Shown here: positions 1 to 42,851 of the stretch, piece by piece
Numbering within the stretch: position 1 is the first letter of the stretch
Layout of the letters: each line of letters begins with the position of its first letter
From: an uncultured Flavobacteriales bacterium
Lineage (GTDB): Bacteria; Bacteroidota; Bacteroidia; Flavobacteriales_D; Parvicellaceae
Length of the DNA: 42,851 nt
Direction of reading: 5' to 3'
NCBI GenBank assembly: GCA_905480225.1
Contig: CAJQPO010000056.1
Span: forward strand, 1 to 42,851
Translations under genes and position numbers: made by a program
Notes under the pieces: model-generated
What the model saw: the letters and a program-made list of their open reading frames with translations, nothing else
What the model was told of the DNA's origin: nothing
Databases searched by the model: none

Positions 1-202
1 CAGCAAAAGCCCTGGAATAGTGCCATACAATGAGCAAACTGAATGAAATCACGAAGAGGAGTGATGATAGTAAGATATTTTCAGGAAATGTTAGAATCAG
101 GTAAATTAAGGATCCAATTATGGCAATCACAATACCGAAAAAACTGATGTAGTGGTATCCCGCAACTAAGTTTTTATGGTTATCAAAGTTTTGTTCTGTC
201 AT
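1..202 (-). CDS. Small membrane protein, 5' part only (cut by window edge)
   Basis: A minus-strand reading frame starts with ATG at 202 and runs off the left edge, giving the first 67 residues (MTEQNFDNHKNLVAGYHYIS...). A short hydrophilic N-terminus is followed by two hydrophobic segments, at about residues 18-38 and 43-60, separated by a short TFPEN turn. This suggests an integral membrane protein with at least two helices. I do not recognise the family, and the C-terminus is outside the window. A weak TTTG/-7-like pair lies at 240-269. The frame is open throughout and its composition is that of a real membrane protein. Confidence 0.6.
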   Translation of the reverse strand, partial: MTEQNFDNHKNLVAGYHYISFFGIVIAIIGSLIYLILTFPENILLSSLLFVISFSLLIVWHYSRAFA

Positions 203-640
203 GGTTTTTAATTTTTTGGACCCTGAAAGTCGTGTCAATTAAGTATACTGTATTTTGCCGTCTTCCAAAATAGTAGAAATGAAACATACTTTTCATTGTT
301 CTATTTGAATCGAGATTTCATAGATGACGATTATAATAGTAAGACAAGAAAATAGTTGTGATTGGTTGTCCTGTTTGTTTTTTGTCATGAATCCGTTAGC
401 TAAAAGTCGATATAGAATCGCATCAGAGATCTAGTAGAGTTGATTTCCCTCATTTTTTGGTTCAATCTGTAATTAAAAAAGCTTGAATTTGCAGGTCCGA
501 ATGGTAGTTGCTTGGGAAATAGATACTCGTTTCACTCGAACGAATGGGATGGGAATATTTTATGACATCTTGTATTGCAGCGCAATCCTGGTTGCTACCT
601 CCCCATTTCGTTGGCATAAATTCTACTCAATCTGAAATAA
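203..640. other. Intergenic stretch with no convincing gene
   Basis: About 440 bases lie between the small membrane protein and the tRNA terminator. I see no RNA gene, no long reading frame and no strong repeat. The only frame of note is a 51-codon one on the minus strand (462-617), whose translation looks like non-coding sequence. Confidence 0.5.
240..269 (-). promoter_or_regulatory. Weak candidate promoter for the left-edge membrane protein
   Basis: On the minus strand, TTTG (266-269) is followed after 18 nt by TATACTTA (240-247), an imperfect match to the Bacteroidota TAnnTTTG element. The spacing is right but the -7 element has two mismatches. Confidence 0.25.
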
Positions 641-669
641 GAAACCCGAATCGATTCGATTCGGGTTTC
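641..669 (-). terminator. Intrinsic terminator after tRNA-Met
   Basis: A perfect inverted repeat starts right after the tRNA CCA end. GAAACCCGAATCGA (641-654) pairs with TCGATTCGGGTTTC (656-669) around a one-base centre, so the real loop must take up a few stem bases. On the minus strand the stem is followed by TTATTT. Confidence 0.75.
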
Positions 670-746
670 TGGTAGCGCGGGGGAGATTTGAACTCCCGAC
701 CTCAGGGTTATGAATCCTGCGCTCTAACCAACTGAGCTACCGCGCC
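670..746 (-). tRNA. tRNA-Met (anticodon CAT), CCA encoded
   Basis: The minus strand folds as a full cloverleaf. The acceptor arm pairs GGCGCGG with CCGCGCT, the D arm is GCTC...GAGC, the anticodon loop is TTCATAA (CAT at 710-712), the T arm is GGGAG-TTCAAAT-CTCCC, and a genomic CCA ends at 670. The first acceptor pair is G-T rather than the unpaired start typical of initiator tRNA. This fits elongator Met, or an Ile tRNA with a modified CAT anticodon, better than fMet. A strong terminator follows at once. Confidence 0.93.
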
Positions 747-971
747 AAGAGGCGGCAAATATAAAAATAATTTTGTGTCTCGAAACAATAATTGCAACTT
801 GACCTTGGATTCAAATTTTTGATAAAAACCTACGTGTTATCTGTGTTCCTTTATAAATGCACTTTTCGGCTAGAATATTATGTGGAATTCTTTTCAATAT
901 TTCTTTAAAGTCTTTATTGTTCGCGTACTTTTTTTGGTATATTGGCGGCTTACCATTTTCAAAATCTACTG

Positions 972-1352
972 ATGGCTAGAATAGAACAAGAACATGAATA
1001 CCTGCTTAATACGTCGTCTAAAATTTTATTTAATTGCATTAGTACGCCAGGGGGGTTATCTGAATGGTTTTGTGACGATGTAAATATTAGTAAGGATGGG
1101 ATGTATACTTTCTTTTGGGATGGAAGTCAGGAAATTGCAACATTAGTGAATAAGAAAAATTACGAGTCAATTCGTTTTCGATGGGAAGACGATGAACCAG
1201 AATTTTATTTTGAATTCAGTATCCGAATTGACCCTATGACGAAGCAAGTCGCTTTGATTGTTACAGATTTTTCAGAAGAAGATGAATTAGATGAATCTAA
1301 ATTGTTGTGGGATAGTCAGGTGGCTGCGCTTAAATCAATAGTTGGAGGTTAG
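972..1352 (+). CDS. START-like (AHSA1-type) domain protein
   Basis: The 126-residue protein opens MARIEQEHEYLLNTSSKILF and has the STPGGLSEWFCDDV segment typical of the small START-like proteins common in Bacteroidota. A beta-rich core follows, ending in an amphipathic helix (WDSQVAALKSIVGG), so it fits one helix-grip domain. I chose ATG at 972. A frame reaching a TTG at 942 exists, but its extra ten residues do not resemble the family. The domain usually binds a hydrophobic ligand or assists a partner, and the actual ligand is unknown. The gene precedes lptF in the same direction by 76 nt. Confidence 0.8.
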   Translation: MARIEQEHEYLLNTSSKILFNCISTPGGLSEWFCDDVNISKDGMYTFFWDGSQEIATLVNKKNYESIRFRWEDDEPEFYFEFSIRIDPMTKQVALIVTDFSEEDELDESKLLWDSQVAALKSIVGG

Positions 1353-1428
1353 ATAATTTAACGCGTATAAATTCGTTAACACTCAGGCGACAGTACATCA
1401 TTATCAAAGTCTGTATTAGTTAAAGCGC

Positions 1429-2877
1429 ATGTGGAAACTTAATTGGTTGATGTTTCGGTCCTTTATCGGTCCATTTTTTCTTTCCTTTACTTTATTGGTT
1501 TTTATCCTTGATATGCAGTTTTTTTGGCTGTATCTAGATGATTTATTAGGCAAGGGACTAGATTGGTATGTTATAGCGGAATTGTTGTTCTATGCCAGTG
1601 CTAATGTTATTCCAATGGCTTTGCCCTTATCTGTCTTGCTTTCGTCTACAATGACTTATGGAAATCTTGCAGAGAACTTAGAATTAACTGCACTCAAAGC
1701 CAGTGGCACTTCTTTTTTGAGAATGTCTCGACCACTTATTATGGTAATGATTTTGATTGGCACATTCGCTTTTTATTTTTCAAATACGCTTTGGCCAACA
1801 GCAAATTTTAAAATGAAAGCTTTGCTTACTGATATTTATAAAGCCAAGTCTTCGTTGATGATTTCAGAAGGTAGATTTTCAACAGAAATTGATCATTTTG
1901 GAATACGGGCTACTAAAAAAGATCAAGAAACCGGTGAGCTATCGGATATTGTAATTTTTGATCGAACAAGTAACATCAAGGGTAAAAATCAAGTTGGTCA
2001 CAATTACCGAGAGGATATTAGAGATTATCACAGAGACATTCGTGCTCGAAGTGGATTCATATTAAACAGTGCACGAAGTGAGGCATTATCATTGGTGCTG
2101 CATAACGGTCAAATAACAGAGGAATTAAGCCCCGATCGTTTTCAGGATATCAAATATCCATTTTGGAAAATTGACTTTGAAACCAGTGAACTGAATGTTG
2201 ATTTGTCCTCCATGAACTTTGATCGTTCGAATGAAGATATTTGGGCTCAAAGTCTGGAGTGGATGAGTGCCAGACAATTGTTAATATGCAGAGATTCGAT
2301 AGTTCTTGATATTCCCGAGGACTATAAGTCTATGACCAATTTTATTCGTTCCCAGAATAAGTTGGTCAGGGATAGCTCAAACTTGAGCCCTGTTGATGGT
2401 CAGTTTTTCACGAATGCTTTAAATTCCAGAGAAACAAAGAGAATTATAAAAAGCGCTAAGGCCAGAACTGAAAGCCAGCTTAGACATTTACAAAGAAAAT
2501 CAGCCTATATCAGTGGTAAATTGAGGGATTTAAATAGGGTTCAAATTTTGCTGCATCAAAAATTCACCTTATCAATAGCATGCATTATTCTCTTTTTTGT
2601 AGGAGCACCCCTTGGGGCTATTGTGAAAAAAGGAGGGCTTGGGATACCAGTTTTAATTACCATTATTCTTTTTCTGGTCTACTATGTATTGGCTAGAACC
2701 GGTCAGCAGATGGCAAAAAACGAAGTTTTATCACCTTTTATAGGCATGTGGTTGAGTTCTTTTGTTCTTGTTCCAATCGGAATATTTTTTACTTTAAAGG
2801 CAAATAGGGATTCTGTAATTTTTGATTGGGAATTTTATAAAAAAGGATACAAAAGGATTTTTGGGCTAAAAAAATGA
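1429..2877 (+). CDS. lptF: LptF/LptG family permease (YjgP/YjgQ), LPS export
   Basis: The 482-residue protein has the LptF/LptG plan. Three membrane helices occupy about residues 8-118, with the conserved LPLSVLLSSTMTYGNLAENLELTALKAS stretch (given here as one named motif region, residues 65-95). A periplasmic jellyroll-type region spans about 125-370, and three C-terminal helices lie at about 375-457. In the Lpt system these permeases work with the ATPase LptB to extract lipopolysaccharide from the inner membrane and pass it to the periplasmic bridge. The next gene starts inside its stop codon (ATGA), so translation is probably coupled. Bacteroidota often carry one LptF-like protein of this length, and I cannot tell F from G by sequence alone. 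Confidence 0.9.
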   Translation: MWKLNWLMFRSFIGPFFLSFTLLVFILDMQFFWLYLDDLLGKGLDWYVIAELLFYASANVIPMALPLSVLLSSTMTYGNLAENLELTALKASGTSFLRMSRPLIMVMILIGTFAFYFSNTLWPTANFKMKALLTDIYKAKSSLMISEGRFSTEIDHFGIRATKKDQETGELSDIVIFDRTSNIKGKNQVGHNYREDIRDYHRDIRARSGFILNSARSEALSLVLHNGQITEELSPDRFQDIKYPFWKIDFETSELNVDLSSMNFDRSNEDIWAQSLEWMSARQLLICRDSIVLDIPEDYKSMTNFIRSQNKLVRDSSNLSPVDGQFFTNALNSRETKRIIKSAKARTESQLRHLQRKSAYISGKLRDLNRVQILLHQKFTLSIACIILFFVGAPLGAIVKKGGLGIPVLITIILFLVYYVLARTGQQMAKNEVLSPFIGMWLSSFVLVPIGIFFTLKANRDSVIFDWEFYKKGYKRIFGLKK

Positions 2878-4064
2878 AGATTTTACAATTATGTAATAAG
2901 CCACCTTTACCTGCCGTTGATGGTGGTTGCATAGCAATGAACAATATTGCCAAAGGGCTTTTGAGCGCTGGTAATGACGTTAAGATAATTTCTATTGCTA
3001 CCTATAAACACCCATTTGAGGACAAAAACTACAGCAAATCTTTTTTAGATAAAACTCGATTTGAGTCTATCTATGTAGAAACCAAAGTAAATATAATTGA
3101 TGCCTTTTCGAGTTTGGTAACATCAGACAATTACAATGTCAGTAGGTTTTTTAGTACAGATTTTGATCGAGCACTTGTTGATGTTTTAAGAAAGGAAGCG
3201 TTCGATATAATTCAATTGGAGAGCTTATTTATGACGCCGTATATTGGTACGATTCGTCGTTATTCCAAGGCTAAAATTGTGCTTCGTTCTCATAATCTGG
3301 AATACATTATATGGAAAAGGTTAGCTAATGCAACTAGTAATAGAGCGAAACGGGTGTATCTCAATTACTTGGCAAAACAACTGAAAGAGTACGAATTCGC
3401 AGTCGTTAAGGAAGTGGATGGAATTGCTGCAATAAGCAAAGGAGACGCACAGCGGTATGCTGAATTTAAATCTGATTTGAAATTAGAAACAATTCCGTTT
3501 GGTATTGACATAGAAGATTACCAGCCCACATTGAGCGCTGAGAACAATGGCAATAGTCTGTTTCATTTAGGAGCTATGGACTGGAAGCCGAATATCGAAG
3601 GAGTAATGTGGTTTGCTGAAGAAGTGTATCCCTCATTAAGAGCGTTTAATTTGCATCTTGCTGGTCGGAAAATGCCAAATTGGTTTACAGAATCTCTTGA
3701 TCCATCGATACACAACCATGGCGAGGTTATAGATGCATTAACATTCATGAATCAGTTTCCAATAATGATTGTTCCGCTTTTTTCTGCTGGTGGAATGCGC
3801 GTTAAAATTATTGAAGGCATGGCGATGAAAAAAGCCATTATTTCCACTGCTGTAGGGGCAGAGGGAATCAACATTAAGAATAGAGACAATATAATGATTG
3901 CCAATACGAAAGAAGAATTTACCCAGTCAATTATTGAGCTTTCAGCAGATCCTATTTTATTAAAGCGAATACAAGAAAACGGTCGAAGATTGGTTGAAAG
4001 GGAATACAATAATTCCGTGTTAACGGATCGATTAATTCAGTTCTATAACGACTTACTACAATGA
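2874..4064 (+). CDS. Glycosyltransferase family 4
   Basis: The 396-residue protein has the GT-B layout of GT4 enzymes. The N-terminal half begins MKILQLCNKPPLPAVDGGC. The C-terminal half starts near GAMDWKPNIEGVMWF (about residue 233) and carries FSAGGMRVKIIEGMAMKKAI and VGAEGI, which form the nucleotide-sugar binding face. It has no signal peptide or membrane helix and probably acts at the inner face of the membrane. It overlaps lptF by four bases upstream and the next glycosyltransferase by four bases downstream. Donor and acceptor cannot be read from sequence. Its position behind lptF suggests a role in cell-surface glycolipid or polysaccharide synthesis. Confidence 0.85.
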   Translation: MKILQLCNKPPLPAVDGGCIAMNNIAKGLLSAGNDVKIISIATYKHPFEDKNYSKSFLDKTRFESIYVETKVNIIDAFSSLVTSDNYNVSRFFSTDFDRALVDVLRKEAFDIIQLESLFMTPYIGTIRRYSKAKIVLRSHNLEYIIWKRLANATSNRAKRVYLNYLAKQLKEYEFAVVKEVDGIAAISKGDAQRYAEFKSDLKLETIPFGIDIEDYQPTLSAENNGNSLFHLGAMDWKPNIEGVMWFAEEVYPSLRAFNLHLAGRKMPNWFTESLDPSIHNHGEVIDALTFMNQFPIMIVPLFSAGGMRVKIIEGMAMKKAIISTAVGAEGINIKNRDNIMIANTKEEFTQSIIELSADPILLKRIQENGRRLVEREYNNSVLTDRLIQFYNDLLQ

Positions 4065-5230
4065 AATTGCTTGTGCTTTTGTCAAGAATTCCTTACCCAC
4101 TGGATAAAGGAGATAAATTACGGGCATATTATCAATTAAAACAGCTGTCTCAGGATTTTCAAATAAAGGTCGTGGCACTTGATGATTGCAAGGGAACTGA
4201 ACAAGACCGGGAAAAATTAAGAAATGAGTTTGATATTCAATTTGTGAAACTGAATAAAACGGTCATTTATCTAAAAATGCTTCGTGCATTATTCAGTGAT
4301 AAACCTTTTCAAGTACATTATTTTTTTCAGCGTTCTGCAAATTTAAAGGTAAAAGAAATTATAAGTGAGTTTAAGCCGGATCATATTTACTGCCAGCTAA
4401 TTAGAACTGCGGAGTACGTTAAAAACATCCATAGTATTCCAAAAACAATGGATTACATGGATGCTTTTTCAAAAGGGATGGATCGACGGATTTCTCAAAA
4501 TCGAGGGATCAAGAAAATTTTCATCAAAGCAGAGGCATCACGTTTACTGAAGTATGAAAATTTGATATTTGATTATTTTGAAAATAAGACCATTATTTCA
4601 TCGCAGGATCAATCGTTGATTTATCATCCGGAAAGAAACAGTATTAAGGTAGTTCCTAACGGTGTCGATTTCGATTTTTTCACCCCTGTTCAATCAAATA
4701 ACCGAACTTTTGAATTGGTTTTTACTGGAAACATGAGTTATCCTCCGAATGTGGATGGAGCTTTGTTTCTTGTGAACGAAATTATGCCAATTGTTTGGAA
4801 GGAGATGCCGAAGGCTAAAGTCTTGATTGCAGGAGCTAAACCAACAGTTGCCATTACTTCATTGAAATCTAGAAATGTAGCAGTTTCTGGATGGGTAGAC
4901 GATATTAGAGAGGCTTATGCAGACTCCTCCGTTTTTATTGCTCCCATGCGAATTGGAACAGGACTTCAAAATAAGCTTTTAGAGGCTATGTCTATGGGTG
5001 TGCCTTGCATTACTACATCATTTGCCAATAACGCTTTAAAAGCGGTTAATGGAGCGTCCATTCTTATTGGAGATTCCAAGGAATCTCTGGCTGAAATCGT
5101 AATTGATCTTTTAAGAGATCCGGTTTTAAGAAACAATCTTTCGGTTGCAGGTCGGGCATTTATTGAAGCTAATTATAGCTGGAGAACAAGTACAGCCATA
5201 TTAATTGACAGTATAAAAAGACAACCGTGA
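4061..5230 (+). CDS. Glycosyltransferase family 4 (Stp1-like)
   Basis: The 389-residue GT-B fold protein starts MKLLVLLSRIPYPLDKGDKL, the N-terminal signature of the sugar transferases often found in exopolysaccharide clusters. The C-terminal donor domain has FTGNMSYPPNVDGALF (from about residue 220), GWVDDIREAYADSSVFIAPM and GTGLQNKLLEAMSMGVPCI, with the conserved Glu in KLLEAM. It overlaps the preceding GT4 gene (ATGA). The two proteins share the family architecture but differ clearly in sequence, so they are not a recent duplication. The acceptor is unknown. A new -7 promoter element lies just after its stop, so the coupled unit probably ends here. Confidence 0.85.
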   Translation: MKLLVLLSRIPYPLDKGDKLRAYYQLKQLSQDFQIKVVALDDCKGTEQDREKLRNEFDIQFVKLNKTVIYLKMLRALFSDKPFQVHYFFQRSANLKVKEIISEFKPDHIYCQLIRTAEYVKNIHSIPKTMDYMDAFSKGMDRRISQNRGIKKIFIKAEASRLLKYENLIFDYFENKTIISSQDQSLIYHPERNSIKVVPNGVDFDFFTPVQSNNRTFELVFTGNMSYPPNVDGALFLVNEIMPIVWKEMPKAKVLIAGAKPTVAITSLKSRNVAVSGWVDDIREAYADSSVFIAPMRIGTGLQNKLLEAMSMGVPCITTSFANNALKAVNGASILIGDSKESLAEIVIDLLRDPVLRNNLSVAGRAFIEANYSWRTSTAILIDSIKRQP

Positions 5231-5242
5231 ACCCTTTTATTT

Positions 5243-5250
5243 TAACTTTG
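5243..5250 (+). promoter_or_regulatory. -7 element ahead of ribBA
   Basis: TAACTTTG matches the Bacteroidota -7 consensus TAnnTTTG and lies 34 bases before the ribBA ATG. No clear -33 TTTG is seen at the usual spacing. Confidence 0.4.
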
Positions 5251-5284
5251 TTTGGACAAGTAACGAACCAATTAAATTATACAA

Positions 5285-6511
5285 ATGGCTGAGGAAATAA
5301 AGCTGGATACAATTGAGGATGCGGTAGCAGCAATTAAGGCTGGTGAGATGGTTATCGTAGTGGATGATGAGGACCGTGAAAATGAGGGAGATTTTCTTAC
5401 AGCTGCCAGGAATGTAACACCGGAGATCATTAATTTCATGGCTACACATGGCCGAGGATTAATTTGTGCACCACTTCTTGAAGAAAGGTGTAATGAATTG
5501 GGATTGGATCTAATGATTCAAAGTAATAATTCGCATTATGATACACCGTTTACTGTTTCGGTAGATTTGGTTGGTGATGGATGTACGACAGGAATTTCAG
5601 CACAAGATCGATCAAAAACAGTAAAAGCATTAATTAATCCTGAAACGAAGCCAAATCAACTGGGTAAACCAGGACACATTTTTCCATTAAGAGCAAAGGA
5701 AGGAGGCGTTTTGAGAAGAGCGGGCCATACAGAAGCGGCTGTGGACCTAGCTAGACTAGCGGGTTTTGAACCTGCAGGTCTAATTGTCGAGATTATGAAT
5801 GAGGACGGCACCATGGCACGTTTACCAGAATTGGCTGTGATTGCAAAGAAGTTTGATATGAAACTTGTTTCAATTGAAGACCTTATTGCGTATCGAATGC
5901 AAAACGAATCGCTGATAGAAGAAATTGTAAAAGTAGATATGCCTACTAAATACGGAGATTTCAAACTTTCTGCATTTAGGCAAACAACGACAGGTGAGGA
6001 GCATTTGGCTTTAGTGAAAGGCGAATGGAATAAAGATGAGCCTGTTCTTGTGCGTGTGCATTCGTCCTGTTTTACGGGGGACATCTTGGGCTCTTTAAGA
6101 TGTGATTGCGGAGACCAACTTTCTGCTGCAATGCAGATGATTGAAACGGCAGGTAAGGGTGCTATTTTGTATATGAATCAAGAAGGGCGCGGCATCGGTT
6201 TGGTTAACAAGCTTAAAGCCTATAAATTACAGCAAGAAGGCTACGATACGTTTGATGCGAATGTTAAGTTGGGTTTTAAACCAGACGCAAGAGATTATGG
6301 CGTAGGAGCGCAGATACTGCGAGAAATAGGGATAACTAAGTTGAAATTAATGAGCAATAATCCTAAAAAAAGAACGGGTCTTGTTGGCTACGGTTTGGAA
6401 ATAGTGGACAATGTTCAAATAAATGTAGATTGTAATATTCATAATTCTGCCTATTTAAAAACAAAAAAGGACAGAATGGGGCATGATATTAAGATTTCTA
6501 CTGACACATGA
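5285..6511 (+). CDS. ribBA: Bifunctional DHBP synthase / GTP cyclohydrolase II (riboflavin synthesis)
   Basis: This 408-residue fusion supplies both precursors of riboflavin. The N-terminal half (about 1-205) makes 3,4-dihydroxy-2-butanone 4-phosphate from ribulose 5-phosphate and shows [10 protein letters not shown] (27-36) and the THGRG segment. The C-terminal half (about 207-402) opens GTP to the diaminopyrimidine. It has the zinc cysteines C262, C273 and C275 (SSCFTGD, RCDCGD), the NQEGRGIGL phosphate loop and SNNPKK. Both sites look complete. The ATG at 5285 fits the family start. The next gene overlaps its stop (ATGA). No FMN riboswitch is apparent in the 54-base upstream gap. Confidence 0.97.
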
Positions 6512-7023
6512 TTACTGAATTCCGTATTTTAAAATTAACAAGTATGCAGGTGGTGTGTATGATTGGGTGCAGCCTTATTTTATGGGGCTGTAATCAATTT
6601 TCTTCAGAACCAACGAATCAGAAAATTGAGCAAATTGTATTGAATAATAAAGAAGAGATAATTAATAGCATTCAGGCAATAATGAATCGGCAAGAAAATG
6701 CTTGGAATGAAGGCAATATTGATCAATTTATGATAGGCTACTGGGAGTCTGATTCGCTTACTTTTATTGGGAAATCAGGTTTGAATTATGGCTGGAAAAA
6801 GACTTTACTCAATTATAAAAAGTCCTATCCTTCACCGGAGGACATGGGAATCCTCACTTTTAACAATTTATCTACAGAGGTGCTTTCGGAGGATGTTGCA
6901 TTAGTGATAGGGAAATGGAGACTTAATCGAGAAATTATTGGAGATACGTTGGAGGGACACTATTCACTGGTTTGGAAACGAGTCAAAAATAACTGGGTTA
7001 TAGTATCTGACCATTCTAGCTAA
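6508..7023 (+). CDS. DUF4440/SnoaL-like (NTF2 fold) putative lipoprotein
   Basis: The 171-residue protein has a hydrophobic N-terminus ending in a cysteine (SLILWGC, Cys28), which suggests a lipoprotein signal. It is followed by an NTF2-fold domain recognisable from [23 protein letters not shown], and a C-terminal [20 protein letters not shown] strand pair. DUF4440 proteins share the ketosteroid-isomerase fold, but most have no known reaction. The ATG at 6508 overlaps the ribBA stop. A second ATG at 6544 would give a tighter signal peptide and may be the true start. The downstream gene overlaps by one base (TAATG), so the three genes look like one transcript. Confidence 0.75.
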
Positions 7024-8057
7024 TGCGGATTATAAAGCAAGCGCCGGAAAGTGTTGTTGAATCAGGTCATTTCTGTTTTGGATGTTATAATCAACCCATA
7101 AAGCACGTTAATTTATTAGATGCAAAAATTGGCAGCTTGAAATTCTTTAAAAATTTCAAGCTTAGAGAGTGGCAAGCGTATCAGTTGTATTCCGAAGAAG
7201 GTTGGTTTGTCATGATTGCTTTATACAACACAAAAAAAGTGTGCATCGTACAATTCATTTTGTACAATATTCATTCAGGTGAAAAATTTCATTATGAGAA
7301 AAAGGTACTTCCCGGTTCTTTAAAAATTCCAAATGGTTTAATCGATACTGAAGCGAAGCACATATCAAAAGGATTTGATTTTTCAATTCAACACAACATT
7401 GAAAAACAAAAATTGACAATTGATGTGAAGCTAAAAGGAAGGAAAGGACTACCGGACCTGAGCGCTCAATTACATGGTTTGCATAATTGTGACCGTTATA
7501 CCCCTTGTGTTGTTTGTTTGCCTTTAACATCAAAAAAAGGCATGTATAGTCATAAGTGCCTGATGCCGTTGGAGGGTCTAATCGAATTAGGAACGCAAAA
7601 AATAGTTTTTAGTAAAGAATCAAGTAGCTTAATTCTTGACGATCATAAAGGATACTATCCATATAACACCAGATACGATTGGGCAACGGCTTTGGGCTTT
7701 GATGCTGAAGGTCGACGGTATGGATTGAATTTGACTAATAACCAAGTTCAAAATCAAGAGGACTTTAACGAAAATTGTTTCTGGATAGATGGGGAAATGA
7801 TACCGTTGCCTCCGGTGAAATTTTTTCGTCCAAACGGCGTAAAAGAAAATTGGATAATTAAAGATAAGAATGGCAAAGTTGATTTGCTTTTTTCGCCAGA
7901 AATTAACAACAGTGTTCAGCTCAATTTAATCTTCTTGTCTTCAAATTATCATGGACCTTACGGAAAGTTCAATGGTCACATCACTAGTGATGATGGACGC
8001 CTTTTTAATTTGGACAATACTTTTGGAATGGGAGAGAAGTTTTTCTTAAGAAGCTAA
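7023..8057 (+). CDS. DUF2804 domain protein
   Basis: The 344-residue protein matches the DUF2804 family along its length. It has an N-terminal CFGCYNQP zinc-finger-like pair, a REWQAYQLYSEEGWFVMIALYNTKK beta segment near residue 47 (described as a region), HNCDRYTPCVVCLPL in the middle, and a C-terminal NYHGPYGKFNGHI...FGMGEKF block. There is no signal peptide. The fold is beta-rich, and related families in Pfam resemble carotenoid 1,2-hydratase or lipocalin-like barrels, but no function is established. It starts in the stop of the DUF4440 gene, placing it at the end of the ribBA transcript. A link to riboflavin is not implied by its sequence. Confidence 0.8.
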   Translation: MRIIKQAPESVVESGHFCFGCYNQPIKHVNLLDAKIGSLKFFKNFKLREWQAYQLYSEEGWFVMIALYNTKKVCIVQFILYNIHSGEKFHYEKKVLPGSLKIPNGLIDTEAKHISKGFDFSIQHNIEKQKLTIDVKLKGRKGLPDLSAQLHGLHNCDRYTPCVVCLPLTSKKGMYSHKCLMPLEGLIELGTQKIVFSKESSSLILDDHKGYYPYNTRYDWATALGFDAEGRRYGLNLTNNQVQNQEDFNENCFWIDGEMIPLPPVKFFRPNGVKENWIIKDKNGKVDLLFSPEINNSVQLNLIFLSSNYHGPYGKFNGHITSDDGRLFNLDNTFGMGEKFFLRS

Positions 8058-8083
8058 TATCGTTACTGCTTACCGCAATTGGA

Positions 8084-8851
8084 CTATTTTTTAGTAGGTT
8101 CTAGTCTTTGAATTTCTTTTTTCTGAATAGGAAGTCGCACATTTCTTTTAAATGATAGCGGTACAATATTGGTTGTGACGTATTGGCCATTATTGAGGCT
8201 CTTGACAGTGATTTGAATAAATATATGGTCTGTTGCATAGAGGTGCAACACTACAAATTCATACCACACTTTTTGTGTCGTTTCATTTTCAGTTAATTCC
8301 TGATTCCATCTAAAACCGGTGTATTCACTGCTAAATTCATTCCTTGAATCTTTACTTCTCAATTCAGTAAAACGGTTGAGTTTTACCATCGGCATTGTTG
8401 GTGGTGCAACTGTGGCAAATCTATCTGATTTGTACAACGATATAAAGTTAAGGCCGATTAAAAATCCCACAGATTTGAAAGCAATACAAGTATCATTATT
8501 CATTATGCTAACCTTGGCATTTCCTTTTAGCCCATAGTGCATCTTGTTTCTTAGTAATAAGAATTCTTGATATTCGGATTCAGATATTCCCAAATTTCTG
8601 TGATAGGGCAAATCGCTGCCTTTTTTGATGGTTTTTGAAAATTCCGTATACCAGTCTAGATTATTTTTAATTGAGTCTTGAATAATTTTTTCAAGTTGTT
8701 GTGCTTTTTCGTTTGGTTTAATGACAAGAATATCTGCTGAATATTGTCCATTAATGAACCAATGATTTAATGAATCCACAAAAGCCGGAACTTGTTGAGA
8801 ATAGCTAATAAGGCTGAATAAAATACTGGTTATAAGCAATATTGATTTCAT
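8084..8851 (-). CDS. Secreted protein of unknown function
   Basis: The 255-residue protein begins with a clear signal peptide (MKSILLITSILFSLISYSQQ, cleavage after about residue 18). The mature part is mixed alpha/beta with no cysteine cluster or known motif that I can name. It has no T9SS-type C-terminal domain and ends in a charged QRLEPTKK tail, so it is probably periplasmic. The start ATG at 8851 is preceded by TAATTTTA, one mismatch from the -7 consensus. It converges with the DUF2804 gene (26-base gap). Confidence 0.65.
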   Translation of the reverse strand: MKSILLITSILFSLISYSQQVPAFVDSLNHWFINGQYSADILVIKPNEKAQQLEKIIQDSIKNNLDWYTEFSKTIKKGSDLPYHRNLGISESEYQEFLLLRNKMHYGLKGNAKVSIMNNDTCIAFKSVGFLIGLNFISLYKSDRFATVAPPTMPMVKLNRFTELRSKDSRNEFSSEYTGFRWNQELTENETTQKVWYEFVVLHLYATDHIFIQITVKSLNNGQYVTTNIVPLSFKRNVRLPIQKKEIQRLEPTKK

Positions 8852-8958
8852 TTTGTAAAATTAGAACAATGGCATTATTATTCAAGTCTAAACCCTTAAA
8901 AATTCAGTTTCATTCAAAAATCACGCGTATTCCGTGGCGCGACATGAATGGAATAATA

Positions 8959-8966
8959 TAAGTTTG
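8959..8966 (+). promoter_or_regulatory. -7 element very close to a start codon
   Basis: TAAGTTTG matches TAnnTTTG exactly. Only four bases (TACC) separate it from the ATG at 8971, so transcription should begin at or within the first codons. This implies a leaderless or nearly leaderless message. Confidence 0.45.
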
Positions 8967-8970
8967 TACC

Positions 8971-9411
8971 ATGAGTTTTAAGCCGTCGCATGAAATAGTA
9001 ATTAAGGCGGAATATACCTTGTCATCGAATATCCATAACAGGCGGCATAAGTGCCACGTTGCGGCTAATGGTGAATTACTTGTTTCCAAACAAGAACTAC
9101 AAATTTACAACTACCTGTTAGAGCATGCCCATATTCATGTAGAATATGAAGCGCCTTACCGTGGTAGCGATAAAACATTGTTCCCTGATTTTACTGTTCT
9201 TAATCTAACCAATAATGCCATTTATATATGGGAGCATTTGGGCATGACGAATTCTGATAAATATTTGGATCAGATTCCAGCCAAATTATCTTGGTATGCT
9301 GAAAATGGCTTGCGATCTATAGAGCAGGGGGGGAATTTAATTTTAACCTTTTACAAAGAACGAACCTTTTTTAAGGACATAGAAGAAGTCGTCAAAAAGC
9401 TCATCAGTTAG
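8971..9411 (+). CDS. Stand-alone PD-(D/E)XK-like nuclease-fold protein
   Basis: The 146-residue protein resembles the nuclease-like module found at the C-terminus of some UvrD/RecD-type helicases and other large DNA enzymes. VSKQELQIYNYLLEHAHIHVEYE supplies the conserved early Glu (E42) and YEYE-like strand. FPDFTV gives Pro72-Asp73, and IYIWEHLGM gives Glu88 after a beta turn, followed by YLDQIPAKLSWYAENG and a final LILTFYKE strand. In place of the usual Lys after the second acid there is His89, so catalysis is not assured. No helicase or methylase gene is adjacent. It could be a free-standing nuclease or a remnant domain, and I cannot tell which. Confidence 0.55.
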   Translation: MSFKPSHEIVIKAEYTLSSNIHNRRHKCHVAANGELLVSKQELQIYNYLLEHAHIHVEYEAPYRGSDKTLFPDFTVLNLTNNAIYIWEHLGMTNSDKYLDQIPAKLSWYAENGLRSIEQGGNLILTFYKERTFFKDIEEVVKKLIS

Positions 9412-9597
9412 CTAAATGCTGTCTCTTAATTCTTTGGTTAAAAAATGAGCAGAATCAACATTGATTTCTGGGTGGTTTCGAGATGGGACTTCCAGGTCCA
9501 AAACAATTTCGTCCCAATCTTTTAATTTTTCTTTTGGATTACGATTATTACAAGAAATGAATAACATTGTGCTCAAAGTCAGGAAGACAAATTTCAT
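9412..9597 (-). CDS. Very small putative lipoprotein
   Basis: The 61-residue protein MKFVFLTLSTMLFISCNNRN... has an N-terminal hydrophobic stretch and a lipobox (LFISC, Cys16), then a polar 45-residue tail with VPSRNHPEINVDSAHF. No family is recognised. It starts four bases after the stop of the Rieske gene, so the two are probably co-transcribed. Its own stop codon abuts the stop of the convergent nuclease-like gene with no gap. Confidence 0.55.
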   Translation of the reverse strand: MKFVFLTLSTMLFISCNNRNPKEKLKDWDEIVLDLEVPSRNHPEINVDSAHFLTKELRDSI

Positions 9598-9601
9598 GAT
9601 A

Positions 9602-10690
9602 TTATTGATTTAAAAATGTTGCAAGCATTTTATGAAAATGATGTACCCCTTGCTCTCTATCCGGAGAAAAACGACCAGCTTTGTAAAAGTTAGAGCGAAT
9701 TCCTTTTTGCACACTTTCGACAACAAATTCATCTTCTCTTTCTACTTTATCTAAAATTGCTCCAGCACCACCGTCAATTTTGCTGGAGTCATGCACATAG
9801 GTGATGAATTGTACTTTCGTTTTATCTAATCCAATGGGCTTAACAATATTTATACTCAAGCCCCAAGGATAAAAATTAAACATCATATTTGGGAAAACCC
9901 AGTAATAGTAGGCTGCTACGTTTTTACCTGAGTCTGGATGATCCGGTGGCAATGTAAATGACTCGACTCCATCTTCTGCATAACCAATTTGCAAACTCAT
10001 ATAGTCCTCTAAAATAGTAGTATAAGTTCCATAATCCAGTGTTTGGTTGAGGTCATTATGAACGAATGGAATATGAAAACCTTCTAAATAGTTGTCGCAA
10101 TACAGCGCCCAATGAGCATGCACCAGATACTCTCTTGATAAAAGTCGATCTTCTTTGAACTCATTTAGAGGAAGAAAACCCACTCTTTCATTTATCTTAT
10201 CGATAACGTTCTTTAACTCAAAAGAAGGTGCTAACCCTGCAAACAGAAAGGGACCCCATTCTGCCATTTTAAATCGATGCAAATCATCACAAGGTCTGGG
10301 GAAATTTTTAGTTTTCGTGAACTCAGGCATAAATTCGAATTCTCCAGATAGATTAAATCGTCTGCCGTGATACATACAAGATAAATTTCTTGTTTTTCCG
10401 CTCTGTTGCACAACGATATTACCGCGATGTGTGCAGACATTACTTAAACAGATAATCTCATTGTCATTAGTTCTAACTACCGCAAGAGGTTCAGTCAAAT
10501 AACCTTCTAAAAGAATAAAAGGGTGGGCATATCCTTCAAACGGAACTAAATCTTTAGATCCAACCCATTGCCATGATTTCAAGAAAACTTTTTCCTTGAT
10601 GAGCTGAAATATTTTCTCACTTTTATAAAATTGAGCCGGAAGCGTTTCTGCTTCTGCTATATTTGGATGAATATTGAATTGATTATTCAT
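9602..10690 (-). CDS. Rieske non-heme iron oxygenase, alpha subunit
   Basis: The 362-residue protein has the two-part plan of ring-hydroxylating and N-demethylating oxygenases. The Rieske domain ligands are C86-x-H88 (CTHRG) and C105-x2-H108 (CMYHGRRF), which hold the [2Fe-2S] cluster. The catalytic domain has the mononuclear iron motif CDNYLEGFHIPFVH with D199, N200, E203, H206 and H211, plus a later acidic ligand not assigned here. The length and N-terminal AETLPAQFYKSEKIF resemble quaternary-amine or betaine demethylases (GbcA, choline monooxygenase type), but the substrate cannot be read. No reductase gene is adjacent. It diverges from an amino-acid permease, 51 bases away. Confidence 0.85.
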   Translation of the reverse strand: MNNQFNIHPNIAEAETLPAQFYKSEKIFQLIKEKVFLKSWQWVGSKDLVPFEGYAHPFILLEGYLTEPLAVVRTNDNEIICLSNVCTHRGNIVVQQSGKTRNLSCMYHGRRFNLSGEFEFMPEFTKTKNFPRPCDDLHRFKMAEWGPFLFAGLAPSFELKNVIDKINERVGFLPLNEFKEDRLLSREYLVHAHWALYCDNYLEGFHIPFVHNDLNQTLDYGTYTTILEDYMSLQIGYAEDGVESFTLPPDHPDSGKNVAAYYYWVFPNMMFNFYPWGLSINIVKPIGLDKTKVQFITYVHDSSKIDGGAGAILDKVEREDEFVVESVQKGIRSNFYKAGRFSPDREQGVHHFHKMLATFLNQ

Positions 10691-10714
10691 GAATGATTAC
10701 CTTACTTATTATTC

Positions 10715-10722
10715 CAAATATA
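10715..10722 (-). promoter_or_regulatory. -7 element for the Rieske oxygenase gene
   Basis: On the minus strand the sequence reads TATATTTG, a perfect TAnnTTTG match, ending 24 bases before the ATG at 10690. It lies in the 51-base gap shared with the divergent permease gene, whose own candidate is the weaker TACATTTT at 10733-10740. Confidence 0.45.
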
Positions 10723-10741
10723 ACGAAGTCTTTACATTTTA

Positions 10742-12064
10742 ATGATTCAGAAAACAAAGAAGATAGGTTTAGTAGCAAGCTCTGCCCTTGTTGTTGGTAA
10801 TATGGTTGGTTCAGGAGTATTTATGCTTCCTGCCGCACTTGCGGTTTATGGTGATTTAAGTTTGTGGGGCTGGGGACTGGCTGCTTTTGGGGCGTTAGTG
10901 CTGGCTTTCGTTTTCAGTACTCTTGGCAAACACCTAAGTGGTGGTAGCGGTGGACCTTATCGATATACGATTAGCACACTTGGAGAATTTGCTGGCTTTT
11001 TTGTCGCTTGGGGATATTGGATATCTGTTTGGTGCACGAATGCTGCCATTGCGATTGCATTTGTTGGTTACTTGTCTGTTTTTGTGCCAGAATTAGAAGA
11101 CAACAGAGTTTTTGCTGCTTTCATGGGTTTGTCTGCAATTTGGTTTTTTACTTGGATCAATTCAAGAGGTGTTAAGACAACGGGCGCCGTTCAAATAGTA
11201 ACGGTTATATTGAAAATAGTTCCTTTAATTTTAGTAGCAATTGGAGGGATGTTTTTTATCAATGTTAATTATCTGTTCACAGCTGCGATTCATTCAGAGG
11301 GTTCTTCTGATATTCAAATGATTATTGCGGCTGGAACGTTGGTGTTTTTTGCTTTTCAGGGAATGGAGTCTGCGACTATTCCAGCAGAAAAAATAAAAAA
11401 GCCAAAACGGAATGTGCCAATCGCGACAATGGCTGGGATTTTTATTGCAATCGTCGTGTACATGAGTAGTTATATTTCTGTGGCTGGGGTAATTTCTCCA
11501 GAAGTTTTGAGTAAAAGTAGTGCCCCATTTGCTGATGCAGGTGCTATCATATACGGCGATGCTGCTAGGTATTGGATTGCACTTGGGGCTATTATATCAA
11601 CATTAGGAGCATTGAATGGTTGGGTACTCATTCAGGGGGAGGTGCCGGCATCAATAGCAAGAGACAACCTGTTTCCTAAATTGTTTACCAAAGAGAATAA
11701 GCGTGAAGTGCCCATTTTGGGTATAGCCATATCCAGTGTATTGGCGTCTGTTTTAATGATGATGAATTACGCCCAGGGGCTTGCTGAAACGTTTAAATTT
11801 ATCATTCTGCTTTCCACTTTTAGTGTTTTACTTCCTTATCTAATGGCTAATGTGTCCTTAGTTTTAATAAGCATTCGGCTAAAACTGAAATGGAAATGGG
11901 GTTTTATACTTTTAGCAACTATCGGATTCTTATTTTCGGTTTTGGCGATTTATGGATGTGGTCAAGAGGCCTTTTATTATGGTATATTGTTATTGTTGGC
12001 TGGCCTCCCAATTTATCTTTGGATGATTAGGCACAAAAAAAATGATAAATTCAAACCTAGATAA
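10742..12064 (+). CDS. APC superfamily amino-acid permease (AdiC-like)
   Basis: The 440-residue protein has about twelve membrane helices and the APC hallmark GNMVGSGVFMLP in helix 1 (residues 19-30), with SGGSGGPYRY after helix 2. FQGMESATIPAEKIKKPKRNVP at about residue 205 is the helix 6 and following loop signature. Closest in style to arginine/agmatine or putrescine antiporters and related Flavobacteriia permeases. It should move an amino acid or amine across the inner membrane, with the substrate undetermined. It is divergent from the Rieske oxygenase gene, which hints that the permease could import that enzyme's substrate. Confidence 0.85.
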   Translation: MIQKTKKIGLVASSALVVGNMVGSGVFMLPAALAVYGDLSLWGWGLAAFGALVLAFVFSTLGKHLSGGSGGPYRYTISTLGEFAGFFVAWGYWISVWCTNAAIAIAFVGYLSVFVPELEDNRVFAAFMGLSAIWFFTWINSRGVKTTGAVQIVTVILKIVPLILVAIGGMFFINVNYLFTAAIHSEGSSDIQMIIAAGTLVFFAFQGMESATIPAEKIKKPKRNVPIATMAGIFIAIVVYMSSYISVAGVISPEVLSKSSAPFADAGAIIYGDAARYWIALGAIISTLGALNGWVLIQGEVPASIARDNLFPKLFTKENKREVPILGIAISSVLASVLMMMNYAQGLAETFKFIILLSTFSVLLPYLMANVSLVLISIRLKLKWKWGFILLATIGFLFSVLAIYGCGQEAFYYGILLLLAGLPIYLWMIRHKKNDKFKPR

Positions 12065-12103
12065 ATACCTAATCAGCTTGATTAATTCCAACCGCAAAAT
12101 TTT

Positions 12104-12111
12104 TAAATTTG
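12104..12111 (+). promoter_or_regulatory. -7 element ahead of the FKBP gene
   Basis: TAAATTTG matches TAnnTTTG. A CTTG at 12077-12080 lies 23 bases upstream as a possible -33 element. Only CACT separates the -7 element from the ATG at 12116, which again suggests a leaderless transcript. Confidence 0.5.
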
Positions 12112-12115
12112 CACT

Positions 12116-12568
12116 ATGAAAATAATCGCATCGGGTCTAGTTATTATACTTCTTTGTGCTTCTTGTGCTAAAAGAAGGGCAGAAAAGCAAGCGGAAAAGG
12201 ATGAACAAATCATTCAAGAGTATTTGCAAAATATGGGATTAACCTCCTCTAAGACGGACGAAGGATTGCACTACATCATTAGCCAGCAAGGAACAGGAGA
12301 ATTCCCTAATTCAATATCTAATGTTACGGTTGCCTATAAGGGGTATTATACTGATGGAAGTGTTTTTGATGAAAGTACAACTTCGGGTGTCACCTTTAAT
12401 TTGCAAAATGTCATTGAGGGTTGGACAATAGGAATTCCTAAATATAGAGAAGGGGGAAACGGTATTCTATTGATCCCTTCGGCCTTGGCTTATGGCACAT
12501 CCGGTTCGGGAAGTGTTCCTGGCAATACCGTGCTTATATTTGATGTTCACCTCATTGCCATTCCATAA
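12116..12568 (+). CDS. FKBP-type peptidyl-prolyl isomerase, lipoprotein
   Basis: The 150-residue protein carries an N-terminal lipoprotein signal (LLCASC, Cys17), a short charged linker (KRRAEKQAEKDEQ) and one FKBP domain from about residue 45 to the end. Domain landmarks are TVAYKGYYTDGSVFDES, a VIEGWTIGIPKYREGG bulge and ILLIPSALAYG before the final FDVHLIAI strand. FKBPs of this kind catalyse proline isomerisation in proteins folding in the periplasm or at the membrane. Several Bacteroidota carry such lipid-anchored FKBPs. It sits alone between the permease and an unknown gene, with its own promoter candidate. Confidence 0.9.
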   Translation: MKIIASGLVIILLCASCAKRRAEKQAEKDEQIIQEYLQNMGLTSSKTDEGLHYIISQQGTGEFPNSISNVTVAYKGYYTDGSVFDESTTSGVTFNLQNVIEGWTIGIPKYREGGNGILLIPSALAYGTSGSGSVPGNTVLIFDVHLIAIP

Positions 12569-12600
12569 TTGTAATTGCAATCAATTTAGAAAGATAATTG

Positions 12601-13077
12601 ATGAAGCCAGCAACCATCCATGAGCTAAGCAAAGACCTTGAAAATAGAACCAATACCGAATTAATTGCCCTTGTTTTAAGAATGGCAAAATTCAAGAAAG
12701 AAAACAAGGAGCTTCTAACGTATTTGCTCAGGCAGTCAGATAATGAGACTCTATATGTTGAACAGCTAAAACAAGAGATTAGTAGCCAATTTTTATTAAT
12801 CAATACATCCAGTACGTATTTTGCAAAAAAGGGATTGCGAAAAGTACTGCGCTACATGGATCGTTTTGTCCGATATTCAGGTAACAAAGAGTCCGAGGTT
12901 GATTTACGTATTCATTATTGTATCGAATTGAAAAATTCCGATGTTAGGATGGATAGAAGTGTGTTGATAACCAATTTGTACAATCGGCAGATAGATAAAA
13001 TTACAAAGGGGATTGCAGTTCTGCATGAAGATTTGAGGTTTGACTTCTTACAAACCATGAAAGCAAGCGATCTATAA
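12601..13077 (+). CDS. Conserved-looking cytoplasmic protein of unknown function
   Basis: The 158-residue protein starts at ATG 12601 (MKPATIHELSKDLENR). A TTG one codon earlier is less likely. It has no signal peptide or membrane helix and is rich in charged residues and predicted helices, for example ELIALVLRMAKFKKENKELLTYLL. A middle block reads KKGLRKVLRYMDRFVRYSG. I do not recognise the family. It follows the FKBP gene by 32 bases in the same direction and may share its transcript. Confidence 0.6.
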   Translation: MKPATIHELSKDLENRTNTELIALVLRMAKFKKENKELLTYLLRQSDNETLYVEQLKQEISSQFLLINTSSTYFAKKGLRKVLRYMDRFVRYSGNKESEVDLRIHYCIELKNSDVRMDRSVLITNLYNRQIDKITKGIAVLHEDLRFDFLQTMKASDL

Positions 13078-13231
13078 TCGTAATCTAGAATAAATTTCGA
13101 TAAGGTTTCTATGGTGTTTGTCGACAGATGTCGGCAAAATTCAACTTTCCAATATTGTCACTATTTAGTGTGCTTTTTAAGAATTCTATATCTTATATTG
13201 CAATGCATTACAGTAAACTCAATCCAACAAA

Positions 13232-15616
13232 ATGAAAAAATTAACCACAACATTATTTTCTTTTGCCCTTATTCTATTCTTTTACCAAGCAGATTATGCT
13301 CAATTAAATATCAATCAATTGGGATATATTGATTTGTATTCAATGCATGGTAATCATGATTTAAATGATGTGTGGGGGTACGTTGACGGTGCAGGTGAAG
13401 AATATGCCATTGTAGGTTTAGAAAATGGAACTTCTGTGTGTCACGTAACTAATCCTGCTACGGCGTCAGAAGTTTTTTTTGAAAATGGAATGAATTCCAT
13501 TTGGAGGGACATGAAGGTTTGGAATGACCATGCATTTATTACCACTGAAGCCAATAATGGTTTGCTGGTCATAGACCTATCAACTTTAGCAGGAGGGGCT
13601 TCAGTATCATTAAATACATCCTATTATTATGGTCCAAGTGGCAATAACTGGGAATCTGCACATAATTTATTTATTGATGAAAATGGTGTTTGCTACATTT
13701 TTGGTGCTAACAGAGATAATGGAGGTTGTATTATGTTAGACGTTACAGACCCTACTAACATTATTGAACTCGGTGAAATTGAAGATTGGTATGTTCACGA
13801 TGGCGTCTGTAAAAACGATACGCTTTATTTGGCCCACATCAATGACGGATTTATGTCAATATGGGATGTCGCTGATAAAACGAATCCCATTTTATTAGGT
13901 TCTTCGCCATCACCAGGAAACTTTACGCATAACTTGTGGTTTTCAGATGATTTGAATTACATCTATACGACAGATGAAATAACGAATGGTTATATCGGTG
14001 AGTATAACATTTCGGATCCAGCTAATATTTATGAAACAGATCGAATTCAATCATCACCGGGCATGGACGTAATCCCTCATAATGCACATTTTTTAAATGA
14101 TTATATCGTTACATCTTACTACCGGGATGGAATTACGATTCATGATGTTTCTAATAAGGGAAACATGGTAGAGGTAGGTAATTTTGATACTTCTCCGGCT
14201 TTTTCTGGTGACGGTTTTAATGGTTGTTGGGGTGCCTATCCATGGCTTCCTTCAGGAAACATACTAGCATCTGATATTGAAAATGGACTTTACATTCTTG
14301 GCCCAACCTATCAACGGGGTTGTTTTTTAGAAGGAAATGTTACGGATGTAATTACAACTGCACCAATTAACGATGTGCAGGTTGAATTAATGACTACATC
14401 AGTTTCTGACAATAGTGATATTGTTGGTAATTATGCCGCCGGTTATCATGCGGCTGGCACTTACGACGTTATTTACTCACATCCAGGATATTTTCCAGAT
14501 ACTGCTTTTGGTGTAGTTTTGTCTAATGGTGTCACAACGGTTCAAGACATGGCACTTATTCCCATTGTTCCTGTAAATATTTCTGGTAATGTTTCAGAGC
14601 AGGTTTTAGGAAGTAATATACCTGGCGCAATTGTTCAAATTCAGAATACAGACTTCACCTACTCAACGACAACAGATGGCTCGGGAAATTTCATAATAAA
14701 TTCTGTTATACCGGGAGAGTATCAAGTTACTGTGGGTTTATGGGGTTATGTCACTACATGCGAAACATATGTTTTTAATGCGGCGAGCGCTTCGGCAAGT
14801 TTTCAACTTGCTTCAGGTTATGCAGACGACTTTGCCCTCGATTTAGGTTGGGTAGAATCATCAACGGCTGCAACGGGATTGTTTGAACGGGCAGATCCCG
14901 TTGAAATTTCGAGTGGTGGAGGAGTTACTGTTCCTGAGGATGATTTAACTGGAGATTGTGGGGGCTTGTGTTATGTCACAGGTAACGGAGCTTCTTCGGC
15001 TGGGGCAGATGATGTTGATGGCGGTGACACGCAAATTACATCACCTACGATGGACTTGGCTATGAACTATGTTAATCCATACTTGAATTTTAGTCGATTT
15101 TGGGATAATTCAGGAGGGGCAGGAGGTAGTTCTAGGAATGATAGCCTGACTGTTAGTATCAATGATGGTACCAACGATTACATTATCGCATATTATACTG
15201 AAGATGATAACGATAATTCATGGACACCTTTGACCTACCGAATTAGAGATTTTGTAGCACTAACTTCAACAATGACAATTACTTTCCACACTGAAGATGT
15301 AGGCGCTGGTCATTTAGTTGAGGCATCGATTGATGGATTCTTAATTTCCGATAGTGCAACCACCTTTCTTGAAGAGGATTTTTCAGACGAATTATTGTTG
15401 TATCCCAATCCCAGTAATGGAAATTTCACCATCGAATCGAGTTTGTACCCGATACTGAAAATGGAAATATATACGATTGCTGGGCGACTTATTGATGCGA
15501 GAAATATACAAGCTAAAACAATCAATTATGAATTGCCTGTATCTTCAGGTGTCTATTTGGTTAGACTTAGCTTAGATAATGGGTCTGTTGTGTCAAAAAG
15601 GTTAATAAAAGAATAA
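13232..15616 (+). CDS. Secreted choice-of-anchor-B protein with T9SS sorting domain
   Basis: The 794-residue protein begins with a signal peptide (about residues 1-23, ending YQADYAQ). Residues 25-365 form an LVIVD/choice-of-anchor-B propeller-like region (HDLNDVWGYVD, LLVIDLSTL, CIMLDVTDPTN, WLPSGNILASDIENGLYIL). Two carboxypeptidase-regulatory-like beta domains follow at about 366-445 and 447-525. A jellyroll-like domain spans about 535-712, and a type A T9SS C-terminal domain spans about 722-794 (LLLYPNPSNGNF, GVYLVRLSLDNG, KRLIKE). It should cross the outer membrane through the type IX system and be attached to the cell surface or released. The target or ligand is unknown. A PorQ gene lies in the same window. 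Confidence 0.88.
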   Translation: MKKLTTTLFSFALILFFYQADYAQLNINQLGYIDLYSMHGNHDLNDVWGYVDGAGEEYAIVGLENGTSVCHVTNPATASEVFFENGMNSIWRDMKVWNDHAFITTEANNGLLVIDLSTLAGGASVSLNTSYYYGPSGNNWESAHNLFIDENGVCYIFGANRDNGGCIMLDVTDPTNIIELGEIEDWYVHDGVCKNDTLYLAHINDGFMSIWDVADKTNPILLGSSPSPGNFTHNLWFSDDLNYIYTTDEITNGYIGEYNISDPANIYETDRIQSSPGMDVIPHNAHFLNDYIVTSYYRDGITIHDVSNKGNMVEVGNFDTSPAFSGDGFNGCWGAYPWLPSGNILASDIENGLYILGPTYQRGCFLEGNVTDVITTAPINDVQVELMTTSVSDNSDIVGNYAAGYHAAGTYDVIYSHPGYFPDTAFGVVLSNGVTTVQDMALIPIVPVNISGNVSEQVLGSNIPGAIVQIQNTDFTYSTTTDGSGNFIINSVIPGEYQVTVGLWGYVTTCETYVFNAASASASFQLASGYADDFALDLGWVESSTAATGLFERADPVEISSGGGVTVPEDDLTGDCGGLCYVTGNGASSAGADDVDGGDTQITSPTMDLAMNYVNPYLNFSRFWDNSGGAGGSSRNDSLTVSINDGTNDYIIAYYTEDDNDNSWTPLTYRIRDFVALTSTMTITFHTEDVGAGHLVEASIDGFLISDSATTFLEEDFSDELLLYPNPSNGNFTIESSLYPILKMEIYTIAGRLIDARNIQAKTINYELPVSSGVYLVRLSLDNGSVVSKRLIKE

Positions 15617-15668
15617 GGTTACTTGTCAACAAATCTTGTTAGCGTATCGTTTTCACCGTTGGGTTAAG

Positions 15669-15886
15669 TTAAGCCATAACTGCTTCTTCCACAATGGAAA
15701 ATCTGTTGGTTACCCTGAATCGGTTAAAAATAAACCCTCCAAAGATCAGTGCGAGTGCGAATACTCCATACAAGAAGGTTGGTTGGGGTCGTTCCAAATT
15801 TTCTAGAGAGAATCCAGATTAACCTGAGCGGTGGTAACCACCAGTATTAGAAGTAGTATGAAGATGAATATTTTTAATGAATTCAT
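15669..15886 (-). pseudogene. Broken remnant of a signal-peptide/membrane-helix protein
   Basis: On the minus strand an ATG at 15886 opens a good signal peptide (MNSLKIFIFILLLILVVTTA) followed by QVNLDSL and a TAG stop. A second frame then continues as ENLERPQPTFLYGVFALALI and GGFIFNRFRVTNRF to a stop at 15669. The second part is a membrane helix with a basic cytoplasmic edge, like the join between sensor and linker in Bacteroidota TPR signalling proteins. Two readings fit. In one, a TPR-type gene has lost its middle: frame 1 past the stop reads KIWNDPNQP, as in that family. In the other, a small protein has a 2-base slip in the TCTCTC run. It lies downstream of an intact TPR gene on the same strand. 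Confidence 0.6.
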
Positions 15887-15964
15887 TTAATTCCTTGCCA
15901 CATTTTAGCTAAATATAACCATTAGCTACCTATGGGTTCTAGGACATGTTGCAGCCGGCATTTT

Positions 15965-17983
15965 TTATTCAATTTTCACTCCGATCACGCATACATCATC
16001 GATCTGTTCCAATTCTCCTTTCCATTTCTCGAAAGATTCATCGATAAATATTTTCTGTTCACGCATTGATCTGTCTTGGATTGAGAGAAGCAGCTTTTTG
16101 AAATTGGCTGACTTTAGCTTTTTCCCCTTATCACCTCCGAATTGGTCCGAAAAGCCATCGGAAAAAATGTAGATGGTATCACCGGTTCTAAGCTCTTTTT
16201 TGTGCGTGGTATAAGGCGCATTTGTCTCATACATGCCTATTGGTTGTTTGTCGCCCTTAATTTCTTCTATTTCGTTAGCTCCTTTTCGGCAGATCCAAAG
16301 GGGGTTGTAAGCACCCGAGTAGCTAAGTTTATTGCCATCTAACGAGCAAAAGGCAATGTCCATACCATCCAGTACATCTTCATCTGACTTTTCAAATTCT
16401 TCAATCACGATATCTCTGGTTTTATTCAGGATCTGCCCCGGGTCAGTGAGTTGATACTCCCTCACAGAACGATTCAAAGCATTGTTGCATACCACCGAGA
16501 TCAGTGCTCCGGGAATTCCGTGTCCTGTGCAATCTGCAACGGCAAAAAGAATGATGGAACCCACATTTTCGAGCCAGTAGAAATCACCGGCAATGATGTC
16601 TTTTGGCTTGTATAGAATAAAACTGTCAGTTAAGAACTCTTTCACAACCCTGTCTGTAGGAAGTATGGCTTTTTGAATGCGAAAGGCCGAATTTATCGAA
16701 TCTGTTATTTCTTGGTTCTTTTCCTCCAAAATATCCCGCTGAAGTACGATCTTTTCATTTTTTTGAACGATTAGGCGATTTGTTTTTCTCTTATTTAAAA
16801 TGTGGTAAACAGATACTAAGAGAACAACAAGTGAAAGGGTGAGTGATATGATTAAGATGAGCCTTTTTTGTTTCTCCTTGTCGACCGTCCTGGAATGGCT
16901 CATTTTTAAGGCTTGTTCTTTGTTGAAGAATTTTAAACTATCAATTACTCGTTTCTTCTCAAAATCAAAGTTCAGCCTCAATTGTGTTACTTCCTCAATA
17001 TTGCTTTCATTCAGAATGGAATCTTCCAGGTCTTCCATCAATTTGTTGTAGGTCAACGCTTGTTTGAAATCTCTTAACCCTTCATAAGCGTGTGAAAGAC
17101 ACATAAAACACATCTGCTTAGAATAATAGCCGGATGCATTTTCTACCATTTCACGAGACTTTGTGCAATTTTCGACCGCTTGCCGGTACATTTTTTGCTT
17201 GTTGAATACAATCCCGATATTGGTGTAAATGGATGTGAGCCCTTGTATATCATTGCTTTCTGTTGCGCTTACCGAGGCTTCTTCGTAATACTTTAAGGCA
17301 CTATCCAGCTCATTCATTATGTCATAAATGGCACCTATATCCAGAAGAACTGTGGTCAGAAAGTACGGGTTTTTCTCAGCAATCGGCATTTCTATAAGAG
17401 GAAGTAATTGTTCAAGGGCTTTTTCGTACTCCTTTAGTTCCCGTAGCAGAAATGAATAATTTAATAGTAGCTCAGAAAGTCTTTGTTTATCACTTATTTC
17501 TTTGCAAATTCGAATCCCTTCCTCTAGAGCTAATTTCCCTTCATGGTAATTTTCAAGCTCGAGATAAACCTGCGCGATGTTGTTTTTTGCACCAGCGATT
17601 TCTCTTTTTAATTGAATCTTTTCATAATACTCAAGGGACCTCAAATAATGCTCCAAAGAGGCATTGAATTCTCCCTTATCAAAATAACATACTCCAAGCG
17701 TGTTGTTTGAATATGCCGTCCATTTTTTATCCGGGATTCTTTGGACAAAATCATACTGGGTCAATGCATAGTGAATCGCAGTATCTGTGTTGATATACAT
17801 GTATTCCCACACGACATCTTCAAGAGCAAGTGCCCTTGCAGTGTCTGCGAGTTCTGTATCATAAAAATCGCTAAGTCTTTCCTTTATGTTTACTTGCGAC
17901 CCGCAGGTAAGGCATACAAACAAAGAGAGTATTATTGAAAGTAGAAATTTCAATAGGTTGTTTTGTTTTAAAGATAGTACCAT
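15965..17983 (-). CDS. TPR-repeat sensor with SpoIIE/PP2C-type phosphatase output
   Basis: The 672-residue protein has a signal peptide (to about residue 29). A periplasmic block of about eight tetratricopeptide repeats spans 60-345 (for example NNTLGVCYFDKGEFNASLEHY). One membrane helix lies at about 375-397 and a coiled coil at about 402-440. A cytoplasmic SpoIIE-type serine phosphatase domain covers 450-672. Metal-site motifs are present: AGDFYW, ADCTGHGIPGA, DGMDIAF, FSDGFSDQFGG and DDVCVIGV. Such proteins probably sense through the TPR region and dephosphorylate an anti-anti-sigma-like or other phosphoprotein, but no partner gene is nearby. The phosphatase domain is closely similar to that of the protein at 25009-27126. 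Confidence 0.88.
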   Translation of the reverse strand: MVLSLKQNNLLKFLLSIILSLFVCLTCGSQVNIKERLSDFYDTELADTARALALEDVVWEYMYINTDTAIHYALTQYDFVQRIPDKKWTAYSNNTLGVCYFDKGEFNASLEHYLRSLEYYEKIQLKREIAGAKNNIAQVYLELENYHEGKLALEEGIRICKEISDKQRLSELLLNYSFLLRELKEYEKALEQLLPLIEMPIAEKNPYFLTTVLLDIGAIYDIMNELDSALKYYEEASVSATESNDIQGLTSIYTNIGIVFNKQKMYRQAVENCTKSREMVENASGYYSKQMCFMCLSHAYEGLRDFKQALTYNKLMEDLEDSILNESNIEEVTQLRLNFDFEKKRVIDSLKFFNKEQALKMSHSRTVDKEKQKRLILIISLTLSLVVLLVSVYHILNKRKTNRLIVQKNEKIVLQRDILEEKNQEITDSINSAFRIQKAILPTDRVVKEFLTDSFILYKPKDIIAGDFYWLENVGSIILFAVADCTGHGIPGALISVVCNNALNRSVREYQLTDPGQILNKTRDIVIEEFEKSDEDVLDGMDIAFCSLDGNKLSYSGAYNPLWICRKGANEIEEIKGDKQPIGMYETNAPYTTHKKELRTGDTIYIFSDGFSDQFGGDKGKKLKSANFKKLLLSIQDRSMREQKIFIDESFEKWKGELEQIDDVCVIGVKIE

Positions 17984-18304
17984 TTGCGCTGAAATTGCAA
18001 CTCAAGATAATCAGTTTGAGCCTTTGACTTCTTCAGTCTGCAACAATCTCTGCTGGAAAGTTAGGGTTGATATGCCACTTAGATAGCTTATTAATTGTAC
18101 TAAGTGCAGACTGGAAAATTTAAATTAATTCTTCACTGCACCTAATTGTTCGGGCTTTTTATTTCGTTTAACCATGAAATTGATAGGCTCAATATTCTAC
18201 ATGAACTACTAGAATATTTGCTATATTCACTTGAATATAACCAGATTTAAAAGTGCTATTTTTAAATTGAGAAGTGGTTTTCAAGGAAATCAAAATTTAT
18301 TGGT
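17984..18304. other. Divergent intergenic region between phosphatase and redox operon
   Basis: These 321 bases separate two divergent genes and should hold both promoters. I find no exact TAnnTTTG element. A 9-base inverted repeat, CAGTCTGCA (18034-18042) and TGCAGACTG (18105-18113), is present with a 62-base spacing and may be chance. No RNA gene or reading frame is convincing. Confidence 0.4.
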
Positions 18305-19642
18305 GTGAAACACGTTGTAATTATTGGAAATGGAATAGCAGGCATAACTGCTGCTAGGCATATCCGAAAAAAAAGCGACTTCAAAATAACGGTTATATCT
18401 GGAGAAACTGATTATTTTTTTTCCCGAACAGCTTTGATGTATGTCTTTATGGGGCACATGAAATTTGAGCACACCAAGCCATATGAAGATTGGTTTTGGA
18501 AAAAAAACCGCATTAACCTCTTAAAAGATTGGGTCATTGATGTTGATTTCGCACTAAAAAAGTTGGTTTGTCAATCCGGTTGTAATATTGAATACGATGA
18601 TTTGATTTTAGCATTGGGATCCAGGCCTAATAGGTTTGGTTGGAAGGGACAAGACTTGAAAGGAGTTCAAGGGTTGTATTCTTATCAGGATCTTGAGCTT
18701 ATGGAGGAAAATACGACCGAACATGCAGTGACCAGAGCAGTTATAGTTGGTGGTGGTTTGATTGGAGTTGAAATGGCTGAAATGCTCTTGACAAGAAATA
18801 TTTCGGTCACATTTTTAGTGAGAGAAGGTCGATTTTGGGGAAATGTACTTCCCGCTGAAGAGGGTGCTATTGTAGAAAGGCACATGAAAGAGCATTGTGT
18901 CGAATTGCAATTTAATTCTGAATTAGAGGAAATTGTATCAGATGACAAGGGTCGTGTGAAGAGTATTCGCACTAAAGCGGGAGAAGAAATCTCGTGTCAA
19001 TTCGTTGGTTTGACCGCAGGAGTATCTCCCAATATTGCTTTCTTAAAAGAATCTGAATTGGAAACACAGCGTGGAGTTGTGGTAAATAAGTTCCTTGAAA
19101 CCAATCAGCCCAATGTATATGCTATTGGTGATTGTGCACAAAATACGGAGCCCGTTGAGGGCAGAAGATCTTTGGAACAAGTGTGGTATACGGGTAGAAT
19201 GATGGGTGAAACTGTTGCGAATAGCATTTGCAAAGAAAAAACAGCCTACAATCCAGGGATATGGTTCAATTCTGCTAAGTTTTTTGACATAGAATACCAA
19301 ACATATGGAACTGTATTGCCTGATTTGCAATTAGGGGAACGCGCCTTTTACTGGGAAGATAAAACAGGCAAGATCTGTGTTAAAATTGTCTATGATGAAT
19401 CGACAAATGTTGTAAAAGGGGTAAATACATTTGGCATTAGAATGCGACATCAAGTTTGGAATCGTTGGCTACATGAAAAAAAGTCAATTCTATACGTTCT
19501 GGAACACCTGAAAGACGCGAATTTTGATACTGAATTTTATAAGAAATACGAGAAAGACATTGTTGATAAATTCAATGCTGAAAATGCTACTTCCATTGTG
19601 CTGAAACGAAGGAATTGGCATCGAATTTTAGGTGCTGGATAA
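18305..19642 (+). CDS. NAD(P)/FAD-dependent oxidoreductase (rubredoxin/ferredoxin reductase type)
   Basis: The 445-residue protein has the two-dinucleotide-fold design of pyridine nucleotide-disulfide oxidoreductases. FAD binds at GNGIAGITAARHI (G8-G10-G13). NAD(P)H binds at VGGGLIGVEMAEML (G149-G151-G154), and the second FAD contact is YAIGDCAQ (D276). There is no CxxxxC redox disulfide, so it belongs with rubredoxin reductase, AIF or NirB-like electron-transfer flavoproteins. A C-terminal extension (about 330-445) contains RMRHQVWNRWL. The start is GTG at 18305. Its stop touches the ATG of the membrane polyferredoxin (TAAATG), making that protein the likely electron acceptor. Confidence 0.88.
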   Translation: MKHVVIIGNGIAGITAARHIRKKSDFKITVISGETDYFFSRTALMYVFMGHMKFEHTKPYEDWFWKKNRINLLKDWVIDVDFALKKLVCQSGCNIEYDDLILALGSRPNRFGWKGQDLKGVQGLYSYQDLELMEENTTEHAVTRAVIVGGGLIGVEMAEMLLTRNISVTFLVREGRFWGNVLPAEEGAIVERHMKEHCVELQFNSELEEIVSDDKGRVKSIRTKAGEEISCQFVGLTAGVSPNIAFLKESELETQRGVVVNKFLETNQPNVYAIGDCAQNTEPVEGRRSLEQVWYTGRMMGETVANSICKEKTAYNPGIWFNSAKFFDIEYQTYGTVLPDLQLGERAFYWEDKTGKICVKIVYDESTNVVKGVNTFGIRMRHQVWNRWLHEKKSILYVLEHLKDANFDTEFYKKYEKDIVDKFNAENATSIVLKRRNWHRILGAG

Positions 19643-21532
19643 ATGAAGAGTATTAGAAATATTGGTTTAGGGTTATTCCTCAGTGGATTTTCGATTTTTA
19701 TTGCGTCACTTTTTATTGGTAAATATTCGATTTCGGAAGAACGTTTAAGCAACCTTTATGATTCTACGGAAGAAATAGATAAGGGGGATACGATTGTTGC
19801 CAGCCTCACAAAAGCTGCGTCGGAAATGGGCTTAATAAATAAAGAATTTTCCAGTCAATTTACTTTCTCTAGTACCCTAGCTGAGCTATTTAAAAAATCA
19901 AACGAATCCATAGCGACTCAATTTATTCTTGATGAAGGAATAACTGAAGAAGAAATGAAAGGTTTAATCCAGATTTCTATTGAGTCGAACAGCGTTGTTT
20001 ACAGTGAGTCTTTAGTGTCTGTTATTTTTCCAGAAAACAAAACGAAACAAAAATTACTAATAGATAATACAAGCTGGATGTTCGTAGAGAATAAAGAATA
20101 TGAAAACACAGCTGATTTTAAAAATGATTTAGGCAATAAAGTTAATGAGATCAACGGTAAGCTAGGACAAGAATATTTCATTTGGGATAACAAATATTCT
20201 CGATTTGATTTCGTAAAAGCTTCATTATTTGGCCCTGTTCACGATAATAAAGGGTTGTTTTTATTGCTGACATTTGGTCTGTGCATTATTGGGTCATTGA
20301 TGTATATCCTTCCTGGTGTCGTTTTAATGGGCGGTCCAGGAATTAAAAATGATGGAATTTATCATGACGCATCCACAAATAGAGGTTGGATTGGAATACT
20401 TGCTTTTGGTTTTTTATTTTTCTTCTACATACTCCTGTATTTCTACCCATGGTTGATTGTGAACTGGACGAGTATTGTTGATCCCATTAAAGGACTATTT
20501 GTGGAGGGAGCTGTTGCATCTCAGTGGTTTCTATATGGACTATTGTATTGTGTTGCTATGATTGTCATGGGTATTAGAATGTTTGTTAAATACCGAAACA
20601 ATCGATACCAAATTATTCGAACCTCCAGTGTTTTGTTTTTTCAAATCGTTTTTGCTTTTCTGCTAGTGGAAATTCTCCCCTTATTCGATTTGCCTGCGAT
20701 GGATTTGAAAAATGCATGGCCATTGGATTTTGACATGTTTTTTGATTGGAATGTGAAAGGGCATTTAGATGCTGGAACAGTAGGTATTTTCATGTTTGTT
20801 TGGGGAATCGTGTTCAGTGTAATTGTTATTCCAGTAATGGTCTATTTTTATGGCAAACGCTGGTATTGTTCATGGGTTTGTGGCTGTGGTGGTTTGGCAG
20901 AAACATTAGGTGATCCGTATCGTCAATTATCCGATAAGAGACTTATTGCATGGAAAATCGAAAGATGGATGATTTATAGCGTATTGGTATTCGCGGTTAT
21001 CATGACCATTTTTACAGGCTACCACTCGTACAATGAAGTAATTAATCCCGATATGGTAGGAAGTAAAGATGTCCTTTTTGGACTTTCGGCTTACAATATT
21101 CGAGAGTGGTATGGCTTTTTAATCGGCTCTATATTCGCAGGAGTAATCGGAACTGGATTTTATCCCATATTAGGTAACCGGGCTTGGTGCCGTTTTGGAT
21201 GTCCATTGGCAGCTTATATGGGTTTAGTTCAGCGATTTAAATCAAGGTTTAGGATTACCACAAATGGTGGGCAGTGTATTTCTTGTGGAAATTGCTCAAC
21301 ATATTGCGAACAAGGAATAGATGTGAGGGCTTACGCACAAAAAGGACAGAATATTGTTCGATCCTCTTGTGTTGGATGCGGTGTTTGTTCCGCGGTTTGT
21401 CCAAGAGGGGTGTTGAAACTTGAGAATGGCACGAATGACAATTGGAGCAGGGTAGAGGAACCCGTAATTATTATAGGTAATGACGGAATGCTTGAAGTTA
21501 CACGCAATGCTCCTGAGGTAGCCGAACAATAG
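19643..21532 (+). CDS. Membrane-bound 4Fe-4S polyferredoxin (NosR/NapH-like)
   Basis: The 629-residue protein opens with a membrane helix and a periplasmic domain of about 165 residues that I do not recognise. Six or so membrane helices follow (about 200-500). Two membrane-edge cysteine motifs typical of NapH/NosR proteins are CSWVCGC (C409, C413, C415) and CRFGCP (C516, C520). Two classical [4Fe-4S] sites follow: C545-x2-C548-x2-C551-x3-C555 and C576-x2-C579-x2-C582-x3-C586-P. The second half of the NosR fold is kept, but its N-terminal FMN-binding domain is not evident. It probably carries electrons between the cytoplasmic flavoprotein encoded upstream and an acceptor in or across the membrane. 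A glycosyltransferase gene begins four bases downstream. Confidence 0.88.
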   Translation: MKSIRNIGLGLFLSGFSIFIASLFIGKYSISEERLSNLYDSTEEIDKGDTIVASLTKAASEMGLINKEFSSQFTFSSTLAELFKKSNESIATQFILDEGITEEEMKGLIQISIESNSVVYSESLVSVIFPENKTKQKLLIDNTSWMFVENKEYENTADFKNDLGNKVNEINGKLGQEYFIWDNKYSRFDFVKASLFGPVHDNKGLFLLLTFGLCIIGSLMYILPGVVLMGGPGIKNDGIYHDASTNRGWIGILAFGFLFFFYILLYFYPWLIVNWTSIVDPIKGLFVEGAVASQWFLYGLLYCVAMIVMGIRMFVKYRNNRYQIIRTSSVLFFQIVFAFLLVEILPLFDLPAMDLKNAWPLDFDMFFDWNVKGHLDAGTVGIFMFVWGIVFSVIVIPVMVYFYGKRWYCSWVCGCGGLAETLGDPYRQLSDKRLIAWKIERWMIYSVLVFAVIMTIFTGYHSYNEVINPDMVGSKDVLFGLSAYNIREWYGFLIGSIFAGVIGTGFYPILGNRAWCRFGCPLAAYMGLVQRFKSRFRITTNGGQCISCGNCSTYCEQGIDVRAYAQKGQNIVRSSCVGCGVCSAVCPRGVLKLENGTNDNWSRVEEPVIIIGNDGMLEVTRNAPEVAEQ

Positions 21533-21535
21533 GAT

Positions 21536-22216
21536 ATGGTTGTTGATGTCATAATTCCTGCGTTTAATGAAGAAGCGTCTGTTGCTTTAGTTATACAAGA
21601 CTTACCTGATTTGGTTAGAGAAATTATTGTCGTTGATAACAATTCTATTGATGCTACTGCCGCTCGTGCTAAAGAAGCAGGTGCCACGGTAATTGAACAG
21701 CGCCTGCAGGGGTATGGGAATGCCTGTCTAAAAGGAATAGCATATGTTTCGTTAAAGAATAATCCGCCGGATATTGTCGTTTTTCTAGATGCAGATTATT
21801 CTGATCACCCCATAGAATTATTGGATTTAATAAAACCCATTCATTATGAAAATGCTGATCTTGTTATTGGATCCAGAGCCTTAGGGCAAAGAGAAAGAGG
21901 CTCGATGCTTCCTCAACAGCGATTTGGAAATTGGTTAGCTACGGTATTAGTGAAAATAGTTTATGGTAAGAAGATATCAGATTTAGGTCCATTCAGAGCC
22001 GTTGACTTTAAAAAGCTGCTCGAACTAGACATGCAAGATAAAACGTATGGTTGGACCATTGAGATGCAATTGAAGGCCATCAAACAGAATTATAACTACC
22101 GTGAAGTCCCTGTAAGTTATAGAAAGCGAATCGGTGTGTCTAAGATTACAGGAACAGTAAAAGGCACTATCTTAGCAGGTGTTAAAATTATTGGTACAAT
22201 CATCAAATTGCGATAA
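21536..22216 (+). CDS. GT2 glycosyltransferase, polyprenyl-phosphate type (DPM1/DPG synthase-like)
   Basis: The 226-residue protein is a soluble GT-A domain without the C-terminal membrane helices of larger members. Motifs are VIIPAFNEEASVALVI, VVDNNSIDAT (D34), the metal-binding FLDADYSDHP (D85-A-D87), VIGSRALGQRERGSM and LGPFRAVDF. This pattern is that of enzymes moving glucose or mannose from a nucleotide sugar to a polyprenyl phosphate. It could supply the lipid-linked sugar used by the GT-C enzyme encoded two genes downstream. The ATG at 21536 follows the polyferredoxin stop by three bases. Confidence 0.85.
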   Translation: MVVDVIIPAFNEEASVALVIQDLPDLVREIIVVDNNSIDATAARAKEAGATVIEQRLQGYGNACLKGIAYVSLKNNPPDIVVFLDADYSDHPIELLDLIKPIHYENADLVIGSRALGQRERGSMLPQQRFGNWLATVLVKIVYGKKISDLGPFRAVDFKKLLELDMQDKTYGWTIEMQLKAIKQNYNYREVPVSYRKRIGVSKITGTVKGTILAGVKIIGTIIKLR

Positions 22217-22228
22217 CGAATCTAGACC

Positions 22229-23701
22229 ATGGCAGTATTGTTCGTAGGCGTTTATGTATTTTTTCTCTCTTTCATATTGCTGTACAGCTTGATGGAATTA
22301 AATCTGTTGTTTATTTACCTGTTCAAGTCAGAAAATCGGGTAGATTCTGAGATGAATGAGCGGCCCTATGTTACAATTCAATTACCGGTATACAATGAAA
22401 TGTATGTAGTTGAACGATTGATTGATTCAATTTGTAAACTTAATTATCCAAAAAATCGAATGGAGATTCAGGTTTTGGATGATAGCTCAGATGAAACAGT
22501 AGCCTTAGTCAAAGCAAAAGTAAATTATTGGAAGGAGCAGGGCGTTCAGATAGAACAGCTAATTCGGCCAACTAGAAGCGGTTTTAAAGCGGGAGCATTA
22601 GCTTTTGGATTAGAAACTGCCAAAGGAGAATTCATCGCTATTTTCGATGCAGATTTCGATCCTGAAGCTGAATTTCTGAATAGAACCTTGTGCTATTTTA
22701 AAAATGAGAAGGTGGGCGTGGTACAAACGAGATGGAAACACATGAATAAAAATTATTCGTTGCTAACCAAGCTACAAGCATTTGCATTAGATGCTCATTT
22801 TACAATAGAACAAACAGGCAGAAACAAAGGGGGGCATTTCATTAACTTCAATGGTACTGCTGGTATTTGGAGAAGAAGGTGTATTGATGATGCTGGAGGT
22901 TGGGAAGCAGATACGTTAACCGAAGATTTAGATTTAAGCTATCGAGCGCAAATGAGGGGTTGGAAGTTTCAATATTTAGAAGAAGTAGAGTCGCCGGCAG
23001 AACTTCCTGTAACGATGAGTGCCTTAAAAAACCAACAATTTCGATGGGCTAAAGGTGCTGCAGAATGTGCTAAAAAGAATTTAGGTAAGATGCTTTTAAA
23101 AAGAGGGCTTGGTTTTACTACTAAGGTAATGGCTATATTTCACCTGTTAAACAGCTTTTTATACATCTGCATCATAATGCTGGCATTTATGAGTGTTCCT
23201 TTAATGTATATTGTTAGCAATCATCCTGAATATGCCAGTGTATACGATAGTTTGCAAGTTTTCTTCATCAGTACCGTAATATTGGGATTAGTCTACTATG
23301 TGGGTTCTACCCTGAAAACGGAAAACAGGCTAAAAGACTCTGTGAAATTTATATTGTATTACTTCATTTTTTTGAGTGTTTCAATGAGTTTGTCATTATA
23401 CAATACTATTGGGGTCATCGAAGGATATCTAGGAAGGAAATCTCCTTTTGTACGAACTCCTAAATTCAATATTAGTCATGTTAATAATAGTAATTGGAAG
23501 GAAAACAAGTACTTAGGGAGTATTAAACGACTGAGTGTTCTTACTTGGCTAGAAGCGCTGGTAATAGTGTACTTCTCTTTTGGGTTTATTACTTCGATCC
23601 AACTTGGCCCTCTTTCTTTCGCCCCTTTTTATGCGATGCTTATTTTTGGATTTAGCTACTCGTTGTTTCTAACGATTCGACATACTAGATATGCAAAGTA
23701 A
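22229..23701 (+). CDS. GT2 membrane glycosyltransferase, cellulose-synthase-like
   Basis: The 490-residue protein has one N-terminal helix (about 4-30), a cytoplasmic GT-A domain and four or more C-terminal helices (about 300-490). Processive-type motifs are complete: VLDDSSDET, IFDADFDPE (D140-A-D142), TEDLDL (T231-E232-D233) and QQFRW (Q269 to W273). Members make beta-linked glycans or add one sugar to a membrane lipid (CESA_CaSu-like group). No BcsB, BcsC or PilZ protein is encoded nearby, so ordinary cellulose secretion is unlikely. Its end overlaps the start of the next gene by 11 bases. Confidence 0.87.
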   Translation: MAVLFVGVYVFFLSFILLYSLMELNLLFIYLFKSENRVDSEMNERPYVTIQLPVYNEMYVVERLIDSICKLNYPKNRMEIQVLDDSSDETVALVKAKVNYWKEQGVQIEQLIRPTRSGFKAGALAFGLETAKGEFIAIFDADFDPEAEFLNRTLCYFKNEKVGVVQTRWKHMNKNYSLLTKLQAFALDAHFTIEQTGRNKGGHFINFNGTAGIWRRRCIDDAGGWEADTLTEDLDLSYRAQMRGWKFQYLEEVESPAELPVTMSALKNQQFRWAKGAAECAKKNLGKMLLKRGLGFTTKVMAIFHLLNSFLYICIIMLAFMSVPLMYIVSNHPEYASVYDSLQVFFISTVILGLVYYVGSTLKTENRLKDSVKFILYYFIFLSVSMSLSLYNTIGVIEGYLGRKSPFVRTPKFNISHVNNSNWKENKYLGSIKRLSVLTWLEALVIVYFSFGFITSIQLGPLSFAPFYAMLIFGFSYSLFLTIRHTRYAK

Positions 23702-25034
23702 AACGAATTACGCTCTATCCTTGTTCTTAATTCTTCCAATTGTTTTCATTGGTTATTGGATAGATCGGCATGAGAGCGTTTGGTTGTTGAGTTGTTTCGC
23801 CATTTCTTTTGCAGGATATATCACCTTGTTAAGGTCAAAAAAATGCACTTTAAAAGAACTGTTAGTCATTGGGATTCTTGTCAGGTTGTTTTTACTGGGT
23901 GCTACGCCAAAGCTTTCCGATGATTATTACCGATTTGCTTTTGATGGGCATTTGACTATATCCGGTGAGAACCCATATACGGTTCTGCCAATCGAAATTG
24001 AAGAACGCTCTGATTTTGAAACGAGTTTAGTAAACAAAATGAATTCACCTCAATACTACTCTGTTTACCCACCAATTAATCAAATATTTTTCAGTTTGCC
24101 GTCTTTTTTTTCGGGTGAAGATTTGATTATTTACACCTTAGTTTTGAGGTTGCTAATTGTCTTGTTTGAAATATTAATGGCCTTGCTACTGCTGAAGTTG
24201 CTGCAATTCTTTGATAAAGACCTGCAGCTATTCGCTCTTTATTTCCTTAACCCATTAGTTATTGTTGAGCTAACTGGTAATCTGCATTTTGAGGGTGTGA
24301 CCATGTTCTTTTTTTTATTGTCTATTTTCTTTCTGGTAACAGGTAGAAATGTGCGCTCAGGAATCGTATACGCAATTGCCGTAGGTACGAAGTTAATTCC
24401 TCTTCTTTTCCTTCCTTTTTTCATCAAGCGACTAAAGCGCCAATCGATAGGCTATTTTGTTACTGTAGTATTGATGACACTTATTTTATTTATTCCCTTT
24501 GTAGACGAGAAGTTATTGGGGAACATAGTCAGCAGTGTTGATTTGTATTTTCATAAATTCATGTTTAATGGCTCCTTATTTTATGTAATGAATATTTTCT
24601 TGCATCAGTTTACAGGGTTTGAATATAATTTACATTTATTAGGTGATTTTACTCCTTTTATTGTACTATTCGCTGTGCTGTTAATGGCTGTGCTTGAGAA
24701 AAATAAGGGGTGGTTAGCGCTCTTTAAATCAGTGCTTTTTTCTTTGCTTATTTATTATTCAATTGCTTCTATTGTGCATCCTTGGTATGTAATCAATTTA
24801 ATGGTAGTGGCATTATTCACAAATTATCGCTTTCCTTATGTTTGGTCTGCGTTGGTCTTATTGAGCTATGTTGCTTATAAAGGGGATGGCCTGGTAATGG
24901 AATCTACGGCTTTATTAATCGTTGAATACGTGATACTCTCAGTTGTGATTGGTTTCGAATTGATTCGAGAACACAGGAGGAAAGTTGATGGACCACATAT
25001 GGTCGGAATTAGCACGAAAACTTTACACCAATAA
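23691..25034 (+). CDS. GT-C fold membrane mannosyltransferase-like protein
   Basis: The 447-residue protein has about ten membrane helices. The first outer loop carries the GT-C signature LSDDYYRFAFDGHLTISGENPY (D77, D78, R81, D85, N94-P95-Y96; shown as a named region). YPPINQIFF and NLHFEGV follow in later loops. These are typical of polyprenyl-phosphate-dependent hexosyltransferases (GT87 or PimE/MptB-like), which transfer a sugar on the outer face of the membrane. It would pair naturally with the polyprenyl-phosphate GT2 enzyme encoded upstream. Its last 26 coding bases overlap the convergent phosphatase gene. Confidence 0.78.
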   Translation: MQSKTNYALSLFLILPIVFIGYWIDRHESVWLLSCFAISFAGYITLLRSKKCTLKELLVIGILVRLFLLGATPKLSDDYYRFAFDGHLTISGENPYTVLPIEIEERSDFETSLVNKMNSPQYYSVYPPINQIFFSLPSFFSGEDLIIYTLVLRLLIVLFEILMALLLLKLLQFFDKDLQLFALYFLNPLVIVELTGNLHFEGVTMFFFLLSIFFLVTGRNVRSGIVYAIAVGTKLIPLLFLPFFIKRLKRQSIGYFVTVVLMTLILFIPFVDEKLLGNIVSSVDLYFHKFMFNGSLFYVMNIFLHQFTGFEYNLHLLGDFTPFIVLFAVLLMAVLEKNKGWLALFKSVLFSLLIYYSIASIVHPWYVINLMVVALFTNYRFPYVWSALVLLSYVAYKGDGLVMESTALLIVEYVILSVVIGFELIREHRRKVDGPHMVGISTKTLHQ

Positions 25035-27126
25035 CAAGAACATCATCTACTTGTTCTATATCACCCATCCAGGAAGTGAACGATTTTTCTAATTCTTGAT
25101 GTTGCTGGTCCATGTTTTTGGCTTGAATCTCAATGAGTAGCTTTTTGAATTTGCCATACATGAATTTTTTTCCTTTCGGGCCGCCAAATTGATCCGGAAA
25201 CCCATCGGAAAATGAATAGATTGTGTCGCCATCTAGTAATTCAAACTCGACATTATTGAATTTCAGATGATTGTTGTCGTCATATGCGCCAATAGGCCGT
25301 TTGTCTCCTTTGATTTCGATTAACTCTTGGTTTCGAATAATATACACGGGATTTTTCGCCCCAGAATAGATGAGTTTTCTATTTGCCTGGTCGATAGCAC
25401 AAAGAGCTATATCCATGCCATCGCGAATGGTTTCTTCTTTATATTCAGAATGAAAGGTTTCTAAAATTCCCTTATTTAAAAAGTCAAGTGCCTCCGCAGG
25501 GGAATTCACTGATTCGTCAAATTTTCCCAGCCTTAAAAAATTTTGACCAACAATGTGGACGAGGGCTCCAGGTACACCGTGCCCGGTGCAATCACCTGCG
25601 GCATAGACAATGATTTTATGACCGTTTTTTGGTACAACCTCTTCAATCCAGAAAAAGTCACCAGAAACGATGTCACGCGGCTTGAACAAAACAAAAGAAT
25701 TCGGAAGCAGCGCTTTGAATTTCTTAAGGCTCGGCAGTACCGCTTTTTGAATTCTTTCTGCATATTTGATACTGGCCATAATGTCTTCATTCTTTTCTTT
25801 AAGTACTTCTTTTTGTAACTCAACTTCATGGGTTCGTTCTTGCACTTGCTGTTCTAGTTTATTGTTGATGTTGGCCATGAATTCATTCTTTTCTGCCAGT
25901 TGTTCAAGTAAAAGCTTTTGTGCATCTTCTTTTTCGTTTTGGAGATGGCGGTATTTGTTCGCCATCGAAACAGAGAGCAGTGCAATTTCAATGATTGTTC
26001 CGGCTTTCAATACGTTCTCTGTAAGTGCTGGAGAATTAATGATGCTGAAGTTTCCAAGTATAAATAAAATCGCACTACCAATCAGAATCACAAAACCCAA
26101 GGTAAAGAATGGATCAATGGTGTGTTTTTTCTTTCTTAAATAAAGGTTTGAAATTAGAATCAAAAGAACCGACAAAAGGCTAAATACATTCACTAATGGA
26201 TAGGCAAGTACATAAGTCCTACCTGGTATTAAAGAGGCAATTGTGATTAGACTAATAAGAATTATCGAATATTTGAATAACTGATTTAGCTTGTGGGATC
26301 TTTGCGGCAGTTTCAGATAATTTTTAGCAAATAATAATAGGAACAGGACAGTCACCCCAGCAATTAAGAGAACAAAATGTTGTGTCATGTAACCTCCAGA
26401 TGTAAAGATGAACTGGTGTGTAAAACCATCTAATGAGAATTGCAGTAACCCTGAAGCGAGCACATAAAATATGTAATAAAGAAAAGTTCGATCTTTAAGT
26501 AGCACATAGAAAACAAAATAAATGAGGAATACGAAAGCAAAGATTCCGTATGTGAATCCCAGAAAAAGTTGTTCCTTTTGATTACTCTTTTCAAAAGTAG
26601 TTTTGTCCCATAAAATAAATGGCAATGAAATAATTTCGCCATCACTTTTAAGTTCTAGCCAGAAATTTTTCTGTTCACCCGGTTTTAAATAAATGGGAAT
26701 GAGTGATTTTTGATGCGTGTATATTTTGTCATTAAATGGTAAGGCATCTCCAGATTTTTTTGATGTCAGCAAAGCTCCGGAATTATGGTATTCATACAAA
26801 TTGACTACATTGGTGATGGGACGAGCTACTTCAAGAAATAGCTGAATTTCTTTACCCTTGCTATTGTCAATGATAAAATTAGAATGCCATGAAGAAGTGG
26901 TGAAGTCTAAGTTTTCTCTAGAATTTTTAATTTCTCTTCCTACGTAGTTATACCTGCCCTTCAGAATGTCTTCTATTGTCGAATTACCAGTAGGATCTTC
27001 ATAAATGGTTAACTCGTTTGCAATCGAACGATTCAAATTGGTAGCTGCTGTAGTAATAATTGATTGTGCGAATGAATGAATGGTAAACGTTAGGGAAAGA
27101 ATAAGAAAGAGCAAACTCTTGAGCAT
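25009..27126 (-). CDS. 7TM-DISM sensor with SpoIIE/PP2C-type phosphatase output
   Basis: I chose ATG at 27126 (705 residues), because the longer frame needs a TTG at 27141. A signal peptide (to about residue 20) precedes an extracellular beta-sandwich DISMED2-like domain (about 25-170). Seven membrane helices follow (about 187-390), then a coiled coil (about 393-455) and a SpoIIE phosphatase domain (about 465-705). Phosphatase motifs are SGDFFWIE, AGDCTGHGVPGA, DGMDIAL, FSDGFPDQFGG and DDVLVIGV. Bacteroidota use 7TMR-DISM proteins to sense extracellular, often sugar-related ligands. It follows xerD by 19 bases and converges with the GT-C gene, sharing 26 bases of sequence on opposite strands. 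Confidence 0.9.
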   Translation of the reverse strand: MLKSLLFLILSLTFTIHSFAQSIITTAATNLNRSIANELTIYEDPTGNSTIEDILKGRYNYVGREIKNSRENLDFTTSSWHSNFIIDNSKGKEIQLFLEVARPITNVVNLYEYHNSGALLTSKKSGDALPFNDKIYTHQKSLIPIYLKPGEQKNFWLELKSDGEIISLPFILWDKTTFEKSNQKEQLFLGFTYGIFAFVFLIYFVFYVLLKDRTFLYYIFYVLASGLLQFSLDGFTHQFIFTSGGYMTQHFVLLIAGVTVLFLLLFAKNYLKLPQRSHKLNQLFKYSIILISLITIASLIPGRTYVLAYPLVNVFSLLSVLLILISNLYLRKKKHTIDPFFTLGFVILIGSAILFILGNFSIINSPALTENVLKAGTIIEIALLSVSMANKYRHLQNEKEDAQKLLLEQLAEKNEFMANINNKLEQQVQERTHEVELQKEVLKEKNEDIMASIKYAERIQKAVLPSLKKFKALLPNSFVLFKPRDIVSGDFFWIEEVVPKNGHKIIVYAAGDCTGHGVPGALVHIVGQNFLRLGKFDESVNSPAEALDFLNKGILETFHSEYKEETIRDGMDIALCAIDQANRKLIYSGAKNPVYIIRNQELIEIKGDKRPIGAYDDNNHLKFNNVEFELLDGDTIYSFSDGFPDQFGGPKGKKFMYGKFKKLLIEIQAKNMDQQHQELEKSFTSWMGDIEQVDDVLVIGVKFSC

Positions 27127-27145
27127 GAACGAAGATAACAATTCT

Positions 27146-28060
27146 TTACCCTTTACTTCTGGGATGAAAATCGTTGATGGTTTGTTTCAAGAATGTCCTG
27201 TCTAAATGGGTGTAGATTTCCGTAGTGGTGATACTTTCATGGCCCAGCATTTCTTGAATTGCCCTTAAATCTGCTCCGCCTTCTATGAGGTGCGTTGCAA
27301 AAGAATGCCTAAATGTATGTGGTGAAATGGCTTTTTGTAAGCCTGCTTTTTCGGCTAGTCGTTTGATAATGGTGAAAATCATCACTCTTGTTAATGACTT
27401 TCCACGTCGATTTAAAAATACAAAATCTTCAAAATCTGGCTGAATCGGCTGATGGATCCGAACTTGATTTAGATAGAGATAAATATAATGAATCGCTTGT
27501 TGCCCAATGGGGACTAAACGCTCTTTGTCACCTTTGCCAATTATTTTAATAAAGGCGTCTTTGAAGTAGATGTTTGAGATTTTTAGATTAATTAATTCTG
27601 ATACACGCAGTCCGCAACTGTATAACACTTCTAATATCGCCTTATTTCGTTCGCCTTCTGGCGTGGAACGATCAATTGTGTTGATAAGGGTATCTATTTC
27701 TTCAATGGACAATGTGTCCGGCAGTTTCCGGCCTAGTTTGGGAGCTTCGATGAGTTCTGTGGGGTCTGATTTTATTTCATTTTCAAGCAGTAAATATTTA
27801 TAGAAAGCTTTTATTCCAGATAATATTCGTGCTTGTGACCTTGGGCTCAATCCCAATTGGGCAATATACTTCAGGAATAATTGAACGTCTTCCATTGTAA
27901 CCTCTTTGCATGATGGCAGGTCATTCAAAGTAGCATATTGAGCAAGTTTATTGACATCACGTATATAAGCATCAATAGAGTTCGTACTGAGTGACTTCTC
28001 TAGTCTGATATAAGCTTTAAATCCGTTAATATATATGTTCCATCCCACTAAAGGTAACAT
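27146..28060 (-). CDS. xerD: Tyrosine recombinase XerD (chromosome dimer resolution)
   Basis: The 304-residue protein has an N-terminal SAM-like core-binding domain (about 5-95) and a catalytic domain (about 115-300). All active residues are present: R152 (LRVSEL), K176 (GKGDKE), H248 and R251 (HTFRHSFATHL), H274 (LGHESI) and the nucleophile Y283 (EIYTHL). Length and motif spacing fit cellular XerC/XerD, which resolve chromosome dimers at dif, rather than a phage integrase. No att or dif site is obvious nearby. The D assignment rests on general similarity. Confidence 0.9.
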   Translation of the reverse strand: MLPLVGWNIYINGFKAYIRLEKSLSTNSIDAYIRDVNKLAQYATLNDLPSCKEVTMEDVQLFLKYIAQLGLSPRSQARILSGIKAFYKYLLLENEIKSDPTELIEAPKLGRKLPDTLSIEEIDTLINTIDRSTPEGERNKAILEVLYSCGLRVSELINLKISNIYFKDAFIKIIGKGDKERLVPIGQQAIHYIYLYLNQVRIHQPIQPDFEDFVFLNRRGKSLTRVMIFTIIKRLAEKAGLQKAISPHTFRHSFATHLIEGGADLRAIQEMLGHESITTTEIYTHLDRTFLKQTINDFHPRSKG

Positions 28061-28085
28061 ACGTGAAAAAGAGGCTTTCGGTTAG

Positions 28086-28128
28086 CTTTCGGGCCTATTT
28101 ATCATGATAATAAATAATGGGCCGAAAG
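28086..28128 (-). terminator. Hairpin after the DUF1015 gene
   Basis: CTTTCGG (28086-28092) pairs with CCGAAAG (28122-28128), with an inner TATTTAT/ATAAATA stem and a small loop. On the minus strand it starts eight bases after the DUF1015 stop. A CTCTTTTTC tract lies a few bases beyond. A third CTTTCGG copy sits nearby. Confidence 0.45.
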
Positions 28129-28135
28129 ATATTGA

Positions 28136-29374
28136 CTATAATTTGTACACGGTGAGACCACTCCTGAGTTTAGGTTCTATATACGTGCTCTTTGGAGGCA
28201 TTATGTTGTTAGTATCAGCAACATGCATCAAGTCTCTTACAGAAACAGGGTAGAGGCCAAATGCAATTTTTGCTAAACCGTTGTCTACTTTTTTTTGTAA
28301 TCCCTTCATGCCTGTTTTGCCATTGAGGAATGAAATTCGAGAATCCGTTTTTAAATCTTTAATTCCAAGAATAGGATGTAAGATTAATTTACTCAAAATT
28401 CGAGGGTCTAAATGGTCTGTTGGATTGTCGGATGTTGGAAGTTGAATCAAATTTAATTTATACCAATTGCCCTGAAGATACATGGCAAATTCATGCTTCT
28501 TAGCAGGGCTGAATACTTTCTTCATTCGAGAAACTTCGAAGGAATTCTCTAGCATGGCGATAATTTCTTCAACAGAACGATTATTTAGGTCCGAAACCAG
28601 TCGGTTGAAATCATAAATTTTTAACGAACCTTCAGGGATTAAATAGGCCATGAAATAGCTAGAACCCAAATTTCTATTGGCGACATTATTCGCTGCTAAT
28701 CGCTCATTCCCTAACAATGCTGAACTTGCACATCGATGATGGCCATCTGCAATGTATAAGTTGTTGATAGCATCAAATTGGTGAGTAAGTTCTTGAATTA
28801 CCTGGGGTTGATCAATAACCCAAAGTTCATGTTTTAATGTGTCTGTACTGGTATATTCATATTCGGGTCTTTTACTCATTAAACCTTTTTGCAGCTGCAT
28901 TATTTCCTTGTTCTCTTTATAGGCTAATAACACAGGTTCGGCATTGAACCCACAAACATCCAGGTACATTTTGAAGGTCTCTTCTCGAGCACTTATCGTT
29001 TCTTCGTGGATTTTTATTTTTCCCTTGTTGTATTCATCAATGGAGGCACCTACGATTAAACCAACAAATTCATGGTCATTGGCTGTTTGCCTGTACATGT
29101 AAAAAGACGGGATATCATCTTGCACAAAGATTCCTTCCTTACGAAACTGATTGAACTTATCCCTGACTTTTTCAAATCGCTCAATGGTGTTGGGTTCGGT
29201 TTTGTCTGCCTTTCTAAATTCAGGATTAATAATATGTATAAACGAATAGGGGTTATGAATTAATTTGGCCTTTAGTATTTGTTTTGTATAGGAATAGTAG
29301 GGTCGGGTTGCGACAAGATGTGCCTTATCTCTAACGGGACGAATTGCTTTGAAAGGAACTATTTTGGCACACAT
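28136..29374 (-). CDS. DUF1015 family protein, possibly a serine-kinase-like enzyme
   Basis: The 412-residue protein matches DUF1015: PFKAIRPVRDKAHLVATRPY near the start (residues 7-26), KIKIHEETISAREE (119-132) and LYIADGHHRCASSAL (206-220). The DGHHR block (D210-R214) recalls ParB/SerK-fold enzymes, including ADP-dependent free-serine kinase. The gene follows serC and serA in the same direction with a 77-base gap. Position and motif together suggest a role in serine or phosphoserine metabolism, but this is inference. No membrane helix or signal peptide is present. Confidence 0.85.
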   Translation of the reverse strand: MCAKIVPFKAIRPVRDKAHLVATRPYYSYTKQILKAKLIHNPYSFIHIINPEFRKADKTEPNTIERFEKVRDKFNQFRKEGIFVQDDIPSFYMYRQTANDHEFVGLIVGASIDEYNKGKIKIHEETISAREETFKMYLDVCGFNAEPVLLAYKENKEIMQLQKGLMSKRPEYEYTSTDTLKHELWVIDQPQVIQELTHQFDAINNLYIADGHHRCASSALLGNERLAANNVANRNLGSSYFMAYLIPEGSLKIYDFNRLVSDLNNRSVEEIIAMLENSFEVSRMKKVFSPAKKHEFAMYLQGNWYKLNLIQLPTSDNPTDHLDPRILSKLILHPILGIKDLKTDSRISFLNGKTGMKGLQKKVDNGLAKIAFGLYPVSVRDLMHVADTNNIMPPKSTYIEPKLRSGLTVYKL

Positions 29375-29407
29375 TGTTTGTTGTAAATTACGGTAAAGAC
29401 CAAATTC

Positions 29408-29432
29408 AAAAAATCAATTGGTTTGATTTTTT
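29408..29432 (-). terminator. AT-rich perfect hairpin between serA and the DUF1015 gene
   Basis: AAAAAATCAA (29408-29417) and TTGATTTTTT (29423-29432) form a 10-bp stem with a five-base loop, ending in a T run on either strand. It could act as a partial terminator or 3' processing stop for the serCA message. The stem is almost all A-T, so its strength is uncertain. Confidence 0.4.
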
Positions 29433-29451
29433 AAGGTTATATTATTGCATG

Positions 29452-30408
29452 CTATTTTGAAAAATACGCTATAATTTTATCTGCTAGTTCTGTTCCTATT
29501 CGGTCTTGTGCTTCTACGGTTGCCGCCCCAATGTGCGGTGTTAGCGCCATATTAGGAACACTTAAAACATCCGCACGAGGTGATGGTTCTCCAACAAATA
29601 CATCTAATGCACACGCAGCGACCTTTCCACTTTTGCAAGCACTCAATAAAGCGTCTTCATCGATAACTCCACCACGAGCAGCATTAACAATTCTAACTCC
29701 GTTCTTCATTTTATCGAATTCATTAGCCCCAAGGATAGCTTGTCCATTTTCAGGCATAGGAACATGCATTGAAATATAGTCCGCCGTCTCTAGCAATTCG
29801 TCAAGTGTCGTTGTGGAGATCGTTGTTGTAACGGTTTGCTCGGCAACTGAAACATGCAGTTGGGCCTGAGACATAAATGGGTCATAAGCAATTACGTTCA
29901 TCCCACAACCTAATGCATATGTGGCCGCTGACTGACCGATTCTCCCGAAACCAATAAAGCCAATCGTTTTTCCTCTTAGCTCAACACCTTTTGCATATTT
30001 CTTTTTTAATGATTTAAATTCACTAACTCCGTTTAAGGGCATATTCCTGTTGGAATCATACACGCTTCTGGATATACTGAATAGATGTGCCATTACAAGC
30101 TCTGCAACAGATTGGGACGAAGCTGCCGGGGTATTTATTACTTCTCTACCTATTGACCTTGCATAAGCAACATCTATATTATCCATTCCAACTCCACCAC
30201 GACCAATTAATTGCAATCCAGGACAGGCATCAATTAGGTCTTGTCTTACTTTCGTTGCGCTTCTTACTAGTAAGGCCGCATAATTTTCATTATTGATAGT
30301 AGAAATCAAATCTCCTTGAGGAACAGTTTCTGTAGTTACTTTATATCCTGCCGCTTCTAATTTTTCTTTTCCTGATTCGGAAATACCGTCGTTAGCTAAA
30401 ATTTTCAT
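29452..30408 (-). CDS. serA: D-3-phosphoglycerate dehydrogenase (short form)
   Basis: The 318-residue protein is a D-2-hydroxyacid dehydrogenase. NAD binds at GFGRIG (153-158), and the catalytic set is R245 (NAARGG), E274 (VGEPSP) and H292 (TPHIGA). It lacks the C-terminal ACT or ASB regulatory domains of long SerA, so serine feedback through an ACT domain is not expected. The assignment as SerA rather than another hydroxyacid dehydrogenase rests on its one-base overlap (TAATG) with serC. Together the two carry out the first two steps of serine synthesis. Confidence 0.92.
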   Translation of the reverse strand: MKILANDGISESGKEKLEAAGYKVTTETVPQGDLISTINNENYAALLVRSATKVRQDLIDACPGLQLIGRGGVGMDNIDVAYARSIGREVINTPAASSQSVAELVMAHLFSISRSVYDSNRNMPLNGVSEFKSLKKKYAKGVELRGKTIGFIGFGRIGQSAATYALGCGMNVIAYDPFMSQAQLHVSVAEQTVTTTISTTTLDELLETADYISMHVPMPENGQAILGANEFDKMKNGVRIVNAARGGVIDEDALLSACKSGKVAACALDVFVGEPSPRADVLSVPNMALTPHIGAATVEAQDRIGTELADKIIAYFSK

Positions 30409-31481
30409 TATCCGTGCTTTTCTTTTAGTTCTTTCATTATGTTAACCAGTTCCATTACACTTTCAAAAGGAAGTGCATTATACATTGATGCTCTATATCC
30501 ACCTACAGAACGGTGACCTTTGATGCCTGAAATGTTGGCTTCTTGCCACATTTTATTAAACGTGTCAGTTAAGGCTGCTTCTTTTAGTAAAAAAGTCGCG
30601 TTCATAGTGCTTCGATCTTCAACAGCGGTTGTCCCTTCAAATAATGGATTGTTATCTATCTCATTATAAAGTAGTGTTGCTTTTTTTTCGTTGACACTTT
30701 CAATATGCCCAATTCCACCGTTTTTTTTGAGCCATCTCAAATTTAGCATGGATACGTAAATCGCAAATACGGGTGGGGTATTGAACATGGAGTCTTTGGT
30801 GTGATGTGTGTTCAAGTCGAGCATTGTTGGGATAGGGATACTCGAGTTACCTAAAATACTTTCTTTAACAATATAGAGCGTTGTTCCTGCTGGTCCCATA
30901 TTTTTCTGAGCACCGGCATAAATAATATCAAAGTCAGCAACATTAATTTTTCTACTGAAGATATCAGAGCTCATGTCACACACTAATGGTGTGTCTGATA
31001 TTGGGAAATCTTTGTATTGCGTGCCCGAAATGGTATTGTTCGATGTGATGTGAAGAAAGTCATATTCAGAGCCTGCACGAATGTCTTTTGGGATGTAAGA
31101 GTAATTTTTATCTTCAGAAGAGGCAATGATATCCAATTCCCCTACAAAAGAGAACTCTTTTGCCGCTTTCTTAGCCCAAGCACCGGTATTTACATAGGCT
31201 GCCTTTTTTTGATCTCTTATCATGTTATAAGCAACCGTTAAAAAACCCATGCTTGCACCTCCTTGTAGAAATAGAACAGTGTAGCCATCAGGCACTTCCA
31301 ATAATTCTTTAACTAGAGATCGAGCTTCTTCCATTACGGAAATAAAGCTTGGACTTCTATGTGAGATTTCAATAATAGATAGACCGAGCTGATCAAAATT
31401 TAATAGTGCTTGCGAAGCCTCTTCAAAAACCGCTTGGGGTAATACGCATGGACCTGCGCTGAAATTGTGAACGTGTGCCAT
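30408..31481 (-). CDS. serC: Phosphoserine aminotransferase
   Basis: The 357-residue PLP enzyme begins MAHVHNFSAGPCVLP, the SerC hallmark. It has EISHRSPSF (38-46), a phosphate-binding FLQGGAS (71-77) and the Schiff-base lysine K193 in YAGAQKNMGPAG. HRSVGGYRASMYNA near the C-terminus contacts the phosphate of the substrate. It converts 3-phosphohydroxypyruvate and glutamate to phosphoserine. Its stop overlaps the serA start by one base. No serB gene is seen in the window. Confidence 0.96.
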   Translation of the reverse strand: MAHVHNFSAGPCVLPQAVFEEASQALLNFDQLGLSIIEISHRSPSFISVMEEARSLVKELLEVPDGYTVLFLQGGASMGFLTVAYNMIRDQKKAAYVNTGAWAKKAAKEFSFVGELDIIASSEDKNYSYIPKDIRAGSEYDFLHITSNNTISGTQYKDFPISDTPLVCDMSSDIFSRKINVADFDIIYAGAQKNMGPAGTTLYIVKESILGNSSIPIPTMLDLNTHHTKDSMFNTPPVFAIYVSMLNLRWLKKNGGIGHIESVNEKKATLLYNEIDNNPLFEGTTAVEDRSTMNATFLLKEAALTDTFNKMWQEANISGIKGHRSVGGYRASMYNALPFESVMELVNIMKELKEKHG

Positions 31482-31573
31482 TATGTTATTTAAAATTCAG
31501 GGCAAAGGTTGTAAAAAAATAGGAGCTGACGTTAAATATTCTTGAAGTAATTTAGGTTCTGCCTAGAACATAC

Positions 31574-32458
31574 TTATTGACGAGGTTGAGCATCATCGGG
31601 CATATTGTAATATTTGTCATTTTGAGACTTTTTTGAGCGAGCATCCGGATCTTTATGAAAGAACCATTTTCCTTTGTCTAATTGAAAGGCATCAAAGCTA
31701 CCATCTGGAAACAGGTGCTCAGGATGTCCTTTAAGTGCTCCGGAGGATGGAGAAAGATGGTCAAAAACAATTAGAGTACTCTTTTTTGTGTCGTATTGCT
31801 TAAGTGACATGGAGGCTTGAGCGGAATACTCAAAAATAACCCTTCGCAACCATTGCCCATCCTCCTGTCTGAAAATTGGAAATCCAAATTTTATTTTAGA
31901 ACCTGAAAAGGCCATGACATCAATTAATTTCTTTTTTGACAATTTATTATTCCCATCCCATCCTAAAAGTAAATAATAGGTTTTCGTCCCTTTTTCAAAG
32001 GGAATAATACGGTAGTATAAGGCACCAAACCAATTTCTGTTGTCTAGTGCTTTTTGTTCTGGTTCAGAATCTATTAATGAAGCCGATTTGTCAAAAAGTT
32101 CCGTTATTAAATAACGTTCTCTACGCTTATCATAGTGCATAACCAAACCGAAATAGAGATGCTCTCCATTTGGTTTTTCAAGATTCCAATTAAATAAGCG
32201 AAATGCTTTATCGGGTGCAATCATTGTGCCCATGAGTTTACCCAAAGAATCAAATGCATAATTAAAAGACTCATCGTGGCTCAATGCGGCCCTGAGTGCC
32301 TTTTTAACAATTGCGTTCTGCTCAAATCTTGTTTCGTAAGTCGGTTGATTTCTCATTGAAATTAACGCAGTAACGACATTGTTTTCTAACTCTTTCATCT
32401 CTGCAGAATACAGGGAAAGGGGAAAACATAGAATGATTAATATTTGAAATATCCTCAC
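31574..32458 (-). CDS. Secreted protein of unknown function
   Basis: The 294-residue protein has a signal peptide (to about residue 18, LYSAE) and starts at GTG 32458 (MRIFQILIILCFPLSLYSAE). The mature part has a helical N-terminal third and a beta-rich remainder with YYLLLGWDGNNKLSKKKLID (159-178) and VIFEYSAQASMSLKQYD. It ends in a hydrophilic tail (PDARSKKSQNDKYYNMPD). There is no T9SS C-terminal domain. I do not recognise the family by function. It lies between the ferredoxin gene and serC, with gaps of 58 and 92 bases. Confidence 0.72.
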   Translation of the reverse strand: MRIFQILIILCFPLSLYSAEMKELENNVVTALISMRNQPTYETRFEQNAIVKKALRAALSHDESFNYAFDSLGKLMGTMIAPDKAFRLFNWNLEKPNGEHLYFGLVMHYDKRRERYLITELFDKSASLIDSEPEQKALDNRNWFGALYYRIIPFEKGTKTYYLLLGWDGNNKLSKKKLIDVMAFSGSKIKFGFPIFRQEDGQWLRRVIFEYSAQASMSLKQYDTKKSTLIVFDHLSPSSGALKGHPEHLFPDGSFDAFQLDKGKWFFHKDPDARSKKSQNDKYYNMPDDAQPRQ

Positions 32459-32516
32459 GTAGAAATAAAACTTAATAAAAGAGCAAAAGTTACATCTTTA
32501 ACGTAAAAATAACAGG

Positions 32517-32879
32517 TTAAAGTTGGTCTATCAGGTGTAGGGAATCTTTTTTTCTAAGTAACTCTTCGTCGGTTTCTCTAATCGCCTCGTCATCAATACA
32601 ACAATCAACAGGGCACACGGCAGCACATTGTGGTTCTTCATGAAAACCTTTACATTCTGTACATTTATCTGGTGCAATATAGTACACATCCATGTCTACT
32701 GGTTCTTGTTCGGCATTGGCATCGACAGAAATACCACTGGTTTGACCATTAACGAGTCCTTTTAAGGATGTGCCATCAGCGAATTTCCATTCTGCTCCTC
32801 CTTCATAGATTGCGGTGTTAGGACATTCTGGTTCACAAGCTCCACAATTAATGCATTCGTCGGTAATTCTAATCGCCAT
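32517..32879 (-). CDS. 4Fe-4S dicluster ferredoxin
   Basis: The 120-residue ferredoxin has two cluster sites. The first is C9-x2-C12-x2-C15-x3-C19-P ([12 protein letters not shown]). The second is C73-x2-C76-x8-C85-x3-C89-P ([18 protein letters not shown]), followed by C93 and C94. The eight-residue spacer in the second motif is that of Allochromatium-type ferredoxins. An insert of about 40 residues lies between the sites. It transfers electrons at low potential in the cytoplasm, with no dedicated partner visible. It diverges from the acyl-CoA reductase gene across a 56-base gap. Confidence 0.93.
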
Positions 32880-32895
32880 TACTGTTTTAATGTTT

Positions 32896-32903
32896 TAGAT
32901 TTG
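32896..32903 (+). promoter_or_regulatory. -7 element for the acyl-CoA reductase gene
   Basis: TAGATTTG is an exact TAnnTTTG match, 32 bases before the GTG start. It abuts, head to head, an equally good element on the other strand. Confidence 0.5.
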
Positions 32904-32911
32904 CAAATATA
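32904..32911 (-). promoter_or_regulatory. -7 element for the ferredoxin gene
   Basis: On the minus strand this reads TATATTTG, an exact match, 24 bases before the ferredoxin ATG. Together with the plus-strand element it forms the near-palindrome TAGATTTGCAAATATA. Confidence 0.5.
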
Positions 32912-32935
32912 CAACAGAAACAGAATTAAAAAGCA

Positions 32936-33988
32936 GTGTATTTGACAACAAAAGTGATTATTTCAGCATTTGATAAACTTGGAGAGGTAATGAAATCAGC
33001 AGGTCGGGATGAAATTTGGTCTGGATTTGAATTGGGTATTACGGAAAAAGAGTACAATCAGTTACTAGAAGTGATACTAACTTTAAAGCATAAGAATCAG
33101 TGGTTTACGCCTGAATCTGTGAGGAATTCTTTAATTTCTTGGAGTGAATTATTGAAAAAAAACAAATTAGAACATTGGGTGTCTGACTATGACATTTCGG
33201 AAGTTGATAAAAAGGTAGCAATAGTAATGGCGGGAAACATACCCTTGGTTGGTTTTCATGATTTGTTAAGCGTTGTTGTTTCGGGAAATACAGCTTTGGT
33301 TAAAATGAGTTCTGATGATAATGTTCTTTTACCCTGTCTGATACAAATGTTGTTTCATTACTGTCCTGAGCTAAAAGAACGAATTCAGATTGTAGAAAAA
33401 TTGGTTGAATTTGATGCCGTAATTGCAACTGGAAGCAATAATACTTCGCGCTATTTTGAATCTTATTTTGGACACGTACCTAATATTATACGTAAAAACA
33501 GAACATCTGTAGCTATTGTCAAAAATGATATATCTGAACATGATTTAAAGAATCTGGGTTCGGATATTTTCAATTATTTTGGATTAGGTTGCCGCAACGT
33601 CACTAAGGTCTATTTTGAAAAAGGCTTTCATCTAGATCGATTTTTTGAGGCAATATTTTCATTTGGCGAAATCATCAACATCAATAAGTACGCAAATAAT
33701 TATGATTATAATAAGGCCCTTTTCCTACTCAATAAGGAAATATTTCTAGAAAATGGCTTTCTTATAATTACTGAAAATGCGGCGCTTCATTCACCAATTG
33801 GCGTTTTACATTATGAATTTTTCTCTAATGAATCGGATGTATTACAAGATCTAAAACTGCAGAATGACCACATTCAATGTGTTGTTTCAGCTAATCACGT
33901 ATTGTATGGAAAAACGCAATTTCCAAATTTATCAGATTATGCGGATAATGTTGATACTTTGAAGTTCCTATCTGAATTGAATCAGTAG
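32936..33988 (+). CDS. Acyl-CoA reductase (LuxC-like)
   Basis: The 350-residue protein resembles the LuxC acyl-CoA reductase family of the aldehyde dehydrogenase fold. VAIVMAGNIPLVGFHD (about 93-108) is the cofactor-side signature. VIATGSNNTSRYFESYF follows, and GLGCRNVTKVYF supplies the catalytic cysteine C219. In other systems such enzymes reduce acyl-CoA or acyl-enzyme to an aldehyde. No luxAB or luxD/E gene is nearby, and the physiological product in Bacteroidota is not settled. I used GTG 32936, and TTG 32942 is an alternative. It is divergent from a ferredoxin gene, a possible functional pairing. Confidence 0.85.
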   Translation: MYLTTKVIISAFDKLGEVMKSAGRDEIWSGFELGITEKEYNQLLEVILTLKHKNQWFTPESVRNSLISWSELLKKNKLEHWVSDYDISEVDKKVAIVMAGNIPLVGFHDLLSVVVSGNTALVKMSSDDNVLLPCLIQMLFHYCPELKERIQIVEKLVEFDAVIATGSNNTSRYFESYFGHVPNIIRKNRTSVAIVKNDISEHDLKNLGSDIFNYFGLGCRNVTKVYFEKGFHLDRFFEAIFSFGEIININKYANNYDYNKALFLLNKEIFLENGFLIITENAALHSPIGVLHYEFFSNESDVLQDLKLQNDHIQCVVSANHVLYGKTQFPNLSDYADNVDTLKFLSELNQ

Positions 33989-34011
33989 TTACCACCGATC
34001 TTCCTAGATAA

Positions 34012-35409
34012 TTATCGTTCGTAGCAACCAACGTCTGGTGGATCTAACCTGGTAGAATTTTCAATATCATCGGTCAAAACGAAATTACCGAAATTTTCCG
34101 CGCCTCCTGGTCCTATGTGAAAATCCCAAATAGCTGGGTTGTTAAATTCTGGATTTGAATTACTGACACAATTAGTGTAATAATCAGCGTTTGTAGTAGA
34201 TAAGTTTGTTTTTAATAAGCAATTGTAAAAATGAAATTCTGGTGCTGTACCTGATAGATTCCGATTCAAAGTGTCTAGTGTGATTTCATTGTCATTAGCA
34301 TCGGGTCCATAAAAAATACAATTGATAAAGTCCGCTTTAATAAATGGTCTGTAATATATGGCGCCGCCAAAAGTAAAATAATCAGTAAGCGCAAAAAGGG
34401 TAGTGGTGCGATCGGAGCCTGTCCAATAGTTCCCGAAGGTACAATGCGTATAGCTTTGGTCACCACCATAGCTAATTATACCAGAATAATTACCTGCGTT
34501 GCCAAACAAGCAGTTATTAGCGATAATGTTTCCTTGTCCAATTAAACTTGCGTAGAGAGAATTATTCACTTTTACTTTATTCAAGTTGACAAACTCACCA
34601 GCTTGCAGCGTGTCTACTTGAATTCCAACGATTGCATTTTTTATTTCAGTATGTGTGATTGTCGAATTCAACGCTTGATTAAACCAAATGCCACGCCATT
34701 GACCCGCAACAGAGTCGGGTTCAGCCAACAAGAAAGGAGCTAACCGGTCACCTCTAAAGGTAATTGGATTTCCGAGTGTTCCATCAGCCTGCAAACTGGC
34801 TTTATTGATGTAAAGAATGGCATTGTTATGACTATAAACGGTGACGCCTGACTGTATCGTGAGGGTTTGAGCAGAATCTACAAATACATAGCCATAAATA
34901 ACATGAGGTTTATCTGCTTGCCATATTGTTGAAACGGCTATTTCTTCCCGATTATGAAAATAAGCGTCTTGTCCCCATGCATGAAGCCATACTTTTTGCT
35001 CATTACCATTAGTTAGAAAAACGATCGAATCTTCAACAATTAAGGGGGTATTGACGCCTGTTGGATCAATTGTCGCTTCTACAAAAACAAATAGGCTATC
35101 ATTTGCTGGAATTTCAATGTTGTTAAAAGCAACTCCTGGGACGCCATCAATATTTATTCTAAAATTTGAATTGGTTCCTGATGCAAGGTCTACCGCAGTA
35201 ATATTTATGGCTTGATTGTATTCGTTACGAATTTTAAAGTGTTTGGTAACGGAACCTATTGTGGTAAAAACGGTATCGAATAAAATGGTGTCTTGCGTAA
35301 ACGCTAATTGCGCTGATCCATCTGTAAGAATAGTGTCTTTTCTACAGCTTGAAACAACGAGTAAAAGCATGGTAATGCTTATTATGAATACAATAATTCT
35401 GGGCATCAT
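34012..35409 (-). CDS. Lipoprotein with parallel beta-helix-like repeats
   Basis: I start at ATG 35409 (465 residues), where a lipoprotein signal reads MMPRIIVFIISITMLLLVVSSC (lipobox Cys22; region named). A longer frame to 35457 would bury the signal. Residues about 30-150 form an Ig-like or choice-of-anchor domain (FDTVFTTIGSVTKHFKIRN). From about 180 on, short repeating strands (TLTIQSGVTVYSHNN, GTLGNPITFRGDR, NCLFGNAG, YTHCTFGNY, FINCIFYG) indicate a right-handed parallel beta-helix. Similar proteins often bind or process polysaccharide, but no catalytic site is evident. It is likely anchored on the outer membrane. Confidence 0.78.
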   Translation of the reverse strand: MMPRIIVFIISITMLLLVVSSCRKDTILTDGSAQLAFTQDTILFDTVFTTIGSVTKHFKIRNEYNQAINITAVDLASGTNSNFRINIDGVPGVAFNNIEIPANDSLFVFVEATIDPTGVNTPLIVEDSIVFLTNGNEQKVWLHAWGQDAYFHNREEIAVSTIWQADKPHVIYGYVFVDSAQTLTIQSGVTVYSHNNAILYINKASLQADGTLGNPITFRGDRLAPFLLAEPDSVAGQWRGIWFNQALNSTITHTEIKNAIVGIQVDTLQAGEFVNLNKVKVNNSLYASLIGQGNIIANNCLFGNAGNYSGIISYGGDQSYTHCTFGNYWTGSDRTTTLFALTDYFTFGGAIYYRPFIKADFINCIFYGPDANDNEITLDTLNRNLSGTAPEFHFYNCLLKTNLSTTNADYYTNCVSNSNPEFNNPAIWDFHIGPGGAENFGNFVLTDDIENSTRLDPPDVGCYER

Positions 35410-35415
35410 AGGGTG

Positions 35416-35423
35416 CAAAAATA
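35416..35423 (-). promoter_or_regulatory. -7 element for the beta-helix lipoprotein gene
   Basis: On the minus strand TATTTTTG matches TAnnTTTG and is separated from ATG 35409 by only six bases (CACCCT). This supports the start chosen and suggests a leaderless transcript. Confidence 0.5.
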
Positions 35424-35476
35424 GGTCAATCACTGAAAAGACGTAAGAATTCATCATATATTTTGTGTGAATCCAT

Positions 35477-35506
35477 TTTGCAATCTAAAAAGATTGTCTA
35501 ATTTTG
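35477..35506 (+). promoter_or_regulatory. Promoter of rpmE2 (-33 and -7)
   Basis: TTTG (35477-35480) is followed after 18 bases by TAATTTTG (35499-35506). Both halves and the spacing fit the Bacteroidota sigma-A consensus. This is the clearest complete promoter in the window. Confidence 0.65.
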
Positions 35507-35533
35507 CACACCCGATTTGATAAAAGGAACGAA

Positions 35534-35791
35534 ATGAAAAAAGATATACACCCGGAAAATTATAGAATGGTAGTGTTCAAGGACATGTCCAATGATTATT
35601 CATTCATTACAAAGTCTTGTGCAGCCTCTAGTGAGACGGTAGCATGGGAAGATGGAAACGAATACCCATTAATTAAACTTGAGATTTCTCACAAATCTCA
35701 CCCTTTCTTCACGGGCAAAATGCAATTGGTGGATACTGCGGGTAGGATTGATAAGTTTAAAAAGCGTTATTCTCAGCACATCAAGAAATAA
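35534..35791 (+). CDS. rpmE2: 50S ribosomal protein L31 type B (zinc-independent)
   Basis: The 85-residue protein begins [20 protein letters not shown] and contains [20 protein letters not shown], the L31 signature. The zinc-binding CxxC pair of type A L31 is absent and only one cysteine remains (C29), so this is the zinc-free form. Start ATG 35534 fits both the family and the promoter. A frame reaching TTG 35504 would overlap the -7 element and is rejected. A strong terminator follows, so it is a single-gene unit. Confidence 0.96.
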
Positions 35792-35811
35792 TTCCATTTT
35801 AAAAAATTTTT

Positions 35812-35849
35812 AACCCTAACATTTGTTAATTCGAAGGTTGGGGTTTTTT
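35812..35849 (+). terminator. Intrinsic terminator after rpmE2
   Basis: AACCCTAAC (35812-35820) pairs with GTTGGGGTT (35837-35845) with one G-T pair, and the stem runs into a T tract to 35849. Confidence 0.75.
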
Positions 35850-35855
35850 ATGCCC

Positions 35856-35863
35856 TATATTTA
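35856..35863 (+). promoter_or_regulatory. Weak -7 element for the GlmU-like gene
   Basis: TATATTTA differs from TAnnTTTG only in its last base and lies 16 bases before the ATG at 35880, immediately after the rpmE2 terminator. Confidence 0.3.
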
Positions 35864-35879
35864 ACACTAATTCACAATT

Positions 35880-37067
35880 ATGTATACACTGTTTGATGGC
35901 ATTGGCCACGTATCTCTTAAGCCTTTAACTTATACAAGGCCTGTTGCAGAAATTAGGGTTGGTATATTTTCTTTGAGGGAAAAATGGGAGAAGCACCTTG
36001 ATGATGAATGCAGGGTGCGCACAAAAGACTATTTAACGGAAAAATATAACGGTAATGATTTGGCAGGGTCGTTAGGTATTGCGGCAACTGTATTGCCGAA
36101 CACAAAATTGGTTCAGGCAATTAAGAAGCTTGAAATAAATCAACTTCTAATCAAAGATGGAACAGTAATAGCCATAAATGAACTTCCAGAAGTAAATGTT
36201 GATTTTGATCAATATTTAGATGGTTTTGAGATGATTGAGTATACCGATGAGATATCATTTTTAATAAATCCTTGTGATATTTTCAGTCTCAATGGAAAAG
36301 AATTGGAAGCAGACTTTAGATTATTGAACGTTGATAACCGTAAAAAGAATTTGGACATTGAACAAAACAATCAAGTAATTGGTGACAATGTATTAGTTGA
36401 AGATGGGGCAATAGTAAACGCTTGCATTCTTAATTCAAGTACCGGACCAATTTATATTGAGTCTGGAGCTGAAATCATGGAGGGCACCATAATTCGTGGA
36501 CCTTTCGCTGCTTTAAAAGGGAGTGTCTGTAAAGTTGGCACTAAGGTTTATGGGCCGACGACTTTGGGTCCCTATTCAAAAATTGGAGGAGAAGTAAATA
36601 ATTGTGTGTTCCAGGGATATGCTAACAAAGGTCATGATGGATTTTTGGGTAATTCGGTAATTGGGGAGTGGTGCAATCTTGGAGCGGATACGAATTCATC
36701 TAATTTGAAAAATAACTACAGTAATATTCGTGTTTGGTCTTATGGTTCTGAAGCAACTGTGGATACCAACCTTCAATTTCACGGAATCATTATGGGAGAC
36801 CATTCTAAATGTGGCATTAATACAATGTTCAACACGGGTACTATAGTGGGTGTTGGTGCCAATCTGTTCGGTGGTAATTTTCTACCTAAATTTATTCCAT
36901 CTTTTTCATGGGGAGGAAGTGAAATAACAGAGACTTACCATTTTGATAAAGCCATGTCTGTGGCCTCCATTGTAATGGAAAGAAGAAACCTTACGCTAAC
37001 AGACACAGATCAGAATATACTGCGTCAAGTATTTGCTGATTCCAAAAAATACAGGGATTGGGAATAA
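35880..37067 (+). CDS. GlmU-like sugar nucleotidyltransferase with left-handed beta-helix
   Basis: The 395-residue protein has the Bacteroidota-type N-terminal sugar nucleotidyltransferase domain (MYTLFDGIGHVSLKPLTYTR, PVAEIRVGIFSLREKW) and a C-terminal left-handed beta-helix of hexapeptide repeats (about 165-350: IGDNVLVEDGAIVNACIL, YGPTTLGPYSKIGGEVNN). These proteins are predicted to make a UDP- or dTDP-sugar, possibly UDP-GlcNAc for peptidoglycan and LPS, but the classical LxGGxGxRxxP nucleotide loop is not present, so the exact reaction is uncertain. It forms its own unit between rpmE2 and lon. Confidence 0.85.
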   Translation: MYTLFDGIGHVSLKPLTYTRPVAEIRVGIFSLREKWEKHLDDECRVRTKDYLTEKYNGNDLAGSLGIAATVLPNTKLVQAIKKLEINQLLIKDGTVIAINELPEVNVDFDQYLDGFEMIEYTDEISFLINPCDIFSLNGKELEADFRLLNVDNRKKNLDIEQNNQVIGDNVLVEDGAIVNACILNSSTGPIYIESGAEIMEGTIIRGPFAALKGSVCKVGTKVYGPTTLGPYSKIGGEVNNCVFQGYANKGHDGFLGNSVIGEWCNLGADTNSSNLKNNYSNIRVWSYGSEATVDTNLQFHGIIMGDHSKCGINTMFNTGTIVGVGANLFGGNFLPKFIPSFSWGGSEITETYHFDKAMSVASIVMERRNLTLTDTDQNILRQVFADSKKYRDWE

Positions 37068-37100
37068 TGTGATTTCGGACAAATTTTCATTTAATTGATT

Positions 37101-37117
37101 TTGGCATAACCCTTGAA
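37101..37117 (+). promoter_or_regulatory. Possible sigma-54-type promoter upstream of lon
   Basis: TTGGCATAACCCTTGAA fits the -24/-12 pattern (TTGGCAC...TTGCA) with the exact 10-base gap between GG and the -12 dinucleotide, but that dinucleotide is GA instead of GC. It lies 150 bases before the lon start. No enhancer-binding regulator is encoded in the window. Confidence 0.3.
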
Positions 37118-37160
37118 GTACCTACGTTATTGAAATTGATTAATGATTGAGAATTTTTGT

Positions 37161-37183
37161 AACTGCTTGATATAGCAGTTTTT
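37161..37183 (+). terminator. Hairpin with short T run in the lon upstream region
   Basis: AACTGC (37161-37166) and GCAGTT (37175-37180) form a perfect stem with an eight-base loop, followed by TTT. It may end the GlmU-like transcript or act in the lon leader. A second hairpin, GTGGAT-TTTT-ATCCAC, lies at 37224-37239. Confidence 0.35.
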
Positions 37184-37267
37184 AAGATTTTAGCGTTAAT
37201 GTAATTAGTAGCATGCTGAATGTGTGGATTTTTATCCACTGACAGTTTGGCGGAAAATATGTGATAA

Positions 37268-39712
37268 ATGGACGATGTTTTTGATTTAAATATGATTCAC
37301 TTTAGCGATTTTATGAATAAGGATGCAGAATTTATTCCTTTGATTTCAGCTGAAGATGAAGATCGGATGAATAAAGAAGAATTGCCCGATGAACTTCCAA
37401 TTCTATCTCTTCGAAATAATGTGCTTTTTCCGGGTGTAGTTATTCCAATAACTGTAGGTAGAGATAAGTCTATTAAATTGATTCAAGATGCAAATGCAGA
37501 TAAAAAAATTATCGGTGTTGTATCTCAAAGAGACCCAGAAGTAGAAGATCCATCTTTTGATGATTTGAATAAAGTCGGTACAGTTGGTCAAATTGTGAAA
37601 CAATTAAAAATGCCTGATGGGTCAACCACAATCATTATTCAGGGGAAAAAAAGATTTCAATTGGGTGAATTGGTTTCAGAAGATCCTTATTTGGTAGCTA
37701 AGGTTTTTCCTTTCGTTGAATTATCCGGGAATTTGTCAGATAAGCCATTTCAAGCCTTATTTTCATCGATCAAGGATTTGGCGCTAAATATTATTAATAT
37801 TTCTCCAAACATTCCCTCAGAGGCTAGTTTTGCTATTAAGAATATTGACAGTCCAACCTTTTTAGTCAATTTCATTTCATCGCACATGAATGCAGAAGTC
37901 GGTGAAAAGCAAAAAATACTTGAAATAGCGGACATCAGAGTTCGGTCGGAAGCACTGCTATCTAACCTTACCAAGGAGCAGCAAATGCTAGAGCTTAAAA
38001 ACGATATTCAGTCCAAGGTAAAAACGGATCTAGATCACCAGCAAAGGGAGTATTTTCTCCATCAGCAAATGAGACAAATCCAAGATGAATTGGGTGAAAA
38101 TCCTTTGCAGCAAGAAATCCAAGAGCTAAAAGATCGTTCGAAGGCAAAAAAATGGCGGGATGAGGTCAAAGATACTTTTGAAAAAGAGGTTCAGAAACTA
38201 GAAAGAATGAATCCGTCGGGTGCAGAATATTCTGTGCAATTGAATTATTGCCAATTATTAATTGAATTGCCCTGGGGAGAACTGACCAAAGATAAATTTG
38301 ATCTAAAAAAAGCACAAAAAATACTAGACAGGGATCATTTCGGATTAGAAAAAGTGAAGGAAAGAGTAATTGAATACTTGGCTGTTCTGAAATTGAAAAA
38401 AGACATGAAAGCGCCTATTCTATGTCTATACGGTCCTCCAGGTGTTGGGAAAACGTCATTAGGTAAATCCATTGCTGAAGCTTTGGGTAGGAAATATGTA
38501 AGAATGTCTTTAGGTGGAGTTCGTGACGAAGCAGAAATTAGAGGTCATAGAAAAACCTATATCGGGGCAATGCCAGGTAGGATCATTCAGAATATCAAAA
38601 AAGCCAAATCTTCTAATCCCGTATTCATTTTAGACGAAATTGATAAGCTTGGAAGAGACAATCATGGCGATCCATCTTCCGCCTTATTGGAAGTTTTAGA
38701 CCCCGCCCAAAACGATACTTTTCAAGACAATTATGTAGAATTGGAATACGACGTATCTAAAGTCTTATTCATCGCCACTGCAAATTCCTTAGCTTCTATT
38801 CAACCAGCCTTGTTAGACAGAATGGAAATTATTGAAGTAAATGGGTACACGGTAGAAGAAAAGGTTGAAATAGCAAAAAGACACCTGATTCCTAAGCAAA
38901 TAGAAGAACATGGGATAAAGAAATCCAATTTTTCAATTGATAAAAAAACCTTAGAGGAAATTGTGGAAAGCTATACCAATGAAAGTGGTGTTAGAGGGCT
39001 GGAAAAGAAAATAGCTAAATTAGTTCGTTCTAGAGCTAAGAACATTGTAATGGAAGAAGAATTCACTCCAAAATTGAAAGTTGTTCAGTTAGATGAATTG
39101 CTGGGGCCGGCTCATCCAAAAGACAAGTACCATGTACCGGATGTCGCAGGAGTTGTTACGGGGCTGGCTTGGACCCGAACAGGAGGAGATATTTTATTTA
39201 TTGAATCGTCGCTAACCAAAGGTAAAGGTAAATTAACGCTTACTGGAAACTTGGGTGATGTAATGAAAGAATCGGCTGTCATTGCATTAGAGTATTTGAA
39301 GGCGCATTGTGATGTGCTTAAAATTGACCACTCGGCTTTCGAAAAGTACAACGTTCATATTCATGTTCCTCAAGGTGCGACGCCAAAAGACGGGCCTTCT
39401 GCGGGCATTACGATGTTAACAGCACTTGCTTCTTTGTTCACCCAAAGAAGGGTGCGTAAGTTTACGGCTATGACTGGTGAAATTACCTTGCGCGGAAAAG
39501 TGCTTCCTGTTGGGGGAATTAAAGAGAAAATATTAGCGGCAAAACGGGCCAATATTACCGACATTGTTCTTTGTGAAAATAACAAAAAGGACATAGAGGA
39601 TATCAAATCAAGCTATCTTCAAGGACTCCAATTTCATTATGTAGATAAAATGAAGGATGTCTTGGATATTGCCTTACTTGATGAAAAGGTTAAAGACTCA
39701 ATAAAAATTTGA
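37268..39712 (+). CDS. lon: ATP-dependent Lon protease
   Basis: The 814-residue protein has the full LonA design. An N-terminal substrate-binding domain (about 40-240) starts [20 protein letters not shown] coiled-coil region follows (about 240-350). The AAA+ module has Walker A GPPGVGKT (389-396) and Walker [10 protein letters not shown]. The protease domain carries the catalytic dyad S711 (KDGPSAG) and K754 (GGIKEK). It degrades misfolded and selected regulatory proteins in the cytoplasm. An acidic 40-residue leader precedes the N domain, as is common in Bacteroidota. The 200-base upstream region is unusually structured. Confidence 0.98.
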
Positions 39713-39740
39713 TTTATTGTAATAAGTAGTTGTATTTTTC
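39708..39740 (+). promoter_or_regulatory. Candidate promoter of porQ
   Basis: TTTG (39708-39711) and TATTTTTC (39733-39740), one mismatch from TAnnTTTG, are separated by 21 bases. The -33 element overlaps the end of lon. Confidence 0.35.
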
Positions 39741-39748
39741 GTTTTGAT

Positions 39749-40807
39749 ATGCAATTTATGAAGATACGTTTCTTATTACTGACTTTATTTTCATCTTGTC
39801 TAGGATACGGGCAATCAGGAGGAGGTAATACGTTGAGTTTTTTACAACTTGTGCAGCCTTCTCGCATTGCAGCGCTAGGAGGTTCGAATCTATCTATATT
39901 TGATGGTGATGCAAATATGGTGTCCGCTAATCCAGGATTGATGAATGGTAGCATGCACGACAAGGTTACCTTAAATTTTGTAGATTATTTTGCAGGAATC
40001 AATTATGCAAGTGCTTCTTATACCTATGCGATTGACACAACAATAGACCGTGTATTTCAAGCCAATATTCTAAATGTCAATTACGGTACGTTTCAATATG
40101 CAAATGCTACGGGTCAGCTAACTGGAGGTAGTTTTACGGCCAACGATGCGCTATTATCTATCTCTTATGCACAGCAATTGGCATCTAATATTCGTGGAGG
40201 TATGTCCGTAAAATTCATTTATTCGGCGATTGAAAGTTACCAAGCATTTGGCCTGGCGTCAGACATAGGTGCGAGTTATTACAATGAAGAAAGAGGAGTA
40301 TCTATTGGTGCTGTGGTAAGAAATATCGGACCAAGTATTTCTTATTCCGATAATGGCGTTCGAGAGTCTTTACCTACCGAATTACTATTGGGACTTTCTA
40401 AAAAGTTAAAATATGCGCCTTTTAGGGTTAGCATTACGCTAGAAAATTTGCAAAAATGGGATTTAACTCTGGAGAATCCGAACTTGACAGATCAAACAGA
40501 TCCGCTTACGGGTGAATTGATTGAGGTGAAACAACCGGGATTCTTAGACAAAGCAATGCGTCATGTTGTCTTAGGTGGTGAATTATTACTAACTGATAAT
40601 TTTCATATTCGTACAGGCTTTAATTACAAAAGAAGACGAGAGCTTAAACTGGCAGCGCGTCCTGGAATGATTGGCTTTTCTTTAGGGTTAGGCATGAAAA
40701 TTAATCGATTTCACTTAAGTTATGCGCGTTCTTCCTATCATCGTACAGGCGGTACCAATTCCTTGTCTATCGTTACCAGTATTGGAGAATTTAGGTCTAA
40801 GAGATAA
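39749..40807 (+). CDS. porQ: Type IX secretion system protein PorQ
   Basis: The 352-residue protein has a signal peptide (about 1-22) and an outer-membrane beta-barrel of the PorV/PorQ (FadL-like) kind: FLQLVQPSRIAALGG (31-45), ANPGLMNG, FVDYFAGINYASASY, RNIGPSISY and a C-terminal LSYARSSYHRTGG-NSLSIVTSIG block. PorQ works with PorU, PorV and PorZ in the attachment complex that anchors T9SS cargo at the surface. ATG 39749 and 39758 are both possible. The downstream cmk gene is its usual neighbour in Bacteroidota. No other por or gld gene is in the window. Confidence 0.9.
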   Translation: MQFMKIRFLLLTLFSSCLGYGQSGGGNTLSFLQLVQPSRIAALGGSNLSIFDGDANMVSANPGLMNGSMHDKVTLNFVDYFAGINYASASYTYAIDTTIDRVFQANILNVNYGTFQYANATGQLTGGSFTANDALLSISYAQQLASNIRGGMSVKFIYSAIESYQAFGLASDIGASYYNEERGVSIGAVVRNIGPSISYSDNGVRESLPTELLLGLSKKLKYAPFRVSITLENLQKWDLTLENPNLTDQTDPLTGELIEVKQPGFLDKAMRHVVLGGELLLTDNFHIRTGFNYKRRRELKLAARPGMIGFSLGLGMKINRFHLSYARSSYHRTGGTNSLSIVTSIGEFRSKR

Positions 40808-40861
40808 TTATCCAGATAATTTATAATCTAATTTATTTCTTCCTATAATTGTCAATAGAAG

Positions 40862-41557
40862 ATGCACGATAGAATAAATATAGCTATTGACGGTCACTCG
40901 TCATGTGGTAAAAGCACATTGGCAAAAAAATTAGCAAAGGAATTAAAATACGTTTATGTTGATTCGGGTGCTATGTATCGAGCGGTGACTCTGTATTGTA
41001 TTCAGAACGGTATAATTAATGACGCATACGCATTTAATGAAGATGCAGTCATTGAATCTTTGAGTTCCATCAATATTTCCTTTAATTATAATAAAGTTGC
41101 GGGAGATTCGGATACCTATTTGAATGGTATCCGAGTGGAAGATCAGATTCGTGAACTTGTTGTTTCTAGAAATGTAAGCGCAGTTTCAAAAATTAGAAAA
41201 GTAAGAGAGCGTTTGGTTCATTTTCAACAGAAATTGGGTAAAAACAAGGGAGTTGTTATGGACGGCAGAGACATTGGTACGGTGGTTTTTCCTGATGCTA
41301 AGTTGAAAATTTTCATGACTGCTGATGTAGATATAAGAGCACAACGTCGATTTGAAGAATTATCCGGTAAAGGACATTCTATAACATTGGAAGAAATAAA
41401 AGAAAACCTAATCTCAAGAGATTTTCAAGACTCTACACGAATTGAAAATCCGCTGCGAAAGGCCGAAGACGCTATTGAATTAGACAATTCTTATCTTACT
41501 CGGGAACAACAACTGATTCAAGTAAAGTCATGGGCGGTTGATAGAATAGCAAAATAA
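40862..41557 (+). CDS. cmk: Cytidylate kinase
   Basis: The 231-residue kinase has the P-loop GHSSCGKST (11-19), the CMP-side motif DSGAMYRAVT (33-42), MDGRDIGTVVFPDA and the LID-type RAQRRFEE. It phosphorylates CMP and dCMP with ATP. The start MHDRINIAIDG is standard. It lies 54 bases after porQ and 11 bases before the CPBP protease gene, probably on one transcript. Confidence 0.96.
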   Translation: MHDRINIAIDGHSSCGKSTLAKKLAKELKYVYVDSGAMYRAVTLYCIQNGIINDAYAFNEDAVIESLSSINISFNYNKVAGDSDTYLNGIRVEDQIRELVVSRNVSAVSKIRKVRERLVHFQQKLGKNKGVVMDGRDIGTVVFPDAKLKIFMTADVDIRAQRRFEELSGKGHSITLEEIKENLISRDFQDSTRIENPLRKAEDAIELDNSYLTREQQLIQVKSWAVDRIAK

Positions 41558-41568
41558 AAAAAAGTATT

Positions 41569-42540
41569 GTGTTTATTGAACAAGCGAAAGATGGTCGTAA
41601 GAACTGGTGGAAATACTTAGTCGGTATTGTCCTTGTTTTTTTGGGGTGGCAAGTGATCGGGGCTATTCCGCTGATGTCTGTTTTGTTCTCAAAAATTCAC
41701 AGTCTGTATCAATTAGAAAAACTACAGAATCCAATAGAAATAGCCAATTACCTAGGAGCAGTACCTTTTTTAATACTCACATTATTGATGTTCGTATTTG
41801 GACTGTTGGCACTTTGGTTTTGGATTAGGTATGGTCACAAAAGAAAATTCCGAAGTCTTGTTTCACTAGGTAGAACAAATTATAAGAAAATTTTTTCTGC
41901 TTTTGTGATTACGATGATCTACAATGGTATTTTTTTGATTTTCGCATATTTTAATAGCCCAGACAGCTTTCAATGGCATTTTGATTTATGGTCCTTTCTG
42001 ATCTTGTTTCTAATTTGTGTTTTCCTGCTTCCATTTCAAACAAGCTTCGAAGAGATTCTGTTTAGGGGGTATCTGCTTCAGTGGTTGGTTGTACTTTTAC
42101 GCAATAAATATTTGCCTTTACTCATAACTTCTGTCCTTTTTGGATTGTTGCATTCTTTTAATCCAGAGGTTGATGAATTAGGATGGCTTTCAATGATCTA
42201 TTATATAGGCTTTGGTTTATTCATGGGTCTAATTACGATTATGGATGACGGATTAGAATTGGCGATAGGGTTTCATTGGGCAACTAATTTTATAGGTTTT
42301 TGTTTTGTTTCTAATGATTGGGGTGTAATTCAAACACAGACCATTATTAAAAATACGGCAGAACCATCGTTGTTTATGGATATGCTATTACCTACGGCAT
42401 TATTACCTGTGGTGTACTTGATATTTTCGAAAATGTATAAATGGAAGCGTATTTCTCAGCTATTTAAGAAGGGCCAACTAACAGACTTTGGGGACGCATC
42501 AGAAAGCAATAATCATCCCACAACTTTTAAGGAGATTTGA
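41569..42540 (+). CDS. CPBP family intramembrane glutamic endopeptidase
   Basis: The 323-residue membrane protein has about eight helices. CPBP (Abi) motifs are complete: FEEILFRGYLLQ (E161, E162, R166), FGLLHSFNP (H195) and GFHWATNFIG (H236, N240), which form the Rce1-like active site. Bacterial members cleave or process membrane peptides and some give bacteriocin immunity, but the substrate here is unknown. The start is GTG 41569 (MFIEQAKDGRKNWW). Its last 14 bases overlap the convergent gene at the right edge. Confidence 0.88.
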   Translation: MFIEQAKDGRKNWWKYLVGIVLVFLGWQVIGAIPLMSVLFSKIHSLYQLEKLQNPIEIANYLGAVPFLILTLLMFVFGLLALWFWIRYGHKRKFRSLVSLGRTNYKKIFSAFVITMIYNGIFLIFAYFNSPDSFQWHFDLWSFLILFLICVFLLPFQTSFEEILFRGYLLQWLVVLLRNKYLPLLITSVLFGLLHSFNPEVDELGWLSMIYYIGFGLFMGLITIMDDGLELAIGFHWATNFIGFCFVSNDWGVIQTQTIIKNTAEPSLFMDMLLPTALLPVVYLIFSKMYKWKRISQLFKKGQLTDFGDASESNNHPTTFKEI

Positions 42541-42851
42541 ACAACTTTCCTTCTGTATTCCCTGCTTTTCCTGAAACGTTGAAGACATAATTCCCTGCTT
42601 CCCAAAATTGACTGTCAATTCGTATGTAATTTTCAGAAAAATCTTCTTCAAAGATCAGTTGTCCCGTAATTGAAAAGACACGTATGCATTTGTGGAATTG
42701 ATTTGGAAACCTTAAGGTGAAAGAGTCAAAGTGAGTTTCAATTTTGACTTCTGACTTAGCTTCTTTCATATCCGAAAGTAATTCGAGTTTTAGTAGGAAT
42801 AGTCCATTGTGACGATCGGATACAAGAATTCTCTCTGAAGGAAGAAAGCAA
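42527..42851 (-). CDS. C-terminal part of a secreted choice-of-anchor-B protein (cut by window edge)
   Basis: The frame is open to the right edge, with 107 whole codons before the TAA stop at 42527-42529. Its first residues (CFLPSERILVSDRHNGLFLL) match the final LVIVD/choice-of-anchor-B strand of the protein at 13232, where the equivalent is WLPSGNILASDIENGLYIL. A T9SS-like C-terminal domain of about 75 residues follows: THFDSFTLRFPNQF, IRVFSITGQLIFEEDFSE, FWEAGNYVFNVSGKAG. It lacks the usual YPNP start and ends KLFKSP, so the sorting domain is atypical. An internal ATG at 42769 is not the real start. Confidence 0.72.
   Translation of the reverse strand, partial: CFLPSERILVSDRHNGLFLLKLELLSDMKEAKSEVKIETHFDSFTLRFPNQFHKCIRVFSITGQLIFEEDFSENYIRIDSQFWEAGNYVFNVSGKAGNTEGKLFKSP

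Follow-up and report, generated by a model that had tools for sequence, protein, structure and literature searches.

What does a DUF1015 protein do beside two genes of serine synthesis? The window, by which we mean the whole stretch of 42,851 nucleotides analysed here, comes from an uncultured Flavobacteriales bacterium (contig CAJQPO010000056.1), and open reading frame (ORF) calls place three genes on its minus strand, transcribed in the order serC, serA, DUF1015. An earlier note, made from the sequence alone, had reported this order on one strand, which held, and had proposed that the DUF1015 product may be an enzyme of serine metabolism, acting in one direction or the other. The three genes are:

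30408..31481, minus strand: serC, phosphoserine transaminase, 357 aa
29452..30408, minus strand: serA, short-form phosphoglycerate dehydrogenase, 318 aa
28136..29374, minus strand: DUF1015 (PF06245) protein, predicted SerK-fold serine/phosphoserine phosphotransferase, 412 aa

Base 30408 is common to serC and serA, and 77 bases lie between serA and DUF1015. The serC product matched NF003764 with 459 bits (cut-off 253), while the serA product came closest to the phosphoglycerate dehydrogenase model TIGR01327, its 290 bits covering model positions 1–300 of 525 and falling short of the cut-off of 454. The DUF1015 protein matched PF06245 over residues 5–323 (296.9 bits, E = 1.9e-88; Pfam cut-off 25.8 bits, met), with no further domain by Pfam at E ≤ 0.1 and no HAD or SerB match in Pfam or NCBIfam at E ≤ 0.1. 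COG4198 genes are known to occur under glycine riboswitches (PMC2211319), which counts for the reading preferred below; counting against it, neither a glycine riboswitch nor a T-box reached the gathering score in the window or at loci L079, L081, L083 and L084.

To place the protein structurally, we compared its AlphaFold2 model (pLDDT 85) with the PDB. The first nine Foldseek ranks consisted exclusively of SerK, its Pyrococcus furiosus homologue 1vk1 and SbnI (E = 7.9e-9 to 3.4e-6), and only these reached E ≤ 1e-3, rank 10 having E = 0.05; the structure comparison that the earlier note had suggested was thus positive. VIA structure alignment gave Z = 13.8–11.8 over 211–224 residues for the same proteins; the next family, sulfiredoxin, reached only 5.1, and Noc 4.7 (82 residues only). 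In the best superposition (Z = 13.8, 224 aligned residues, rmsd 4.7), SerK residues 8–238 of 241 lay on model residues 98–412. Identity in the structure alignment was 17–19%, and plain sequence searches of the PDB from DUF1015 (phmmer, hmmsearch, E ≤ 10) returned no SerK chain; only profile–profile alignment linked the families (hhalign, 25 DUF1015 rows versus 2 SerK rows, E = 1.6e-5, probability 79, residues 205–398 on 64–224). The DUF1015 protein differs from SerK in having about 90 additional N-terminal residues and an insertion between the HE and DGHHR motifs. SbnI (PDB 5ujd, 5uje, 6nr6), the serine kinase in staphyloferrin B synthesis, shares the fold (Z = 11.8–12.5, 211–214 residues) but belongs to a siderophore pathway. 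The window protein is therefore predicted by its model to have a ParB-like fold with the C-terminal part of SerK; the HTH and C-terminal dimerisation domains of ParB/Noc CTPase DNA clamps were not found in it by Pfam at E ≤ 0.1.

The earlier note had likened YIADGHHR, residues 207–214 of the protein, to the SerK active-site block. This likeness held and extends to two further motifs, the HE pair with catalytic Glu30 and PKTT, the latter aligning with P394–T397:

29003..29008, minus strand: codons of H123-E124, counterpart of SerK His29-Glu30; invariant in 81/81 rows
28733..28747, minus strand: codons of D210-G-H-H-R214, counterpart of SerK D69-GHH-R73; invariant in 81/81 rows
28184..28201, minus strand: codons of M392-PPKS-T397, counterpart of SerK Y218-SPKT-T223; invariant in 81/81 rows except S396 (78/81)

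PDB 5x0e and 5x0j carry a mutation at Glu30, and these mutant chains served to locate the residue; the pairing of H123-E124 with H29-E30 rests on sequence alignment, not on coordinates. Row set A1 comprised the window and 29 of 47 loci, A2 the window and 24 of 78 loci; the window's own copy (L001) and a truncated one (L075) were left out of the tree and the motif count.

Switches exist among ParB-fold proteins, and 50 ParB-fold representatives chosen for study include a DU1015 (sic) fusion (PMC12704722), so DUF1015 could be a non-catalytic nucleotide- or serine-binding regulator of serC-serA. We consider this very unlikely, and rank it below the vitamin B6 alternative discussed further on: the HE motif, with the counterpart of the SerK catalytic glutamate, is invariant in all 81 rows, Pfam found no DNA-binding domain at E ≤ 0.1, and DUF1015 is found where SerB is missing.

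The closest characterized relative, SerK of Thermococcus kodakarensis (TK0378, PDB 5x0b–5x0k), is an ADP-dependent free serine kinase that accepts neither ATP nor pyrophosphate; its roles are in making cysteine and assimilating serine (PMC5120207). Serine phosphorylation is what that paper reports; the words 'reverse' and 'equilibrium' are absent from its main text. That DUF1015 likewise transfers a phosphoryl group between a donor and free serine is inferred, and no activity has been measured. The serC-serA operon and an occurrence pattern pointing to the reverse reaction are features of DUF1015 that set it apart from SerK.

PF06245 contains at least two clades, which makes a pooled DUF1015 count less clean. 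In a tree of 49 rows, clade B (L083, L096 and L097) stood on a separate branch with 100/100 support from clade A, the window subfamily. Clade B shares PF06245 membership and keeps HE, DGHHR and KST, but has K, N/Q, Q and W/Y in place of clade A E131, H182, P394 and E400. We separated the window subfamily with a 300-bit cut of our own (lowest score kept 302.7, a partial match in G037; next 231.2). Genomes with low-scoring DUF1015 mostly lacked serC; 54 of them carried SerB without serC, and both examples examined (L096, L097) were clade B. By our reading of the ORFs, the neighbours of DUF1015 at these two loci were a scpA-like gene and other unrelated genes.

To relate DUF1015 to serC and SerB, we surveyed 238 genomes, all Bacteroidota, counting TIGR00338 matches at or above the 144-bit cut-off as SerB and those of 50–144 bits, a band of our own, as SerB-like. 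The window subfamily occurred in 117 genomes, 114 of which also had serC; it was present in 114/136 serC genomes versus 3/102 genomes without serC. It was carried by 96 of the 102 serC genomes lacking a SerB match of at least 50 bits, and by none of the 64 with SerB or SerB-like proteins but no serC. Where serC genomes had no TIGR00338 match at all (E ≤ 1e-3), 18/20 had the subfamily, mostly adjoining serC. When serC and DUF1015 shared a contig (101 genomes), they lay within 300 bp of each other in 61 and within 5 kb in 91, in several gene orders. Two points tell against the reading favoured below: four f8 genomes had divergent DUF1015 only, and two genomes (G107, G118) had serC and serA yet neither DUF1015 nor SerB of at least 50 bits. 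The Fisher value, 2.5e-7, was computed without a species tree and hence overstates independence.

DUF1015 and SerB, the HAD-type phosphoserine phosphatase, would share a net reaction, phosphoserine to serine; DUF1015 has no HAD match, and one tends to stand in for the other among genomes with serC. They are not mutually exclusive, since 18/136 serC genomes carry both the window subfamily and SerB or a SerB-like protein. The comparison of DUF1015 with serB across genomes that the earlier note had called for was positive, with clade A accompanying serC and nearly universal among SerB-less serC genomes; the direction, which that note left open, is thereby favoured as phosphoserine to serine. Among 15 genomes (15/47 named loci), a SerB match was absent from all 4 with the operon, and a SerB or SerB-like match in a long frame was present in 10/11 without serC or serA beside DUF1015.

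The serC-serA-DUF1015 operon also occurs in Listeria and Enterococcus, and in a chromosome-sized Listeria record (2.9 Mb) carrying it the best TIGR00338 match was 33.4 bits (cut-off 144). This record bears on another possibility, that the DUF1015 substrate lies near serine or vitamin B6 metabolism but is some other compound with a phosphate or hydroxyl group, such as 4-phosphohydroxythreonine. SerC is bifunctional in many bacteria, serving the serine and B6 pathways, and DUF1015 of Allomuricauda adjoins a YggS-like gene (named from our own reading). Against this, the Listeria record has PdxS (500 bits), so SerC is not needed there for PLP, and the serA partner in the window scores 290 bits as phosphoglycerate dehydrogenase versus only 118 with the PdxB model. 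We regard a B6-type substrate as very unlikely.

The earlier note's observation that the window has no serB held and extends to the whole genome (96.2% complete, window included), where TIGR00338 had no match at E ≤ 1e-3; the same model matched 14/14 control genomes, 7 above cut-off. The missing part of this roughly 96% complete genome could still contain SerB. PF00300 had no match there at E ≤ 0.01, and PF12710 one weak match, a YjjG nucleotidase.

Elsewhere, lacking SerB does not equal lacking a candidate phosphatase. We followed up a 34–44-bit match in six SerB-less serC genomes with clade A (G070, G109, G116, G140, G196, G236), and each carried an MtnX-like HAD-IB phosphatase scoring above the TIGR01489 cut-off; its wider frequency was not counted. 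Below the SerB-like band, such phosphatases made up 8 of the 10 proteins scanned (10 of 13 fetched stretches), 2 of the 8 coming from genomes without serC. The band itself held two SerB-SerA-ACT fusions, a HAD protein with part of SerA and ACT (L101), and two plain HAD-IB proteins nearest SerB (L160, L161), the remaining members being unscanned.

Finding the MtnX-like proteins therefore lowered our confidence in the main reading and raised that in its rival, in which DUF1015 works in the forward direction, phosphorylating serine to phosphoserine as SerK or SbnI does, and serine synthesis is ended by a different phosphatase, perhaps an MtnX-like HAD-IB protein. For this rival speak the closest solved structures, which are serine kinases, the 18/136 serC genomes with SerB or SerB-like proteins alongside DUF1015, and the 6/6 result above. 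We nevertheless consider it unlikely: a forward kinase would be futile because SerC of the same operon already yields phosphoserine, and it leaves unexplained the clade A copies in 18/20 serC genomes without any SerB-family match, among them the window's genome with its sole weak PF12710 match.

On balance, and with moderate confidence, we prefer the reading that clade A DUF1015 is a SerK-fold phosphotransferase converting O-phospho-L-serine to L-serine instead of SerB. Involvement in serine metabolism, as the earlier note proposed, is supported by the operon, the fold, the matching motifs and the co-occurrence shown here, while substrate, direction, phosphate acceptor and the roles of single residues remain inferred. 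SerA and SerC would convert 3-phosphoglycerate to phosphoserine, from which the third gene product would remove the phosphate by running SerK chemistry backwards. Glu124 and His123 may be placed next to the hydroxyl of serine in the way that Glu30 is in SerK, with DGHHR holding the phosphates and the C-terminal PPKST closing the active site. The phosphate would be taken up either by water or by an acceptor, which could be AMP/ADP or phosphate itself, yielding pyrophosphate. A bolder version, which we hold more doubtfully and would not yet favour, makes clade A an energy-conserving phosphoserine:phosphate (or nucleotide) phosphotransferase in bacteria of two phyla, saving the phosphate as pyrophosphate or nucleotide instead of hydrolysing it and filling the SerB gap of hundreds of gut genomes. 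Pyrophosphate-serine phosphotransferase already has an enzyme class of its own, EC 2.7.1.80; we know of no gene for it.

The open-access literature searched gave no serine function for DUF1015 by name; most subscription journals lay outside the search, and earlier publication is not excluded. An electron transport role listed for DUF1015 (PMC12828279) found no support in the present data. The gap itself is documented: in 450 gut genomes SerA and SerC are present but all four SerB types considered are missing (PMC9026213), and Clostridium perfringens has SerB candidates of low confidence only (PMC7311316). If our reading is true, this gap could be tested through a single named family whose active site is defined, and the last step of serine synthesis would be assigned in many bacteria without the usual enzyme. 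A widespread DUF would gain a function, and the chemistry of free-serine kinases, known from a few archaea and staphylococci, would reach into a housekeeping pathway common among bacteria.

The serC, serA and DUF1015 (PF06245) genes are closely packed on one strand and are followed by a recombinase gene:

30408-31481, minus strand: serC
29452-30408, minus strand: serA, between serC and the DUF1015 gene
28136-29374, minus strand: DUF1015 gene, with YIADGHHR at residues 207-214
27146-28060: xerD-type recombinase gene, after DUF1015 (TIGR02225, 350 bits)

The earlier note had placed the first three genes side by side on the same strand and had singled out the YIADGHHR motif; both claims held. Immediately upstream of serC lies a 294-aa open reading frame (31574-32458), conserved in loci L002 and L003, which neither Pfam nor NCBIfam matched at E ≤ 0.1. 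Also close to serC are a gene for a YfhL-type ferredoxin (32517-32879, minus strand) and a divergent gene for a LuxC-like acyl-CoA reductase (32936-33988, plus strand), an arrangement kept in L002, L003 and L094. The protein encoded at 25009-27141 (710 aa) combines 7TMR-DISM sensor domains with SpoIIE phosphatase domains. The genome (G000; 2.76 Mb, 96.2% complete) has a single DUF1015 gene, and a whole-genome search for SerB gave no match at E ≤ 1e-3; all 14 control genomes matched, 7 over the cut-off (144 bits to TIGR00338). DUF1015 was present in three controls (Bacteroides ihuae, Thermotoga maritima and Methanosarcina acetivorans), which matched SerB too, at score levels not given.

The suggestion that DUF1015 is a serine-metabolism enzyme of the SerK type proved a good lead, supported by fold, motifs and occurrence. 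The window protein was aligned with 29 relatives (A1), and the structure model built from this alignment had a mean pLDDT of 85.4 and a pTM of 0.85, residues 21-60 being weaker. Of 350,542 PDB chains searched with Foldseek, nine matched at E ≤ 1e-3: five entries of SerK, the ADP-dependent free serine kinase of T. kodakarensis, three of SbnI, the serine kinase of the staphyloferrin B pathway, and 1vk1, the P. furiosus homologue of SerK. In VIA-align, these nine gave Z 11.8-13.8 over 211-224 aligned residues, with model residues 89/98-412 spanning SerK residues 8-238 of 241, almost the full chain; next came sulfiredoxin (5.1), Noc (4.7) and an archaeal ParB (3.6). Because of this difference, the model resembles entire serine kinases, beyond a mere ParB fold; about 90 N-terminal residues fall outside the match and were hardly probed by the analysis.

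Plain sequence searches from DUF1015 failed to reach SerK. Solved SerK chains were retrieved with a verified P. furiosus sequence, and the E30A and E30Q mutants among them located Glu30 in the K-P-H-E-Q motif. When 25 DUF1015 proteins were compared by profile with two SerK chains (E 1.6e-5, probability 79, with only two near-identical rows for SerK), DGHHR paired with DGHHR and PPKST with SPKTT; a MAFFT alignment further placed H123-E124 on SerK H29-E30. H123, E124, D210, G211, H212, H213, R214, P394, K395 and T397 were invariant in 81 rows of the window's subfamily (clade A), many of them close relatives; position 396 was serine in 78 of the 81. By sequence mapping, with no coordinates inspected, these residues are the counterparts of the SerK active site.

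DUF1015 profile scores fell into two groups, with 117 genomes at or above 302 bits and the remainder at or below 231. In a 49-row tree, clade A, taking in the window, Listeria, Enterococcus, Bacteroides and others, was split from the three rows of clade B at 100/100 support; Thiodictyon and Monoglobus had long branches, and most low-scoring genomes were classed by score alone and are absent from the tree. Clade B retains HE, DGHHR and KST and departs from clade A at E131, H182, P394 and E400. Its three rows in the tree are as follows:

L096, 5460-6743: clade B DUF1015
L097, 4755-6077: clade B DUF1015
L083 (Monoglobus), 3107-4429: clade B DUF1015

None of these has an adjoining serC. Since genes for homoserine dehydrogenase, homoserine kinase and aspartate kinase come after the Monoglobus copy, clade B may act on a related amino acid.

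Occurrence was scored in 238 Bacteroidota genomes, each at least 90% complete and the same for all searches. DUF1015 was found in 204, SerB (TIGR00338) over the cut-off in 71 and serC (NF003764) over the cut-off in 136; clade A was scored with a profile from alignment A2.

Clade A DUF1015 by serC and SerB content (SerB-like, 50-144 bits, is our own band)
serC and SerB: 8 of 17
serC and SerB-like: 10 of 17
serC, neither SerB nor SerB-like: 96 of 102
no serC, SerB: 0 of 54
no serC, SerB-like: 0 of 10
no serC, neither: 3 of 38

Among serC genomes, SerB or SerB-like versus clade A gave P = 2.5e-7 (Fisher exact test, no correction for relatedness). In one of the three clade A genomes without serC (G172), another kind of class V aminotransferase stands next to serA and DUF1015. 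Of the six serC genomes lacking both SerB and clade A, four, of family f8, had a divergent DUF1015, and the other two, G107 and G118, had nothing; clade A was absent from serC genomes of families f4, f7, f8 and f18. The 13 genomes of genus g8 carried SerB only (seven), SerB and clade A (four), SerB-like only (one) or clade A only (one), and none lacked all three. With a stricter definition, no TIGR00338 match at E ≤ 1e-3, clade A occurred in 18 of 20 serC genomes, G000 included; the exceptions were G118 and G178, the latter with a divergent DUF1015. Two SerB-SerA-ACT fusions (L098, 5645-7552, 635 aa; L099, 2691-4574, 627 aa) were missed by the cut-off search, as their SerB part scores only 75-77 bits.

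Both serC and clade A lay on one contig in 101 of the 114 genomes having both, within 300 bp in 61 and within 5 kb in 91; 89 of these 91 pairs shared a strand, and serC could stand to either side of DUF1015. Listeria monocytogenes (L079), Enterococcus raffinosus (L081) and Bacteroides finegoldii (L084) also have the order serC-serA-DUF1015. All three genes are present in a second Listeria record (L080, labelled plasmid, 2.9 Mb), with no SerB (best TIGR00338 match 33.4 bits, partial) though with other, unresolved HAD and histidine-phosphatase proteins, and lie near one another in a Prevotella record (L085, 1.77 Mb), where the best SerB match, 24.9 bits, falls below the cut-off.

Linkage was assessed in 15 genomes behind DUF1015 loci, serC exceeding the cut-off in 14 and being represented in the other (L035) only by a 31-residue fragment where a contig ends. 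The four with serC-serA-DUF1015 (L002, L003, L027 and L029) had no SerB match; of the eleven without serC or serA near DUF1015, one had SerB, nine had SerB-like matches in open frames of 546-655 aa, and Bizionia had neither. In Allomuricauda (L004), a yggS-like gene comes after DUF1015; in G107 (L095), a yggS-like gene abuts serA in a cluster with serC that lacks DUF1015. We infer that these arrangements seem to descend from a single ancestral cluster by reciprocal loss.

Another phosphatase might instead supply the missing step. Many of the 102 'neither' genomes show weaker TIGR00338 matches; 13 such stretches were fetched and ten proteins scanned. Two (G074 and G227, already classed SerB-like) were nearest to SerB, and eight scored 34-44 bits to SerB and exceeded the TIGR01489 cut-off:

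L153-L158, L163 and L164: MtnX-like HAD-IB phosphatases, 235-277 aa, several Bacteroidota genomes

Six of these eight belong to clade A genomes among the 102, and such enzymes could in principle, perhaps as moonlighting, dephosphorylate phosphoserine. The serC-serA pairs of G118 (L094) and G107 (L095) sit in genomes without SerB and DUF1015; G118 has one HAD protein (L115, 45 bits to PF12710), which might possibly supply the step there.

The relevant sections of the literature searched do not name DUF1015 as a serine enzyme. Across diverse Firmicutes, 450 gut genomes have SerA and SerC and none of four SerB types (PMC9026213); Clostridium perfringens, whose only SerB candidates are of low confidence, grows without serine, and Enterococcus faecalis reportedly does the same, its SerA or SerB candidates being of low confidence (PMC7311316). 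Five genes of COG4198, which we take to be the DUF1015 group, lie under glycine riboswitches (PMC2211319), DUF1015 has been seen alongside serC and an NAD-binding protein in Porphyromonas (PMC11316588), and a 'DU1015' [sic] fusion has been counted among ParB-fold proteins (PMC12704722). A mutant screen in L. monocytogenes names serC among the genes that matter for replication inside host cells (PMC3091722). SerK is ADP-dependent and does not use ATP or pyrophosphate (PMC5120207).

The window protein is, with high confidence although its activity is inferred, a serine or phosphoserine phosphotransferase. Genomes with SerA and SerC and without SerB must convert phosphoserine to serine in some way; clade A is the gene accompanying SerA and SerC there, mostly adjoining serC, and its putative active-site residues are those that shift phosphate from serine to a second phosphate or back. 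The simplest inference is the SerK reaction reversed, or hydrolysis inside the same pocket. Handing the phosphate of phosphoserine to ADP or AMP is uphill, and handing it to phosphate, giving pyrophosphate, is nearer balance; pyrophosphate formation or hydrolysis may thus be likelier than nucleotide formation, an inference from general thermodynamics that was not computed. The MtnX-like phosphatases slightly reduce our confidence in the full statement, towards which we still lean by a modest margin, with activity inferred: clade A DUF1015 would convert O-phosphoserine to serine in place of the HAD phosphatase SerB.
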